62,944 nt of DNA from Terriglobales bacterium (GTDB lineage: Bacteria; Acidobacteriota; Terriglobia; Terriglobales; Acidobacteriaceae). Position 1 is the stretch's first letter; every line of letters begins with the position of its first letter. The notes under the pieces were generated by a model. It was not told the origin of the DNA. It did not search any database and saw only the letters and a list, made by a program, of their open reading frames with translations. This document shows positions 1 through 62,944 of the stretch, piece after piece. The stretch spans positions 1-62,944 of the forward strand of contig JASHOU010000213.1 of NCBI GenBank assembly GCA_030038475.1. The letters run 5' to 3'. Made by a program: the position numbers and the translations under genes.

Positions 1-11
1 GGGGGGGGGGG
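1..11. other. Poly-G run at window edge
   Basis: The window starts with eleven consecutive G residues and then runs straight into the sequence downstream of ftsK. A homopolymer exactly at the sequence end is typical of low-signal poly-G read tails or an assembly end. I read it as an artefact and not as biology. Confidence 0.7.
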
Positions 12-39
12 ACAAGAAACCTGGTCTACTCAACTTCCA

Positions 40-2475
40 CTACCGCATCGACTCTTCAATTTCCGAAATCCAGTCGGGACGCTTCAGCACTTCGCGCGGC
101 TTCGGACCATCGGCAGCGCCGACAATTCCATCGCGTTCCATCAAATCGATAAGATGCGCGGCGCGTCCGTAACCGATGCGAAGGCGGCGCTGGAGCAGGG
201 AAGTGGACGCCTTGCCAAACTCGACAACCAGCCGCACCGCATCGTTGAATAACGGATCGTTGTCATCGCCAGAGGGTTCGCCGGAGTCGTCGCCGACGCC
301 GTTCGCACCGTCGTATTCTTCTTTCGGCGCTTCGAGGAATTTCTCCTGATATTGCGCCTGCCCTTGCGCCTTCCAGAATTCGACGACGGACTCGATCTCT
401 TTTTCCGTCACATAAGGAGCGTGCAAGCGGTGCACGCGCGCCGAACCGGCCGGCAAATAGAGCATATCGCCGCGTCCCAGAAGCGATTCGGCGCCGTTGG
501 CGTCGAGAATGGTGCGCGAGTCGACTTTGGTCGCGACGCGGAACGAGACGCGCGCCGGGAAGTTAGCCTTGATGAGTCCGGTGATCACATCGACTGACGG
601 ACGCTGCGTAGCCAGCACTAAGTGGATGCCGACGGCTCGCGCCATTTGCGCCAGGCGAGTTATCGACTCTTCTACGTTGTTACCGTCGAGCATCATTAGA
701 TCGGCTAACTCGTCAATGATGATGACAATTTTCGGAATCGGACCGTCGTCGGGATTTGCCTGCTCGCTGAATAAGCTCGGAGTATCATCGAACAGCCGGT
801 TATAGCTGTCGATGTTACGCACGCCTTTTGCGGCGAGCAGTTTCAGACGTCGTTCCATTTCGCGTACCGCGTTGCGCAGCGCATTGGCAGCTAGTTTCGG
901 CTCGGTGATGATCGGCGTGTAGAGATGCGGAACGCCTTCGTAATTGCCCAGTTCAAGGCGCTTCGGGTCGACTAACACCAGCCTTACTTCATCGGGTGTC
1001 GACTTATAAAGAATCGACATGATCATGGCGTTGATGGCCACGCTTTTACCCGTACCCGTCGAGCCGGCAATCAGCAGGTGCGGCATACCGGCGAGATCGG
1101 CTGCGGCAATGCGTCCGTTGATGTCTTTGCCCATCGCCACGGTCAGCTTCGATTTCGAGCCGAGGAACTCAGTCGATTCGATATTTTCGCGCAGCCAGAT
1201 GATTTCGCGTTCGCGGTTCGGCACCTGGATGCCAACGGTGCTCTTGCCCGGCATGCGTTCGACGAGGATGCTCTCGGCGCGCAGAGCAAGGCAGAGATCG
1301 TCGCTCAGCCCGACAATGCGGCTATACTTGATGCCCGCTTCCGGCTTGAATTCAAAGGTGGTGACGACTGGGCCGGGATTGATTTGCGTGACCTGGCCGA
1401 GAACTTCGAACTCCGCGTATTTTGAGGTCAAAACCTGCGCGATGACTTTAAGCTCGTCTTCGTCCACCGATTGCTGCTCATCAGGACGGTGCAGCAGGCT
1501 CGACGGCGGTAGCTTGTAACTGCCGGCGATTTTGGGCAGAGTGGTTTTCGGCTTGTGGGAGTTGTCAGAGTGCTCGCTATCGGCGCGTTCGGTGACTTCG
1601 ATTTCGCCGGAGGCTGCGCCGGGATTTTCTTGTAGCGTCGCGGCGGCAGACTCGGCTTGTTCTTCCGCCAACATGCGTTCAATGCCGGTGCGCGGAGTCT
1701 GCACGCCGGGAATGTCGCGCGAATTTTCTGTGTTTCTGCTAGTGTCCTCCTCGCGCACTATCTCACGCTGCGCAGCCGCGCGCGCCGGTACAAGTTGCGC
1801 GGTCACGGTTGGTTTTTCCGCGCGGCGCTTCTCGAGTTCTCTTTGTTGGCGTTTGCGTTCGCGTTCATCCTGCCAATCCCTGAACCGATCTCTTAGCGTC
1901 AGCACGAAGGCAAAGCGAGTCGGAGCCCAGACTTCAATTGCCGCAAACGAAAAAGCGGTAGTCAGATACAGCGCAACGGCCAGCACTGTGGTGCAGACAA
2001 TGTAAGCGCCGGCAACATTGAAGTAGCGGATTAAGACATCTCCGACAATGCGCCCGAGCAAGCCTTCAATGGGGATCGCGCCCATCCAGCGCAGGTGTCC
2101 GGGAAGAATTGCAAGCAACGCGGGCACGAAGAGCAGCAGCCAGATGCCACCGAGGGTTTTCGCAATCGGGCTCTGCACCACGCGCGAACGGAACCAGCGC
2201 GCGCCGAGCAAGAGCAGAAACAGAGGGAGCAGAAACGATCCGACGCCGAATACTTGCAGCACCAGGTCAGAAAGATACGCTCCAAAGATGCCGATCCAGT
2301 TGCGCGCCGCGTGCGATCCGGTAAGAACGGAAGCGCTGTTGAGCGAGGGATCGAGCGGCGAGTAAGAAGCCAGCGCGAGGAAAAGGATGAGCGCGGAGAC
2401 GCACAGCAGGAACCCGACAAGCTCATTCAGACGGCGGTTCCGCGTGGGCGTGAAAGCCTTGGAGAAGAATGTCAT
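40..2475 (-). CDS. ftsK: DNA translocase FtsK/SpoIIIE
   Basis: Septum-anchored ATPase that pumps chromosomal DNA during division and helps dimer resolution at dif. The ATG at 2475 (MTFFSKAF) gives 811 residues; an upstream frame extension to 2517 is basic, Cys-rich and unlikely. About four membrane helices fill residues 20-190. A charged, low-complexity linker follows, then the RecA-like motor with Walker A GSTGTGKS (near residue 471) and Walker B IIIDELADLM (near 583). A C-terminal winged-helix gamma domain (about 745-805; RRLRIGYGRAAHLIDLMERDG) reads KOPS sequences. All domains are present, so the gene looks intact. It is monocistronic in this window. Confidence 0.96.
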   Translation of the reverse strand: MTFFSKAFTPTRNRRLNELVGFLLCVSALILFLALASYSPLDPSLNSASVLTGSHAARNWIGIFGAYLSDLVLQVFGVGSFLLPLFLLLLGARWFRSRVVQSPIAKTLGGIWLLLFVPALLAILPGHLRWMGAIPIEGLLGRIVGDVLIRYFNVAGAYIVCTTVLAVALYLTTAFSFAAIEVWAPTRFAFVLTLRDRFRDWQDERERKRQQRELEKRRAEKPTVTAQLVPARAAAQREIVREEDTSRNTENSRDIPGVQTPRTGIERMLAEEQAESAAATLQENPGAASGEIEVTERADSEHSDNSHKPKTTLPKIAGSYKLPPSSLLHRPDEQQSVDEDELKVIAQVLTSKYAEFEVLGQVTQINPGPVVTTFEFKPEAGIKYSRIVGLSDDLCLALRAESILVERMPGKSTVGIQVPNREREIIWLRENIESTEFLGSKSKLTVAMGKDINGRIAAADLAGMPHLLIAGSTGTGKSVAINAMIMSILYKSTPDEVRLVLVDPKRLELGNYEGVPHLYTPIITEPKLAANALRNAVREMERRLKLLAAKGVRNIDSYNRLFDDTPSLFSEQANPDDGPIPKIVIIIDELADLMMLDGNNVEESITRLAQMARAVGIHLVLATQRPSVDVITGLIKANFPARVSFRVATKVDSRTILDANGAESLLGRGDMLYLPAGSARVHRLHAPYVTEKEIESVVEFWKAQGQAQYQEKFLEAPKEEYDGANGVGDDSGEPSGDDNDPLFNDAVRLVVEFGKASTSLLQRRLRIGYGRAAHLIDLMERDGIVGAADGPKPREVLKRPDWISEIEESMR

Positions 2476-2716
2476 GTGGCAGCGACGGTGTTCGCAAGGG
2501 CAAGGTTCGCGAGGCAAACTTCACCCTACGACATCGTTACGTGGCCAGAGCTTGATAATTATGACAAGAAGGGAACGGTTCGGGCAATCCGGGAAATAGG
2601 ATAGGTTGGCAAGTTGGGTACGGGCGAATATAGCTTTCGTTAGGATTCTCCGAGCCTTTGGTTTCTCGCGAGCGTTGCCAACACGGCGCGGAAGTTGGGG
2701 CTGGAAATCGCGTGTC

Positions 2717-3613
2717 TTAACCTCCCGCTAATCTAGTGGCCCACACCAGTACCGCAATCCCCAGCACAATGCGATACATTGCAAACGGAGCGAAGCCGCG
2801 TTTTCGCACCCACGCCATAAACCACGCAACGGCTCCGTAGGCGACGATAAAGCTGACGACGAAGCCGATGCCGAGGATGACCCATTCGTGGGGAGTGATC
2901 GAGGCGACGCCGATCGGGTTCTCGTCTTTGCCGGAGACTGATTTGTAGAGCGTGTACAGCGTGGCAAGCGCCATGGTTGGCATGGAAAGAAAGAACGAGA
3001 ATTCGAGCGCTGCGGCGCGCGACATTCCCACCAACTGTCCGGCAGCGATGGTGGACATGGAGCGGGAAGTTCCGGGAAAAACGGCAGAGAGAATCTGGCA
3101 GGCGCCGATCCATACCGCTTGGCCGCCATGAATATCGTCCATTTTCCAGGTGTGAATTGGCGAATTCGGCGCGCCCGGCCCAGCTTTTTCCCACGGCGCC
3201 TTGATGGCATCGATGATCCACATCACGATACCGCCGATCAGCAGCGCGCTTCCCATTACGTAGAGACTCTCGAGGTTTTTGCCAATCACCTTGGTCAGCA
3301 GATAGGACGGCCCTGCGGTGATAACGAACGCGATCATCACCAGACTCAGCGGGTGGGTCAGGTAGTCGCAGTCTCTTTTCTCGCCCTCGGGAAATGTCGA
3401 GATCAGCTTGGCGATGTGGCTGCGGAAATAAATCGGCAAAACCAGGATCGCGCCCAGTTGAATGACGATCGAATACATCTTCCAATAGCCGCTGGAAAGC
3501 GGAACGTGCAGCAGAAGCTCGGAAAGGCGCAAATGGGCCGTGGAACTTACCGGCAGAAACTCGGTGAGGCCTTCGACAATTCCGAGCAGCACAGAAAGAA
3601 GATAGTCGTTCAA
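2717..3613 (-). CDS. uppP: Undecaprenyl-diphosphatase (UppP/BacA)
   Basis: Integral membrane phosphatase that recycles undecaprenyl pyrophosphate to the monophosphate carrier for peptidoglycan and other wall polymers; overexpression classically gives bacitracin resistance. The 298-residue length fits the family. The N-terminal motif GIVEGLTEFLPVSSTAHL holds the conserved glutamates, and PGTSRSMSTI near residue 180 is the second signature with its arginine. Several hydrophobic helices are spread over the length. The nearest minus-strand gene upstream is the M28 peptidase, 73 bp away, with a hairpin between them. Confidence 0.95.
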   Translation of the reverse strand: MNDYLLSVLLGIVEGLTEFLPVSSTAHLRLSELLLHVPLSSGYWKMYSIVIQLGAILVLPIYFRSHIAKLISTFPEGEKRDCDYLTHPLSLVMIAFVITAGPSYLLTKVIGKNLESLYVMGSALLIGGIVMWIIDAIKAPWEKAGPGAPNSPIHTWKMDDIHGGQAVWIGACQILSAVFPGTSRSMSTIAAGQLVGMSRAAALEFSFFLSMPTMALATLYTLYKSVSGKDENPIGVASITPHEWVILGIGFVVSFIVAYGAVAWFMAWVRKRGFAPFAMYRIVLGIAVLVWATRLAGG

Positions 3614-3640
3614 GGCGATCCCTCGATTTACTGACTGTGG

Positions 3641-3665
3641 AGACGCGACCAGCCGCGTCTTTTTT
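3641..3665 (+). terminator. 7-bp hairpin followed by T run
   Basis: AGACGCG and CGCGTCT pair perfectly around a 6-nt loop, and TTTTT follows on the plus strand. The shape is that of an intrinsic terminator, but both flanking genes (uppP and the M28 peptidase) are on the minus strand. It would stop only antisense transcription into the peptidase gene. On the minus strand the U tract would be on the wrong side. Confidence 0.35.
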
Positions 3666-3686
3666 GCTTAATGGAACACACTGCGT

Positions 3687-5297
3687 TTACTGTCCAATTT
3701 TTACATCTTCCGCGTACCTGCGGAAGAAACTATCTGGTTTCCACTCTGGGCGATGTTCGGTGACGGCAACGTTGATGAGCAAGCCTCGCACGATCTCTTC
3801 ATATTTCGCAGCAGCGGCAAGATCGACGGGCTGGTTTATGTCGTCGGAGGGAGCGTGATAGCGCTGTGTCAGCCAGTCTTTGAAAATCTTTTGCTCCGGC
3901 GATCCCGGTTCAGCGCCCAACTCCATCATGACGGAAGGCACGCCGTGACGAATGAAGCTGTACTGATCGCTGCGGATGAAGATGTTGCGCTGCGGTTCGG
4001 GATCGGGCTGGACTTTTACCCCCAGCGACTGGGCGACCTCACGCGCGCGATCGCCCAAATCCGATTCTTCTAGGCCCTCGACGGTGAGGATCTTCAAGGG
4101 CACGATGGGCAGAAACATGTCGGTATTGACGTCGGCAACGATGGATTTCGGAGCAACCGTCGGATGTGCCGCAAAATATTTCGAGCCCAGCAGGCCTTTT
4201 TCCTCTCCGGTCACAAGAACCAGAAGAATCGAGCGGCGAAGGTTTTCGGGATTCTTCTTGAAGCTCGCGGCCATGTCAAGAATCAAGGCGCTGCCCGAGC
4301 CGTTGTCCATGGCGCCGTTGTAAATTCGATCGCCGTTGATCGGCTCGCCGATGCCAAGGTGATCGAGGTGGGCCGAGAGCACGACGTATTCATTTTTCAG
4401 GACGGGGTCGTTTCCGGGAAGTTTGGCGACGACGTTGGCCGACTTCACGTGCGTAAGTTCGACGTGCGTTTTCGCGGCCAGCGAGACGGCGAGCGGAAAG
4501 TGGGGCAGTGGCTTGCGATCCTTGCCGAGAGCCGCAATCTCTTCGAAAGTGTGGCCGGAACCGGCAAAGAATTTTTCGGCGCTCGCAGGATTCACAGAGA
4601 GATAGATCTTTGCGCCTTCCGTTTCGTTGAACTCGGGATAGTCAAGATCCATCGACGGCCTGGTGCGATTGAGCGCGATACGAGACCAGGGAATATCCAT
4701 CGAGGCAGGATTTATGATGGAAACAATTCCCACCGCGCCAGCCGCGCGCAACGTCTTCCAGCGCTCGGCCATAGTCTGGTAATGCGAAGCGAGCGCTCCG
4801 GGAATCTCCGAAGGCGAACCGGCGAGGATCACGATAATCTTGCCGCGCACGTCGATATCGGAGAAGTCGTCGTAATTCTTCTCCGGAACTTTGAGTCCAT
4901 AGCCGGCAAACACCAGCGGAGCTTCGACCTCGGGCGCGGGCATAACCCGCGTGCTGATGTTTGCGTCTTGACCGAGGGTGAGGGGTTCACGCTTGCCGTC
5001 ACGGATCAAAGCAAGGCTGCAATCTTCTTCGACGATTTGCCGCGAGATGAACTTGACCGGCTGGTAGAAACCGTTTACGCCTGCCGGCTCCGCGCCCGCG
5101 CGCTTGAGCTGCTCGACAGCATATTTTTGCGCTTTGCGTTCACCGCGGCTGCCGGTGTCCCGGCCTTCGAGTCTATCGTCGGCGAGAACTTTGATGTGAT
5201 CCCACCAAGTCTGGCCGTCAAAATGAGTAGTGCTTTGGCCCGCGGCGGAAATCGCGAGTGACAGTAGGAACAGAAGGGTCGAGATTCTGGTTTTCAT
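3687..5297 (-). CDS. Secreted M28-family zinc aminopeptidase
   Basis: Exported peptidase expected to trim amino-terminal residues from peptides in the periplasm or outside. Residues 1-20 form a signal peptide (MKTRISTLLFLLSLAISAAG). A PA-type lid lies around 130-250. The M28 core holds the expected zinc ligands: His/Asp in SAHLDHLG, Asp in AMDNGSG, the catalytic Glu pair in GEEKGLLG, Asp in VNTDM, and a late His in QRYHAPSDD. At 536 residues it matches PA-containing M28 enzymes. A second M28 protein with a PDZ tail is at 9404-11317 on the other strand. Confidence 0.9.
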   Translation of the reverse strand: MKTRISTLLFLLSLAISAAGQSTTHFDGQTWWDHIKVLADDRLEGRDTGSRGERKAQKYAVEQLKRAGAEPAGVNGFYQPVKFISRQIVEEDCSLALIRDGKREPLTLGQDANISTRVMPAPEVEAPLVFAGYGLKVPEKNYDDFSDIDVRGKIIVILAGSPSEIPGALASHYQTMAERWKTLRAAGAVGIVSIINPASMDIPWSRIALNRTRPSMDLDYPEFNETEGAKIYLSVNPASAEKFFAGSGHTFEEIAALGKDRKPLPHFPLAVSLAAKTHVELTHVKSANVVAKLPGNDPVLKNEYVVLSAHLDHLGIGEPINGDRIYNGAMDNGSGSALILDMAASFKKNPENLRRSILLVLVTGEEKGLLGSKYFAAHPTVAPKSIVADVNTDMFLPIVPLKILTVEGLEESDLGDRAREVAQSLGVKVQPDPEPQRNIFIRSDQYSFIRHGVPSVMMELGAEPGSPEQKIFKDWLTQRYHAPSDDINQPVDLAAAAKYEEIVRGLLINVAVTEHRPEWKPDSFFRRYAEDVKIGQ

Positions 5298-5468
5298 AAT
5301 CTCCGTGGTTGGCGAAGGTTTCTAGGATAACAGGCGAGGCGCGGAGAAATCATCTCCGTAGGAGTTGAGACAATCGCCGAGAGTGTCGGAGAGCAAAAGA
5401 TATTCCCGGCAAGTGAGGGCCGGGGAAAGCCGTGGTTTACCAGCATGCCGAAGCCAAGAAGAGAAAGT

Positions 5469-7856
5469 TCAGAATGAATAGCGCAGCGACTCGGTTATGG
5501 CATTGGCGTGAAAATATCGCGGCGCGGTGGGGCCGACAAACGAACTCTGGTCCGGCGAACCCTCGTTGTACTGGTAATAATTCCAGCCCATGTTGTAGGC
5601 GAATTTGTGGCCGATATCCACGCTGAGATTGGCCACCGGCTGCTGAAATTTGTACTGAGTGGTGCCGAGCGGCTGCAGGATGTTAAATTGCGGGACGCGG
5701 CCATCCACGGCGTTGATGTTGTAGCCCACATTGGTGGTCACGCGTTTCACAGGTTTCACGCGCACCGTCGCCATTGCGAAATTGATATGGCTGTCGTAGT
5801 AGGAAGTATTGAGCAGATTATTGGACGGAGGAAGCGGCTGCGGTCCCGGACAAGCCGTAGAGCTGGAGACAAAGGGCAGCGTCACACCGGCAGGCGGCGT
5901 GTCGGCGAAGCAAATCAATCCGTTTTGCATCACGCCATTAAAGTTGTAGGCCAAATCGAACCCAACCCGTTGGCGGGGAGTGATCGAGGCGGTGAGTCCG
6001 AAGTTCTGGTTGTGCCCCACATATTGGGTGAATGCGTCGGCATTGGCATCGCGCAGAATGTTAATCGATCCTCCCACCACCGCCCAAGGCCGCGGGGTAT
6101 AGGTGGTCTGAACGCGATAGCGCGATTCCTTGCGCGGCGAGATGCGGAAAAACACATCGTTGTAATTAGAATGTTCGGCGTCGAAATTCAGCCGCAAATC
6201 ATGAGTGGGCCGCGCCCAGAAACCAAACAGCCCCGTATACTCCTCCGCGTCAATGTGGTTCAAGCCGCCGCTCATGTAGGTGGTGAAGTCATTGAGCGTT
6301 TGATCGCCATAGCGGAAACCGACACGGGTTCCCACTTTCTGCGAAATATCCCAGGCCAATTCCGTTTGATTTCTCGTCCAATCCTGATTGAACGACGATG
6401 CGGCCGTGGTGGTGACGGTGGTCGGCGCGGTTGCGGATAGAGGAGTGAGAAGGTTGCACTTGCTGGTGTTGGTGCAGTCGCTGTCAATCTCGGTGTAATT
6501 GGCATTCTCCGGACTGCGGAAGTCCCAGAGATGAAATTTCTCGATCAGGCGCAGATGTCGCGTCAGATGCAGGGTCGCCTCGAAATCGAATACATTCGAA
6601 ATTTCATTCGCACCACCCGCGCCGGTGCCGGTGAAAGCCAGGGTGTGGGTGCGCGTGATCAGGCCGGCAAAGTTTTCGTCGAGGGGCGTAGTCATGTCGG
6701 CGGAAGTATAGGAATACGATGCGATCACATCCAGCCGCTGGAGATAGTTGCTGCGTAGCCTTACGCTCTCGGTGGGGTAAGAAGTACGCACCCTCTGGTT
6801 TCGCGAATAACCGAAGTAGGCGCTGCAGGTGTTGTTGGTGAGCACCCCGTTAACCACCAGACTGGTGGAACCTTTGGGCACGGCACAGGGTTCGTTGTTG
6901 GCCGTATCAATCGACAAGCCCAACTCCACTGGAGTACCGGTGGAGAGCAGCACCGGCGCAAACGGAGCCAACTGGTAGTCGGTGTCGCCCTTGTAATAAT
7001 CGAGGAACTGGTCGTAACTGAGAACGGTACGCGGCGCAAACCGCCAATCCGCTCCCAGGCGGTAGGAGTTCATGGTCGTGTTCCAGTCCTGGAACAGCAG
7101 CGCTTCGGTGCCTTCATGAATGCTGCTGTAGGAAGGCCCGGTCATGTTGTTGTGGGAAAAGCCCACGCGAAAGCTGATCCGCGACTGCGGCAGCAGGGTC
7201 AGGTCGACATCGCTCATGCGCCGCACCGTATCAAACAGGTGGGGCGAATTCTCCACCGGAATCGAGGGGGTAGAAGTGGAAGGATTGAGCGGATTATCGA
7301 GCAGGTCAAAGTCGGAGAAATACTGATCGCGGCGGAAACTGCCGACAAAGTCGTACCACTTGTTCTTCTCCACGCGGATGCGCAGGGCGTTGTTCGGGTC
7401 GCCGCCCCAGCCAAAGCTGTTGAGAGAAAGATCGTCGAACAGCATGCCCTGGTGATCAACCGACTGCATGGAAAGCGTTTCATCGAGGAAGCGCGGCCCG
7501 GTCTGCAGGTTCACCAGCGTGTCGTACATATCGCCGCTGCCGTTGATGTCATTGGTGCGATAGCCGAGTTCCACCGACGAATGAATCAGGTAACCGCCAC
7601 TGGTAATGCCTTCCGGCTCGCCCGATGGATTCTGGTTGCCACTGGCGGATTGCGCCCAGAGGAGAGCGGATGACATCGCGATCAAGAGCACCAGAATCCT
7701 AATCGCGAGTCCACTGACCGTCCGCATGCCCGCAGCTTTCGTTTTCGAGTCTGCCTGGGCGAGGGCACGTTCGGTGATGGAAAAACCGGAAAACGGAATC
7801 CGGGAAAACGAATTGCCGGAAAAGAATGGCTGGTTGAATTGTCCTCGAAACGGCAT
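5469..7856 (-). CDS. MtrB/PioB-like outer-membrane beta-barrel
   Basis: Large porin of the decaheme-associated family, which forms the barrel through which a multiheme cytochrome passes electrons across the outer membrane. The ATG at 7856 has a GTGAGGG ribosome site 6 nt upstream. A start at 7727 (MRTVSGLAIRIL) would begin directly with a clean signal peptide ending near LLWAQ and is the alternative. A start at 7883 would overlap the upstream cytochrome gene. The mature part alternates hydrophobic and polar residues with many aromatic turns and ends in YSF, as expected for a barrel closed by a C-terminal aromatic. It directly follows the decaheme cytochrome gene, which fixes the assignment. 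No CXXCH motif is present. Confidence 0.8.
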   Translation of the reverse strand: MPFRGQFNQPFFSGNSFSRIPFSGFSITERALAQADSKTKAAGMRTVSGLAIRILVLLIAMSSALLWAQSASGNQNPSGEPEGITSGGYLIHSSVELGYRTNDINGSGDMYDTLVNLQTGPRFLDETLSMQSVDHQGMLFDDLSLNSFGWGGDPNNALRIRVEKNKWYDFVGSFRRDQYFSDFDLLDNPLNPSTSTPSIPVENSPHLFDTVRRMSDVDLTLLPQSRISFRVGFSHNNMTGPSYSSIHEGTEALLFQDWNTTMNSYRLGADWRFAPRTVLSYDQFLDYYKGDTDYQLAPFAPVLLSTGTPVELGLSIDTANNEPCAVPKGSTSLVVNGVLTNNTCSAYFGYSRNQRVRTSYPTESVRLRSNYLQRLDVIASYSYTSADMTTPLDENFAGLITRTHTLAFTGTGAGGANEISNVFDFEATLHLTRHLRLIEKFHLWDFRSPENANYTEIDSDCTNTSKCNLLTPLSATAPTTVTTTAASSFNQDWTRNQTELAWDISQKVGTRVGFRYGDQTLNDFTTYMSGGLNHIDAEEYTGLFGFWARPTHDLRLNFDAEHSNYNDVFFRISPRKESRYRVQTTYTPRPWAVVGGSINILRDANADAFTQYVGHNQNFGLTASITPRQRVGFDLAYNFNGVMQNGLICFADTPPAGVTLPFVSSSTACPGPQPLPPSNNLLNTSYYDSHINFAMATVRVKPVKRVTTNVGYNINAVDGRVPQFNILQPLGTTQYKFQQPVANLSVDIGHKFAYNMGWNYYQYNEGSPDQSSFVGPTAPRYFHANAITESLRYSF

Positions 7857-7866
7857 CGGTTCGCCC

Positions 7867-8823
7867 TCACTTGAAAAAGACATCGCTGAAGTTGGAGCCG
7901 TGAATCTGGCTGTGGCACATGGTGCACGCCTGGTATTTCGCCGACTGATTGTGTACCGGACCCGCCGGCGAAACCCCCGGGAAGGTGTGGCACTGCAGAC
8001 AGAGCATGTTGGTCAGGCTGACTTTAAGCAGCTTGGGATTGCTGGAACCGTGGGGCGTATGGCAACTGCTGCAGCCCTCGGTTTTTACCGGCACGTGCTC
8101 GTAGACGAAAGGCCCTTGCTTATCGACATGGCACTTGTAGCAAACCGCGTCGCCGTTAGGCTGCTCGCGTACCTGGCGCAGGACCCCGGTGCCGTGTGGG
8201 TTGTGGCAGTCGTTGCACTCGACCAGGCCTTCATTCACGCGGTGGTGATAGGGCTTGGCGAAATCCGCCTTTTCCGAGGTATGGCAGCCATAGCACAACT
8301 GCGGCTGGCTTTCGACCAGCAGGTGCTCGCTTTCTTTGGCATGATGCGGGGAGTGGCAGTCCAGGCAGCCGACATCGCTGCTGGAGTGAGCCGATGCGGC
8401 GAAATGCGACTGCTCGTGCGCATTGCCGTGGCAGCTCAAACAACGGGCGCTGGTCTGCTGCCGTGACGCGTCCTTGAAGGTGAAGATTTTGGTTACGTCG
8501 CCGCCTCCGGCCACATGCTCCGCGCCGGGACCATGGCAGCCTTCGCAACCCTGATGGGCCGGCCCGCCCTTGGTGTCGAGCGTCGTCTTCCAGTGCGGCG
8601 TCTTTTCCCACGAGTTGTAAATGTCCTCGTGACAGGTCTTGCAGGTCTCCGATCCCACGTACTTTGAGGCGTCGACCGAGAATGCGGAAGCAGGCAACGC
8701 GCTGGCTTTCTGAGGGTCCTCAGCCTGAGCTCTCAACGCGGCCACGGCGGCGCCGACAAAACATAGAGCGGCAAAAAGAATAAATCGACTGGTCCTGCAA
8801 TTGGTTCGCATAATCATGCGCAT
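7867..8823 (-). CDS. DmsE/MtrA-like decaheme c-type cytochrome
   Basis: Periplasmic electron carrier that would sit inside the neighbouring barrel. I count ten CXXCH heme sites in order: CKTCH, CEGCH, CLSCH, CLDCH, CYGCH, CNDCH, CYKCH, CSSCH, CLQCH, CTMCH. The ATG at 8823 follows an AAGGAGG ribosome site 5 nt upstream; the reading frame extends to 8856 but lacks such a site. Residues from the start to about AAVAALRAQA form a signal peptide. At 318 residues it matches the DmsE/MtrA class. The stop lies 10 nt upstream of the barrel start, so the pair is an operon. No outer-surface MtrC/OmcA or inner-membrane CymA gene is adjacent. Confidence 0.92.
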   Translation of the reverse strand: MRMIMRTNCRTSRFILFAALCFVGAAVAALRAQAEDPQKASALPASAFSVDASKYVGSETCKTCHEDIYNSWEKTPHWKTTLDTKGGPAHQGCEGCHGPGAEHVAGGGDVTKIFTFKDASRQQTSARCLSCHGNAHEQSHFAASAHSSSDVGCLDCHSPHHAKESEHLLVESQPQLCYGCHTSEKADFAKPYHHRVNEGLVECNDCHNPHGTGVLRQVREQPNGDAVCYKCHVDKQGPFVYEHVPVKTEGCSSCHTPHGSSNPKLLKVSLTNMLCLQCHTFPGVSPAGPVHNQSAKYQACTMCHSQIHGSNFSDVFFK

Positions 8824-9403
8824 GCCCCTCCTTGACACCGGCGCTTGGTCATCCATGTCATGGGCGTCAATGTGGTCTGACTTCGAAATTGGAATGAAAT
8901 TTGTTGTTCACAGTTTGCCCCATCCATTTCCCGATCATGAACCGGTTCTGCTCCAGTCAGGAGGCGCCAATCAATAAAGCCATTACGCCGCATTCCTAAC
9001 CATCGGCCCAATATCAGCAATCTTTAGCATAACCCTATCGTTGCTGGATCGGTGTGAGCGGAGGTTCGCAGGCGGGGCGCCTCTCACGATGCGATATATC
9101 CTTAGGTACCTAGGATGGTATCGCAAGTTAGCCTGTAGCGACCGTGGTCGACAGCGAGCTAAACAATAGGTGATACGACGAGATCGCATATTGTGGATGA
9201 TATCCATCAACTTACAGTTGACAAGTAACTGGTTGGACGTAGCATAAGTTGTCTCCGTGTCCGTATGGGGAATGTATCGGCGATTACTCAGGATTGTCTG
9301 TGATGAACAAACAATGTGTCCGTGATGAAACCAATGGTGATGGAGCAATGAATCGGGAGCTAAGCTCCGTACGAACGGATGGTACGAACGACGGGTCGAG
9401 AAT
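8824..9403. other. 580-bp intergenic region with a weak promoter match
   Basis: Divergent region between the cytochrome operon (minus) and the M28-PDZ gene (plus). An open frame on the minus strand (8983-9543) has no family resemblance, a biased composition and overlaps the real plus-strand gene, so I do not call it. At 9230-9257 a TTGACA is followed after 16 nt by TAGCAT, a modest sigma-70-like promoter pointing toward the peptidase. No RNA gene was recognised. Confidence 0.4.
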
Positions 9404-11317
9404 TTGACATGGGTCTTCATCCCACCTACGATTTGCGTCATCATGCAGAACTTAAGAATTGTTTCCGCCGGCCAAATCCGCGGATCGAGCGATAGGGCGG
9501 CGCGCGGGTTCGTAACGGCTCTCTTCGCCCTATTTGTCTTCACATCACTATCGCTGGCGACGGCACCGTCCGTTCCCGCGGCCGATCCGCAGCGCTACCT
9601 GGATGACATCAAGGCGCTCAGCGCTCCGGCCATGGAAGGACGCGGGGCCGGAACGAAAGGCTTAACGCGTGCGGCGCACCTTATCGAGCAGCGTTACAAA
9701 ACGCTTGGACTCGAACCCGCCGGTACCAACTCCTACTTTCAACCTTTCACCGTCATCACGGGCGCGCAACTCAAGGGTAAGAACAGTTTCGTCATGCTAA
9801 CTGGCAGTGGGAAACGCGAACTCAAAGTGAAGCAGGATTTTGTTCCCTTCAGCTTCTCCGCCTCAGGTTCGGTACAGGCACCCATGGTATTTGCCGGCTA
9901 CGGCATTTCGGCGGACGAATTTCACTACGACGATTATGCCGGCCTCGACGTCAAGGACAAGATCGTGCTCGTCCTTCGCTATGAGCCTCCGTCATTCGCT
10001 GCGCAAAGCGGCGACCACGGACTCACGCAGCATTCCCAGGTTGTCACCAAAGCCATCAACGCCCGCAACCATGGAGCCAAGGCACTCATCTTGGTGAACG
10101 GCAAACTCGGGGACGGGGAAGAAGACCTGCTCACCCGCTTTGGCAGCGTCAGCGGCCCGGAAAATGTCGGCATCATTTTTCTTCAGGTCAAAAATGACGT
10201 CGCCGATGGTTGGCTGAAACCTTCGGGCAAATCGCTCGGCGAATTACAGGCGCAAATCAACGCGGCGTCGAAGCCGGCATCGTTTGCGCTTCCGGAGAAT
10301 CAAAACGCGTCCGTCACCGTCAGCATTGCCACCACCCGCTCCCCAGTAAACAACGTGCTGGCCTATCTTCCCGGCAAAACTCCCGGCCCGAACGAAGAAT
10401 ACGTCATCATTGGCGCGCACTACGATCACTTGGGACGCGGCAACGTCGACTCGCTTGCGCCTTCGCAGATCGGGCAGATTCATCCTGGGGCCGACGACAA
10501 TGCCTCGGGCACCGCTGGTGTGCTCGAACTGGCCCGGCTGTTGGCGCCGCACAAAGGCGAGCTGCGGCGCGGCATTCTCTTTATGAATTTTGCCGGCGAA
10601 GAGCTGGGGCTGCTCGGTTCGGCCGCCTGGGTCAAGGATCCCACGCGTCCACTCGATAAAGCGGTGGCCATGCTCAACATGGATATGATCGGGCGCATCA
10701 AAGACGAAAAGGTCTACATCGGAGGCGTCGGGACCGGTTCGACGCTGAAAGCCGTGGTTGAGCAGGCGGCGCAGAACTCCGGTTTCAAGATCGAATACTC
10801 GCCCGGAGGATATTCTTCGAGTGACCACACCTCGTTCGTCGCCAGGAAAATTCCGGTGCTGTTCTTTTTTTCCGGATTACATTCCGATTACCACAAGCCT
10901 TCCGATACCTGGGAGAAGATCAATCCGGAATCGGCGGCGCGTCTGCTGAATGTGGTCGCCGCGACCGGAGAGCAGCTGGCGGATGCTGAGGATCGTCCGG
11001 CCTTCCAGGTGGTCGCGGACGAGAAACCACCTGGAGGCGGCGGCAGTGGTTATGGTCCCTATTTTGGTTCCATCCCAGATTTTGGCGAGGTCGAAACCGG
11101 CGTGCGTTTTGCAGACATAAAACCTAATTCGCCAGCCGCTAAAGCCGGCCTTAAAGCCGGAGACATTCTCGTCCAGTTTAACGATAAGCCGATCAAGAAC
11201 CTCTACGACTTTACAGACGCTCTCCGGCGCAGCAAAGTCGGCGAAGTTGTTGAAGTGAAGGTGCTGCGCGACGGCCAGCAAGTAACCGCTTCGGTCAAGC
11301 TCGAACAGCGCAAATAG
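9404..11317 (+). CDS. Secreted M28 peptidase with C-terminal PDZ domain
   Basis: Predicted extracytoplasmic zinc aminopeptidase with a PDZ peptide-binding tail. The N-terminus carries a basic stretch followed by FVTALFALFVFTSLSLA, a signal or anchor segment; starts at 9404 or 9443 are both possible and neither has a strong ribosome site. A PA-like insert covers about 140-260. The M28 core shows GAHYDHLG, GADDNASG, AGEELGLLGS, NMDMIG and a late HSDYHKPSD. The PDZ domain covers about 545-635 (VRFADIKPNSPAAKAGLKAG then DILVQFNDKPI). It is transcribed toward nfeD on the opposite strand, so the two genes converge. Confidence 0.9.
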   Translation: MTWVFIPPTICVIMQNLRIVSAGQIRGSSDRAARGFVTALFALFVFTSLSLATAPSVPAADPQRYLDDIKALSAPAMEGRGAGTKGLTRAAHLIEQRYKTLGLEPAGTNSYFQPFTVITGAQLKGKNSFVMLTGSGKRELKVKQDFVPFSFSASGSVQAPMVFAGYGISADEFHYDDYAGLDVKDKIVLVLRYEPPSFAAQSGDHGLTQHSQVVTKAINARNHGAKALILVNGKLGDGEEDLLTRFGSVSGPENVGIIFLQVKNDVADGWLKPSGKSLGELQAQINAASKPASFALPENQNASVTVSIATTRSPVNNVLAYLPGKTPGPNEEYVIIGAHYDHLGRGNVDSLAPSQIGQIHPGADDNASGTAGVLELARLLAPHKGELRRGILFMNFAGEELGLLGSAAWVKDPTRPLDKAVAMLNMDMIGRIKDEKVYIGGVGTGSTLKAVVEQAAQNSGFKIEYSPGGYSSSDHTSFVARKIPVLFFFSGLHSDYHKPSDTWEKINPESAARLLNVVAATGEQLADAEDRPAFQVVADEKPPGGGGSGYGPYFGSIPDFGEVETGVRFADIKPNSPAAKAGLKAGDILVQFNDKPIKNLYDFTDALRRSKVGEVVEVKVLRDGQQVTASVKLEQRK

Positions 11318-11406
11318 GCTGACGAGTCGATGTCTCAGATGCATGCACGGGGCCACGTGCTAGATCTTTTGCTTCGCTCAAGATGAAAGGGTATAGGGGT
11401 GCCGAT

Positions 11407-12804
11407 TTAGGCGGTGACCGGCTTTGCGGCGGATACGGGATCTACCCGCAGCGTCAGGCCGTCGACGTGGCGGACGACGATGCGGTCGCCAGCGGAAACG
11501 GGGATGGTAGAGACAGCGTCCCAGAATTCGCCGTGGATGAAAACCTTTCCCGAGGGCGCGAGCGGAGTTTCGGCGATGCCGATTTCGCCGATCAATCCTT
11601 GCTCGCCGGTGACGATTTTGTTGCGGCGGGCGCGCACGGCAATGCCCATTAAGAAAGCGGTGATGATTCCGAGCGGAATGCTGACGGCGAGCGCGGTCAC
11701 GAGACGAACGCGCATTTCGGGAATGGGCGAATCGACGAGGAAAAGACCGCCGAGGGTGAGCAGAACGATTCCTCCCGTGGTGAGCACACCGTGGCTGGCA
11801 AATTTGGCTTCGGCGGCAAAGAGGGCAAAGGCGCCGATGATCATGGCGATGGCCGCGAAGCGCACGGGCATGAGGTTCATGGCGAAGGCGGCGAGAAGAA
11901 TGAAGACGACGCCGACGGTTCCGGGAATGACCGCGCCGGGGTGGTTGAATTCGGCATAAAGCGCGAGCGCGCCGATGGCGAGCAGAATGAAGGCGATGTT
12001 CGGGTCCATGATGTAGGCGAGGATGCGCTCTTTGAGCGTCATCGGATAGTCGCGCACAGGTTGGCCGTCGAGATTGAGCGATATGGTCGCGCCGTTAAAA
12101 CGCTTGATGCCTTTGCCGCTGAGTTGCTGGAAGAGATTTTGCTCGCTGGGAGCGATGTAATCGATCAGCTTTCTGTCGAGAGCCTCCTGGTCGGTGAAGG
12201 ACTTTGATTCGAGGACGGCGCTTTCGGCGAGCTCGACGTTGCGTCCACGCTTGGAAACGATGGAGCGCATGAGAGCGGCTGAGTCGTTTTCAATTTTTCG
12301 TTTCATCTCATCGTCGAGTTTTACGGTGGTCGGGCCCAAGAGCGCGACCGGGTGCGCTGCGCCCGCGTTGGTGCCCGGCGCCATGGCGGCCACGTCGGCG
12401 GCTTCGAGAATAAAGATTCCGGCGGAGCCAGCACGGCTGCCCGCAGGAGCTACATAGACGATGACCGGCACAGGCGAGGAAACGATCTTGTCGATGATTT
12501 GGCGGGTGGCGTCGAGCAATCCTCCGGGAGTGTTCATTTCGATGAGAACGGCTTCGTCGCGGTTGGCAGTTGCAGTTTCGATGGCGCGGCCAACGTATTC
12601 GGCGGTGACGGGTTGGATGACGTCGTCGATGGAAATGCGCAGGACGGCGGCGGAGCCGTTTGCCGCAACAAGCATTACCGTCAGGAATGCGAAAAGTAAA
12701 ACTGGCCACCGCCCTTTGATGATGATGATCCACGGCCCCTGATCCCTGAGACCAGAGACCTCACGGTTGAGAACTGAGAACCGGGAACTGAGCACTGGTT
12801 TCAT
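11407..12804 (-). CDS. NfeD/ClpP-class membrane serine protease
   Basis: Long NfeD-type protein: a ClpP-like serine protease domain (about 50-230; NTPGGLLDATRQII and the Ser segment SRAGSAGIF), four to five membrane helices (about 265-390) and a C-terminal OB-fold NfeD domain (about 400-460). The family cleaves or regulates membrane partners such as stomatin-like proteins; no stomatin gene is adjacent. The first 25 codons (MKPVLSSRFSVLNREVSG) read through a CAGTTCTCAGTT-type repeat, so the true start may be downstream, before WPVLLFAFLTVML. That hydrophobic segment is the signal peptide. Confidence 0.88.
   Translation of the reverse strand: MKPVLSSRFSVLNREVSGLRDQGPWIIIIKGRWPVLLFAFLTVMLVAANGSAAVLRISIDDVIQPVTAEYVGRAIETATANRDEAVLIEMNTPGGLLDATRQIIDKIVSSPVPVIVYVAPAGSRAGSAGIFILEAADVAAMAPGTNAGAAHPVALLGPTTVKLDDEMKRKIENDSAALMRSIVSKRGRNVELAESAVLESKSFTDQEALDRKLIDYIAPSEQNLFQQLSGKGIKRFNGATISLNLDGQPVRDYPMTLKERILAYIMDPNIAFILLAIGALALYAEFNHPGAVIPGTVGVVFILLAAFAMNLMPVRFAAIAMIIGAFALFAAEAKFASHGVLTTGGIVLLTLGGLFLVDSPIPEMRVRLVTALAVSIPLGIITAFLMGIAVRARRNKIVTGEQGLIGEIGIAETPLAPSGKVFIHGEFWDAVSTIPVSAGDRIVVRHVDGLTLRVDPVSAAKPVTA
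12758..12797. repeat. Short-word tandem repeat at nfeD 5' end
   Basis: Degenerate tandem copies of GAGAACTGAGAAC-type words, the reverse complement of CAGTTCTCAGTT. They overlap the annotated start of nfeD. The word resembles the CAGTTATCAG and CAGCTCTCAG repeats seen at 61.86 and 38.5 kb. Confidence 0.65.
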
Positions 12805-13001
12805 TGCGCTTTCTCCGCGAGCTTGGATGCCAGGGCGAAAACAGCGGCTGGTTTCACGACAAGACGATTATATCGGCAAGGAGGCGCTCATTCAGTGGCG
12901 GAACGAAGCGTAACCACAGGGTACACAGAGTCGCACAGAGGAAATCAGAGTTGCTCTAACGTGGCGACCGCGTGATAGTCCCCCGTGCAGGTCCCATTTT
13001 G

Positions 13002-14411
13002 TTAAGCGGAGAGTCGGGTGTTTCCGCTTGACTGGATTGGCGAGACGTCGCTCTCTCCACCGTTTTGTTCGTATTGGCGCGGCGATTGGGAACGAGACTC
13101 GATCCAGCCCGGCAATTCGTCGCTGCCGGTAATGAGGCGGGCCCCGCGTTCATACGTGAAATAGGAAAATGCCCATTGAGTCATGACAAGCAGGCGATTG
13201 CGGAAGCCGATGAGAAATAGAATGTGGATGAACAGCCAAGCCAGCCAGGCAAAATATCCAGATATTTCGAATTTGCCAAACTGGGCGACGGCAGCGGCGC
13301 GGCCGATGGTGGCGAGGCTGCCTTTATCATGATAATGAAAATCGCGCCTGGGCTGATTCTCAAGGTCGCGTGCGATGGTTTCGGCAGCCCAGGTGCCTTG
13401 CTGGATCGCGACCTGCGCGACTCCGGGCAGGAGCTTGCCGTTTTCGTCGTTAAGGGCGGCGAGATCGCCAATCACGAAGACTTCAGCATGTCCGGGAACG
13501 CTGAGGTCGGGTCGCACGAGCACGCGGCCGGCGCGGTCGACGGGAACTTTCAGCTTACTGCCGAGCGGCGATGCGGCAACGCCCGCGGCCCACAGGACCA
13601 CGGAAGCGGACAGTTTTTCGCTGCCGGTCCAAACCGTGCCGGGTTCAACGCCGGTGACCATGTGAGAGGTGCGGACCTCGACGCCGAGATTGCGTAGCTG
13701 GGTTTCGGCTTTGCGGGAAAGCTCTTCGGAGTAGGCCGGCAGAACACGCGGTCCTCCTTCGATCAACAGGATGCGAGTTTGGCGCGGGTCGATTTTGCGA
13801 AACTCGTGATTCATGGCGTGACGCGCGATTTCAGCCAGGGTTCCGGCAAGTTCTACGCCGGTGGGGCCGGCTCCGATCACGACAAATTGCAATGGCGTCG
13901 GGCTTTTGCCTTCGTTTGCCTGGCCCTCGGTTGCCTGGCGCTCGGCCAGTTCGAAGGCTAGCAGGACGCGACGGCGAATTTCGAGCGCGTCTTCGATCGT
14001 CTTGAGACCGGGTGCGAGCGGTTCCCACTCCTCGTGGCCGAAGTAAGCATGGGTTGCGCCGGATGCGACGATGAGAAAATCGTAGTCGAGCGGCTGAGCT
14101 CTGGTTATAACCTGCTTTCGATCGAGGTCAAAATCAATGACTTCGTCGAGCAACACTTCGATGTTGGAGCGAGCTTTCAGGATGGAACGAATGGGGGCGG
14201 CGATTTCTCCGGGAGACAAGCCGGCGGTCGCGACCTGGTAGAGCAGCGGTTGAAAGGTGTGATGATTTCTGCGATCCACGAGGGTGAGCTGCACCGGAAG
14301 CTTGGCGAGGCGGCGCGCGGCAGTCAAGCCGCCAAACCCGGCTCCAACGACGACCACATGCGGTCGTTGATTGTTGATTGCGTTACTGATCGGGTTGCTG
14401 CTCGCTGGCAT
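13002..14411 (-). CDS. ndh: Type II NADH dehydrogenase (NDH-2)
   Basis: Monotopic flavoprotein that passes electrons from NADH to quinone without pumping protons. The FAD-binding Rossmann motif VVVVGAGFGGL opens the protein near residue 18; the NAD-binding motif VIGAGPTGVELAG follows near 175. FQPLLYQVATAGLSPG and WAAGV are family landmarks. The C-terminal 100 residues hold a hydrophobic segment (FAWLAWLFIHILFLIGF) that associates with the membrane. The 469-residue length is normal. It is divergent from the membrane protein at 14.6 kb, with a repeat element in the gap. Confidence 0.93.
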   Translation of the reverse strand: MPASSNPISNAINNQRPHVVVVGAGFGGLTAARRLAKLPVQLTLVDRRNHHTFQPLLYQVATAGLSPGEIAAPIRSILKARSNIEVLLDEVIDFDLDRKQVITRAQPLDYDFLIVASGATHAYFGHEEWEPLAPGLKTIEDALEIRRRVLLAFELAERQATEGQANEGKSPTPLQFVVIGAGPTGVELAGTLAEIARHAMNHEFRKIDPRQTRILLIEGGPRVLPAYSEELSRKAETQLRNLGVEVRTSHMVTGVEPGTVWTGSEKLSASVVLWAAGVAASPLGSKLKVPVDRAGRVLVRPDLSVPGHAEVFVIGDLAALNDENGKLLPGVAQVAIQQGTWAAETIARDLENQPRRDFHYHDKGSLATIGRAAAVAQFGKFEISGYFAWLAWLFIHILFLIGFRNRLLVMTQWAFSYFTYERGARLITGSDELPGWIESRSQSPRQYEQNGGESDVSPIQSSGNTRLSA

Positions 14412-14447
14412 GAGAATCTACCGCTCTACTCTAGAGATTCGGAGCGT

Positions 14448-14549
14448 GGTTTCAGGGTTTCAAAGTTTCAAGGTTCCAATGAGCAATTCGGCTGAATCCC
14501 GCCCTCGAAATCATTGAAACTTTGAAACTCTGAAACATTGAAACCTGAA
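14448..14549. repeat. Inverted repeat of GTTTCAAAG words
   Basis: The left arm (14448-14481) reads in GTTTCAAAGT/GTTTCAAGG words. The right arm (14512-14549) carries the complementary TTGAAACTTTGAAAC words. They enclose about 30 bp of unique sequence, so the arms can pair imperfectly. The same word family forms the element at 23921-24076. It lies between divergent genes. Confidence 0.75.
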
Positions 14550-14601
14550 GGTCATAAACCCTATACACTGCTTCTTTCTTCTTTTGCTTGCTCAGACTCC
14601 A

Positions 14602-16215
14602 ATGAGTTCGGCGCAGCCCACTTCCTCCGCAGCGCGCTTTCTGATGCCGTCAGTGCGCGACATCATTTTCATTTTTCTTTTCTGGTCGGTGCTGGCCGGG
14701 CCGTTATCGAACCGTCCGCTGGCCGACCCCGACATCGGATGGCACATTCGAACCGGTGAGCAGATTCTTGCGACGCACACTTTGCCGCGCACCGATTCGT
14801 TTTCCGCGATCATGCAAGGGCAGCCGTGGTATGCGTGGGAGTGGTTGTATGACGTGGCGCTTGGGGCTCTTGATCACGCCTGCGGACTGAACGGAGTGGT
14901 ATGGCTCGGCGCGGTGCTGGCAGCTTCGGTTTTTGTTTTATTGCTAGGGGAGTTACTGCGGCGCGGCACGGGCCTGTTGCTGGCAGTTGTCCTCATGCTG
15001 CTGGCGGAGGCGGCGGCGATGATTCACCTTTTCGCGCGGCCGCACATTGTGAGCTGGCTGTTGACGCTGCTCTGGTTTGTCGCGCTCGAGCGATGGGAGG
15101 GATGGGAGCGCCCAGATCGACCACGCTGGATTTTCTGGTTCTTTCCCGTTTCGATGGTGCTGTGGGTGAACCTCCATGCCGGTTGGCTGTTTGGCATGGT
15201 TCTGCTCGCGATTTATGCGTTCGCGGCATGGATTGAGAGTGTGCGCGTGGCTAATCGAGATGCGCTGGCTGCCATCCGCACCAGGAATCGCGCTCGTGGC
15301 ATGGCAGCGGCGTGGATTGCCGCGGCCGCCGCTACGCTGGTAAATCCCTACGGCTGGCGCCTGCACCAGCACATTGTTCGCTATCTCGGCGACCGCTATC
15401 TCATGAACCATATCAACGAATTTGCCTCGCCCGATTTTCACGGCTGGGCGCAGCGCTGTTACGCGGTCATTTTGCTGCTGGTGCTGATGGCATTTGCCGG
15501 CAATCGCTTATCGCAAGATCGAAGGCCGCTGCCGCTGAGTCAACTGCTGGTCGCGCTCTTCGCTACCTATGCTGGATTTTATGCCTCGCGCAATATTCCG
15601 GTTTCTTCGATGCTGCTGGTGCTGATTGTTGGGCCTATCTTGTGGGAAGACTTTACCGCGCTGGCGCATAAACTGGGCGCGTGGCCCTGGGTTCGGAAGG
15701 GCGCCGCGCGGATTTCAGAATTTACTTGCCGCATGACCGCGCAGGAAATGGAGCTGCGCGGCCATTTCTGGCCAGCAATTGCCGTCGTCTGCGCCTTCGC
15801 AATTTGCCTACACGGAGGATGGCTCGGCAAGCGGCAGTTGATTCACGCGCAGTTCGATGCAAAGAAGGTGCCGGCGGCGGCGGTGAGTTTTCTGCTGAAC
15901 GAATCGGCTGGCAAGCCGAGTGCGGAGCCGGTTTTCTCTAACGACAGCTGGGGAGGGTATCTCATCTACCGGATGTATCCAGAACGAAAAGTTGTGGTCG
16001 ACGATCGTCACGATCTGTACGGTTCCGATCGTGTGCGGCAGCTGCTGACTGTGATGCAGGTTGCTCCCGGATGGCGTAGTGTGCTCGAACAATGGCAGAT
16101 TCGGACGGCGCTGTTGGCGGCGGATTCAACGCTCGCTAACCTGCTGCGTGAGTTGCCGCAGGAATGGCGTGTGGCGTACGAAGATAAAGTTGCGGTGGTG
16201 TTTGAGAAACGATGA
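14602..16215 (+). CDS. Polytopic GT-C-like membrane protein of unknown function
   Basis: 537-residue protein with about ten hydrophobic segments. An early luminal-type motif, DPDIGWHIRTGEQIL, and a C-terminal soluble tail with DSWGGYLIYRMYP and DDRHDLYGSD are shared with the protein at 53397-54974, so the two are paralogues. An acidic pair near the first loop plus many helices resembles GT-C glycosyltransferases, which use polyprenyl-phosphate sugars; that function is inference. The ATG at 14602 is preferred over a TTG six codons upstream. The stop lies 2 bp from the convergent ADOP gene stop. Confidence 0.75.
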   Translation: MSSAQPTSSAARFLMPSVRDIIFIFLFWSVLAGPLSNRPLADPDIGWHIRTGEQILATHTLPRTDSFSAIMQGQPWYAWEWLYDVALGALDHACGLNGVVWLGAVLAASVFVLLLGELLRRGTGLLLAVVLMLLAEAAAMIHLFARPHIVSWLLTLLWFVALERWEGWERPDRPRWIFWFFPVSMVLWVNLHAGWLFGMVLLAIYAFAAWIESVRVANRDALAAIRTRNRARGMAAAWIAAAAATLVNPYGWRLHQHIVRYLGDRYLMNHINEFASPDFHGWAQRCYAVILLLVLMAFAGNRLSQDRRPLPLSQLLVALFATYAGFYASRNIPVSSMLLVLIVGPILWEDFTALAHKLGAWPWVRKGAARISEFTCRMTAQEMELRGHFWPAIAVVCAFAICLHGGWLGKRQLIHAQFDAKKVPAAAVSFLLNESAGKPSAEPVFSNDSWGGYLIYRMYPERKVVVDDRHDLYGSDRVRQLLTVMQVAPGWRSVLEQWQIRTALLAADSTLANLLRELPQEWRVAYEDKVAVVFEKR

Positions 16216-16217
16216 GG

Positions 16218-18767
16218 TTACTCCGTGCGCAGCGCCTGCATGGGTTCGATCGAAGCGGCACGACGGGCGGGAATGAATCCTGCCATGGTGGCGCAGAGGC
16301 CGAGAACGAGCGTCGCGCCGGCCAGCGCCAGCGGATCGTAGCCGCCAACGCCGAACAGTAGACTAGCCATCAGGTGACCGGCAAACAGCGCGGCCGGAAT
16401 GCCTAGCCCGAGTCCGATAAGAATCTGCCAGAGCGCCCCACGCAATACCATGGCTAACACGCTCGATCGGGTAGCACCAAGCGCCATGCGAACGCCAATT
16501 TCGCTGGTGCGGCGGGCGACGAAGTACGACATCACGCCGTAGAGTCCCACCGAAGCCAGGGCCAGCGCCAACATGCCGAATAAGCTGGTGAGCCGCGCGA
16601 TCAGGCGATCTTGATCAAAGTTGCCCGCAACTTGCGCTTTGAAAGGCTGAAGATTGACCACGGTCAGATTGGGATCGATGCCCGCCAGGGTGCGGCGAAC
16701 GAGAGCTTCGACATTCTGCTGCGCCGAGCCGAAATTGAGAATCATGGTGTGGATAAAAAGCGATCGCGTCTCGCCTGAAACCAGGATCGGCTCCCGGTAG
16801 CCGGTGTACTGCTGGGTGAGGGGGCGCAGGAGGACCGGACGGACCGGCTCGCGCGGGTTGTTCATTTTGAAATCGGCAAAGACGCCCACAATTTCAAAGC
16901 TGCCGGAGTCCTGTGGGAAACCCATGCCGAAGTGCTGGCCCAAGGGATTCTCGTTGGGGAAGAAGCGCTTCACGAAGGTCTGGTTCACGACAGCGACCTG
17001 TGGCGATGTTGCCGTGTCCTGATCGGTAAGGCCGCGACCGCGAAGCACCGGGACGCCGATAGCGTCGAGAAAATGCGGGCTCACGCGATCCCAGGTCGCG
17101 CTGCACTTGTCGCCCGGGCGTGGCGCAGGACGGCCCGGTATGATCACGCAATCACTCCAGTTGTCGCCTTCGAGCGGGCTGTAGAGCGATATGCCGACGC
17201 TCGCTATGCCGGGCAGTGCGGAGAAACGATCTTCGATCTCGCGATTGAGCGCAGGCAACCGCTCGACCGTGTAACCGGCGCCTTCCGGATCGAGATGCAG
17301 CACGTAGCGGTTGGCGGTAGCCAGGCCGAAATTCTGGTGCTGCAGATTCTGAAGCGACTTGGTCATCAGAATCGCACCCGCAAGCAGGACCACCGACAGC
17401 GTCGCTTGTATGACGACCAGTGTTTTCTGGGGCAGGGAAGAGCGGTCGCGCGTAGAGCGGTTCACGCCGCGCAAAACGTCGGCTGGTTGTGCGCGCGACG
17501 ACAACCACGCAGGAGCTGTCCCGAACAGAATGCCGGTGACGAGCGAAAGCAGAAACGCGAAGCGCAGTACGGCGGGCGAGGGGCGTGCCTCAATGGGCAT
17601 CTTCGTCGCATCGGGAAAGGCGAGAGCCAGAATGGTGTGAGAACCTGCATAGGCCACTCCCAGGCCGGCCAGACCACCGATACAGCTCAACAAGATGCTT
17701 TCGGTGAGAATCTGGCGGATGAGCCGTTGCGGCTTTGCGCCCAAGGCCGTGCGCACCGCCATATCCGCACGCCGCGTGGTGGCGTGCGCCAGCAGCAGGT
17801 TGGCGATGTTGGCGCAAGCGATGAGCAGGACAAAGATGGAGAGGATCATCAACATCTTCAGGCCCTTGCCCGTTTGCAGTTGCATAATCTGGATGCCGCC
17901 GCCACCGGGGACGAGAACCACATACTGCTTGGGAATCTCGGCCGCCCCACCATTTTGGGTATAGTGCGGAAGAGTGGCCAGCCACTGACGCAGAGCCGCA
18001 GAAAGCTTGGCCTGCAATGCGCCGACGTTGGTTCCGGGACGCACCCTGCCGAGAGCATAAAGCCAGTTGGAGTCTGCATGATGGAGGATGGAGTTTGTTC
18101 CCTGGACGTACGGTTCACTTGCCAGAGGCATCCAGAAGGCAGGGGGACGGTCAGAGACTCGATCACCGAAAAAACCGGGCGGAGCGATGCCGACAACGGT
18201 GAAGGGATGTGCCTGAATAAAAATCGTCGATCCAACGAGCGAAGGATCGGCGGCGAATTCCGTTTGCCACGCGCTGTAGCTGATCACTGTAGCTGGAGCG
18301 GACGAAGGCGTATCGTCGCTTTCGCTGAACGGGCGGCCGATATACGCGCCAAGCCCCAGCGTGGAGAAGTAGTTGCCGGAGACGAATTCGCCGCGCAACG
18401 ACTTTGCCAGCGCATTTTCACGGCGCACGGTGAACTCGTCCTCGGCGGACTGCATTGCGGCCAGTTCCTCGAACTCCGGCGCGGAATCCCTCAAGTGCAG
18501 GTAAAGGTCGTAGGAGAAGATGTCGAAGTCGCCGTTATCGCTGACAAAACCACCATTGACACAGCAATTGTCAGTGTCACCGATGCGGTAGAGCTTTGCG
18601 GGATCGGCCACCGGAAGGGACCGCAAAAGAATTCCATGAACCAAGGTGAAGATGGCCGTGTTGGCGCCGATGCCCAGAGCCAGCGTAATGACCGCCGTAA
18701 TAGTGAACCCCGGCGACTTGCGCAGTTGGCGCAATGCATAGCGCAAGTCCTGAAGCAGGGTCTGCAT
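16218..18767 (-). CDS. ADOP-family duplicated FtsX/MacB-like permease
   Basis: Acidobacterial duplicated orphan permease: two MacB-periplasmic-core plus FtsX units in one chain, without an adjacent ATPase. The protein opens with the signature [16 protein letters not shown] and the first helix ([20 protein letters not shown]). Three more helices occur around 310-430 and a second permease unit ends in [20 protein letters not shown] and the terminal [15 protein letters not shown]. Length 849 residues is usual. Members probably export or sense peptides or drugs, but substrates are unknown. No PadR regulator gene is adjacent; operator-like palindromes lie upstream at 18892-18929. Confidence 0.93.
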
Positions 18768-19228
18768 ATGAGTCTCCCCCTACACCTTTACGCTCTTTGG
18801 GTATGGCAGGTTCCGAGCCAAATTGTTCCAGACGTAGATTGTCCATTTACAGACAAATACGCTCATGACGCGATTCTCCCGACTAACGTCCTTGTCCGAA
18901 AACGAAAACCACTGTCCGAAACCGAACAGCGCGGGATTTACGTTTGTGGTGTAATTGGTTTGTCTTGTCGGTTACTCCACGGCCATTTTGGAGTCTTCTC
19001 GGCCTCTTTCTAGCCTGAGTTTGCGATTACTCTCTGCAACCGGAAAGCTTCCAGGTCATCTGATGTAGCTGGGTTTGGCGCTGGCTACGATAAAAATGCT
19101 ACCTTAGAACGCGCCGCGGAAGTTGGCGCCTTCGCGCCTGACAAAGTTATGCGGATCGCAAAGACGCCCCGACGTATCCCGAGATGCTCGGCTAGCCACC
19201 AACTTGCCGGATTTCCGCGGAGTTGCCG
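18768..19228. other. 460-bp divergent promoter region
   Basis: Regulatory region between the ADOP permease (minus) and bshC (plus). It contains two TGTCCGAAA-type operator candidates, listed separately. The bshC-proximal part holds a GGAG ribosome site at 19217-19222. No small gene was recognised. Confidence 0.5.
18892..18929. promoter_or_regulatory. Paired operator-like TGTCCGAAA sites
   Basis: CTGTCCGAAACCGAACAG (18912-18929) is an imperfect palindrome (CTGT-C-CG, four-base centre, CG-A-ACAG). A related half site, TTGTCCGAAAACG, starts 20 bp upstream, close to two helical turns. The position upstream of a transporter gene fits a dimeric repressor such as a PadR-type regulator; that link is inference. 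Confidence 0.45.
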
Positions 19229-20851
19229 ATGAAGGCGGAGTGTTTGCCCTTCCAGCAGATTCCCCATACGACCCGTCTTTTCCTCGATTATCTTGCTTAC
19301 ACTCCCTCCGTTCGCGGCATGTATCCGCGATCCCCGATTTTTTCTGAGTGGGTTAAAGACGAAGCGCAACACGTGGTGTATGACGACGTGCGTCGCGGAA
19401 AGATCAGCGAAATACTCGAGCGGCAGAATCGCGGGTGGAATGCGTCAGCGGAGACGCTGAGAAGTATTGAGCGGCTGAGGCGAGGAGCGCTGGCGGCGGT
19501 TACCGGGCAGCAGGTAGGTTTGTTCGGTGGGCCGCTATTCTCTATTTTCAAGGCGCTCACTGCGGTCAAACTGGCAGCGGAGGCGACGGCCGCGGGAGTA
19601 GACTGCGTTCCGATTTTCTGGCTCGCCACCGAGGATCACGATTTGGCCGAGGTGAACCACGTAGCGCTGGCGCACGACGATGAGCTTCCGGAGACATTGA
19701 CGGTCGAAAGCCGTGGGGTCGATGATGCGCCTGTCGGGGCGATTAAATTCGGCCCGGAAATTGAGTCGCTGGTCGAACATGCGGCCGATTTGCTGGGAGA
19801 CTCTGAAGTTACAAAGTGGTTGAGGGCGGCATATCGGCCTGGAGAAACTTTCGGCAGCGCGTTTGCCTTGCTGTTCGCGCGGCTGTTTGCCGAATGGGGC
19901 GTGATTCTACTCGACCCGGCAGAGAAGGATTTTCACGATCTCGCAAAGCCTTTGTTCCATGCGGCGATCGAACGAGCTTCGGAAATCGATGAGGCTCTGC
20001 TGGCGCGCGGCAAGGCGCTCGACGCGGCCGGATATCACCAGCAAGTGAAAGTCACACCGGCGACCACGCTTCTGTTTGAAGTGAAGAATGGCGCTCGCAC
20101 GGCGGTGCGACGCAAGAGCAATGGCGCTGGCCGTGGAGACTTCGCGGTGGGTGAGCAACGGCTTATGACCAAGGAGCTGCTTGGGCTCATCGAACAGGCT
20201 CCCGAAAAATTCAATCCGAATGTGTTGCTGCGCCCGGTGGTGCAGGATTTTCTGCTGCCAACACTCGTTTATACGGGCGGCGCGGCCGAGGTCGCATACT
20301 TCGCGCAGGCCGCGGTGGTGTATGAAAAATTACTGGGACGAGTGACGCCCATCCTGCCGCGATTTTCAGCGACTTTGCTCGAGCCTAAACCGGAGCGCAT
20401 TCTGACCCGTTATCAACTTGGTCTGACCGATGTGTTCCTTGGCCCAGAAAAGGTTCGCGAAGCAATTGCAGCGAAATCCCTACCGCCCGACTTGCGGACA
20501 CGCTTTTCAGAGGCCTATGCGAGCGCGGAGAAGTCGATGGCTGCAGTGCGCGACTCCGTCGGCAAGCTGGATTCCACGCTTGTCGAAGCGGCGGATCGTA
20601 CCAGAACGAGCATGTGGTACAAGATCAACCGGCTGCACATGCGGGCGGCGCGAGCGGAACTTTTTCGAAACGAAGTCATCGCCCGACATGCGGATACGGT
20701 GAGCCACGCGCTCTTTCCGAATAAGGCGTTGCAGGAGCGCACGGTTGCGGGCGTGAGTTTTGTAGCGCGGTATGGGAATGAATTACTGCTGAATCTCTAT
20801 TCGATGATTTCACTCGATTGCCACGATCACCAAGTGATTGGACTGCAGTAG
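19229..20851 (+). CDS. bshC: Bacillithiol synthase BshC (cysteine-adding enzyme)
   Basis: Putative ligase that adds cysteine to GlcN-malate in the last step of bacillithiol synthesis. The ATG at 19229 has GGAG 6 nt upstream; a TTG two codons earlier is unlikely. Family landmarks are AAVTGQQVGLFGGPLF near residue 95 and FWLATEDHDLAEVNHV (HD-type nucleotide-binding fold), with a C-terminal coiled region around 420-500. Length 540 matches BshC. BshA/BshB genes are not in the window. The stop is 12 bp from the convergent HAD gene. Confidence 0.93.
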   Translation: MKAECLPFQQIPHTTRLFLDYLAYTPSVRGMYPRSPIFSEWVKDEAQHVVYDDVRRGKISEILERQNRGWNASAETLRSIERLRRGALAAVTGQQVGLFGGPLFSIFKALTAVKLAAEATAAGVDCVPIFWLATEDHDLAEVNHVALAHDDELPETLTVESRGVDDAPVGAIKFGPEIESLVEHAADLLGDSEVTKWLRAAYRPGETFGSAFALLFARLFAEWGVILLDPAEKDFHDLAKPLFHAAIERASEIDEALLARGKALDAAGYHQQVKVTPATTLLFEVKNGARTAVRRKSNGAGRGDFAVGEQRLMTKELLGLIEQAPEKFNPNVLLRPVVQDFLLPTLVYTGGAAEVAYFAQAAVVYEKLLGRVTPILPRFSATLLEPKPERILTRYQLGLTDVFLGPEKVREAIAAKSLPPDLRTRFSEAYASAEKSMAAVRDSVGKLDSTLVEAADRTRTSMWYKINRLHMRAARAELFRNEVIARHADTVSHALFPNKALQERTVAGVSFVARYGNELLLNLYSMISLDCHDHQVIGLQ

Positions 20852-20863
20852 AATCCACCGAAA

Positions 20864-21538
20864 TCAAACGCACAGTGCGGTCGCTAGCTCGTCGAGCGAT
20901 TCCACTCTTGGCACTTCTTTGGCTCGGTAGGCGCCAGGCACATCCATCAAAATCGCATTCATGCCGGCGCCGGTTGCGCCGAGATAGTCGACAGAATAGA
21001 CGTCGCCGACGTAGAGACTTTCTTCGGGCGCGGCATTCATGCTCTTCAGCGCATTCCGAAAAATTTCCGGATGCGGCTTCTCGTAACCGACGACACCGGA
21101 GTCTGTAATGGTGTGAAAACATCGGGCGATGCCACACTTTTCGAGAACCTCTTCGATTCTCCCGTCAGCATTCGAGATGACAGCGAGACGATAGCGCCCG
21201 CCGAGCGCCTGCAATTGGTCGGCTGTGCCGGGACAGATCGTGTCCCAGTTGGCGGAGTTGCGGATGCTCGCGACGAGTTCATCGCGCAGGGCGTCGTCGG
21301 CCACTCCGATTTCGGATAGCAGTTGCGAGTAGAACATCCACCAGAAACCTTGGTCGATGCCGCCATTGCTGCTCATCATCGCATCGAAGCGGTTCTTGGT
21401 TCGGCATTCCAGATCGCGCAGATGCTCGTCATCCGGCGCCAGACCGCGTTGGGCGAGTGGCGCGTGAATGCGCTGGCGATTTGGAAAGAGCAGCGTGTTG
21501 CCTACATCGAAGAAGACGACTTTGACTCTTGCGTTCAT
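20864..21538 (-). CDS. HAD-superfamily (IA-type) hydrolase
   Basis: Small-molecule phosphatase-type HAD protein of 224 residues. Motif I reads FFDVGNTL, so the nucleophile Asp is present but the second Asp of DxDxT is Gly; some HAD groups naturally have DxGxT. Motif II is VISNAD, motif III the Lys in YEKPHPEIF, and motif IV YVGDVYSVD. A helical cap lies between about 20 and 95. The substrate is unknown. It converges on bshC and diverges from the GH57 gene. Confidence 0.85.
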   Translation of the reverse strand: MNARVKVVFFDVGNTLLFPNRQRIHAPLAQRGLAPDDEHLRDLECRTKNRFDAMMSSNGGIDQGFWWMFYSQLLSEIGVADDALRDELVASIRNSANWDTICPGTADQLQALGGRYRLAVISNADGRIEEVLEKCGIARCFHTITDSGVVGYEKPHPEIFRNALKSMNAAPEESLYVGDVYSVDYLGATGAGMNAILMDVPGAYRAKEVPRVESLDELATALCV

Positions 21539-21656
21539 GCTTGTGCGTTTCGTTCTTCCATTATCGCGCTGGCGGAGGGTGATTCCGCCCGGGAAAGATG
21601 ATCAAATGCATTAAACTGAAAAAAATTGCCGATAGAGTAAGTGTAAGCCGGGATCT

Positions 21657-23915
21657 ATGGCTCAACTGCGCGTTGTCGTTTTGTGGCACCAACATCAACC
21701 CTTCTATAAGGACCTGGTGACGGGACAGTATCGCCTACCCTGGACGCGCTTGCACGCATTGAAGGACTACTACGGGATGGTCAAGCTCTTGGATGAGTTC
21801 CCGCAGGTGCATCAGACGTTCAATCTGGTTCCATGTTTGATACAGCAGATTCAGGACTATGTTTCGGGCGAGGCACAGGATCCTTTTCTTCAGGTGGCAG
21901 CGAAGCCCGCGAAAGATCTGACGCTGGAGGAGCGGCGATTTGCGTTGCAATATTTTTTTCAGGCGCATCCGGTCAATGTGATCGGGCGCTATCCGCGCTA
22001 TCGCGAGCTACAGGAAAAACTGCGCGGGGCGGGGGACTCGCCCGAGCGAGCGGAGAAATACTTTCAGACGCAGGACTTCACCGATTTGCAGGTGCTCTCG
22101 CAGATTGGGTGGTTCGACGAATTTTTCCTGGCGGAGAAAGACATTGCGGAGCTGATCCGCAAAGGCCGGAATTACACGCTCGAAGAGCAGCGGCTGGTGA
22201 TCCTGCGAGAGCGAGAATTGTTGGGCCGGGTTTTGCCGGTACATGCGGAGGCGGCCAAGAAGGGATTGATCGAAATCTCAGCTTCACCTTTTTATCATCC
22301 GATTCTGCCGCTGGTTTGCGACACGCAAATGGGAGCGGTTTCATCGCCGGGCCTGCCGCTGCCACAGAACCGATACCGGCATCCGGAAGACGCTCGCGAG
22401 CAACTGCGACGCGGACTGGAACTCCACAAGAAGGTATTTGGTGTGCGGCCGAAAGGGGTATGGCCGTCTGAGGGCAGCGTTTCGCCGGAGGCGCTGGCGA
22501 TTGCCTACGAACTTGGCGTGCACTGGATGGCGACCGATGAAGGCGTGCTGGGACGAAGTCTCGGAACGAACTTCTCGCGCGACGGGTCGGGGCGACTTAA
22601 TTCGGAACAGGCGCACCGCCTCTACACGATTTATGGCTATGAAAACGACGAGACGCGGATGAACATGATTTTCCGCGACCACACGCTTTCTGACCTGATC
22701 GGGTTCGTTTATTCGGGCATGCCGCCGCAGGATGCTGCGAACAATCTCATTCACAAGATTAAGGAATCGGCTCAACCGCTTATCACAAAAGGGCAGGACG
22801 CGGTGGTCTCGATCATTCTGGACGGCGAGAATGCGTGGGAATACTACCCGCAATCGGGCCGGGAGTTTTTGCGAAGATTCTATGAGGCGTTGCAGAAGGA
22901 TCATGGAATTGAGGCGGTGACGGTTTCGGAGGCGATTGCGCGCCATAAGAATTTTGCGCCGCTGAAATCGCTGATTCCGGGTTCGTGGATCGATGCCAAC
23001 TTCAACGTTTGGATCGGAGCGCCGGAAGACAACAAAGCGTGGGATTATCTGAACCAGGCGCGGAACTTCTACGCGCAGACAAATGCCGGCGCTAGCGAGA
23101 AGCAGCGCGCGCTGGCCTTCGAAGAAATCCTGATCGCCGAGGGCAGCGACTGGAACTGGTGGTATGGACCCGAGCACCATTCAGCCAACGATCGCGATTT
23201 CGACGAACTTTACCGTAAACACCTTTCGAATGTTTACCAGGCGCTGGGCGGTATCCCTCCCGATTATCTGGCGCAGCCGATTACTGGCGCCGCAGTGCGG
23301 CCGTCATTTGTGCCGCAAAGCGCGTATATCCATCCCAGGGTTAGCGGCGACATGGTGCGCTATTTCGAGTGGATGGGCGCAGCGTGTTACACGGCGGACC
23401 GGCGCTCAGGCTCGATGCACGGCAAACGGTTTCTGATAGACGAGGTTTTTGCCGGCATCGACGAGCAATTTGTCTACGGGCGGCTGGACTTCGCCGGCAA
23501 GATTCCGGAAGACGCGTTCGAACTGGTGGTGAATGTTGAGTCGTGGGCGAATCATGCCGCGAAGCCGCGGCGCGAACTGCGATTGGATGTGGTGGTCAGC
23601 GAAGGCCACATGCAATCGTGGAAGGTGACCGAGGGCAGTGACAAGGCGATGGCGGACTCGCGGGATGCGAGCGACCTTGCGCGCGTGGCGCTGATGCGGA
23701 ATTTTGAGTTTCGCCTGCCGCTGACGTGGCTGCTCGCGGCGCCTCTTGAAATCGACAAAGTGCGGGGAACGAAAAGCTCCGATCTGCTGACCGTGAGGCT
23801 GCGTGTGCGCTTCAGTTTGTGGCAGAACCGTCTGCCGGTTGATGCCTTGCCGGTGGAAGGTTGGATCGAGCTGGAGTTGCTGACGGAAGAGGATCTGGTG
23901 GCGGTGAGCGGATAG
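21657..23915 (+). CDS. Glycoside hydrolase family 57 protein
   Basis: Retaining alpha-glucan-active enzyme (amylase, branching enzyme or glucanotransferase type). The N-terminal VVLWHQHQPFYKD holds the GH57 HQP motif. SASPFYHPILPL, GVWPSEGSVSPE (nucleophile Glu) and FRDHTLSDLIGF (candidate acid/base Asp) follow in the family order. ILDGENAWEYYPQSG adds the usual active-site segment. The C-terminal 200 residues look like beta-sandwich substrate-binding sequence. At 752 residues it is longer than branching enzymes and closer to amylopullulanase-type members. It has no signal peptide, so it acts on cytoplasmic glucan. Confidence 0.9.
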   Translation: MAQLRVVVLWHQHQPFYKDLVTGQYRLPWTRLHALKDYYGMVKLLDEFPQVHQTFNLVPCLIQQIQDYVSGEAQDPFLQVAAKPAKDLTLEERRFALQYFFQAHPVNVIGRYPRYRELQEKLRGAGDSPERAEKYFQTQDFTDLQVLSQIGWFDEFFLAEKDIAELIRKGRNYTLEEQRLVILRERELLGRVLPVHAEAAKKGLIEISASPFYHPILPLVCDTQMGAVSSPGLPLPQNRYRHPEDAREQLRRGLELHKKVFGVRPKGVWPSEGSVSPEALAIAYELGVHWMATDEGVLGRSLGTNFSRDGSGRLNSEQAHRLYTIYGYENDETRMNMIFRDHTLSDLIGFVYSGMPPQDAANNLIHKIKESAQPLITKGQDAVVSIILDGENAWEYYPQSGREFLRRFYEALQKDHGIEAVTVSEAIARHKNFAPLKSLIPGSWIDANFNVWIGAPEDNKAWDYLNQARNFYAQTNAGASEKQRALAFEEILIAEGSDWNWWYGPEHHSANDRDFDELYRKHLSNVYQALGGIPPDYLAQPITGAAVRPSFVPQSAYIHPRVSGDMVRYFEWMGAACYTADRRSGSMHGKRFLIDEVFAGIDEQFVYGRLDFAGKIPEDAFELVVNVESWANHAAKPRRELRLDVVVSEGHMQSWKVTEGSDKAMADSRDASDLARVALMRNFEFRLPLTWLLAAPLEIDKVRGTKSSDLLTVRLRVRFSLWQNRLPVDALPVEGWIELELLTEEDLVAVSG

Positions 23916-23920
23916 GGCCA

Positions 23921-24076
23921 AGGTTTCAAGGTCTCAAAGTTTCAAGGTTTCAAAGGAACCCCAAGCACTGGACCCAATCCTAGGGTTTCAAAGTTGCGAG
24001 GTCTCAACGAGCGTTTCGCTTCGAACTACGATCCTTACGGCTCCCTTGAAACGTTGAAATTCTGAAACCTGGTTCC
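23921..24076. repeat. Inverted repeat of GGTTTCAAGG words
   Basis: Left arm 23921-23960 carries AGGTTTCAAGG/TCTCAAAGTTTC words and ends GGAACC. Right arm 24043-24076 carries CCTTGAAACG/TTGAAATTC words and ends GGTTCC. About 80 bp of unique sequence separates them. It fills the gap between convergent genes and could act as a bidirectional terminator. Confidence 0.75.
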
Positions 24077-24082
24077 TTTTCC

Positions 24083-24712
24083 TTATTGACCAGTGCTGGC
24101 GCTGGTCGCTGTTATTGTCATGGGTCGGCTCAACTCCATCACCAACTCTGTGCCTGCTGGGAGAGTCGCAGAGCGGTGCTTGCCGAGCCAATGACTGACG
24201 GTGAGTGTAGCTGCGACGGCTCCGCCAATGAGCAAGCCTTTGCCGCCAGCAGCCAATCCACCAACGAGCATTCCGCCGCCGGTGCCCATACCGATTTCTG
24301 TGAGGTCTTTGCCGTCGTAGCCGGCACCTTTGAACTGGCCTTCGCGGTTGACGTCGGTGCCGTGACCGGCATTGGTATCAACCAGCGTCGCATTCAGCGT
24401 GAGCCTGTCTCCATTAGGAAAAATCAGGTTCTCAGGAAAGATGGCGATGGTGGGCTTGCCGGCGATGCGTCGCGGCTCGTTCGCCTTGGTGACGCGGCCC
24501 TCGACCGTGGTACCGATGGGAATGACGGTTTTGCCGTCAATGACGACCGGATCGGTGACTCGGGCGGAGAATGGATCTCCGGCTTTGGAGCTGAAGGTAG
24601 CAAGCGTAGTTTCAAGCTTCATCTTGACGGCGGTGCCGGTAGGCAGTGCGGTTTGCGCCCACGCGAAACTTGCCATCAGGATGCACGGCACGATTGAAAG
24701 AGTCTTTTTCAT
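24083..24712 (-). CDS. Secreted protein of unknown function
   Basis: 209-residue exported protein: signal peptide MKKTLSIVPCILMASFAWAQ, then a beta-rich domain with two similar segments (LPTGTAVKMKLETTL and LPAGTELVMELSRPM). Such segments occur in TrbI/VirB10-like periplasmic repeats and many acidobacterial secreted proteins. A glycine-rich hydrophobic stretch (GMGTGGGMLVGGLAAGGKG) resembles a glycine-zipper membrane segment. No enzyme motif is visible. It lies 35 bp downstream of the start of... no shared operon signal with the peroxiredoxin-like gene can be proven, although both are minus-strand and 28 bp apart. Confidence 0.7.
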   Translation of the reverse strand: MKKTLSIVPCILMASFAWAQTALPTGTAVKMKLETTLATFSSKAGDPFSARVTDPVVIDGKTVIPIGTTVEGRVTKANEPRRIAGKPTIAIFPENLIFPNGDRLTLNATLVDTNAGHGTDVNREGQFKGAGYDGKDLTEIGMGTGGGMLVGGLAAGGKGLLIGGAVAATLTVSHWLGKHRSATLPAGTELVMELSRPMTITATSASTGQ

Positions 24713-24740
24713 ATCGCCTCCAAATGGAATTTCTTATGCT

Positions 24741-25247
24741 TCAAAGCTGCTGCAAGGCTTCCAGAATGTGTTCGAGCGGCGCGCGGTCAAGCTGATTGTC
24801 GCCGCGATAGATGTAACGCACGATTCCGCCGCGATCGCCGTCACGAACAATAATCAGCGTGGCCGGATGCGCGATGTTGATAGCGTCTTTGCCGAAGGCG
24901 TGATGGAGTCCATAGGCTTTGGTCACGGCGCGATCCTCATCGAGCAGGAAGACGCTGGCGATGGGATGTTTCTCCAGAAATTTTCCCGGCCGCCAAACGC
25001 CGTCGCGTTTCTCCGCGGCGATGAACGCCAACCCCGCGCCTGCCGCTTCAATTTCCTCGTTTCGTGACTCCAACTGAGTCATGCGTTTCACGCAGTTCGG
25101 TCACCATGTGCCACGAACAAACTCAAGAATCAGCTTGTCCTGCGCGAGCAAGCCGGCGAGGGTGAACGTTCCCTCGCGGTTCGCGGCTTGCAAAGAAAAA
25201 TCGGGAGCCAGCGAACCGATCTCCAGAGTGTCGGTGCGGTTCTGCAT
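24741..25247 (-). CDS. Peroxiredoxin-like protein, candidate selenoprotein (in-frame TGA)
   Basis: Thioredoxin-fold peroxiredoxin (AhpC/TSA/redoxin) of 168 residues if read through a TGA at 25101-25103. Upstream of the TGA the frame reads LAPDFSL...ILEFVRGTW; downstream, in the same frame, PNCVKRMTQL and the rest of the domain, ending EHILEALQQL. The TGA therefore replaces the first Cys of WCPNC, giving U-P-N-C at residue 49. Both halves are well preserved and no frameshift is needed. A perfect hairpin follows the TGA (separate entry). An ATG at 25247 (MQNRTDTLEIG) is the likely start; a TTG at 25286 is in frame. The alternatives are a nonsense mutation or a base error. Confidence 0.8.
25065..25103 (-). 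promoter_or_regulatory. Candidate bacterial SECIS hairpin with its UGA
   Basis: On the mRNA, UGACUC and GAGUCA form a perfect 6-bp stem around the 5-nt loop AGUUG. The loop starts 25 nt after the UGA. Bacterial SECIS elements sit inside the coding region with the apical loop roughly 16-37 nt after UGA, and usually carry a G in the first two loop bases, often followed by GU. This hairpin meets each of those rules. It lies within codons of the peroxiredoxin-like gene. Confidence 0.65.
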
Positions 25248-25348
25248 ATTGAATTCGACTTTAAGCGAGGTAGGAATCGGGAACAATAACGGATGCGGTA
25301 CCGGGGATGGCCAAATTGAGCAATCGTCGGGATATGTCCGAACGCCGC

Positions 25349-26773
<1,425 letters not shown>

Positions 26774-26851
26774 TAACTCTTGCGATTCGAGTGATCATAG
26801 TTAGCCTCTTTCTTTGCGCCATTCATACTTAAAGGAGCAAAATCCGGATTC

Positions 26852-28462
26852 ATGTCCCGTCCTAAACCTCTCGTTCTCATCATTCTCGATGGCTGGGGAT
26901 ATCGCGCCGAAACCAAGGCCAACGCGATTGCGCTGGCACGCAAGCCAACCTATGACCGCTTGCTGCGCGAGTATCCGAACACGCTGATTCATACCAGCGG
27001 GCCTTTTGTTGGATTACCCGAAGGTCAAATGGGCAATAGCGAAGTCGGGCATCTGAATATCGGCGCCGGGCGCATCGTTCACATGGATATCACTCGCATC
27101 GACCTAATGATTCAGAACGGTGAGTTCTTTTCGCATCCGGTGCTGGTAGAGGCGATGCAACATGCGCGCAGCGACGGACGCAAGCTGCATTTATTCGGGC
27201 TGCTTTCGGACGGCGGCGTCCACTCGCGGCAAGAACACCTTTATGCGCTGGTGAAAATGGCGAAGCAACAAGGGTTGGAGCGCGTCTTTGTTCATGCCTT
27301 CATGGATGGCCGCGATACGTTGCCGACCAACGGCGCGGGATACTTGGAACAACTACAGCAGAAGATGCGGGAGTACAACTGCGGCAAAATCGCGACCGTC
27401 AGCGGGCGCTATTACGCGATGGATCGCGATCGTCGCTGGGAGCGGATCGCCAAGGCCTTCTCGGCGATGGTCGAAGGCAAGGCCGAGGGTGGCGCTTGCG
27501 CAGATCCGGTGCAGGGTATGAAAGATTCTTACAACAAGGGAGTGACGGACGAGTTTGTGGTGCCATTCGTTTGCTCCGATAAGCATGGGGAGCCGGTGGC
27601 GAAGATTGGCGACGGCGATTCCTGCATCTGCTTCAACTTTCGCGCAGATCGCGTCCGTGAAATCACGCGCGCGCTGTGCCGCAACAGCGGGCTCAACGAA
27701 AAAGGCGGGAGCGATTTGCCGGGAGCGGCGGAACTCGACGCGACGATTCCGCGCGTTCGGGTGCCCAGGAATCTGAACTACGTTTGCATGACGCAATACG
27801 ACAAGAATTTCAGCTTGCCCATCGTGATTCTGCCCGAATCGATGACCAACATTCTGGCCAATGTGATGGCGGGGCTGAACATGCGCAACCTGCGCGTTGC
27901 CGAGACCGAGAAATACGCGCACGTCACCTACTTTTTCAACGGCGGCGTGGAACAGCCGTTTCCTGGCGAAGAGCGAGTGCTGGTGCCATCGCCGAAGGTC
28001 GCGACTTACGATTTGAAGCCGGAGATGAGTGCCGACGGCATTGCCGAAGCCGTGGTAAGAGCAGCGAAAAACGGAACGTTTGACGTGATCATCGTCAACT
28101 TTGCCAATGCCGATATGGTGGGACACTCGGGCAAGATCGAGCCCACCGTCAAGGCGGTTGAGACGGTCGACGCTTGTCTAGGCAAGATAGAAAAAGCTGT
28201 GCGCGCCCGTGGCGGAGCTATGCTGATAACGGCCGACCACGGCAATGCTGAAATGATGATCGATCCAGTAACCGGTGGCCCGCATACGGCGCATACCACG
28301 AATCCGGTGCCGTTGATTGTGATCTCGGAGGACGCGAAGAAATTCACGCTGAAACGGGACGGCTCGCTGCGCGATATTTCGCCGACGATTCTGGGAATGC
28401 TGGGAATCGATGAGCCAAAAGAAATGACGGGTGCGGATTTGAGGAAGCCGCTCAAGGCTTAG
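26852..28462 (+). CDS. gpmI: 2,3-bisphosphoglycerate-independent phosphoglycerate mutase
   Basis: Manganese-dependent mutase of the alkaline-phosphatase superfamily that converts 3- to 2-phosphoglycerate. LIILDGWG supplies the first metal Asp, [17 protein letters not shown] holds the catalytic Ser, and [33 protein letters not shown] and [11 protein letters not shown] hold the remaining substrate and metal ligands. Length 536 is slightly above the usual 510-515. It is co-directional with enolase, giving a two-step lower-glycolysis pair. Confidence 0.97.
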
Positions 28463-28497
28463 GCCGCGGAGGGCTCTGAGTGCGCAGCGAAAATCAG

Positions 28498-28540
28498 ATT
28501 ACCCGATGACCAGATGACCCGATCACCCGATGTCCTGATC
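28498..28540. repeat. Tandem ACCCGATG words at a gene start
   Basis: Degenerate copies of GATGACCCGATCACCCGATG fill the gap after gpmI and run into the first codons of the dehydrogenase. The same words occur at 45413-45514 and 48836-48880. Here only one arm is obvious, though AAAATCAG before it and CTGATTTT after it pair. Confidence 0.7.
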
Positions 28541-29524
28541 CGCAAGCTGCTGATTTTCGTTCATCACCTGTTCGATCAATGGAATGCGCCGATTTGGTTC
28601 CCGGAGCGGGTGCAACGGGAATTTCCCCAAGTCAATGTTGTAAACCTTCCCGATTACAAGCGAGTCGATGAAGAAATCATCAACGCTGAGATTGTTATTG
28701 CCTGGTCGATTCGTCCAGAACAGATCACGGCAGCGAAGAAGCTGCGCTGGATACACTCTCCAGCGGCAGCCGTGCATCAGCTGATGTTTCCGGAGTTGGT
28801 CAACAGCGACATCATTCTCACCAATTCGCGCAAAGTGCATGGCCCGGTGGTAGCCGAGCACGTAATCGGGCTGATCTTCGCGCTGGCGAAGAAGATTCCC
28901 GACTCCACGCGCCTCCAGGAGAAACACATTTGGGGGCAGCAGATTCTGTGGGATGAGATGCCTCGCATCCGAGAAGTGGCGGGCGCAACGTTGGGCGTCG
29001 TGGGTCTCGGCAGCATTGGATGGCCGGTGGTAAAGAGCGCGAAAGCTCTGGGCATGAGGGTGATCGCTGTGCGCGAGCATCCGGAGAAGGGAAACGACGG
29101 AGCCGATGCCGTGTTTGGGCCGGCGCAGGTCGACGACATCTTCCAACAAGCGGATTACATCGTGCTCGCAGCGCCGGTTACGAATAGTACGAAGGCGATG
29201 GCGAATGCCGAGCGGCTGGCGCTGATGAAACCAGACGCTTGCCTGATCAACGTCGGACGTGGACCGCTTGTCGATGAAACCGCACTGGCCGACGCACTGC
29301 GCCAAAAGAAAATTGGTGGTGCGGCGCTCGATGTATTTCCTAAAGAGCCATTGCCCGCCGACTCTCCACTGTGGGACGTGCCAAATCTGCTGATTACTCC
29401 ACACACGGCCGCACTTACTGACAAGTTATGGGAACGGCATTACTCCCTGTTCTCAGCGAATCTGGGAAGGTATCTGAGTGGTGAACCGCTGCTGGCCGTA
29501 GTGGATAAGCGGAAAGGATATTAA
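28514..29524 (+). CDS. D-isomer 2-hydroxyacid dehydrogenase
   Basis: NAD-dependent oxidoreductase of the D-lactate/glycerate/phosphoglycerate dehydrogenase superfamily. The Rossmann motif GVVGLGSIGWPV lies near residue 160; the catalytic Arg is in NVGRGPLVDE and the catalytic His in ITPHTAAL. Length 336 is normal. The substrate cannot be told from sequence. The ATG start and the first six residues (MTRSPD) are encoded by the flanking tandem repeat, so the native start is uncertain. It follows gpmI by 51 bp. Confidence 0.88.
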   Translation: MTRSPDVLIRKLLIFVHHLFDQWNAPIWFPERVQREFPQVNVVNLPDYKRVDEEIINAEIVIAWSIRPEQITAAKKLRWIHSPAAAVHQLMFPELVNSDIILTNSRKVHGPVVAEHVIGLIFALAKKIPDSTRLQEKHIWGQQILWDEMPRIREVAGATLGVVGLGSIGWPVVKSAKALGMRVIAVREHPEKGNDGADAVFGPAQVDDIFQQADYIVLAAPVTNSTKAMANAERLALMKPDACLINVGRGPLVDETALADALRQKKIGGAALDVFPKEPLPADSPLWDVPNLLITPHTAALTDKLWERHYSLFSANLGRYLSGEPLLAVVDKRKGY

Positions 29525-29553
29525 GACCGACCATTATCCTCTCATCCTGCGAA

Positions 29554-30618
29554 TCACCCTGCGAACCAGTTCACAAACTGCAGAGCCGCGCAGCCTGTCG
29601 CTATGACGTCTAACCTTACGCGTCGGACGGCGAGGCCCTGCATGGCAACCGCGAGAGCTACGGTCAGCCACATGAAGGCTTCGAAATAGTAGTAATAGAA
29701 GGTTAGAGGTTTAATCGCTATTGCCCAGGGCAAGACATGAGCGATGTAAAGAGCGGGCAACAACGGTTTCCTCTGCCAGAGCAGAGTAACGACTGCTGCT
29801 ATCCCCAAGATTGCAATGACCGGATTGCCAAGCAGATACAAAAGGCTCGGCTGCGGCTGTAGCCTGACAATCCAGGACCACCAAGCCTCGCCAAGCCGCG
29901 GATCGCCTTTGGCATACCTATGAAAGTCAAAGATGAACTTATTGGCTGTAAGTAAGTAGCCAGCGGTTCGATGCTCGCGCAGAAGGAGCGGAATCCAGCT
30001 CCCGACATATACAGACAATGCAGTTCCGGCCATTATTGCCGCGCGCGTTATAAAAGAACGACAGTAAATCAGGGCGTAGGCGAGGCACGCGGCAAAGCCG
30101 AACATGCCGCACCAACGCGAGGCAATCGACAGTCCGAATAAGAGGCCGCTACCGACGAACAAGACTGTCTGCTGGGCCTCTTTCTGCACGGCAAGCAGAA
30201 AAATCCATACACCTGCAGCTTCAAAGGCGAGCTCAATGGTCGTGAGCGTGGCAATGCGGCCCATCACAAACCAGAAGCCGTTGACGACGATCAACAACCA
30301 CGCCACGTAGCAGGTGCGCAGGTTGCGAGTCATGGCGAACGTTAGCCCAAACATCGAAAGCGCAAGCAATGCGCCCGCAAGAGCCGAGGGGAAACGCCAC
30401 GCGAATGCAGAGTCGCCGAAAGTTGCGATCGATAAGGCGATGAAGTATTTGGCCAAGGGTGGGTGTTCGGGGTTTATGGATGGCGTTCCGGCGAGAAGGT
30501 TGCGCGCCGCGCCAACGTAAGCGGGTTCGTCGAAGACCATCGGCGCGGCCGATATTCCGATCACGAGAATGGCGAGGCTAATGAAGAACACCATCGCATA
30601 TCGGTTCCGTGCAGCCAT
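29554..30618 (-). CDS. GT39/PMT-like membrane glycosyltransferase
   Basis: Polytopic protein of 354 residues with about nine helices. FDEPAYVGAARNLLAG near residue 30 carries the acidic DE pair of the first external loop, and PEHPPLAKYFIAL is the second family landmark of ArnT/PMT-type transferases that take sugars from polyprenyl phosphate. It lacks the large C-terminal extracytoplasmic domain of longer relatives but ends cleanly. The acceptor is unknown. It runs convergent to the hydroxyacid dehydrogenase, 29 bp apart. Confidence 0.8.
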   Translation of the reverse strand: MAARNRYAMVFFISLAILVIGISAAPMVFDEPAYVGAARNLLAGTPSINPEHPPLAKYFIALSIATFGDSAFAWRFPSALAGALLALSMFGLTFAMTRNLRTCYVAWLLIVVNGFWFVMGRIATLTTIELAFEAAGVWIFLLAVQKEAQQTVLFVGSGLLFGLSIASRWCGMFGFAACLAYALIYCRSFITRAAIMAGTALSVYVGSWIPLLLREHRTAGYLLTANKFIFDFHRYAKGDPRLGEAWWSWIVRLQPQPSLLYLLGNPVIAILGIAAVVTLLWQRKPLLPALYIAHVLPWAIAIKPLTFYYYYFEAFMWLTVALAVAMQGLAVRRVRLDVIATGCAALQFVNWFAG

Positions 30619-30782
30619 TGATCTTAGGGTAGAAGGCTGCGCCGAATTTTCGGTGACTTATGCGAGTTACAACGTATCGAAAGTCACGTCCAACAGGGAA
30701 TCCGCGACGATAAAAAGAAATGGGCTTTTGGCGAGCTCACGGCAGGTTCGCGGGGAGTCGGGACGACACAAACGCTAGACGT

Positions 30783-33008
30783 TCACCGGGTATCGATCCC
30801 GAATCCCAAAAATGCGTTGACTTCGACCGGATCGCTTCCGCGGAATGCGGGACGAAATTTCCAATTGCGCAGAGCCACAAGCAGCTTCGACGTCGTTTCG
30901 GCTGCGCCGGGATCGAGCACGCGAACATCTTTCAGATCGCCGGAGCGGTCGAGGATGCAGGCAAATACAACGTAGGTTGGGTGCAATCCCTGCGGCAGTT
31001 CGTCGCGAATCGCGACAGGCGCAGTCAGGTCGGAGTAAGGGTGCGCGGCGGAGTCGGAATCGGCATATTGCATCACGGCGGTTCCAAGCGAGGTCTCGAG
31101 GTAGATCGAATAGTTAACGCCCTTGAGCTGTCCGTAACGGTTGAAGACGCCTCCGGAGCTGGAGGTCGCCTTGATTGTGTAACCTGGTCCTCCGCGAGCA
31201 TTGGCGGAGGAATGGCCGGGACCGGACGATGGCGCGTCGCCGTTGGGCGCGCCGAAACTCGGGAGAGTGATGGTGGTTGTGCCGCCTTCGACTGAGACTC
31301 CGGGCAAAGCGGGAGAGCCATTCGCTCCGCTGCCCGCGCCGCCTGAACCTGGATAGGGAGAAATGCCGGCGCGAGCGTTGGGATCGGAGCCGAGACCTGC
31401 GCCTGCGTTGGCCTTACCCGCGCCTGAACCAGTTCCCTCGAATCCGCTGCCTGAGCCGTTGCCCTTGCCGATGCTCGATCCGCCTCCGCTGCCGCCGAGA
31501 CCGGTCTTAGCTGTGCCGGAAGGCGACATGGCGAGCGCGCCGGCGCTGGAGTTTGGCAGTCCGACCTTCGATCCGGGCGAGTTCGAGACGACGACCGCTG
31601 AACCAGGAGCGTTTCCTCCGGCGTTCTTTGGCGGAGAAACGGATGAGCCGAGGTCAAGCGGAGAGCCGGTTCCATTGCCCTTGTTGCCGCGCCCGCTGCC
31701 GGCAAGCGATGTTCCGCCGCCGAGACTTGGCGGAGGCGGAACAACTTCGGCTTGGCCGACGAGCGGAGTTGCATCGCGACTTACGCGTCCGCCAGATCCT
31801 TGACCGTTGGTTTGCCCGTCGATGCTGGCTGGCGGAGGAACGACGCGAGCAGCGGGAGCGGTGAAGCCCGACGAGCGTCCGTTGAGCGAGGCTTCGCCGG
31901 ACGCAGATGGCGGTGGAGGAACGGGCTTGGAGCGCAGATCGCCGGTTGCGGTTCGTCCCCAGCTGTTGAGATCGGCGCTGACCTGCGACGGCGGAGGCGC
32001 GACCACAGCGGGAGCGGGCAGCGTGAGTTTGGGCTTCGAGACATCACGTGGCGGCGCAGAAACCGGCGGCGCAACGACGTCGACGGTTTGCGTGAGCGGC
32101 GTGCGCGCGCTGGCGAGATCCTGCGGCGTTTCGCGCGGAGCGGGCGCGACGACATTCGGAGCGAGCGAGGTTGCGGCGCGCATCTTGTCGCGAGAGACAT
32201 TCGGCGCAGGCGCTACGATTTCCGCAGTCAGGCTGGGCGATGTGCGCGTGCTGGTGCGCGAAACATCGGCCGCTGGCGGAATGATGCTGGGAGTCAGCGA
32301 GTCGGCCTTGCGGCTCGCCGACGAAGCCAGCTCGGGCGACGGTGCGACTGCGCTCATTTCAGGCAGCGCAGGCGCGGTGAGCGAGGAACGCAGGCCTTCG
32401 GCCGGAGGCGGTCCAGGATTCGGCTTGAAGGCGAGCAGGTTGGCGACGGCGGAATCGGAATGCGGCAGATTGATCTTCATGCCGGGCGCGTCGACGACCT
32501 TTTCCGCAGGCTTATTGCCGCGTGCGACGCGGATGACCTGCGTACGATGATGAGCCTGCTGACCTCCAGCGCGTCCTGATTTGCCGGACTCTGCGCCGCC
32601 GCGGTCTTGCGTCTGCGGAAGCTCGTCGCCGGAGAAGTAGATGACATCGTGTTGCGGAATGGCCGGTGGAAGCGGGATCTCGAGGCTGGCGAAGCGGGCG
32701 GGAAGCACGATGACGGCGATGAAGAGCAGGCATTCGAGAAGCCAGCAGGCAAGCATTCCGCGATAAGGAAACATGCCAACTGGAGCTTCTCCGGCCAACG
32801 CTTTCGGAGGGCGAATGAGCGCGGGGCCGAGAGCGGATTTGAACTCGTCCCAACGCGAAGACCATTCGACGAGCAAATGCGGCGAATCGAGCAAGAGATC
32901 ATCTACGCGATGATCGGGTCCTTGACGATCGTCTAAGGGACGATCATCGGACCGACGATTCGTCGGTGAAGGATCGGCGCCTTCTGGAATGGTTACGACT
33001 TCGGGCAT
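30783..33008 (-). CDS. TonB-like protein with long Pro/Ser/Gly-rich spacer
   Basis: Inner-membrane anchored protein of about 741 residues with a TonB-type C-terminal fold (TYVVFACILDRSGDLKDVRV and LRNWKFRPAFRGSDPVEVNA). One helix near residue 110 (LACWLLECLLFIAVIVL) is followed by a roughly 450-residue linker of repeated APxVVPPPxS units and then Gly/Ser-rich sequence. Energy transducers span the periplasm this way to drive outer-membrane receptors. No ExbB/ExbD genes are adjacent, so a structural role is possible. The ATG at 33008 (MPEVVTIP) is preferred over the frame extension to 33092. Confidence 0.75.
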   Translation of the reverse strand: MPEVVTIPEGADPSPTNRRSDDRPLDDRQGPDHRVDDLLLDSPHLLVEWSSRWDEFKSALGPALIRPPKALAGEAPVGMFPYRGMLACWLLECLLFIAVIVLPARFASLEIPLPPAIPQHDVIYFSGDELPQTQDRGGAESGKSGRAGGQQAHHRTQVIRVARGNKPAEKVVDAPGMKINLPHSDSAVANLLAFKPNPGPPPAEGLRSSLTAPALPEMSAVAPSPELASSASRKADSLTPSIIPPAADVSRTSTRTSPSLTAEIVAPAPNVSRDKMRAATSLAPNVVAPAPRETPQDLASARTPLTQTVDVVAPPVSAPPRDVSKPKLTLPAPAVVAPPPSQVSADLNSWGRTATGDLRSKPVPPPPSASGEASLNGRSSGFTAPAARVVPPPASIDGQTNGQGSGGRVSRDATPLVGQAEVVPPPPSLGGGTSLAGSGRGNKGNGTGSPLDLGSSVSPPKNAGGNAPGSAVVVSNSPGSKVGLPNSSAGALAMSPSGTAKTGLGGSGGGSSIGKGNGSGSGFEGTGSGAGKANAGAGLGSDPNARAGISPYPGSGGAGSGANGSPALPGVSVEGGTTTITLPSFGAPNGDAPSSGPGHSSANARGGPGYTIKATSSSGGVFNRYGQLKGVNYSIYLETSLGTAVMQYADSDSAAHPYSDLTAPVAIRDELPQGLHPTYVVFACILDRSGDLKDVRVLDPGAAETTSKLLVALRNWKFRPAFRGSDPVEVNAFLGFGIDTR

Positions 33009-33261
33009 TAATTCGCGCTTTGCTTCGTACCGTTTCTGGAGGGGATTGCTTAGAGTAGTGTGCCAGAAAAAGGCTCGGATTTTCGCGGTCACTTCAGTGT
33101 TTTTTTTATATTTTTTGACAGCTCGGAGAAAAGCTGGGCGGAAATTGTTGATTTTCTTCGAAGGCAGTTTTAGCGCGGTATGATTTTACTCGGGACTTTG
33201 TTTACCATTTGGTACTGTCCCCCTACCCCCTCCACTGATCTTTAAAATCAATAACTTAGCT
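33009..33261. other. Left flank of the insertion element
   Basis: About 250 bp between the TonB-like gene and the left end of the insertion element. It contains a long T-rich stretch (33100-33118), the words TACTGTCCCCC and CTACCCCC, and AATCAATAACTTAGCT, one unit of a repeat that continues beyond the element at 35155. No gene is seen. Confidence 0.5.
33255..33261. repeat. Target-site duplication, left copy
   Basis: CTTAGCT directly abuts the left inverted end of the insertion element. The matching copy is at 35154-35160. The unambiguous core is TTAGCT, since the first C could belong to the right inverted end. Confidence 0.7.
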
Positions 33262-33287
33262 GGGCAATAATTGACTAGGCTAACCCA
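33262..33287 (+). repeat. Left terminal inverted repeat
   Basis: Begins GGGCAATAATTGAC and ends GGCTAACCCA. It matches the complement of 35129-35154 at 21 of 26 positions. Confidence 0.75.
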
Positions 33288-33457
33288 AATATCACCGGCG
33301 CTTCAGTGAGAATTCCAGTATCAGGTCGGGCACGAGGCGAGCGCGCCAATCATCCCATCGGCTGGCGAGGACGTTTAATAGGGCACCCTAGGTGTCACGG
33401 GTCACCTAGTCGCAAACCGATGGCAGCGGGTTTTCGTCCATGCCCGACCTTCAGGAT

Positions 33458-33463
33458 TATAAT
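33458..33463 (+). promoter_or_regulatory. -10 box (TATAAT) of the passenger mini-genes
   Basis: A perfect TATAAT ends 8 nt before the ATG of the 55-residue gene. Transcription would begin at or next to the start codon, giving a leaderless message. No clear -35 is present. Confidence 0.45.
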
Positions 33464-33471
33464 GCGGGAAG

Positions 33472-33639
33472 ATGGCGAATTCAGAGCAATCCCTTCCCAA
33501 CGCGACGGCCTTCAACAACGCACTCCGACAAGTTCTGCGCGTCTCCAAATCTGATCTGAAAGAAATGCTCGCGGAAGAAAAACGAGTGAATGAAGGCAAA
33601 CCGAAACGCGGGCCTAAACCTCATAGGAAAAATGCATGA
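33472..33639 (+). CDS. Tiny basic-tailed passenger protein (55 aa)
   Basis: Reads MANSEQSLPNATAFNNALRQ, then VLRVSKSDLKEMLAEEKRVN and a basic tail EGKPKRGPKPHRKNA. The centre is a predicted amphipathic helix with a VSKSDL turn. It lies entirely inside the insertion element and overlaps the next gene by ATGA, which supports translation. I do not recognise the family. A small DNA- or RNA-binding protein, or one partner of a toxin-antitoxin pair, would fit, but this is inference. Confidence 0.6.
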   Translation: MANSEQSLPNATAFNNALRQVLRVSKSDLKEMLAEEKRVNEGKPKRGPKPHRKNA

Positions 33640-33788
33640 AGGTTTACTGGTGGCAAGGCGGAGTGCACATTGAACCGGAAACGGCAGAAGAAGGACAAGC
33701 TCTGAAACTGCTTTATCGCACAGCCAAAAGATTCTCATTGAGTGGCGAAGATGGGGATCATGGTCAAAAGTTACTGGAGAGAGTTTAA
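33636..33788 (+). CDS. Tiny passenger protein (50 aa)
   Basis: Starts in the ATGA overlap with the previous mini-gene. It reads MKVYWWQGGVHIEPETAEEG followed by QALKLLYRTAKRFSLSGEDG and ends GQKLLERV. A short beta-hairpin then a helix is predicted by eye. It is acidic where its partner is basic, so the two could form a complex. The last 18 nt overlap the convergent end of the Cas2-like gene. Family unknown. Confidence 0.55.
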   Translation: MKVYWWQGGVHIEPETAEEGQALKLLYRTAKRFSLSGEDGDHGQKLLERV

Positions 33789-34079
33789 ATCTCTTGCGTA
33801 CTTCGTCATCAAAAGTTTGAAGTCGTCACCCTCAATAAGAAGCTTATCCCAGTTAGCCATTCCGATCACTTCAATTACCAATATGCGGTCACGATGATTC
33901 AGAAATGGTTGAAGCCGTCCATAAATTTCCTTGTGATCATCAGACCTAGCAGGAACCATCCAAACTGTTTGCAAAATTCTTTTCCCATGTAAGGTTCTCA
34001 GCGACTCGAAAAAAGGTTCATAGTCAAAGGAATCGCCGTTCACGATGTCATACGCCACAAGGTAGACTGAAGTCTTCAA
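33771..34079 (-). CDS. Cas2/VapD-fold small protein in the insertion element
   Basis: 102-residue protein resembling stand-alone Cas2-like ferredoxin-fold proteins. Beta-1 VYLVAYDIVNG ends in the conserved Asp; then come a helix (YEPFFESLRTLHG), RILQTVWMVPARSDD, another helix and DRILVIEVIGMANWD. Cas2 and VapD relatives include metal-dependent nucleases and toxins. The TTG start at 34079 has a perfect AAGGAG 7 nt upstream. It lies 39 bp downstream of the transposase on the same strand, so they are probably co-transcribed. No CRISPR array or Cas1 is nearby. Confidence 0.7.
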   Translation of the reverse strand: MKTSVYLVAYDIVNGDSFDYEPFFESLRTLHGKRILQTVWMVPARSDDHKEIYGRLQPFLNHRDRILVIEVIGMANWDKLLIEGDDFKLLMTKYARDLNSLQ

Positions 34080-34118
34080 TGTTTTTCTCCTTTTGGTCCG
34101 CGCTTTTTATATCTGGGA

Positions 34119-35105
34119 TTACGCAGGACTCGCTACGGGTTTTCCAGTCAATTCAGCAAACGTGAGACGCTTCCCTGCTACTTGCGAAAGAGCCAAAAGA
34201 AATCGGTCGGAATCCGTCAATGGATTGTCCTTCGTGGCGCGATTGTTGAAACGAAAAACCTGTTCGTCGATGTAACGCTCTAAGTGGAACGGCTCGACTG
34301 CGACATAGGTTCCCTTCAATCCGCGTTTCAGAAGACTCCAGAAATTCTCTAGCCCATTTGTATGTACACGGCCATTGACGTAAGTTTCGGCGTGGTTCAC
34401 AACATCGTGCACGTAGCGCCATTTGAGTTTGTCATATCCCACGGCATCATCGGTGAAAACTTGCGTGCCATACTTTACGTTGCGAAGAACTTCGTTTTGT
34501 AATGTCTCCCGCTTGATGTCAGGCACTACAGTGGCGCGCACCTTGCGTTCGTCGCGGTCAAGCATTCCCTGTACGATGGCCTTGCCCGTCCATCCGCCAG
34601 CGTGTCCGCTTGCGGCGGCGAAACGTTCACGCCGATCCCGGTGCATGTTCTTGAGTTTTCCGCCGACGAAAGTTTCATCGACTTCGACGCCGTTGCTCTC
34701 TTTTCCGCCGAGCTTCGTTCCCATTGTCCCGGTTTTCAAGGCGAGTCGGAGACGATGCAGCATAAACCATGCCGACTTCTGTGATACTCCAAGGTTGCGG
34801 TGAATCTCGTAGGAGCTAATCCCGTTCTTGCAGCCAATCAGCATCCAAAGAGCGGGCAGCCACTTTTGCAGCGGGATCGGGGAGTCCTCGAAGATCGTCT
34901 CGACCTTGACGGAGAACTGGCGACGGCACGTGCGACACTTCCAACGCTTCTGAGTTTTGATGTAGTAGGGGTTTTTGGCGTCGTCCAGATGGCAATCAGG
35001 GCAGCGCGGTCCATCGGGCCAGCGCATGGCAGCCACGGCGTCTATGCAAACCTGTTCGTCGCTAAAGTATTGAATTGCTTGCTGTAAAGTCTGTGGGCTG
35101 TCCAT
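34119..35105 (-). CDS. IS1595-family (ISXO2-like) transposase
   Basis: 328-residue DDE-type transposase. The N-terminus has a zinc ribbon (CPDC near residue 35 and CRTC near 58), then a helix-turn-helix-like stretch (SSYEIHRNLGVSQKSAW). The ISXO2 core carries Asp in VEVDETFVGGK, Asp in VFTDDAVGYD, and the Asn/Lys segment HTNGLENFWSLLKRG that replaces the usual Glu. No frameshift or stop is seen, and the inverted ends are recognisable, so the element may be functional. Confidence 0.93.
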   Translation of the reverse strand: MDSPQTLQQAIQYFSDEQVCIDAVAAMRWPDGPRCPDCHLDDAKNPYYIKTQKRWKCRTCRRQFSVKVETIFEDSPIPLQKWLPALWMLIGCKNGISSYEIHRNLGVSQKSAWFMLHRLRLALKTGTMGTKLGGKESNGVEVDETFVGGKLKNMHRDRRERFAAASGHAGGWTGKAIVQGMLDRDERKVRATVVPDIKRETLQNEVLRNVKYGTQVFTDDAVGYDKLKWRYVHDVVNHAETYVNGRVHTNGLENFWSLLKRGLKGTYVAVEPFHLERYIDEQVFRFNNRATKDNPLTDSDRFLLALSQVAGKRLTFAELTGKPVASPA

Positions 35106-35128
35106 GCCAACAATATAGCAAATTGGCG

Positions 35129-35154
35129 TGGGTTAGTCAAGTTAATTTATGCCC
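35129..35154 (-). repeat. Right terminal inverted repeat
   Basis: Reads TGGGTTAGTCAAG then TTAATTTATGCCC on the plus strand. Its complement begins GGGCATAAATTAAC and matches the left end. Confidence 0.75.
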
Positions 35155-35232
35155 TTAGCTGAAAAAATTTCGCCAAAATATTGGGGAATAAAGACTTATA
35201 TGCAAAATATTACGGAATAAGGAGTTAGCGAT
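35155..35232. repeat. About 30-bp AAAATATT...GAATAA...TTAG repeat units
   Basis: Two adjacent units share AAAATATT (35175 and 35204, spacing 29) followed by GGAATAA-GA-TTA. A third unit (35340-35367) repeats AAAATATT...GGAATGGAGTTAGC. The insertion element landed in the TTAGCT of this repeat, because AATCAATAACTTAGCT continues on its left side. Confidence 0.6.
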
Positions 35233-35329
35233 CATCCACTGGCTTCAGCGATGGCTTCGGCCGAGAGTGCCCACGAAGAATCAATCACTTAGCTGGCACT
35301 TCTCCCACGAAATGGAGATTAGTCCGCCA

Positions 35330-35357
35330 CATTCCTCTCAAAATATTGAGAGGAATG
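35330..35357. repeat. 11-bp perfect palindrome
   Basis: CATTCCTCTCA and TGAGAGGAATG pair perfectly around AAATAT. No T tract follows on either side, so it is not a typical terminator. It overlaps the third AAAATATT repeat unit. Confidence 0.7.
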
Positions 35358-35553
35358 GAGTTAGCTGCAAAAGTCCGAAACTTTGCGCGGGCAGCGGTTG
35401 GAAATCCCGTCGCCCCAGCTCTGGTTGTCAAGGAGCGAATCGTGCTCGAGCAGCAATTTGTTTGCTCTGAATTAATTTTAGCAGGCGAGTCAAGTGTATC
35501 TTGCACCGGTGCTCAAGGGCTCGGAAGGGATGGTTTCTCGCAGCCAAAGCGGC

Positions 35554-36978
35554 CTACGGTGGGAACGGGCAGAAGTGCTTTTCTTGTGCAACCATCCCGC
35601 ACGGCTTGCTCGCCTCGTCGCGAGGCGGTTGCAACGTAACTCCAGGGCAATCATCGGAGGTGACGTCTTCCGGGCTTCGCGAACCAACCCAGAGCAGGAT
35701 CGTGTCCCGCGGTACCTCGGCATCCAGGACGTAGCGACTGCGGTGTTTTATTCCAACCCCGGTGAGGACCTCCAGAAGTGCCGTTCTTTCCGCTCGCTCT
35801 ATTGTGACGTTGTCGGAGGAGAGCTGTACGTCAAGTAGCCCATCGTATGAGGGTGGCAACTTCCGCGGCCCGGCGACGTCCCATTTGGCTTGACGCAATA
35901 CGTCGCCCAGTTCTTCCGCGAATCTCCAAGTATCGTCCCCGCTGCTGCTAGCTAGCAGTGAGATTCTCGTGCCGGAGTACTTGGAGAGTCCGCGAATCAT
36001 ATGGATCCTTTGATACTCCCAGATGTGCCGGGTTTCTGACTGACCCTCGACTCCCGGTTTAGGTGAAAGCTTCCTCAGCTGCTGCATTACTAGCGAGCCG
36101 TCTGGGCGCTGGATATTGAAGGCGGAGGAAACCATTTTCCGTGTAATTTCCTCAGGGATGTCTAGCGAGCTGCACACTTCCGGCGAGTCTGAGGCCAAGG
36201 TGTACGAGGATGGCATGTTAAAGTCGCGGCACTCGAAGACGAGTTTACCGCCGACCGATACTTCAGTGGCGCGTTGCAGTTTTCCTCTTGCGCTCGTAAC
36301 GATTAGGCGCTGGGTTATCTTCTCGTCTCCAGATGTGATGGTGAATGTGTAGTCTTCTCTCCACGGATTGGCCGGATTCCACCATATATACTTCGGGTTC
36401 GCTGGATCGGGTGCTCCGGGCGGGATCTCTGCGTACTGCGTCACGTTGCCTTGTTTGGCGTCTCGATCCAATAACGCAATTTCTGCGTTTTGTAGTGCCC
36501 TCGCGCCTTTATGCGTCACCACAAATGCTCTTCGCTCGCAGTCCACTAAGTCTTGTCCCGGCATAAGCAATATGAACGATGGCCTAACTGTTAGATAGAA
36601 AGTTTTCGTTAGCTGCGCGTGTACAAGCACCACAATCGTACCGACAACAATGACACTCGCGAGTATCTTTTTTAGATTGTTAAAATGGGCGATAACCTCC
36701 CACTTCCAAATGATACGTATCGTCAGAAGGGCGATGGCAATCCAGCACAGGACGGCCCACCAGAAGTTCGCCTGGATGCCCGTTAGGGCTATAGCCACCT
36801 GCACGAGGAAGAGAATGAGAACCAGCGATACTTCGAGGTGCGTAAGTCCGAATCTGTCTCCCCTCGCGTTGACGGGTTCGCCGACTAGCCAATTCTTCGA
36901 TTGCCTCAGTTTCGGCTTTGAGTGAATCAGAATACCCTCCCATAGGTTTTTGAGGGTGTTGACGTAGTAGTGCCACAT
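35554..36978 (-). CDS. Membrane-anchored protein of unknown function
   Basis: 474 residues. Three hydrophobic segments lie near residues 48-122 (VSLVLILFLVQVAIALTGI, FWWAVLCWIAIALLTIRII, ILASVIVVGTIVVLVHA). A long soluble part follows with a beta-rich region and then a domain around 345-445 (RISLLASSSGDDTWRFAEEL through DTILLWVGSRSPED). That last domain, an alternating fold ending in a hydrophobic strand and VG, occurs in many accessory membrane proteins as an uncharacterised module. The gene sits next to the insertion element. I do not assign a function. Confidence 0.65.
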   Translation of the reverse strand: MWHYYVNTLKNLWEGILIHSKPKLRQSKNWLVGEPVNARGDRFGLTHLEVSLVLILFLVQVAIALTGIQANFWWAVLCWIAIALLTIRIIWKWEVIAHFNNLKKILASVIVVGTIVVLVHAQLTKTFYLTVRPSFILLMPGQDLVDCERRAFVVTHKGARALQNAEIALLDRDAKQGNVTQYAEIPPGAPDPANPKYIWWNPANPWREDYTFTITSGDEKITQRLIVTSARGKLQRATEVSVGGKLVFECRDFNMPSSYTLASDSPEVCSSLDIPEEITRKMVSSAFNIQRPDGSLVMQQLRKLSPKPGVEGQSETRHIWEYQRIHMIRGLSKYSGTRISLLASSSGDDTWRFAEELGDVLRQAKWDVAGPRKLPPSYDGLLDVQLSSDNVTIERAERTALLEVLTGVGIKHRSRYVLDAEVPRDTILLWVGSRSPEDVTSDDCPGVTLQPPRDEASKPCGMVAQEKHFCPFPP

Positions 36979-37037
36979 GGCGATAGATATGCTAGCGGAA
37001 TGGCCAGGTTGTGCCTAGCGTGTACTGGGCAGGGCGC

Positions 37038-37433
37038 TCAGGCGGCTTCGGTGTGGATGGGGTGCTCGAGGAAAATGTCGACGTGGTCGCCGAGGAGGGT
37101 TTGGGATTCGCGGATGGTTCCGGTGGGAAGCTCCAACACGGAAGCGGCTTGAATGCGCACGGCGGCCATGCGCCAGGGCTTGAGGTCCTCTTCGATGTGG
37201 ATGACGATGCGGTCGCGGTCGAGGTAAACGGCGTCGATGGGGAAGCGCATGGCAAAGGTGTGGATGCCGCGGGAGGGATTGATCCAGAGTCCCTGGCCGC
37301 GGGTGAAGCGGGAGGCGTCGGTGGCCATGAGGCCGCGAAAACGGGACCAGTGGGTGCGCGCGATGAGGAGATCGGTGGCGAGATAGGTTTGGCGGGTGCG
37401 GTTAAAGGCGTATCCTTTGGGCCCGCGGGGCAT
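37038..37433 (-). CDS. DUF192 family protein
   Basis: 131-residue small beta-rich protein of the DUF192 family. Landmarks are ARTHWSRFRGLMATD, QGLWINPSRGIHTFAMRFPI and the terminal GDHVDIFLEHP. Its role is unknown. The C-terminal end lies 60 bp from the preceding membrane-protein start. It is the last gene of the tadC/tadB/cpaF strand and is separated from tadC by an inverted repeat; DUF192 genes are often found near Tad or flagellar loci. Confidence 0.85.
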   Translation of the reverse strand: MPRGPKGYAFNRTRQTYLATDLLIARTHWSRFRGLMATDASRFTRGQGLWINPSRGIHTFAMRFPIDAVYLDRDRIVIHIEEDLKPWRMAAVRIQAASVLELPTGTIRESQTLLGDHVDIFLEHPIHTEAA

Positions 37434-37462
37434 GATGGCTCCCAGTGGTTAGTGGTTAGTTA

Positions 37463-37566
37463 TTGGTGATTTGTAATTTGTAATTGGCAATTTGTAATTG
37501 AAAACCAGCAAGGGCGTGGTGTTGGGTTTTCCAATTACAAATTACAAATTATCAATTACAAATTGG
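37463..37566. repeat. Inverted repeat of TTTGTAATT words
   Basis: Left arm 37463-37506 is built of TTTGTAATTTGTAATTGG words and ends AAAACC. Right arm 37525-37566 is its complement (GGTTTTCCAATTAC, then ACAAATT words). Only 18 bp separate them. It occupies the tadC-DUF192 gap and ends 2 nt from the tadC stop. A GTGGTTAGT pair precedes it. Confidence 0.85.
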
Positions 37567-37568
37567 TC

Positions 37569-38480
37569 TCACCGTTTTCCCCCGACCGGCACGAAAACAT
37601 GCAGTAACTGAATTACGGCTGGACCGACGGTGACGAAAATCAGAGAGGGCATGACGAACAGGACAAGGGGAATGATCATTTTGACGGTGGTTTTGGCGGC
37701 TTGTTCTTCGGCGCGCTGGCGGCGCTCGGTGCGCAGGGAATCGGAGTGCACGCGCAGGGCCTGGGCGACGCTGGTTCCGAAGCGGTCGGTTTGAATCAGA
37801 GTGCCGACGAGCGAGCGAATGTCGTCGACTCCGGTGCGGGCAGCGAGATTGCGGAGCGCTTCGACGCGAGGTTTGCCGGCGCGGGTTTCGAGATCGAAGA
37901 GATGGAATTCGGCGCTGAGTTCGGGGTGGGCGTGGCGAAGGTCGTCGCCGACGCGCATCATGGCTTGATCTAAAGACAGGCCGGCTTCGACGCAGATGAC
38001 GGTGAGATCGAGTCCGTCGGGAAGGGCGAGGCGGATGCGGCGCTGGCGTTCCGCTACTTTTCTTTTGAGCAGGAAGCGCGGGATAAAAAAACCGAAGCCG
38101 ACCATGCCGGCGAGCAACATGGGCGAGTTGAATCCGGTGAAGAGAAAGACGGAAATAAAACCGAGCGCCGCGAACAGGACGCGCAAACCACGATAGATGG
38201 TGATGTGCTGAGGGCTGCGGTATCCGGCCTGAATGAGCCAGGCGCGAGTCTGGGAGACGTTGGTGGGCGAGGTAGGCAGAGCACGGCTGAGTGGATCGAG
38301 CGCCTGCTGCATGCGTTCGCGTATGGGGGGACGGGTCTCGGCTTTGGGCCGCTGCCAGCCGATTTCACGAAGGCGCGATCCGAGGACAGACGAGGGACTG
38401 ACAGCAGCGGCGCCGAAGGCGAAGACGATCACCGCGATGGTGAAGAAAACTACGATCGAGAGTATTAGGGGCAACGGCAT
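37569..38480 (-). CDS. tadC: Tad pilus platform protein TadC
   Basis: Type II secretion F-domain inner-membrane platform protein of 303 residues. Membrane helices lie at the N-terminus (LILSIVVFFTIAVIVFAFGA), near 90-130 and at the C-terminus. The GspF-like four-helix cytoplasmic domain covers about 160-270 (ICVEAGLSLDQAMMRVGDDL, then DRFGTSVAQALRVHSDS). It pairs with TadB to build and retract Flp pili. The gene is third in cpaF-tadB-tadC and is separated from tadB by an 89-bp gap with a repeat element. Confidence 0.92.
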   Translation of the reverse strand: MPLPLILSIVVFFTIAVIVFAFGAAAVSPSSVLGSRLREIGWQRPKAETRPPIRERMQQALDPLSRALPTSPTNVSQTRAWLIQAGYRSPQHITIYRGLRVLFAALGFISVFLFTGFNSPMLLAGMVGFGFFIPRFLLKRKVAERQRRIRLALPDGLDLTVICVEAGLSLDQAMMRVGDDLRHAHPELSAEFHLFDLETRAGKPRVEALRNLAARTGVDDIRSLVGTLIQTDRFGTSVAQALRVHSDSLRTERRQRAEEQAAKTTVKMIIPLVLFVMPSLIFVTVGPAVIQLLHVFVPVGGKR

Positions 38481-38491
38481 AAATCGGCTTT

Positions 38492-38564
38492 CAGCTATCA
38501 GCTGTCAGCTCTCAGCTCTCAGCAAAAAACGAAGGCAGATGCTTTTGCTGATAGCTGAGGGCTG
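38492..38564. repeat. Inverted repeat of CAGCTNTCAG words
   Basis: Left arm 38492-38527 holds CAGCTATCAGCTGTCAGCTC words and ends CAGCAAAA. Right arm 38543-38564 (TTTTGCTGATAGCTGAGGGC) is complementary to the inner left arm at 20 of 22 positions. The centre is about 15 bp. It fills the tadB-tadC gap. Confidence 0.85.
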
Positions 38565-38569
38565 CATTT

Positions 38570-39541
38570 TCATACCTGAATCCTGATAATTCTACGGATG
38601 ACGAAGTAGCCCATGGTCTGCAAAGTGATGCCCCCGACGATCAAGGCATGGCCGAGGGGATCGGAGAATAAAGGTTCAATGAAACCGCGGTTGAGGATGA
38701 ACATGGCGGCAACCACGGTGGGCGGCAGAGCCATGAGCAACATCATGGTGAGGCGTCCCTGAGCGGTGTGGACGCGGACCTGACGCAGGATTTTGAAGCG
38801 TTCGCGAATCACGTAGGAGAGATTGTCGAGGATTTCGGCGAGATTGCCGCCGGTTTCGCGCTGCAACATCACGGCGGTGACGAAGAACTTGACATCGACG
38901 AGGGGAATGCGATCGGCGAGGTTGAGCAGGGCATCGCGGACGGGAAGGCCGAATTTCTGTTCCTCATAGAGCTGGCGGAATTCTCCGGCAACGGGTTCGG
39001 AGACTTCGTTCGCGATCATTTCGAGAGCGGTGGTGAAGGCGTGGCCGGCGCGAACCGCGCGGGCGAGGGTATCGATGGCCTCGGGGAATTTTTCCTCAAA
39101 TTTCTGGAAGCGCTTGGTGCGCATGTGCGAGGCGTACGCGTAAGGGACAAAAAAACCAACCAGAGCGCCAGCCCACGCGAATACGACATTGCCGCCGGCG
39201 ATGAACGCGACTACCGCGAGGACGAGGCCGGAGACGAGGCAGAGCATAAGGAAGTTGCCGGCGCGAACGTTGACGTCTCCCTGAGCGAGCATTTTCTGTA
39301 ACAGCGAGACACGCTCGGAGCGGCGGAGCAGAGTATCGAAAGCGGGAATCTGGCTGAGCAGTTCGTCGCGAACAAAAGCGGTCTCGGCGGCAGCTTGTTC
39401 GGCAGGTTTCTGTTGCGCGGCCGTGAGGCGATCACGAAGAACGCGGGCCTGAGCCTTGCGCTGATCCAAGAGCGAGACGAAAGCGAAAACCGCCATCGTG
39501 ACCACGATGAAGACCAACACGGCGATGACGATCTGCAACAT
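38570..39541 (-). CDS. tadB: Tad pilus platform protein TadB
   Basis: 323-residue F-domain protein and partner of TadC. An N-terminal helix (VIAVLVFIVVTMAVFAFVSLL) is followed by a soluble segment, two helices near 105-145, the GspF domain around 165-270 (ARAVRAGHAFTTALEMIANE; VMLQRETGGNLAEILDNLS) and C-terminal helices. It starts 3 bp after cpaF ends, so the two genes are tightly coupled. Confidence 0.92.
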   Translation of the reverse strand: MLQIVIAVLVFIVVTMAVFAFVSLLDQRKAQARVLRDRLTAAQQKPAEQAAAETAFVRDELLSQIPAFDTLLRRSERVSLLQKMLAQGDVNVRAGNFLMLCLVSGLVLAVVAFIAGGNVVFAWAGALVGFFVPYAYASHMRTKRFQKFEEKFPEAIDTLARAVRAGHAFTTALEMIANEVSEPVAGEFRQLYEEQKFGLPVRDALLNLADRIPLVDVKFFVTAVMLQRETGGNLAEILDNLSYVIRERFKILRQVRVHTAQGRLTMMLLMALPPTVVAAMFILNRGFIEPLFSDPLGHALIVGGITLQTMGYFVIRRIIRIQV

Positions 39542-39544
39542 CGG

Positions 39545-40840
39545 CTAAACCTCCATTTGCGACTCGAACAGACTGGGACTGAGACGGCAACCGGCGGTGG
39601 CGAGGCGCTCGGTGAATTGCGGGCGGATGCCGGTAGAGTGGAAGACGCCGCGCACCTTGCCGCTCTCGTCGATACCGCTGCGGTCAAAAACAAAAATGTC
39701 GCGCAGGGTAATCATGTCAGACTCCATGCCGGTGACTTCGGAGATGGTGATTACTTTGCGCGAGCCGTCGGAGAGGCGCGCGACCTGAATGACGGCGTGA
39801 ATGGCGCTGGCGATCTGATGACGAATGGCGCGCTCGGGAATATTGAGATTGGCCATCGAGACCATGTTTTCGATGCGGGCGAGAGCGTCGCGCGGAGAGT
39901 TGGCGTGAACGGTGGTGAGCGAACCCTCGTGGCCGGTGTTCATGGCCTGCAACATATCGAAGGCTTCCTCACCGCGCACCTCGCCAACCACGATGCGGTC
40001 GGGACGCATACGCAGGCTGTTGATGACCAGCTGTCTCATGCGGACTGCGCCTTTGCCTTCGATGTTGGGTGGGCGGGTTTCGAGACGGACAACGTGCTCC
40101 TGCTTGAGCTGTAGTTCGGCGGCATCTTCGATCGTGACGATACGCTCGGAGTTGGGGATGTATCCGGAAAGAACGTTAAGAACGGTGGTCTTGCCGGCGC
40201 CGGTGCCACCGGAGATGATGAGATTCAGGCGGCCCTTGACCAGGGCGGAGAGCAGTTCGAGCATGGGCTCGGTGAGCGTCTTGTTGTCGAGCATGTTGCG
40301 CGCGGTGATGGGATCGCGGCCAAAGCGGCGGATGGAAAGGCAGGCGCCATCGAGCGCGAGCGGCGGAATGATGGCGTTAACGCGGGAGCCATCCTGCAGG
40401 CGGGCATCGACCATGGGGCTGGATTCATCGACGCGGCGGCCGATGCGGCTGACGATGCGGTCGATGATCTGCATGAGGTGCTGGTTGTCTTTGAACGACA
40501 GGCCGGTGATTTCAAGCTTGCCGGAACGCTCGACGTAGACGCGGTCGAAGCGGTTGACGAGAATGTCGGAGATGGTGGGATCTTTGAGCAGAGGTTCGAG
40601 CGGGCCAAGGCCGAAGATTTCATCGAGGATTTCGCGCGATAACTGCTCGCGCTCGGCGAAGCTGAGCGGGACGGCCTCGCTGTTGACCGAGCTGCGGATG
40701 AGAGTGAGAACCTCGTTGCGTGCCGAGTCTCCGGCGGTGCGGCCGAGTTTTTCGAGGTCGAGGCGGTCGAGGATTTTGCGATGCAGATCGGCCTTGACCT
40801 GCTGGTATTCGCTACCTTCGAAGGTCTGCAAGCTGGGCAT
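39545..40840 (-). CDS. cpaF: Tad pilus assembly ATPase CpaF/TadA
   Basis: Type II/IV secretion hexameric ATPase that powers Flp pilus assembly. Walker A is [11 protein letters not shown] near residue 210. The Asp box is [11 protein letters not shown], Walker [13 protein letters not shown], and the His box [12 protein letters not shown] reads LTTVHANSP in this protein. The N-terminal helical domain ([20 protein letters not shown]) is complete. Length 431 is usual. It is the first gene of a minus-strand operon; the rest of the system is at 55-59 kb. Confidence 0.96.
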
Positions 40841-41281
40841 GGTTGAGGATCGGCTGCCAGTTACGGCATCGGAGCCAATAGCTGACTTCTATAAATGTAC
40901 TTTTTGTTGGGCGCTTTGGCTAGAAGCGAGCTACAAACTATCGTACCTTAGGGGCTGAGGCCGGGTTCGCCAAGCAGGGCGTGCCCGCCAATTTTCGCAG
41001 CGGAGCCGTTCACTATCCTTCCATTGTCTGCAATAGGCGCATCGTTCGCCTCTTTGGAGACGCGGCCGCAGATCGGTATTGCATGGACCGACGACTCCCA
41101 CCTGTCCATCGACCGCCGGTGCAGCGATACCGACGTGCGCCTCAGTGTGACGAAAAAGGGTGGGATAACGATTCCGTACAAATAACGGCAAACGATCCCC
41201 GATGGATTTTGAGCGCTATCGCCTGATTTCGTCACCTTCAAATCCGCGTGCGACAATTGATGTGCGTGCACGGAGCCGAAA
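40841..41281. other. 440-bp region without a recognised gene
   Basis: Upstream of cpaF on one side and of the DHFR-like gene on the other. A plus-strand frame around 40981-41186 reads smoothly (TRPQIGIAWTDDSHLSIDRR) but has no start codon or known match, so it may be a gene remnant. The left copy of a 26-bp direct repeat lies at 41210-41235. Confidence 0.4.
41210..41235. repeat. 26-bp direct repeat, left copy
   Basis: TGAGCGCTATC-CCTGATTTCGTCAC, identical to 41939-41964 except for one central base (G here, A there). The two copies enclose the DHFR-like gene. Confidence 0.85.
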
Positions 41282-41848
41282 ATGAGAAATGTTATCTACG
41301 CAATCAACATTACCCTGGATGGCTGCTGCGACCATGCCAAAACACATGGTGGTGACGAAATACTTGAACACTATACGCAGCTCTTGCGAGAGGTTGACCT
41401 GTTTGTCTATGGGCGGAAAACCTATCAATTGATGGTTCCTTATTGGCCTGAAGTCGCAAAAGACCCGTCGCAGACAAAACCATCGATCGAATTTGCCCGG
41501 GAGTTTGATTCTCACAACAAGATCGTTTTTTCACGATCATTAGACAGCGCTGAAGTTCAAAAAGAAGACCGAAATACGCGAATTGTTCGTGGGGACCTTC
41601 GCGACGAAATACTAAAACTGAAGCAACAACCGGGCAAAAATATTTTGACTGGTGGTGTGGATATTCCTTCACAACTTACCGAGCTTGGTCTGGTGGATGA
41701 ATATCGTGTTGTCGTTCAGCCAATCGTTGCGGGAGAAGGAAGACGCTTGTTCGACCGTGTTAGCCTGCCGGAGAGATTGAATTTGAAACTTGTAGAGTCA
41801 AAGATCCTTAAATCAGGATGTGATGCGCTTCGATACTTGAAACAGTGA
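41282..41848 (+). CDS. DHFR-family (RibD C-terminal) reductase
   Basis: 188-residue NADPH-type reductase fold. N-terminal VIYAINITLDGCCDH, then LFVYGRKTYQLMVPYW, the NADPH-loop region NILTGGVDIPSQLTELGLVD and EYRVVVQPIVAGEGRRLF are hallmarks of the RibD_C/YyaP-YwjB group. These proteins are often annotated dihydrofolate reductase, but the true substrate is mostly unknown. Base composition is more AT-rich than nearby genes. Direct 26-bp repeats on both sides suggest it arrived as a unit. Confidence 0.87.
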   Translation: MRNVIYAINITLDGCCDHAKTHGGDEILEHYTQLLREVDLFVYGRKTYQLMVPYWPEVAKDPSQTKPSIEFAREFDSHNKIVFSRSLDSAEVQKEDRNTRIVRGDLRDEILKLKQQPGKNILTGGVDIPSQLTELGLVDEYRVVVQPIVAGEGRRLFDRVSLPERLNLKLVESKILKSGCDALRYLKQ

Positions 41849-41873
41849 CAGAAAAGGATTCCCCGAATGCCTC

Positions 41874-41892
41874 GTCAATTGTTGTTAAATCC
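41874..41892. repeat. 19-bp direct repeat, left copy
   Basis: GTCAATTGTTGTTAAATCC, identical to 44721-44739. Similarity continues loosely to an AATGTCGG/ATTGTCGG word about 20 bp downstream in both copies. The copies enclose the acetate transporter and Crp/Fnr genes. Confidence 0.8.
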
Positions 41893-41938
41893 CATCTCTA
41901 ACAATGTCGGCGGTGTCATTACGTTCAAAACCCCTCAA

Positions 41939-41964
41939 TGAGCGCTATCACCTGATTTCGTCAC
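41939..41964. repeat. 26-bp direct repeat, right copy
   Basis: Second copy of the repeat at 41210-41235, 25 of 26 bases identical, 729 bp away. Confidence 0.85.
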
Positions 41965-42325
41965 TCGGGCAATCCATTCGACGCTTTAGCCGCCTGCTCT
42001 TGCATTACTGCGATGAGGTCTTTTCAGCGGAGGGTCGAGAGTAAAGTAGGTGCGCCGACATAGCGAACCAGCGGCGGTCACAGGGGAGACTATGGCAATA
42101 ATGCAGGCATTCAATCCCGCGATTCAGACCCCGACAGCGTGGCAGTAGAAAGAACTTGAGCAAGCTACATCAGCGTCCATGCTGCATCCAATGCTGCCCG
42201 GAACTCGGCGAGAAAGGCACCTTCAGCTTCAGTCTCAAAAGCTGTCGTTGCGCTGACGGTTGTGCGCTCTTGTTGTGTCCCGTTTTATGCGGGAAGATCG
42301 ATTTCCAGCCGCCTCCCAAGGCGTC

Positions 42326-42910
42326 CTAGGATTTTAAGATCGGCCCGCCAACTGGAATCGCAGAACGCCCCCACGTAGCGTTTGTCACCTCAGCAAAAGA
42401 CAAATACAACGCCAAAATCCCGCAGAGCAAACCATCCCATCCACCCACCTTGTGCCACCCTGCTCCCATACCCAGGTCGCCTCCGGCGAGCAGCACAAAA
42501 GCGATCCAAAGCGTTAGGAATACGAGCCACAGCGTAATGTTGATGCGGAAGGTCGGGATCCACATGTAGAACGTGAATATCCCCCACAGCAACAGCGTAA
42601 TGCCAACACCCGCAGGATGGGGCGGCTTAATCCATCCTGCCCCAATGGTCCAGAGGAGCAGGGCGTACCACCACCAGAAAGTTCCGTAAGAAGTGAATGC
42701 CACCATGCCGAACGTATTGCCGTTCTTGTACTCCAATATCCCGGCAATTATCTGCGCCAAGCCTCCATAGGCGAAGGCCAGAGGAACAACTACGGGGGTT
42801 GCCTCAGTCGGGAACAAACCCGCGTTCATGCAACTCAGCACGACGGTTGTGAGTCCGAACCCGGCCAGTCCCAGAGGCGCTGGGTTTGCAACTTTCACGG
42901 CGTCTGCCAT
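42326..42910 (-). CDS. Acetate uptake transporter (GPR1/FUN34/YaaH, SatP-type)
   Basis: 194-residue, six-helix channel-like transporter for acetate and related short acids. The N-terminal family signature NPAPLGLAGFGLTT is intact, and YGGLAQIIAGILEYKNGNTFG and SYGTFWWWYALLLW follow in family order. The ATG at 42910 has AAGGAG 9 nt upstream; a TTG two codons earlier is less likely. Two CRP-type sites lie 215-315 bp upstream, so cyclic-nucleotide-type control of acetate uptake is plausible. Confidence 0.92.
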   Translation of the reverse strand: MADAVKVANPAPLGLAGFGLTTVVLSCMNAGLFPTEATPVVVPLAFAYGGLAQIIAGILEYKNGNTFGMVAFTSYGTFWWWYALLLWTIGAGWIKPPHPAGVGITLLLWGIFTFYMWIPTFRINITLWLVFLTLWIAFVLLAGGDLGMGAGWHKVGGWDGLLCGILALYLSFAEVTNATWGRSAIPVGGPILKS

Positions 42911-43124
42911 GGTCAATTCTCCTTTTCAGGTATGTGAGCAGCGAGGGGATCTCAGCCCCCTTCCCCTTCAATTTGACGAACGGCCCTTTGGTCTTGTCGG
43001 TTCTTCCTATGATCCTTGGAAATCGGGCCGACAGAGCGTCACCTGCAGAAGCGCTCTGCTCCATTGCGCCACTCAGGCGGGCTAGCAGATCGGGTACATT
43101 GTGTGTAAAACCGCTAACAATAGC

Positions 43125-43140
43125 TGTGAAACCTTTCACA
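43125..43140. promoter_or_regulatory. Perfect CRP/FNR-type palindrome
   Basis: TGTGAAACCTTTCACA fits TGTGA-N6-TCACA exactly and is fully symmetric apart from the central CC. It lies 215 bp upstream of the acetate transporter start and 550 bp upstream of a Crp/Fnr gene. Confidence 0.75.
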
Positions 43141-43208
43141 AATTAACGGAAAAGTGTGGCCGTTTTGTGCTCCTGTCTGAAGATGACCCAACAGATATTC
43201 CCTGAATC

Positions 43209-43224
43209 TGTGAAAGCTCTCACC
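43209..43224. promoter_or_regulatory. Second CRP/FNR-type site
   Basis: TGTGAAAGCTCTCACC matches TGTGA-N6-TCACA with one mismatch at the last base. It starts 84 bp from the first site, about eight helical turns, so both would face the same side of the DNA. Confidence 0.6.
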
Positions 43225-43273
43225 GGAAATTGGACTCGAGTGCTCTAAACTCCGAGCAGGGTATGGAGAAGCT

Positions 43274-43654
43274 GTGGGAGATCCTGCCAAAGAGCCGCTT
43301 TGCACCCGCAACGAATTGCTGGGATTTGCAGTGATCTGCGTCCTTTTTAGTTCAGCCCTTTTTTCGATGGACCCGGAATGGGTGGGCTGGGCCGCGCCGA
43401 TAGTATTCGGAGGGGTGCTTTATGCTGGCGATCCTCCTCCCACTTCCGCCCACCTGGGTTCGCCTCACGATGTCCTGCTGATGGCTTATTTGTGCGACGT
43501 TGTGAGCTTGTTCGCTATTGTGCTCGTCGCTTTGGTCAGAGAGAAGCGGCACCTGAACTGGCTGTCGTGGCTCAAACGAGACGCGGAGATGGGCAACACT
43601 GCGAAGGTGCGAAGTTTTCTGAGGTCCAGATTGACGTTCACATCGGAGCGTTGA
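43274..43654 (+). CDS. Possible small membrane protein
   Basis: 126 residues from a GTG start. Two hydrophobic segments (LLGFAVICVLFSSALFSM and MAYLCDVVSLFAIVLVALV) are separated by a Pro-rich loop, and a basic tail ends the protein. No family is recognised and no good ribosome site precedes it, so it may not be real. Its stop lies at the -35 box of the Crp/Fnr gene. Confidence 0.4.
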   Translation: MGDPAKEPLCTRNELLGFAVICVLFSSALFSMDPEWVGWAAPIVFGGVLYAGDPPPTSAHLGSPHDVLLMAYLCDVVSLFAIVLVALVREKRHLNWLSWLKRDAEMGNTAKVRSFLRSRLTFTSER

Positions 43655-43680
43655 GGTCTTCGGTAATCCAATGCTATGAT
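43651..43680 (+). promoter_or_regulatory. Extended -10 promoter of the Crp/Fnr gene
   Basis: TTGAGG, 18 nt, then TATGAT preceded by TGC (extended -10). The expected start point is within a few bases of the GTG start codon at 43692, so the transcript would have little or no leader. Confidence 0.5.
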
Positions 43681-43691
43681 CGTGCACCACG

Positions 43692-44429
43692 GTGCAACGA
43701 TCAGTCATTGCGAAAAGCGAGTGGCGACATTTCATTACGGTTCCTGACCTGTTTCAGGGAATCTCGCAGCAGGACATGCGCAAGATCGAGAGCCTTTACA
43801 CGGGGAAATGGTTCCCGCGTGGGGCGGAGATCTTTCAGGAAGGCGAGCCTGCTGATTGTCTTTACATCCTGAGAACAGGGATGGTAAAGCTGATCTCCCT
43901 CTCGGACAAGGGCAAGGAAACCATTCTGCATATTCTCAAGCCCGATGAAGTCTTCGGTGAACTTCTCCTTGCCGAAGAGAGAAGACCCTTTACCGCCGTT
44001 GCCCTCGAAGATTCTTTGGTGACGGTCATCTCGCAACAATCTTTTGTGGAACTTTTGTCTACGATTCCGGCCGTCGCTTTGAGCTTCATTCGCTTGCTTT
44101 CAAAGCGATTGGCTACCGTGGAACGAGGACTGGCGGAATTTGGGCACACGTGGTCCCATCACCGACTGGCCAGGGTGCTCCTCCAGTTGAGCAAGAAATA
44201 TGGAAAGGAGCTTCCAACCGGGACCTTAATTAACGCTCGCCTGACCCATGAAGATCTGGCCAACCTCATTGGGACGAGCCGTGAAACCGTCACTACCCAG
44301 CTCAGCAAGTTCACGCGCATGGGCCTGCTGAAACGCGAGGCAAGCCGCTTCGTTGTCGCCGGGCCCAAGCTCGTCGAGTTCATCCGCTCAGAAGAACTTC
44401 GATTAAAGAATTTAGGCGCACACCCCTGA
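43692..44429 (+). CDS. Crp/Fnr-family transcriptional regulator
   Basis: 245-residue regulator. The cyclic-nucleotide-binding beta-roll covers about 20-130 (FPRGAEIFQEGEPADCLYIL; PDEVFGELLLAEERRPFTAV). A long dimer helix follows, then the helix-turn-helix (ARLTHEDLANLIGTSRETVT) near 190-210. The effector pocket FGELLLAEERRPFTAV retains the Arg of the phosphate-binding cassette but differs from E. coli CRP. The cysteine cluster of FNR is absent, so it does not bind an FNR-type Fe-S cluster. The GTG start at 43692 has an extended -10 box just upstream. It probably binds the palindromes at 43125-43224, which is inference. Confidence 0.9.
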   Translation: MQRSVIAKSEWRHFITVPDLFQGISQQDMRKIESLYTGKWFPRGAEIFQEGEPADCLYILRTGMVKLISLSDKGKETILHILKPDEVFGELLLAEERRPFTAVALEDSLVTVISQQSFVELLSTIPAVALSFIRLLSKRLATVERGLAEFGHTWSHHRLARVLLQLSKKYGKELPTGTLINARLTHEDLANLIGTSRETVTTQLSKFTRMGLLKREASRFVVAGPKLVEFIRSEELRLKNLGAHP

Positions 44430-44779
44430 CGCTTTCGAAGAGCGCAGAATTTCCCCCAATAAGAAATCGGGTCAAGAGGCCCGATGCCGATTCCTCGCAC
44501 TAAACTGCCCCGAGTTGAACGCCAGCTATTCGCGCAAGAAGTGAGGAGACATTAGTGCCAGAGTTGGGAGTCAAGTCTTGGAGAAATTTGAGGGCAACAA
44601 ACGAATGCGCTAGTGCGAGATGGTTTGACCGATCATTTTTGGTCCGAGCTTGGAACGCTGCCATTTTATGCAAGGCTAGGGCAAGTCAATCAGAGCTAAT
44701 GCCTTGAGCCCTTTTAGAAGGTCAATTGTTGTTAAATCCAGATTGCACTCATTGTCGGAACGCCGACCGGTCCCGAGTC
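44430..44779. other. 350-bp gap with a 19-bp repeat copy
   Basis: Between the Crp/Fnr gene and dedA. A short hairpin (ATCGGG/CCCGAT, 44466-44485) without a T tract and the right copy of the 19-bp repeat are present. No gene is recognised. Confidence 0.45.
44721..44739. repeat. 19-bp direct repeat, right copy
   Basis: Exact second copy of GTCAATTGTTGTTAAATCC from 41874-41892, 2847 bp away. Confidence 0.8.
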
Positions 44780-45409
44780 CTAGCCTTCCTCGGGGCGCAG
44801 CCGGTTCTGCCAGTGCGACCAGATGAACCACAAAATTCCTGCCACGAGAAACGCTCCGATCACCGCGTCGAACTTGTGAAAGTACTTGCCGAGCAAACGC
44901 CAATCTTCGCCCAGTTTCATACCGAAGTAGGCCAGCGCAAAGCACCACGGCCACGATCCGAGAAAGGTGTAAATATGAAATTTCCCGCGCGGCATGCGGG
45001 CAATTCCGGCGGGGAGCGCGATGAAGGTGCGAATCACGGGCAACAGGCGGGCGATGAAGACGGCCATGTCTCCCCAGCGCAGAAAGAAACGGTCGGCCCA
45101 TTCGAGTTCGCGGCGTCCCATCAGAATCCAGCGGCCGTAACGCTCGACCAGCGGTCGTCCGCCGTAACAGCCGATCTCATAAGCGACGAGCGAACCCAGA
45201 TTGCATCCGATGGCGCCGGCCGTTGCTGCCCAAACCAGTTTCATGGCTCCGGTATAAACCAGATAACCCGCAAATGGCATGATCAGTTCTGACGGCAGCG
45301 GAATGCACGCCGATTCGATGGCCATCAGCAATGTAATACCGACATAGCCGGTCGCCGCCACCAGCGAGTTGATAAAGATGAAAATTACAGTGAGGATTTT
45401 TTCGGTCAT
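44780..45409 (-). CDS. DedA-family membrane protein
   Basis: 209-residue DedA/VTT-domain protein with about five helices. ESACIPLPSELIMPFAGYLV is the DedA loop motif with its acidic and Pro residues; GCNLGSLVAYEIGCYGGRPL and FIARLLPVIRTFIALPAGIA are the other family segments. DedA proteins flip or recycle lipid carriers, including undecaprenyl phosphate in some bacteria, so a link to uppP is possible. Confidence 0.92.
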   Translation of the reverse strand: MTEKILTVIFIFINSLVAATGYVGITLLMAIESACIPLPSELIMPFAGYLVYTGAMKLVWAATAGAIGCNLGSLVAYEIGCYGGRPLVERYGRWILMGRRELEWADRFFLRWGDMAVFIARLLPVIRTFIALPAGIARMPRGKFHIYTFLGSWPWCFALAYFGMKLGEDWRLLGKYFHKFDAVIGAFLVAGILWFIWSHWQNRLRPEEG

Positions 45410-45412
45410 TTT

Positions 45413-45514
45413 GAATCGGGTGATCGGGTGATCGGGTCATCGGGTGATCTGAAATCAAAATGCGGGTGTGCCAGGTGTTGATTTTAGATGACCCGATGGC
45501 CCGATCGCTCGATG
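45413..45514. repeat. Inverted repeat of ATCGGGTG words
   Basis: Left arm 45413-45460 carries ATCGGGTGATCGGGTCATCG words and ends TGAAATCAAAA. Right arm 45478-45514 starts TTGATTTTAGATGACCCGAT and continues with complementary CCCGATGG words. The centre is 17 bp. The words match the single arms at 28.5 and 48.8 kb. Confidence 0.85.
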
Positions 45515-45518
45515 CTGT

Positions 45519-45743
45519 TCAGAACGCGCCCTCCTGGGTGAAGCTGAAGCCAGGCAAAGTGACGCCGTCGCCCGATTTTGTAACCTTCACCTTCACCGTA
45601 GGCGAGTCGGGTGCAGTGACTTCGGCGGGCCGCAGCACCGCATATTGGGTGAATACTTCGCTGTAGACCTTGGTGACAAGGTGATCCTGGCCGGTTGCAT
45701 CCTGGCGCCAGACCTGCCCGAGTTTGATGTTCTTCACAGCCAC
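45519..45743 (-). CDS. Small conserved-looking protein (74 aa)
   Basis: GTG start, MAVKNIKLGQVWRQDATGQD, followed by HLVTKVYSEVFTQYAVLRPA and a C-terminal segment ending LPGFSFTQEGAF. It looks like a single small beta-barrel with a conserved Trp-Arg turn. No secretion signal. Family unknown. It lies 110 bp upstream of dedA on the same strand, with a repeat element in between. Confidence 0.6.
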   Translation of the reverse strand: MAVKNIKLGQVWRQDATGQDHLVTKVYSEVFTQYAVLRPAEVTAPDSPTVKVKVTKSGDGVTLPGFSFTQEGAF

Positions 45744-45858
45744 AAGTTTTCTGTGTAGTTCTCAGAGTACCCATCCCGCCGCTGCGGCGTCAATCGCCAC
45801 GAGATTACTTTTGTGGGATGCAGCCTCGTGCGTTCACCTTTGTTACCATGAAGCACGA

Positions 45859-45897
45859 TTCTTAGGAACGGCTCTTAGGAACGATTTCTAGGAACGA
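45859..45897. repeat. Three 13-bp tandem repeats upstream of nth
   Basis: Units start at 45859, 45872 and 45885 with a period of exactly 13 and the core CTTAGGAACGA (the third unit has CTAGGAACGA). They end 15 nt before the nth start, just upstream of its ribosome site. Confidence 0.8.
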
Positions 45898-45912
45898 ATC
45901 GGGAGGAAAGCG

Positions 45913-46788
45913 ATGGCTCGCGGAAATATGCCGCGTCAACCGAGTCGCAGCGGGCGACACGAAGGCGCGCGGCGGCTGAGAGGTCCAGTTCCGAAAACAA
46001 GCCCTAGCCGCGATTCCTCGGGTCGTGGTTCATCGAGGAGCGCAAAGCTTCCGGCACCGAAGGCTCGCGCTCCGAAAAATGCTTCACCAAAAACAACGAG
46101 CGCATCGGGTTACGACCCTCTTGCGCCCGAGCGCGTTCAGCAAATCATTGCCGGGCTCGATCAAATGTATCCCGGAGTGACTTGTGCTCTTAGTCACCGC
46201 AGCGCGTGGGAGTTGCTGGTCGCGACCATTCTCTCGGCACAGTCGACGGACGTGCGCGTCAATATGGTTACGCCCAAGCTTTTCGCGGAGTATCCGACGG
46301 TGCAGGATTTCGCGGCGCTCGAGCCCGAGCAGTTACAGCCGGACATTTACTCAACCGGCTTTTTCCGCAATAAAGCGAAATCGGTGGTGGGCGCGGCGCG
46401 CAAGATCGTTGCGGACTTTGGCGGCAAGGTTCCGCAAACCATGGACGAGTTACTAACCCTTCCCGGAGTTGCGCGCAAGACCGCGAACGTCGTCTTGGGA
46501 ACGTGGTTCAAGAAGAATGAGGGCGTGGTCGTAGATACTCACGTGACGCGAATCTCGCGCCGGCTCGAACTGACGAAACACGACGACGCCAAGAAAATTG
46601 AAGAAGACCTGATGCGCATCATTCCGCGGGAGCGTTGGACGGATTTTTCTCACGAAGTGATCTGGCACGGACGGAAACTGTGCATGGCGCGCGGTCCAAA
46701 GTGCGCCGATTGCATAATCGAGAAGCTCTGCCACGCCGCCGATAAAACCTGGTCGACGGTGGAGATTCACAAATCGGCAACGCCGTAG
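45913..46788 (+). CDS. nth: Endonuclease III
   Basis: Bifunctional DNA glycosylase/AP lyase for oxidised pyrimidines. The ATG at 45913 follows GGAGGAAAGC. The HhH-GPD core starts near residue 80; the catalytic Lys is in ILSAQSTDVRVN region's partner helix and the hairpin LPGVARKTANVVLG is clear, with the catalytic Asp in VVDTHVTRISRRL. The C-terminal 4Fe-4S loop C-X6-C-X2-C-X5-C is complete (CMARGPKCADCIIEKLC). An unusual N-terminal tail of about 75 Ser/Arg/Lys/Pro-rich residues precedes the core. Confidence 0.95.
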   Translation: MARGNMPRQPSRSGRHEGARRLRGPVPKTSPSRDSSGRGSSRSAKLPAPKARAPKNASPKTTSASGYDPLAPERVQQIIAGLDQMYPGVTCALSHRSAWELLVATILSAQSTDVRVNMVTPKLFAEYPTVQDFAALEPEQLQPDIYSTGFFRNKAKSVVGAARKIVADFGGKVPQTMDELLTLPGVARKTANVVLGTWFKKNEGVVVDTHVTRISRRLELTKHDDAKKIEEDLMRIIPRERWTDFSHEVIWHGRKLCMARGPKCADCIIEKLCHAADKTWSTVEIHKSATP

Positions 46789-46813
46789 GAAAAGTTCACA
46801 GGAGCATTCGCGG

Positions 46814-46853
46814 ATAAAAAACCGGAGCGCAAATCCTTCCCCCTGCGCTCCGG
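46814..46853 (-). terminator. Rho-independent terminator of the GloVer gene
   Basis: CCGGAGCGCA and TGCGCTCCGG form a perfect 10-bp stem with a 12-nt loop. On the minus strand it is followed by a six-U run (AAAAAA at 46816-46821). It lies about 140 bp downstream of the GloVer gene stop. Confidence 0.8.
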
Positions 46854-46990
46854 CACCGGGAACCAGGAGACCAGTCCGCGGTGAACATGAGTTTCGCGCA
46901 GGATTGTGTCTTTCGCGGCGGTACCTGCAGTGGTTGAGTCTTCGGAGCGCGATGTTGCTCGCGCTCCGGCGGCAGTTGATGGCCGATTGA

Positions 46991-48475
46991 CTACGGCACC
47001 TGGAAGACGGTGTTGCTGGTGAGCGTGCCGTTGGGCGTCACCACCTGCACCACACCGGTGGTTGCGCCTTCGGGGACGGTGGTGGTGATTTCGGAACTGG
47101 AAGCTACTTCGAAGGTAGCCGCCGTGCCGTTGAAAGTGACGCTGGTTGCGCCCGTCAGATCCGTTCCGAGGATCTTGATCTTCGCATTCACCTTGCCGTA
47201 GGTGGGCAGTGTTTCGACGAATGGGGCGAGACCCATATCGAGGCTGAAGATGACGCCTCCGCAGGTGCCGGGACAGTTTGGATAGCCGGCCCCGCCAGCG
47301 CCTGTCACGCCGTAAAGAATCCCATTGGTATCCTGCATGATCGAGCCGTTGGTGCTGGGACCATATCCGTTGGTGCCGTCGAAGCTGACGAGCGTGGTCA
47401 GTTGTCCGCCGGGAGTGATTTGGAAGACTGTGCCGAGGCCCGCGCCGGTGCTGGTTCCACCGAATTCGGTCGTCCCGTAGAAATTTCCGTCAGTAGCCAG
47501 ATAGATATTCTGGGGGTCGCTGCCGTCGGCGCAATTTGGCAGGCTGCAGAAGTTGTAGAGGTAGGTCACATCGCCGCCCGTGGTCGTTTTGAAAAACGTG
47601 CCTCCCGCGCCGTAGGTGCCCGTCCCGCCGGTCGCCGTTGTTCCATACAAATACCCGTCGGGGCCCTCGATCAGCGCCGAGCTTGGCGGGGTGTATCCCG
47701 GAAAGCTGTAAAGCGAGGTGAATGCGCCGTCGAGCGTGATTTTGAAAATCGTGCCGTAACCGTCGTTGACGCCATCGGTTCCGCCCGCGTATGTCGTGCC
47801 GTACAGGTTCCCGTCGCTGGCTTGGACCAGCGCAAGCTCGGGATCCTGACCGTCGAGGCAGACGCCATCCTGCGGGTCGCCGCAGAAGGAGTAGAGCGTA
47901 GTGGCTTTGCCGCTTGTGGTCAGCTTGAAGACCGATCCACAAGTTCCATAGCAGTAGTTGTAGGCGCCGCCGAAGTTAACTCCGTAGAGGTCGCCATTGT
48001 TGGCTTGAATTACCGGAGCAGATCCGGGAGCGTCGAAGGTTGTTAGGACTTTCAGCTTGGCGGTCGGGGAGATTTGCCAGACGTTACCACCATTGTCTAA
48101 TCCGTAGAAGTCTCCATTGCTAGCCATCGCCAAAGGCGAAGTAGGGTCGCCGCCTTTCTGGCATTTTCCAGCGGCGAAAAAGGCACAGATCATCGTCAGA
48201 TCGCCGCCGGTGCTCATTTTGAAAAATGTGCCATCGAACTCGCCTGCCTTCCCTCCGCCCCAACTCGCTCCGTACAAATATCCGTTGGTGCCCTGTACCA
48301 GTCCCCATGGGCCTTGGCCTTCGTTCTCGCTTTGTCCTTCGAAGTTATAGAGCACATTGAAAGTCTGGGCCTGCGCCGGAATTGCGGCTCCGGCAAACAT
48401 TACGACTGCGACAAACATGGCCAGCAACATTGCCGCGATGCACGAGTGTTCTGCTTGACGATGATTCCAGTTCAT
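46991..48475 (-). CDS. Secreted GloVer-type tandem-repeat protein with IPT/TIG tail
   Basis: 494-residue exported protein. A long signal peptide (MLLAMFVAVVMFAGAAIPAQ) is followed by about eight repeats of the type DGNLYGTTYAGGTDG...GTIFKIT...TSLYSF, which form a beta-propeller-like fold. The last 85 residues (VETLPTYGKVNAKIKILGTD, then GATSVTFNGTAATFEV) are an IPT/TIG immunoglobulin-like domain. Such proteins are surface or matrix components of unknown ligand. A good terminator follows the gene. Confidence 0.88.
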   Translation of the reverse strand: MNWNHRQAEHSCIAAMLLAMFVAVVMFAGAAIPAQAQTFNVLYNFEGQSENEGQGPWGLVQGTNGYLYGASWGGGKAGEFDGTFFKMSTGGDLTMICAFFAAGKCQKGGDPTSPLAMASNGDFYGLDNGGNVWQISPTAKLKVLTTFDAPGSAPVIQANNGDLYGVNFGGAYNYCYGTCGSVFKLTTSGKATTLYSFCGDPQDGVCLDGQDPELALVQASDGNLYGTTYAGGTDGVNDGYGTIFKITLDGAFTSLYSFPGYTPPSSALIEGPDGYLYGTTATGGTGTYGAGGTFFKTTTGGDVTYLYNFCSLPNCADGSDPQNIYLATDGNFYGTTEFGGTSTGAGLGTVFQITPGGQLTTLVSFDGTNGYGPSTNGSIMQDTNGILYGVTGAGGAGYPNCPGTCGGVIFSLDMGLAPFVETLPTYGKVNAKIKILGTDLTGATSVTFNGTAATFEVASSSEITTTVPEGATTGVVQVVTPNGTLTSNTVFQVP

Positions 48476-48704
48476 TTGTTTCGTCTCCTGAGAGTAAGTG
48501 TGGTTCTTTTTTGTCTGTGGGGATCGTTTTCACTGCATACGCGCGTCTGTCCGGCTTTGGAGCCCGGGCTAGCTAGCGGTCATAGCCCCACATTGGCAGG
48601 GACTTTGCCTTGAAAGGTTCTGCTTGGTCAATGGTCCGGAGATAGCGAGTGGATGGCTAGTGTATGGCGAAGTAGGACATTTACTTACAATGACTTACGC
48701 GATC

Positions 48705-48728
48705 TTATTGCCTAAATTATTGCCTAAA
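48705..48728. repeat. Perfect 12-bp tandem duplication
   Basis: TTATTGCCTAAA occurs twice back to back without mismatch. Confidence 0.9.
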
Positions 48729-48835
48729 GAAGAGCGGCAAATGCCCCGGAGTGCCCCGTCCTGTGAAAGGCGACTACTGTTGGTTGGTGACGACGGGTGG
48801 CCGGGTCTTGCATCCCACCACCCGAGGTGCGCCTG

Positions 48836-48880
48836 AGATCACCGATCACCCGATGATCCGATCTCCCAATGATCTGGATG
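48836..48880. repeat. Arm of ACCCGATG words
   Basis: GATCACCGATCACCCGATGA and related words run up to 3 nt before the stop codon of the phosphatase gene. No second arm is obvious. Same words as at 28.5 and 45.4 kb. Confidence 0.65.
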
Positions 48881-48882
48881 AC

Positions 48883-50532
48883 TCACCCTCCCGTGTACGC
48901 CAGCTCGACGACAGTGCAGTCGTCGTTCAGCGGGGTTCCTCCGCAGAAATCGGCGACCGCTGCGAACACGTCTTCCATCGACTGACTCTTCGCGGCGACT
49001 GTTTCCAGGCGGGCACTGTCAAACATATCTCCGCGAGCGTTTTCGGCTTCGGTGACGCCGTCGGTGACGAGAATCATTCGATCTCCCGGCCTGAGCTGGC
49101 AGCGGTCGCTCGAATAGGTGGCATCGGCGATCAGGCCGACGGGCAGGTTGCCGTGCGAAGGCCGCAGCACTTCACCGCCGCAAATCCATACCGGCGGAAC
49201 ATGTCCGCAATTGACGTATTCGAGATCGCCGTCGGGACGCAGGCGTGTAATCAGCATGGTCGCGTACTTTTCGCCGATGTGCTTGTAGGTGAAAAATCGA
49301 TTCACCGCGGCAACGATTTCCGTCAGCGGCATGCCGGAAATCAGTTGCGAATAAACCATCCCCTGAAGAATCGAAGCGAGCAGCGCTGCTGAAACTCCCT
49401 TGCCGCTGACGTCAGCAAGAACCACGGCCAAGCCCTCGGGCGTGTTTACCGCTTCGAAGAAATCTCCGCCAATTTCTTTGCAGGAGAGATTGCGCCCATT
49501 CACGCGCGCAAAGGGAACTTCGGGCAAAGTCACGGCCAACAGCCGCTGCTGAATCGATGCGGCAATCGATAGCTCCTGCTGATAGCGGCGACCGGATTCT
49601 TCGGCCTGCACGAGGCGCGCATTTTCGATCAGTTGCGCAGCTTCGGTCGCGATGGCGCGCAGAATATCCTGGCTCACGCTGGTGATATCGCGCGAGGCAA
49701 AGCGGGAATCGACGTAGAGCGCGCCTATCACTTCCGTCCCGGCTGGCTGCCCATCCCGTGAAGTCTGCACTATGGGTTTGCGCAGGGGCATGCAGATCAC
49801 GGTTCGCAAATCGAACGCGACAACGCTTTGACGTTCCTTCACCTGCATGTCCTGGCTGGTATCGGTGACGAGGTATTCGGAGTTGGCGGTCAGCGCGCCA
49901 TCGAGCACAGAACGCGAAATAGTCGTGTCATCGAGCAGCGGCTCGCCTTTTGAGTTGCGTCCGGCCGCAAGCGTAAGGTTCCCGGCAGTATCGCGGAGAA
50001 AAATGTAGCCGCGTTCCCCGCGCGTCAGTTTGAGCGTGGCATCGAGCAGGGTAACCAGAATTTCATCGAGCACGCCGATGGTGTTCAGCTTGCGCGCCGC
50101 ATCCATGAACAGCGTCAGTTTTTCCAGGTCGCTCGCTTCCGGGGCGATCTGAATGCCCGAAATCTGGCTGAGGAACTCGCGGGCGGTGTTCGAAGAAGTG
50201 GTGTGCAGGGGATGAAAGATCAGATAGGCAATATCGGGGGCGCCGAATTCGAGCCGGTCATTGCGTTGCAACTTCTGCCGCTCAACCTTCACGCCATTGA
50301 CGAAGGTGCCGTGTTTGCTGCCCAGATCGACAACGAAAAACTCGCCATTTTCGGACACAATCGATGCGTGTTCGCGCGAGACGCGCGGGTCGGCGATCAC
50401 CAAGTCGCGATCCACCTTGCGTCCCACTGTGTAGGGAGTGTGATTCAGCGAGAGCGTTTGCTGATCGCTACCTTGTACGAAAATCGCGATGGGAAAAATG
50501 CTCGAAATACCCGAGTGCGACGACGCGGACAT
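48883..50532 (-). CDS. FHA-GAF-SpoIIE (PP2C) signalling phosphatase
   Basis: 549-residue cytoplasmic regulator. FHA domain about 27-95 (YTVGRKVDRDLVIADPRVSR, then EHASIVSENGEF), which reads phosphothreonine. GAF-like sensor about 125-305 (LDEILVTLLDATLKLTRGER). SpoIIE/RsbU phosphatase about 330-545, with metal Asp residues in CKEIGGDFFEAV, VVLADVSGKGVSAALL, and VTDGVTEAENARGD. This architecture usually dephosphorylates anti-sigma antagonists; no partner-switch genes are adjacent. Confidence 0.9.
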   Translation of the reverse strand: MSASSHSGISSIFPIAIFVQGSDQQTLSLNHTPYTVGRKVDRDLVIADPRVSREHASIVSENGEFFVVDLGSKHGTFVNGVKVERQKLQRNDRLEFGAPDIAYLIFHPLHTTSSNTAREFLSQISGIQIAPEASDLEKLTLFMDAARKLNTIGVLDEILVTLLDATLKLTRGERGYIFLRDTAGNLTLAAGRNSKGEPLLDDTTISRSVLDGALTANSEYLVTDTSQDMQVKERQSVVAFDLRTVICMPLRKPIVQTSRDGQPAGTEVIGALYVDSRFASRDITSVSQDILRAIATEAAQLIENARLVQAEESGRRYQQELSIAASIQQRLLAVTLPEVPFARVNGRNLSCKEIGGDFFEAVNTPEGLAVVLADVSGKGVSAALLASILQGMVYSQLISGMPLTEIVAAVNRFFTYKHIGEKYATMLITRLRPDGDLEYVNCGHVPPVWICGGEVLRPSHGNLPVGLIADATYSSDRCQLRPGDRMILVTDGVTEAENARGDMFDSARLETVAAKSQSMEDVFAAVADFCGGTPLNDDCTVVELAYTGG

Positions 50533-50589
50533 GTATCCTGAATTCTCCCCGGCGCCAGCCTGACCATCCCTGGCACATTCCCCAGCATT

Positions 50590-51906
50590 CTACGACGTTT
50601 CCGCTCCCGCCGAAGCAGTAAAAGTCCGGGTATAGTAGTGGAGCAGTATCAGGGCGGCGACGGCGATCGGGAGTTGGACGGTCGTCCAAATGGGCATAGC
50701 CCAGGCGCTCTCGACGCGCGCCTGCGGCAGTATAAACGAGAGCCCCGCCAATACCGTGCTTGCCACCCACGGCCAAACGAGAAGAACCATCGTCACCACG
50801 AACAGGGTCCGGCTCATCGGGCTTCTCCGCCAAATCGGCCGCCGCTCCTTGACCAGCAGCAGCACGCCGGGAAGCAAAAACACTTGATTATATTGCGCTC
50901 CCATGGGCACGAGCATGACGGTAACGGCAAGAGTCATGCTTGCAATGAGACCGAAATGTTCCGAACTTGCTTCTCGTCCGCGTTCGCGCCAGCACGCGCC
51001 TAGCAGCGCGGCGGCCGCGCCAAATTCAAAGGCCCAGCTCAGAGGCGCACCCATCCAGTGATTGGTCGTTTGAGACGATGTGTACTTCCAATACTCCAGC
51101 ACCGCGTGCCAGAAGCGCGAAATCCAGTGCGGCAGGATCCACTCCGAGGCGGCGCACAGAATCGCCATGCAGAGCAGATACGAAGCGGCCCAACGATAGC
51201 GTCGCCGCCAGTCAGCCAGCGTCCAGAGGGCGAGCCAAATCAACAGCAGCAGGACGATTTGCGGTTTGATGCTCGCGACCGCCAGCAGCACTCCAGCCGC
51301 AAGCGGGCGATTCGCCGCAAGCAGAACCATCGCCAGAGCAATCAGCCCGGCTACCAACAGGCTGATCTGTTGCAGCTTCAGGCCTTGCATCCCGCCCATA
51401 CTGCCCAACACCAGCGCCATCATGCTGAACTTTGTAGCTATCGAAACCGGCCAGCGCAACATACGCAGCCATAGCGGAACGCTCAGGCAGGTGACGGCAA
51501 CCAATACCCCAAAAAAAACTTTTTGCACCGTCGCAAAGGGCAATCCGATGGTCGGTGCCAGAAAGAAAACCACATAGACAGGATAGGCAAATGCCTGTTG
51601 ATCGCGCGGATCGTCGGGCCGCGAAGAATCGAGCGGACGACCGTAGTAACCAGCCTGAATTTCGCGGGTCACCTCGGGACTGTAGGGATCGCGCCCATGC
51701 AGGAGCAACTCTTTCGCGCCAAGCCACCGCGGGTATAGATCGGAGAAATTGCCGCGTGGCTGATCATGCGCCGCCGCGTAAGCGATCTGATGGGGTATCA
51801 ATACGCGATTGAGATACGTCCACATGCCAGCGGCGCAAAAAATCGAAATGAATAGAAACAACCAGGGGCGAAAGGGAAGTGGGAAGGAAGCGGCAGCCTT
51901 CGTCAT
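50590..51906 (-). CDS. GT87-family (DUF2029) membrane protein, downstream copy
   Basis: 438 residues with about ten helices. DUF2029/GT87 includes mycobacterial polyprenyl-phosphomannose mannosyltransferases. YPRWLGAKELLLHGRDPYSP is the family's first-loop motif, and AVASIKPQIVLLLLIWLALW follows in the middle. The ATG at 51906 overlaps the upstream GT87 stop by ATGA, so the pair is translationally coupled; an upstream in-frame extension to 52020 would run inside the upstream gene. The substrate is unknown. Confidence 0.82.
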   Translation of the reverse strand: MTKAAASFPLPFRPWLFLFISIFCAAGMWTYLNRVLIPHQIAYAAAHDQPRGNFSDLYPRWLGAKELLLHGRDPYSPEVTREIQAGYYGRPLDSSRPDDPRDQQAFAYPVYVVFFLAPTIGLPFATVQKVFFGVLVAVTCLSVPLWLRMLRWPVSIATKFSMMALVLGSMGGMQGLKLQQISLLVAGLIALAMVLLAANRPLAAGVLLAVASIKPQIVLLLLIWLALWTLADWRRRYRWAASYLLCMAILCAASEWILPHWISRFWHAVLEYWKYTSSQTTNHWMGAPLSWAFEFGAAAALLGACWRERGREASSEHFGLIASMTLAVTVMLVPMGAQYNQVFLLPGVLLLVKERRPIWRRSPMSRTLFVVTMVLLVWPWVASTVLAGLSFILPQARVESAWAMPIWTTVQLPIAVAALILLHYYTRTFTASAGAETS

Positions 51907-53162
51907 TTTGGCGCAACTTGCAGCGGCGTTTTTCGCTGGGGTGGGATTTCCGCCGCCGCAAGCCTCAATTTGCGCGCCCATGCAATCGCCACCGCGATTA
52001 ATGGCACAATTATCAGGCACTCGGCGCGCAGATCTATTTTTACAAACCAGTACACGGGAGTAAGAACCAGCAGTAGTAACCCCACCATCTCGAAATATCG
52101 GCCAACTTTATCTGTAATCCCTGAGTCCGCCTGGGGCCGCACCCACATGGCAATCAGGGGAACGATAATTAATAAAAAATCGTATTCGCGCGAGTAATAG
52201 CTGGTAACAATTGCGGTGATCGACGCCAGCCCAAATCCCTCAGCCAGCAAGTGGTCTCCGGCTTTACGCCATGCCAAACCCGCGTAAAGAACGCCGGCCA
52301 GCGCTATCGGCGCCAACACCCAATGGATAGGGCCCGGGTAAGGCGCGCGACCCACGAACAATGCCAGCACTCCGCGAAAATTTGTCTGCACCTCCGGATA
52401 AACCATGCCGACGCCCTCTCGCCGATTCAAGTTCAATAGGTATCCGGGATACATCGCTAAGCCTCTCCAACCCACTACAATTGCCGAAACCCCGACCAAC
52501 GCCGCACCCGCCGCGGCAAACCCCGTTAGCACGCGTCTGCGCCCCGCGATCCACAAGATCGCGACAAATGGTATCACCAGGTGAAATTTGAATAGTGCCA
52601 ACCCCAGTGTGGCCCCTGCTCTCGCATCCCGCCGCGCCTCCAGTTGCCGGAAGGCAATAGCAAACAGCAAAACGACCAATGCTGCGTCTTGCCCCATGAG
52701 AATATCGATGAATCCGGGGAAGGTACCCGCAAGAAGAAATCCCGCCGCCCAGAGTGGATAATCCGTATTCCAGATTCTTTCTCCCGCTACGATGAATGGT
52801 ATCGCGGCAAGCAGGGCCAGATTCAGAACCATCCACAGCACTACCGCTAACGGAAAACGAATATAAGCAAAAACCCAGAACAATAGAGCTTCGTATGGTG
52901 GCCTAATATAAGGCAAGGGACCCTGCCGCAACTCGACTTTTGACGCGAACTGCTGCTGCAGCTTCCACTGTGCGGCATGATTGTAGATATCTACGCCCAA
53001 TCCCCTGCGGACCAAGGTGCCTGCCGTGTAAAACGATGCAAAATCACCATAGCCCTGCACGACTTGCACTCGCGTGTTCCACAACATGCAACCGTTGACC
53101 ACCCCCATCCAAAGAACCGCAATGGCGAGGGTCCGGCTCCACAGTTTGGGTGTGTGAGTCAT
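51903..53162 (-). CDS. GT87-family (DUF2029) membrane protein, upstream copy
   Basis: 419-residue polytopic protein. GYGDFASFYTAGTLVRRGLG carries the acidic-loop motif, DIYNHAAQW follows, and ALFKFHLVIPFVAILWIAGR is the mid-protein landmark. It overlaps its partner by 4 nt (ATGA). The two copies share a fold but little sequence beyond motifs. Both lie near a GT-C-like protein (53397), so the region may build a surface glycan. Confidence 0.82.
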   Translation of the reverse strand: MTHTPKLWSRTLAIAVLWMGVVNGCMLWNTRVQVVQGYGDFASFYTAGTLVRRGLGVDIYNHAAQWKLQQQFASKVELRQGPLPYIRPPYEALLFWVFAYIRFPLAVVLWMVLNLALLAAIPFIVAGERIWNTDYPLWAAGFLLAGTFPGFIDILMGQDAALVVLLFAIAFRQLEARRDARAGATLGLALFKFHLVIPFVAILWIAGRRRVLTGFAAAGAALVGVSAIVVGWRGLAMYPGYLLNLNRREGVGMVYPEVQTNFRGVLALFVGRAPYPGPIHWVLAPIALAGVLYAGLAWRKAGDHLLAEGFGLASITAIVTSYYSREYDFLLIIVPLIAMWVRPQADSGITDKVGRYFEMVGLLLLVLTPVYWFVKIDLRAECLIIVPLIAVAIAWARKLRLAAAEIPPQRKTPLQVAPK

Positions 53163-53205
53163 GGTTGAAATAAATGGTTCGAAGGCGCGCTTAAACGAAT
53201 GACTA

Positions 53206-53236
53206 TTCTAATCACATTGGTTTTCTAATCACATCG
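53206..53236. repeat. Two TTCTAATCACAT units
   Basis: TTCTAATCACATTG and TTCTAATCACATCG start 17 bp apart in the divergent gap between the GT87 pair and the 53.4-kb gene. Confidence 0.75.
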
Positions 53237-53396
53237 ATTCTCCGCGATGTGCCGCAGTTACGCGATCCCAGAGTCCATCCGATCAGGAGAGTGCCATGTG
53301 CCCAGGGAACCTCACTATCAGAATTATCTAAGTTGAATCGAAGGTGAAAGCAAATAGCCCATCTATAATCTCGATGCAGCCTAATGGCGTCCCGTC

Positions 53397-54974
53397 ATGT
53401 CCTCAATCCTCAGAGCGCTTCGCCGCCCGAACCTCGCCTTGGCAGCTATTTTGCTCTTCGGTCTGCTCGGAATGACGGCGCGCAGCGCCACCGATCCCGA
53501 CCTGTGGTGGCATTTGCGTACCGGACAGTGGATCGTTGAAACCGGCCACGTGCCCCACTCCGATCCTTTTTCCTTTACTCGCGCGGGGAGTGCGTGGGTG
53601 TCGCACGAATGGTTGTCCGATCTCATCTTTTATGAGCTCTGGAAACACGGGGGCCCGGCCGCGCTCATCGTATTTTCCGCAGTCGTGACGACTTTGGGCT
53701 TTATGCTGCTCTATCTGCGCTGCCCCGGAAAGCGCTACTGGGCAGCGGCAGCTACGGCTCTCGGCGCAGTCGCCGCCGCTCCCTCGTTCGGCGTGCGCCC
53801 GCAGATGTTTACTTTCACTTTCGGCAGCCTGCTCTTATGGCTGCTGGAACGCGCCGATCCAGAACGCGCCGCAATCGAACACTCCGCATTCGAACACGGG
53901 GATGCGCGTCCGGAACTTCTGTTCTGGATACTACCTCTGTTTCTTCTGTGGCTGAATCTGCACGCCGGCTTTGCCCTCGGCCCCGCACTGCTGTTCGCCT
54001 ACGGCGTCGGCTTGCTTCTGGAAACCGCTTTGGGCAACACGCCCTGGCGCGAAGCGCGACCCATCCTCGTACGCGTGCTGCTGCTACTACTGGCATGCGT
54101 GGCGCTGGTACCGCTCAACCCGAGTGGAGTGGCGCTCTACCGTTATCCGCTCGATACTTTGCGCTCCCACGGCATGAGATCGATCATTGGCGAATGGTTC
54201 TCGCCCGATTTTCATCAGACGCTCTATCGCCCGCTTCTGCTGGTGTGGCTCCTGCTTCTAACCGCGCTTGCCACTTACCGCTCGCGCCCCAAGGCACGCA
54301 TATTGCTTCCGCTGCTTCTCACTGTGTTCGCCGCTCTCGACGCGGTTCGCCACATACCCATCTTCGTTTTGCTGGCAATGCCGGTGATCGCATCAGCTCT
54401 CCCGGCGCGAGCCTCGTTTTCACTCTCACCGCGCGCGCTCTCACCATCGCGGCCAGGTTCGGCGCGCCTGCGGCCGCTTTTCAGTGCGGTAGTCATTATT
54501 CTGATTGCAGCGATGGCAATCGTGAAATGGTTCACTCTTGCGCGCCACCAGGAAGCCAGCGTGGACCAAGCGTTTCCTGACCGAGCTGTCGACTTCCTGC
54601 GCTCCGCGAACTATCCCTCGAACATTTTCGTCTACTACGACTGGGGAGGGTATGCGATCTGGAAGCTCTATCCCCGATATCGGGTCTTCGCCGACGGCCG
54701 CGCCGATCTTTATGGCGACGACATTCTGCACCAGTTTCAAACCGCCCTCGACCTCGGGAACGGTTGGCTAGACGTCCTCAACAACTGGAAAATTCACATT
54801 GTCTTTGTCCCCCCTTCGTGTGCGCTGGCGCAAGCCCTCCTTCTCGATCCCGATTGGCAGGTTGCATTTAGCGATGCTCAGGCGGTTATCCTTCTCCGGT
54901 CCGGTCCCGCCGGAGGCCGAGATCTCTCTGCCGAAGCCCAGCCATCGCCATACGTGCCACGACACATGCCATGA
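53397..54974 (+). CDS. Polytopic GT-C-like membrane protein (paralogue of 14.6 kb)
   Basis: 525 residues, about ten helices. Early motif DPDLWWHLRTGQWIVETGHV and late motif YYDWGGYAIWKLYPRYRVF, then DGRADLYGDD, match the protein at 14602-16215. A second shared element is EWFSPDFHQT/EFASPDFHGW in the middle loop. The function is not known; the DPD-WH loop and layout suggest a glycosyltransferase. The last codons carry a perfect-looking 12-bp tandem duplication. Confidence 0.75.
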   Translation: MSSILRALRRPNLALAAILLFGLLGMTARSATDPDLWWHLRTGQWIVETGHVPHSDPFSFTRAGSAWVSHEWLSDLIFYELWKHGGPAALIVFSAVVTTLGFMLLYLRCPGKRYWAAAATALGAVAAAPSFGVRPQMFTFTFGSLLLWLLERADPERAAIEHSAFEHGDARPELLFWILPLFLLWLNLHAGFALGPALLFAYGVGLLLETALGNTPWREARPILVRVLLLLLACVALVPLNPSGVALYRYPLDTLRSHGMRSIIGEWFSPDFHQTLYRPLLLVWLLLLTALATYRSRPKARILLPLLLTVFAALDAVRHIPIFVLLAMPVIASALPARASFSLSPRALSPSRPGSARLRPLFSAVVIILIAAMAIVKWFTLARHQEASVDQAFPDRAVDFLRSANYPSNIFVYYDWGGYAIWKLYPRYRVFADGRADLYGDDILHQFQTALDLGNGWLDVLNNWKIHIVFVPPSCALAQALLLDPDWQVAFSDAQAVILLRSGPAGGRDLSAEAQPSPYVPRHMP

Positions 54975-54978
54975 CACA
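54955..54978. repeat. 12-bp tandem duplication at a gene end
   Basis: TGCCACGACACA and TGCCATGACACA are adjacent and differ by one base. They span the stop codon of the 53.4-kb gene. Confidence 0.85.
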
Positions 54979-55097
54979 TAAAGTGAAAAAATGTTTCCCA
55001 GAATCATGCTGAATCTGCGAAACTATGGCGCATACACGAAATCGGTTTCCGGGCTTATGCCGGCTCCCTAGTGTGCGAAGCTCAAAGGAGCGTGAAG

Positions 55098-55259
55098 ATG
55101 CGTTTGGACCAGCTCTTGTGGCGCGATGAACAAGGACAGGACATCGCGGAATATGCCGTGATGCTCGCCGTGATTTTAGTGATTGTGATTGGAACCATAC
55201 AGCTGATTGGCGGCAATGCGAATAATGTGTTCTCGCAGGTCGCCAGCGCGGTCCAGTAG
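55098..55259 (+). CDS. flp: Flp/Fap-type IVb pilin
   Basis: 53-residue pilin subunit of the Tad system. The ATG at 55098 follows AAAGGAG at 7 nt. A short basic leader (MRLDQLLWRDEQGQ) precedes the processing-site region DIAEYAVMLAVILVIVIG, which has the Glu-Tyr pair typical of mature Flp pilins. The rest is a hydrophobic helix plus polar tail. It opens the plus-strand half of the Tad locus. No TadV prepilin peptidase gene is in the window. Confidence 0.9.
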   Translation: MRLDQLLWRDEQGQDIAEYAVMLAVILVIVIGTIQLIGGNANNVFSQVASAVQ

Positions 55260-55330
55260 GAGCGTCACCACCCCAGCCGCGGACTGCTGTGAGCCAGTGG
55301 TCTGAGGTTTTATTGTCCTGAAGGAGAGGA

Positions 55331-56173
55331 ATGAATCGAAGTCGTTTGTTAATGATCGGAGGCCTGGCCCTGGCGCTAGGCCTGCTGGTCAGCTATGCGG
55401 TCTATAACCGTCTGCGCACCTCGGTCAGCTCCAACAACATGGCCAACGGAGTCCCGGTCGTTGTGGCGGCCGGCGATATTCAAGTTGGGGCCAAATTGGG
55501 TCCGAACGATGTTCGCCTCGTCACGATCCCCCAATCGAGTGTTCCCCCCGGCGCTTTTCCCACGGTCTCCAAGGTTCTTGGCCGTGGCGCCATTCTACCC
55601 GTCGCTAAGGGCGACTTCATCCTGCCCAGCAAACTGGCGCCGGTGAACGCAGGATCCGGCCTGCCATCGATGATCCCGCAGGGAATGCGCGCCGTTTCCG
55701 TGCGCGTCAATGACGTGGTTTCGGTGGCTGGCTTCGTGCAACCCGGCTCGCACGTGGATATCCTGGCCACGGGCAATCAGGGCGCCAACGAGCGCCAAGC
55801 CATCACCGTGCTCGAAAATGTGCTGGTACTCGCGGTTGGCAAGAACCTGGAGCGCAGCTCTTCCGAAGTTGCGCAGGTCGCCCCGGTGATTACGCTCGCG
55901 GTTTCTCCCGACGACGCGCAAAAGCTGGCTCTGGTTTCTGAAGGCCGTATTCAGCTGGCTTTGCGCAATCCCCTCGATACAAAACAGGCCAGCATCGCTG
56001 CCACCCGGGCCAGTTCCATGTACCCCGGCGAAAAGCCGGTGAGTGCCGACTCTAAGCCCAAAATTCGCAAGCTGGTGGCGAAAGCTCCGCCCGCTCCACC
56101 CGCGCCCTATCAGGTGGAAATGATTCGTGGCAGCAAACGGGATGAGACCAAGTTTGACGACAACAAATTTTGA
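55331..56173 (+). CDS. cpaB: Tad pilus assembly protein CpaB/RcpC
   Basis: 280 residues. N-terminal helix (LLMIGGLALALGLLVSYAVY), a SAF domain around 40-115 (VPVVVAAGDIQVGAKLGPND) and the RcpC-like domain around 120-230 (VRVNDVVSVAGFVQPGSHVD). It is a periplasmic protein that positions the secretin. GGAGAGG 5 nt before the ATG is a good ribosome site. 71 bp after flp. Confidence 0.93.
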   Translation: MNRSRLLMIGGLALALGLLVSYAVYNRLRTSVSSNNMANGVPVVVAAGDIQVGAKLGPNDVRLVTIPQSSVPPGAFPTVSKVLGRGAILPVAKGDFILPSKLAPVNAGSGLPSMIPQGMRAVSVRVNDVVSVAGFVQPGSHVDILATGNQGANERQAITVLENVLVLAVGKNLERSSSEVAQVAPVITLAVSPDDAQKLALVSEGRIQLALRNPLDTKQASIAATRASSMYPGEKPVSADSKPKIRKLVAKAPPAPPAPYQVEMIRGSKRDETKFDDNKF

Positions 56174-56258
56174 AGCGCGCCTGCGCGGTGGCGGCGATTC
56201 ACGCCTGTTTACTTCCGCAAGGGACCTTGGTCGTGCAACCTCGCAGAGGTTCGAACTC

Positions 56259-57713
56259 ATGAAGATTCTTACGCCCGTCGCCGCCGTCGTGCTTCTCGGC
56301 GCAACCCTAACTCCCGCGCGCAGCGCGGCTCCCGACGGCAAGCCCGCGGCCGCTCCCACAAACCAGAACGCTACAAATCAGAATGCTCCAAATCAGGAGA
56401 ACGCGCCAGCGCAGACCACTACCTCCACCGCGGGTCAGGGCGTAACTCCAGGCGCGGCTCCGTTGCGCGTCATGGTCGGCAAGTCGCTGCTGATCAACAC
56501 CACCGAAAGACTGAAGCGCGTCTCGGTTACCGACCCCTCTGTAGCCGACCCCATTGTGGTCACACCCACCCAAGTGCTGGTTAACGGACTGTCTCCCGGC
56601 GAGGTCTCGCTGCTCATCTGGGACGAACTTGAGCGCTCGCGCAGTTTCGATCTTCGCGTCGATGTCGATATCACCGCCGCCGCCGAAGAAATGCATCGTC
56701 TTTTCCCAGATGAGCAGATCAGCGTCACGCCCTCGCGCAATGCTATTGTTCTCTCCGGCCACGTCACCACCGAAGATGTCGCCAAGCACGCGGGCTCGCT
56801 TGCTTCGGCCTACTCGAAAAACGTCGTCAATGTGTTGACCTTCGGCCCGGTCGGAGCGGAGGAAGTGCTTTTGGAGGTCAAGTTTGCGGAAGTGGATCGC
56901 ACCGCGATGACGCAACTGGGCATCAATATGTTCACCACCGGGTCCGGAAACACGATCGGTAGCGTGACAACCGGACAGTTCGGCGGAATCTCCGGCCTTG
57001 GGAATGTCTCCAACGCGGCACCGGGCAGTTCATCTGCGACGGCTAACACTACGGCAACGATATCCAACTTACTCAACCTGTTCTTCTTTAACCCTCAAGT
57101 CCACCTCGGCGCTGTAATCGAAGCCCTGCAGACGCAAAACCTTTTGCAGATTCTGGCTGAGCCTAACCTGGTGGCCGTCAATGGCAAGGAAGCCAGCTTC
57201 CTCGCGGGAGGCGAGTTTCCCTTTCCCGTCGCGCAACAAAACGCGAGCGGAATCGCCACCGTCACGATTCAGTTTCGCGAATTCGGCGTGCACCTCAAGT
57301 TCACTCCTGTGATTCAGCCCAACGGCAACATTCACCTGCACGTCATACCCGAGGTAAGTACGCTCGACTATGCCGATGCGGTCACGGTTGCCGGTACGAG
57401 CATACCCGCCCTTAGCACGCGCAAGGCGGACACCGAATTCGAACTGAAGGATGGCCAGAGTTTCGTCATCGCCGGCCTGATGGATAATCGGGTCACGAAC
57501 GTTGACAACAAGTTCCCCTGGCTCGGCGATATCCCGATCATAGGCAATTTTTTTAAGAGCAAGAGCGACCAGAAAAGCAACTCGGAGTTGATGGTATTGT
57601 GCACTGTGCACCGCATTTCGCCGACCGCGCAGCCACCCGGCGGTCCGGCGATGCCGGTGCCGAACCTGAATAAGGAAAAATTCGACGGCAAAAAGCCCGG
57701 CCCCGGCTTGTAA
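56259..57713 (+). CDS. cpaC: Tad secretin CpaC/RcpA
   Basis: 484 residues with a signal peptide (MKILTPVAAVVLLGATLTPA) from the ATG at 56259; the open frame extends back to 56127 inside cpaB but that part is not secretion-like. An Asn/Gln-rich linker follows, then the pilus N-terminal domain (about 80-145; VMVGKSLLINTTERLKRVSV), a BON-like domain (ITAAAEEMHRLFPDEQISVT) and the secretin core (LQTQNLLQILAEPNLVAVNG; VPIIG-type end DIPIIGNFFKSKSDQKSNSE). It forms the outer-membrane pore for Flp pili. Confidence 0.94.
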   Translation: MKILTPVAAVVLLGATLTPARSAAPDGKPAAAPTNQNATNQNAPNQENAPAQTTTSTAGQGVTPGAAPLRVMVGKSLLINTTERLKRVSVTDPSVADPIVVTPTQVLVNGLSPGEVSLLIWDELERSRSFDLRVDVDITAAAEEMHRLFPDEQISVTPSRNAIVLSGHVTTEDVAKHAGSLASAYSKNVVNVLTFGPVGAEEVLLEVKFAEVDRTAMTQLGINMFTTGSGNTIGSVTTGQFGGISGLGNVSNAAPGSSSATANTTATISNLLNLFFFNPQVHLGAVIEALQTQNLLQILAEPNLVAVNGKEASFLAGGEFPFPVAQQNASGIATVTIQFREFGVHLKFTPVIQPNGNIHLHVIPEVSTLDYADAVTVAGTSIPALSTRKADTEFELKDGQSFVIAGLMDNRVTNVDNKFPWLGDIPIIGNFFKSKSDQKSNSELMVLCTVHRISPTAQPPGGPAMPVPNLNKEKFDGKKPGPGL

Positions 57714-57745
57714 TCGCTGCCGCGCGGCTGAGAACGAAGACGTTT

Positions 57746-57799
57746 GCGAGTCCAATTAGTGAGTCCGATTTGTGAGCCCAAGCTGGTGAGTCCAATCAA
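57746..57799. repeat. Four imperfect 13-bp GTGAGTCCAAT units
   Basis: GCGAGTCCAATTA, GTGAGTCCGATTT, GTGAGCCCAAGCTG and GTGAGTCCAATCA follow each other in the cpaC-cpaE gap. Confidence 0.75.
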
Positions 57800-57923
57800 T
57801 GGCGCTGCCGTCTCGGCGGGGATCCTGGAGCGTTCCGCCCGCATATCGATAGCGCCAGGATAGATAAAGGTTGGAGCAGGACAAAAGACCCGGGATTGTT
57901 CGAAGTATAGTGAGTAAGGAGTT

Positions 57924-59096
57924 ATGCCCGAGTTATCTGTAGCCGTATTTGCCACCGACAATGACCAGCGCGCCGTACTCCAGGTCTTGGTCGATGGCAC
58001 GAACGTCGCCCGCACCGTAACCACCAGCGCCACCCTGCCGCTGGCCGCGAACGATCCGGTCATCCGTAAAACGCAGGCCTTTGCTCCCGACGTGATTCTG
58101 CTCGATATCGCCACCGACGGCATTACCACTGCCTTGCGGGCTATCGAGCTGTTGCATCAGGAACTGCCCGATTGCGCCGTGTTCGCCGTCGGCCCCATGA
58201 CGCAGCCGCAGTTGATTGTGAGCGCCATGCGCGCCGGTGTGCGCGAATATATTGAACGCCCGCCCACCACTACCGATCTGCTCGAAGCCTTCGTACGCCT
58301 CACCTCGACGCGCCGCAAGCCGGGCCGCGAAGGCTCGCGCGGAAAAGTCTTCACCATCGTCAACGCAAAAGGCGGCAGCGGCGCCACCACCGTCGCCGTG
58401 AATCTGGCTTTGGCCTTGCAGTCGATTCATCACGACACCGCGCTGGTCGACCTCGCCTCGCTTGGCCACTGCGCTCTGCATCTCAATCTCAAGCCGGCTT
58501 TTACTGTTTCCGACGCCATCACCAATCTACATCGCCTCGATTCGTCTTTGCTCAAGAGCTTCATGGTGCCTCACGAACACGGCTTGCAGGTGCTCGCCGG
58601 CGCTGCAACCCACGCCGCCAACGAACCTTCGGTTTCGGATTTTGCGCGCCTGTTTGACACCATGGTGGGTTTGTTCCGCTACATCGTGGTCGACGCTTCT
58701 TCCCGCCTCGATAGCGCCACACGCCTGGTCAGCAACTTATCGGAGAAAACTCTGCTGATCGCCCACGCCGATGTCGCTTCCCTCTGGAGCGCGGGCCGAG
58801 TCGCGCAGTACCTGGGCGAGACGGGCTCGCGCGACCGTTTTGCTCTGGTGCTGAATCGTTATCGCAAGGTCGCCGGCTTCAACGAAGCTGAAACCGAAGC
58901 TGCCATCGGCGCACCCGTGCTGTGGCGCATTCCCAATCAGTATTTTGCCGTCTCCAGCGCCATCGATCGCGGCGTTCCGCTGATGCAGCAAAGCAACACC
59001 GAAATCGCACGCTCCATAGCCGGCCTGGCCGAACATTTGACCAAGGACGATCTGGACGTGAAGCGCGCTGCCTGGTCGTTGTTCAAGACGGTATAG
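57924..59096 (+). CDS. cpaE: Tad localisation ATPase CpaE/TadZ-like
   Basis: 390 residues. An atypical receiver-like domain (about 1-125; DVILLDIATDGITTALRAIE) precedes a MinD/ParA ATPase (about 140-375) with the deviant Walker A NAKGGSGATT. The Walker B-like strand reads YIVVDASSRLDSATRLVSN. CpaE/TadZ positions the pilus machine at the pole. The next Tad gene in normal order, cpaF, is missing here and lies on the other strand at 39.5-40.8 kb. Confidence 0.92.
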   Translation: MPELSVAVFATDNDQRAVLQVLVDGTNVARTVTTSATLPLAANDPVIRKTQAFAPDVILLDIATDGITTALRAIELLHQELPDCAVFAVGPMTQPQLIVSAMRAGVREYIERPPTTTDLLEAFVRLTSTRRKPGREGSRGKVFTIVNAKGGSGATTVAVNLALALQSIHHDTALVDLASLGHCALHLNLKPAFTVSDAITNLHRLDSSLLKSFMVPHEHGLQVLAGAATHAANEPSVSDFARLFDTMVGLFRYIVVDASSRLDSATRLVSNLSEKTLLIAHADVASLWSAGRVAQYLGETGSRDRFALVLNRYRKVAGFNEAETEAAIGAPVLWRIPNQYFAVSSAIDRGVPLMQQSNTEIARSIAGLAEHLTKDDLDVKRAAWSLFKTV

Positions 59097-59226
59097 TGCT
59101 GCACGAAAGCGCGCCCTCAGCTGTGCGTCTATTTGTAACCCAGCCGACACTTTCTCCATCGCGCGCAAATGTGTAAGCTCGCGCTAGGCCCCAAGTTGGG
59201 AGCGGAGGATTTTCGGAAAAAGACGC

Positions 59227-59964
59227 ATGGGATTGTTCGGCTACCTCTTATATCCGTGGGGATTGCTGCTGCAGGCGTTTGCGATCGTCCACTTCATCCG
59301 GCGCAGGCCGGACACCTACTGGATTTTCATTATTCTGTTTCTCGGCCCGCCGGGAGCGATTATTTATCTGCTGGTCGAGGCGCTGCCCGACGTGGGACTG
59401 CTGGGGCAGTCGTTCAAAGTTTTTCCGCGGCACAAGCGCATGCACGAGCTGGAAGCTGAGATTCGCCAGAATCCTTCGCCGGGAAACTATGAGGAGCTGG
59501 GTGGTCTTTACATGGACGACAGCAATCTTGTATCGGCGCGAGCCGCGTTCGATAAAGCCATTGCCGCGCGAGCCGATACGCTCGATCCGTTCTACCGGCG
59601 CGGCGTTTGCGCGATTTTGCTGGGCGATGCGGCGGCCGCATTGCCCGATCTGGAACGGACGGTCAGCAAAGAGGCGGATTACGATTTTGGCCGCGCGGCA
59701 GGATTGCTCGCCCACGCTTACGCGCTGACTGGACAGAAAGAAAAAGCCGAGGCACTGTTTCGGCAGGTGACAATCACGTCGACGCTGTCGGAGACGTATC
59801 TGAATTTTGCGGAGCTGCTGGCGTCTGAGGATCGAAATGCCGAAGCGCGGGAGTGGGCGCAGAAGGTGCTTGATAAGAAGGCGGCGATGCCGAGTTATCA
59901 GCGCAGGCGCGAGCGGCCGTGGTTTCGGAAGGCGAATGAGTTTCTGGGGAGGGTGCGAGCGTGA
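59227..59964 (+). CDS. Membrane-anchored TPR protein
   Basis: 245 residues. Two N-terminal helices (FGYLLYPWGLLLQAFAIVHF; WIFIILFLGPPGAIIYLLVE) are followed by about four TPR-like helical repeats (NYEELGGLYMDDSNLVSARA; AAGLLAHAYALTGQKEKAEA). It follows cpaE by 130 bp in the same direction and overlaps the next gene by 4 nt, so it may be an accessory Tad protein. Its exact role is unknown. Confidence 0.78.
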   Translation: MGLFGYLLYPWGLLLQAFAIVHFIRRRPDTYWIFIILFLGPPGAIIYLLVEALPDVGLLGQSFKVFPRHKRMHELEAEIRQNPSPGNYEELGGLYMDDSNLVSARAAFDKAIAARADTLDPFYRRGVCAILLGDAAAALPDLERTVSKEADYDFGRAAGLLAHAYALTGQKEKAEALFRQVTITSTLSETYLNFAELLASEDRNAEAREWAQKVLDKKAAMPSYQRRRERPWFRKANEFLGRVRA

Positions 59965-60506
59965 CGGATAAGGACATCATTGAGCACAGTCTTGTTCTGA
60001 TGCGCGGCTGCACTCGCGCAGTTCGGAGGGCTCTGCCAAACACGGACCCGGAATTGATTGGAGGGTTTTTCGCGAATCTGCTCGACCTTTGGGAGACCGG
60101 GCGGCAGTTGGACAGGGAGTTGCAAAGGTTAGTGAAGTTCCGCTTTCCGCGGGACAAGGATAAGTTGTATGACGTTCTGATATGGATCGACGCCACTCAG
60201 GTGGATATGGGTTCGTACTGGATCGATGAGGTCAAAAAAGACGGGGCAAAGTTGCGTAGAGCTCTCGATAAGTTGGAACGAGAGGAACGCAAGAGTGGAG
60301 CGCCGAGGGATCCGAAGTCCCGCCGACGCAGAAATCGTTCTGGCGCTGGCAAGGGCGAGAGTTCAAAAGTAGATTTCGAGCTTCGGCCTGCGCAAAAAAC
60401 AGAGCTGGAAAGACGGCTTCGGACGTTCGATCGGGACCGCAGCGGCGCGGTGACTTGGAAGCAATTGCGATCCGAGTTGAAGCGGAGATCGCGCCGAGTT
60501 ACATAG
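59961..60506 (+). CDS. Unknown protein with an EF-hand-like C-terminus
   Basis: 181 residues from a GTG in the GTGA overlap with the TPR gene, so it is translationally coupled. The N-terminal 110 residues are helical. A basic low-complexity stretch follows (SRRRRNRSGAGKG), then FDRDRSGAVTWKQL, which matches an EF-hand loop at positions 1, 3, 5 and 6 but has Gln at position 12. Calcium binding is therefore uncertain. Confidence 0.65.
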   Translation: MTDKDIIEHSLVLMRGCTRAVRRALPNTDPELIGGFFANLLDLWETGRQLDRELQRLVKFRFPRDKDKLYDVLIWIDATQVDMGSYWIDEVKKDGAKLRRALDKLEREERKSGAPRDPKSRRRRNRSGAGKGESSKVDFELRPAQKTELERRLRTFDRDRSGAVTWKQLRSELKRRSRRVT

Positions 60507-60522
60507 GTCCTTCGCGCCGTTC

Positions 60523-60552
60523 GGCGTTCGCCTCACTCCGCTCAGGATGACA
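60523..60552. repeat. CGCTCAGGATGACA-type motif
   Basis: Downstream of the EF-hand-like gene the text CTCCGCTCAGGATGACAAA occurs. A related CTTCGCTCAAGATGAAAG lies after the M28-PDZ gene at 11371-11388. Both are in gaps after plus-strand genes. Confidence 0.4.
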
Positions 60553-60607
60553 AACCAGTGCATGCGGGCGGACATGCGGATGATCGCAGAGTGCTATCCT
60601 TCCCTCA

Positions 60608-61855
60608 ATGAAGATTTCTTACTTTGAATGCACACGCTGCGGAGAGCATTTCTTTGCGGATCGCCCGCTGAATGTTTGCCCGAAAGACGGTGGTGTGCTT
60701 TTCGTAAGCTACGACCTTGCCAGTCTGCAAGGGAAGTTGCGGCGTGAAGATGTGCGCGGGCGCGCCGCTTCGATGTGGCGGTATGCCGAGGTTTTGCCAG
60801 ACGCCAATCCTGTGACGCTGGGCGAAGGGTTTACGCCGCTGCTTCCCAGCCGCGAACACGCGAATGTGTTCATCAAGGATGAAGGGCTGAATCCGACGGG
60901 ATCGTTCAAGGCGCGCGGCATGTCGGCTGCGGTCACCATGGCGCGACACTATGGTTTGAAAAAGCTGGCGGCTCCATCGGCGGGAAATGCCGGAGGCGCG
61001 CTGGCGGCGTACGCGGCTGCGGCGGGGATTGAAGCCTACATTTTCATGCCTAAAGATGTGCCCGTGGCGAATCGCATGGAATGCGATTACTACGGCGCGC
61101 ACGTCACACTGGTGGATGGGCTGATCAGCGACTGCGGCCGCATGGTTGCCGAGCGCATAAAGGAAGACGGGTGGCCAAAGAATAACGACGGATGGTTCGA
61201 TGTTTCGACTCTCAAGGAGCCGTTTCGCGTTGAAGGCAAGAAGACGATGGGGTATGAAGTTGCCGAACAGCTTGGCTGGAAGCCGCCGGATGCGATCATT
61301 TATCCGACGGGCGGCGGCGTTGGCATGATCGGCATGTGGAAGGCGTTTGATGAGATGGAAGAGCTGGGATGGATCGGAGCGGGATCGGAATATAGAAGGC
61401 CGAAGATGATTACCGTGCAGGCGGCGGGCTGTGCGCCGATTGTGAAGGCGTGGGAAGCAGGGAAGAGCGCTTCCGAGATGTGGGCTGATGCTTCGACGTT
61501 TGCGGCGGGGCTGCGCGTGCCGAAGGCTTATGGCGACTACCTGATTCTGGACATTTTGAAGAAGAGCAACGGAGCGGCGGTCAGCGCGACCGACGAAGAG
61601 GTACTTGCGGCGATGCGGCATTGGGCGAGCGTGGAAGGCGTGTTTGCTGCGCCGGAGGGAGCGGCATCGCTCGTGGCGTACCGGAAGCTGCGCGCCAACG
61701 GATTCCTGCGCGAGGAAGACACGGTCGTGCTATTCAATACGGGATCGGCATACAAATACCTCGACATGATTGAAGCGCAGGAGAAGAAGGCGCGGCGCGA
61801 GATTCCAGCGGGGAACGTTGCCGGCAACATCGGCGGAATCATTGGGCCGTATTGA
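60608..61855 (+). CDS. thrC: Threonine synthase
   Basis: PLP enzyme converting O-phosphohomoserine to threonine. The N-terminus has a small metal-ribbon-like motif (FECTRCGEHF, then NVCPKDGG). The PLP Lys lies in GLNPTGSFKARGMSAAVTMA. The glycine-rich phosphate loop is YPTGGGVGMIG, and SAGNAGGALAAYAA holds the PLP ring-binding Asn. Length 415 matches the short-type threonine synthases. No thrA or thrB is nearby. Confidence 0.93.
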   Translation: MKISYFECTRCGEHFFADRPLNVCPKDGGVLFVSYDLASLQGKLRREDVRGRAASMWRYAEVLPDANPVTLGEGFTPLLPSREHANVFIKDEGLNPTGSFKARGMSAAVTMARHYGLKKLAAPSAGNAGGALAAYAAAAGIEAYIFMPKDVPVANRMECDYYGAHVTLVDGLISDCGRMVAERIKEDGWPKNNDGWFDVSTLKEPFRVEGKKTMGYEVAEQLGWKPPDAIIYPTGGGVGMIGMWKAFDEMEELGWIGAGSEYRRPKMITVQAAGCAPIVKAWEAGKSASEMWADASTFAAGLRVPKAYGDYLILDILKKSNGAAVSATDEEVLAAMRHWASVEGVFAAPEGAASLVAYRKLRANGFLREEDTVVLFNTGSAYKYLDMIEAQEKKARREIPAGNVAGNIGGIIGPY

Positions 61856-61860
61856 GAGAG

Positions 61861-61882
61861 TTGTCAGTTATCAGTTGTCAGT
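61861..61882. repeat. CAGTTATCAG tandem words
   Basis: TTGTCAGTTATCAGTTGTCA plus GT lies directly after thrC and before pcm. The words resemble those at 38.5 and 12.76 kb. Confidence 0.75.
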
Positions 61883-61926
61883 AAAGGCGGCCGGTGAGAG
61901 ATGGCGCAAACTCGATCTCCAGCAAA

Positions 61927-62583
61927 ATGATTTTTTCACAATCCTCATTTCAATCTCAGCGGGAGGAGATGGTCGCGAGGCAGCTTGCCGATCGCGGCAC
62001 TCGCGATGCGCGCGTGCTCGAAGCTATGCGAACCGTGCCGCGACACGAGTTTGTGCCGGAGGAGTTCCGCGAAGGCGCCTATGAAGATCATCCGCTGCCG
62101 ATTGGCGAAGAGCAGACGATTTCGCAACCGTACATTGTGGCGGCGATGCTGGAGCAGTTGGATCTTCAAGCTACGGATCGCGTGCTCGAAATCGGCACCG
62201 GTTCGGGGTATGTGACGGCGCTGCTTTCGCTGCTCGTGGCCGAGGTGTATTCGGTGGAGCGGCACGCGCAACTGGCGATTGCGGCGGAAGGCACGCTGCA
62301 TCGGTTGGGCTATGGCAAGGTGAAGATCGGAGTTGGCGATGGACGCGAGGGTTGGGCGGAGTATGCTCCGTTCGATGCGATTCTGGTTTCGGCTGCAACG
62401 CCGGAGATGCCATCAGCGCTGTTCGCCCAACTGCGCGAAGGCGGACGCATGATGATACCGATCGGTTCGCCGACGAGCCAAGAATTGCGGTTGATTCGGA
62501 AAGTCGGCGGTCGGGCAGAAGAGACGGTGCTTGAAGGATGTCGTTTTGTGCCGCTGGTGGAAGGAACGGTAGAGGGTGGATAG
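61927..62583 (+). CDS. pcm: Protein-L-isoaspartate O-methyltransferase
   Basis: Repair methyltransferase that uses SAM to methylate isoaspartyl residues in aged proteins. The ATG at 61927 (MIFSQSSFQSQREEMVARQL) gives 218 residues, close to the family length. The substrate-binding PRHEFVPEEFREGAYEDHPL, and the SAM motif VLEIGTGSGYVTALL, are complete, and ILVSAATPEMPSALFAQLRE follows. It lies 71 bp after thrC. Confidence 0.95.
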   Translation: MIFSQSSFQSQREEMVARQLADRGTRDARVLEAMRTVPRHEFVPEEFREGAYEDHPLPIGEEQTISQPYIVAAMLEQLDLQATDRVLEIGTGSGYVTALLSLLVAEVYSVERHAQLAIAAEGTLHRLGYGKVKIGVGDGREGWAEYAPFDAILVSAATPEMPSALFAQLREGGRMMIPIGSPTSQELRLIRKVGGRAEETVLEGCRFVPLVEGTVEGG

Positions 62584-62609
62584 TGGTTGGTGGATAGTGG
62601 TTAGTAATT
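62577..62609. repeat. GTGGATAGTGGTTAGT tandem words
   Basis: GTGGATAGTGGTTGGTGGAT followed by AGTGGTTAGT overlaps the pcm stop. A related AGTGGTTAGTGGTTAGT precedes the element at 37463. Confidence 0.65.
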
Positions 62610-62718
62610 AATGTTCCGCATGTGAACTGCGACGGCTGCGGCTCGTCTTCATCTTTGCCAATGACCAATCATTTGGCACGCAGCAGCATCCGATAACCAG
62701 TGTTTTACAATTCGAATC

Positions 62719-62944
62719 GTGGGATTTTTCCGAAATCTTAGAATCATGCTGGAGATGATCAAGTGGGAGCACTCGATTTTTGCGCTTCCGTTTGCGCTCT
62801 GCGGAGCGATGCTGGCCGCCGGAGGTTTGCCGGCGTGGCCGGTGCTCGGGTGGATCGTGGTCGCGATGGTCGCGGCGCGCTCAGCAGCAATGGCTTTTAA
62901 TCGGCTGGCTGACGCTTCGATTGATGCGGCCAATCCTCGCACGG
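62719..62944 (+). CDS. UbiA-family prenyltransferase, 5' part only
   Basis: The first 75 residues of a membrane prenyltransferase, cut by the window end. [17 protein letters not shown] is the typical first helix, and [11 protein letters not shown] is the first Asp-rich NxxxD motif that binds prenyl diphosphate. The sequence best resembles 4-hydroxybenzoate polyprenyltransferase or the menaquinone-pathway MqnP. A GTG at 62719 or the ATG at 62746 is the start. Confidence 0.85.

Follow-up and report, generated by a model that had tools for sequence, protein, structure and literature searches.

A predicted UxxC peroxiredoxin-like selenoprotein of Acidobacteriota, encoded almost exclusively with an in-frame TGA

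The minus strand of the window, i.e. the whole 62,944-nucleotide stretch of Terriglobales DNA analyzed here, very probably carries a bacterial selenoprotein gene in which a UGA conserved at a cysteine column would be read as selenocysteine (Sec). This assignment is based on the conservation of the TGA in homologous sequences, the presence in the window genome of the genes for Sec decoding, a conserved bacterial SECIS hairpin and purifying selection on the codons downstream of the TGA. Additionally, it appears somewhat likely that the gene belongs to a distinct, nearly Sec-only peroxiredoxin-like (Prx-like) subfamily that is old in Acidobacteriota, places a thioredoxin-type UxxC/Pro site on a peroxiredoxin scaffold, lies beside enolase in one large family, has Cys in the sole case of Sec-gene loss and exhibits a shifted SECIS register with a retained loop in distant clades.

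Read from 25247 to 24741, the sequence forms a single 168-codon Redoxin/AhpC-TSA gene, which begins with an ATG at 25247-25245, ends with a TGA at 24743-24741 and has the TGA at 25103-25101 as its sole interruption (Table 1). With this TGA translated as Sec, the protein reads MQNRTDTLEIGSLAPDF...EFVRGTW-U-PNCVKRM...EALQQL up to the TGA stop and matches the Pfam families Redoxin (5.4e-20, residues 11-153) and AhpC-TSA (2.8e-16, residues 10-137); for the upstream ORF alone (61 aa), no Pfam match is obtained at 0.001. A preliminary description of this DNA had claimed a peroxiredoxin-like domain broken only by the TGA, located at the first Cys of a WCPNC motif, and had predicted that standard gene calling would split the gene. 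These claims are borne out on the minus strand, a specification that the description had lacked: the motif reads RGTW[U]PNC, and the plain ORF list contains a 61-residue ORF up to the TGA and a 116-residue ORF after it. The plus-strand reading of the same positions was rejected, as its translation yields no sensible protein. By eye, no signal peptide is apparent at the N terminus, and the encoded protein is probably cytosolic. Since the ORF list splits the gene and the window protein stayed below the cut-off of every NCBIfam model in a scan, the gene is probably mis-annotated in the genomes of soil Acidobacteriota.

Table 1. Positions of the predicted selenoprotein gene, its elements and neighbours in the window, and of further in-frame TGA genes in the window genome and a family member genome.
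Feature	Position	Strand	Basis
Complete predicted selenoprotein gene, 168 codons + TGA stop, Redoxin/AhpC-TSA domain	24741..25247	-	ORF, Pfam match, orthologs
In-frame TGA, predicted Sec (U49) that opens the UPNC motif	25101..25103	-	same column in 30/30 aligned orthologs
Codon TGC for Cys52, the residue presumed to resolve with Sec49	25092..25094	-	invariant 30/30, role inferred
Bacterial SECIS hairpin (UGACUC-AGUUG-GAGUCA) with 25 nt between UGA and loop	25065..25081	-	orthologs, folding
Codon for Pro128, presumably a cis-proline of thioredoxin type in place of the peroxiredoxin Arg	24864..24866	-	invariant 30/30
Downstream neighbour, small conserved gene recurring beside the selenoprotein gene	24083..24712	-	ORF list, loci compared
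Presumed enolase ORF, divergently transcribed neighbour	25427..26773	+	ORF list, recurrence; close by in the majority of same-family loci
Second UxxC Prx-like gene, one TGA (FFRGHW-U-PYC)	L007, G000:C212:13383-13823	-	window genome
SelD with in-frame TGA (VKAAG-U-ASK)	L026, G000:C204:62519-63454		window genome
In-frame TGA redoxin (FYRGYW-U-PFC)	L074, G135:C31		family member genome

The conservation of the TGA can be followed through three sets of homologous sequences, all of which are assemblies. The window's family was covered by 150 genomes, 49 of which contain a match at E 1e-10 or better, comprising 40 close orthologs (E 5.2e-44 or better), two fragments (G001 and G061) and seven weaker matches. 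Exactly one TGA is present in 39 of the 40 close orthologs, and the fortieth, in genome G067, has TGC. A search of 396 genomes of the phylum, in which nine candidates were scored per genome so that misses are possible, yielded 15 matches to the profile at E 1e-25 or better, all with one TGA; they span seven families, with five matches in the window's family and ten outside. The profile has Cys at this column and therefore does not favour TGA forms. Next to these genome searches, a contig scan with two patterns, one of which (EFLRGTWC) could have found Cys forms having that motif, returned 37 loci. One of them (L111) encodes a Bcp-like protein from Wenzhouxiangella, and the other 36, partly on contigs shared with the 150 family genomes, are Acidobacteriota relatives with TGA in 35 cases and TGC in L106; their records are labelled as metagenome bins of Acidobacteriaceae, Acidobacteriales, Terriglobia, Terriglobales, Acidobacteria or Acidobacteriota and, once, as Edaphobacter aggregans. 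The preliminary description had left open whether homologues carry Cys or TGA at this column, and the answer is TGA, save in one genome without SelA and SelB hits. The extracted set used below consists of 62 distinct sequences, 61 with TGA and one with TGC, and leaves L069, L103, L109 and L071-L074 outside; L070, whose frame is disrupted, is part of this set and of the hairpin comparison, and was left out of the tree. Damage is also seen in individual copies: the frame is disrupted in L070 (downstream) and in L109/L069 (upstream in L109), and in L103 assembly Ns precede the TGA; all of these copies retain both the TGA and the hairpin.

The genes required for Sec decoding, whose presence the preliminary description had proposed to verify, are all found in the window genome (4.46 Mb in 216 contigs, 98.4% complete, 3.47% contamination). 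SelA (532.6 bits), SelB (377.1) and SelD (361) score above cut-off, as does one tRNA-Sec (68 bits), to which ARAGORN assigns the anticodon UCA. SelD contains an in-frame TGA itself, and is therefore probably a selenoprotein too. The specificity of these models differs, as SelA is above cut-off in one of 14 control genomes and the weakly specific tRNA-Sec model in five of 14, Caulobacter and Thermus composti among them. SelB is above cut-off in 85 or 86 of the 150 family genomes, in a search limited to at most eight candidates per genome, so that misses are again possible. Of the 39 TGA-ortholog genomes, 34 have SelB above cut-off, as opposed to 51 or 52 of the remaining 111, to which G067 and the two fragments belong; from these hand counts, which ignore kinship, a Fisher test gives p 5e-6 to 9e-6. 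Of the five remaining TGA-ortholog genomes, all with SelA and tRNA-Sec hits, G036 (two TGA in the stretch) and G077 contain pieces of SelB; in G092, G071 and G029, SelB was not found and only EF-Tu-like hits were obtained, which may be due to an assembly gap or a divergent SelB.

The preliminary description had further proposed a perfect 6-bp stem at the 20th nt past the UGA, with a loop AGUUG after 25 nt. Both features are confirmed, and the 39 nt past the UGA do fold into this hairpin. The 50 nt including the UGA fold unremarkably (z -1.5; 16 of 200 shuffles are equally or more stable), with a minimum-energy structure that differs from the described hairpin. Evidence for a hairpin beyond chance is instead provided by a comparison of 54 distinct orthologs with a synonymous-codon null, from which L060 was left out because of its TGC and L118-L124 because their hairpins lie in another register. 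In these orthologs, 265 of 270 pairs of a five-pair stem are formed and 49 of 54 stems are complete. Synonymous shuffling, repeated 2000 times, leaves 184 +/- 6 pairs (at most 204) and 3.4 +/- 1.8 complete stems (at most 11), so that protein conservation and average codon use do not explain the hairpin. Sliding the partner strand by 1-3 nt reduces the pairs to 28-126 of 270. Ala, where it is the residue, is encoded by GCT in 35 of 43 cases versus a background of 12%, and loop position 2 is G, followed by G or U, in all 54 main-register orthologs. Changes on both sides are seen at pair 22-34 (G-C, G-U or A-U) and at pair 24-32 (U-A in 46, C-G in two, G-C in one and a C-A mismatch in five), with hardly any variation at the other three stem pairs. 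Given the mismatch in five of 54 stems and the three near-invariant pairs, the covariation counts are few, and they refer to sequences rather than events. Along the gene, the mean folding energy of 58 sequences reaches its minimum in the 39-nt stretch that follows the UGA (-12.9 versus -5.2 to -11.4 in other parts), which is supportive but modest backing for the hairpin.

According to the sections available of a 2026 review, the bacterial SECIS model comprises a loop of 3-9 nt, a stem of 4-16 bp, an MFE at or below -7.5 kcal/mol, a G at loop position 1 or 2 (next base usually G/U), and a UGA-loop distance of 16-37 nt (PMC13188914). The window hairpin lies within all of these terms with its 6-bp stem, 5-nt loop, loop G and 25 nt between UGA and loop. 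The energy term holds when the 39 nt downstream of the UGA are folded (window -11.5, with all 54 orthologs passing); the 17-nt hairpin alone has -6.4, so that the outcome depends on the stretch to which the model refers. An Rfam search of 24700-25500 returned only sR44, far below its gathering score. Outside the main register, the distant loci L119-L122 share a 6-pair stem with a 4-nt [A/G]GUU loop in one shifted register, built from largely different stem bases. Candidate hairpins of L118, L123 and L124 (f63/f85 clade) present a loop [A/G]GUUC after 16 nt. As the L123 candidate has only four pairs by reading of the sequence and other pairings of 8 bp exist, a slide of the SECIS by three codons toward the UGA is suggested at most. 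These sequences thereby suggest a changed SECIS register in distant clades, perhaps by such a slide in one of them, with retention of the loop.

The single Cys ortholog offers a view of the reverse situation. Genome G067 (L060/L106, the one labelled Edaphobacter aggregans) yields neither SelA nor SelB hits at 100% estimated completeness and 6% contamination. Its tRNA-Sec-like hit of 50.2 bits (G067:C135:29685-29774) is a relict or a false hit, in view of the control genomes that exceed the cut-off of this model. The hairpin is decayed, with two of five stem pairs kept, and enolase and the small neighbour gene are also located near the gene. In the midpoint-rooted tree, the G067 sequence is placed inside the 51-row Sec clade of the window's family (99/98), within a 10-row group of its own with modest support (88/72). 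This one case reads as a Sec-to-Cys change after the loss of decoding, and the converse, SelB in genomes with the TGA, holds less tidily (34 of 39). For enzyme assays, the G067 ortholog would supply the Cys half of a naturally occurring Sec/Cys pair.

A nonsense mutation in a Cys-type gene, leaving a pseudogene, or a sequencing error would likewise break the frame into the two pieces of the ORF list, and damaged copies do exist, with frame disruption in G001 and G009 and an assembly N in L103. This explanation is extremely improbable in light of the recurrence of the TGA in 61 of 62 distinct sequences, and also in the L103 and L109 copies, and it is at odds with the conserved hairpin and with purifying selection downstream of the TGA. 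There, dN/dS is 0.06-0.18 over at most 88 codons for the eight of nine relatives in which it was computable, and the 21 codons upstream give 0.05-0.43 in eight pairs (both from ungapped alignments and simple counting). The downstream half, whose decay the preliminary description had named as a sign against its proposal, is intact and under purifying selection. Since an open frame alone does not fix the identity of the inserted residue, the UGA could also be read as an amino acid other than Sec, through general reassignment or near-cognate read-through. This is highly improbable, given that the gene's own stop is UGA, as are those of 41 of the 62 extracted sequences (one out of frame), that Sec genes are present in the window genome, that the hairpin is under selection, and that the sole TGC ortholog found belongs to a genome in which neither SelA nor SelB was hit. 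On the recurrence of the TGA, selection, the hairpin and the Sec genes, the readings as a pseudogene, a sequencing error or a generally reassigned UGA were all rejected. The conserved codon, the SECIS hairpin and the decoding genes point instead to probable Sec in the protein itself, and the initial proposal of a UxxC peroxiredoxin-like selenoprotein gains support from the Sec genes, the TGA homologues and the intact downstream half.

An AlphaFold2 model, generated from a 30-row alignment with C in place of Sec, has a pLDDT of 91.6 and a pTM of 0.89, and positions residue 49 directly before helix 50-60 and Pro128 before strand 129-135. Among solved structures, its closest folds are those of peroxiredoxins, with Bcp4 (3hjp) at Z 22.1 and an rmsd of 2.1 over 153, and the best profile matches among solved structures are 2cx3 (2.1e-15) and ResA 3c71 (2.5e-11). 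In the alignment with 2cx3, RGTWUPNC stands opposite PAAFSPVC, so that Sec49 faces Ser and Cys52 faces a Cys that we take to be the peroxidatic one. Pro128 faces an Arg of 2cx3, presumably the catalytic Arg of peroxiredoxins, a correspondence made by sequence alone in a region (residues 111-130) of lower model confidence; a Pro at this place would presumably be the thioredoxin cis-Pro. None of Arg45, Gly46, Thr47, Trp48, residue 49, Cys52 and Pro128 varies among the 30 aligned orthologs. Peroxiredoxins are characterized by the signature PxxxT/SxxC plus a catalytic Arg; here, Arg45 replaces the Pro and Sec49 the Thr/Ser, and the Cys is retained. The preliminary label "peroxiredoxin" is therefore upheld for the fold and for a UxxC selenoprotein, and has to give way to "peroxiredoxin-like" in the absence of the signature and with UxxC at the active site. 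The protein is best filed as a Prx-like UxxC oxidoreductase, i.e. a peroxiredoxin fold without the peroxiredoxin signature.

In the proposed mechanism, SelB and Sec-tRNA would decode the UGA at 25103-25101 as Sec under the direction of the hairpin at 25081-25065, and the terminal UGA, which has no such hairpin, would end translation. The resulting active site Sec49-Pro-Asn-Cys52 would be presented on a peroxiredoxin-type thioredoxin fold, most likely with Sec49 as the attacking nucleophile that reduces a peroxide or a disulfide. Cys52 would resolve the intermediate to a selenenylsulfide, to be reduced in turn by thioredoxin or a similar donor. This distribution of catalytic roles, a thioredoxin-like chemistry in which Sec49 attacks and Cys52 resolves, is reasonably likely. 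The selenoprotein might also act as a peroxidase in the manner of a peroxiredoxin, in which case Cys52 would be peroxidatic and Sec49 a helper or resolving residue, an option favoured by the Bcp4 fold match and by the alignment of the invariant Cys52 with the presumed peroxidatic Cys of 2cx3. It is unlikely considering the replacement of the signature Pro and Thr/Ser, the invariant Pro128 at the Arg position of the 2cx3 alignment, and the location of Sec at residue 49: in UxxC/CxxC enzymes, the first position of the motif is the first attacker.

Across the window positions 24083-26773, the ORF that we name enolase from its sequence, the selenoprotein gene, the small gene and often a further gene that we take to be GH57-like form a grouping that recurs in most same-family loci. 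Within the fetched flanks, enolase is present in 23 of 30 loci of L030-L059, eight of 11 of L060-L070 and 32 of 36 of L075-L110, where the sets overlap and flanks extend at most 1.5 to 3 kb, so that absence is not proof. In the ten distant loci L115-L124, the grouping is absent and enolase was found in none of the fetched flanks. Two other redoxin genes with an in-frame TGA were encountered, L007 in the window genome and L074 in a family member genome. The scanned part of L007 remains below the NCBIfam cut-offs, and for that of L074 the best model is SelL-related (54.9 versus 120 bits).

Several known systems resemble the predicted protein. PrxQ/Bcp and ResA are among its best sequence and fold matches; Bcp carries the PxxxT/SxxC signature and ResA is a membrane-anchored CxxC oxidoreductase, neither being known to contain Sec. 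The best curated model is the SelL-related redox protein NF040769, to which every one of the 30 aligned orthologs gives a match with an E-value no higher than 0.001 (lowest 4e-14); the window protein scores 41.6 bits against a cut-off of 120, and the values for the other 29 members are E-values only, without cut-off comparison. PrxU (NF040737) shares the Pfam domain and is matched weakly by 15 of 30 orthologs. In the sections available of two sources, its Sec is part of a TxxU motif (PMC13188914; PMC1088965), whereas the Sec of the window protein sits three residues earlier, in UxxC. For Acidobacteria, the accessible part of a 2006 survey counts four selenoproteins of three families (PMC1794560), and that of the deep-Sep paper (2025) reports three known selenoproteins in Occallatibacter riparius (PMC12013277). 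The window selenoprotein may be among those counted; in the main-text portions of this literature, supplementary tables being outside its scope, Acidobacteriota selenoproteins appear as numbers and this branch is not described. The closest counterparts are the UxxC Prx-like thiol:disulfide oxidoreductases (PF00578) and the UxxC "Redoxin family protein" (PF08534), which share the Redoxin/AhpC-TSA domain and the UxxC site and are listed among predicted families in the available sections of the 2026 review (PMC13188914). UxxC redoxins are also described as Prx-like 1 and 3 in the GOS paper (PMC2398784), and the Sargasso paper mentions UXXC instead of TXXU among previously known families (PMC1088965); as far as these excerpts go, UxxC Prx-like selenoproteins were a known family by 2005, and the kind is therefore already known. 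The predicted protein would be an additional member of these selenoproteins, nearly Sec-only as far as searched. Its unusual trait is the near-absence of Cys forms, with one among 62 distinct sequences, and a branch of this sort might be overlooked by search methods, even if Cys redoxins are found at a distance. Compared by description, the known UxxC families differ in exactly this respect: the GOS excerpts give 2,740 Cys homologues for Prx-like 1 and 2,608 for Prx-like 3 (PMC2398784), whereas one Cys member was found in the branch of the window.
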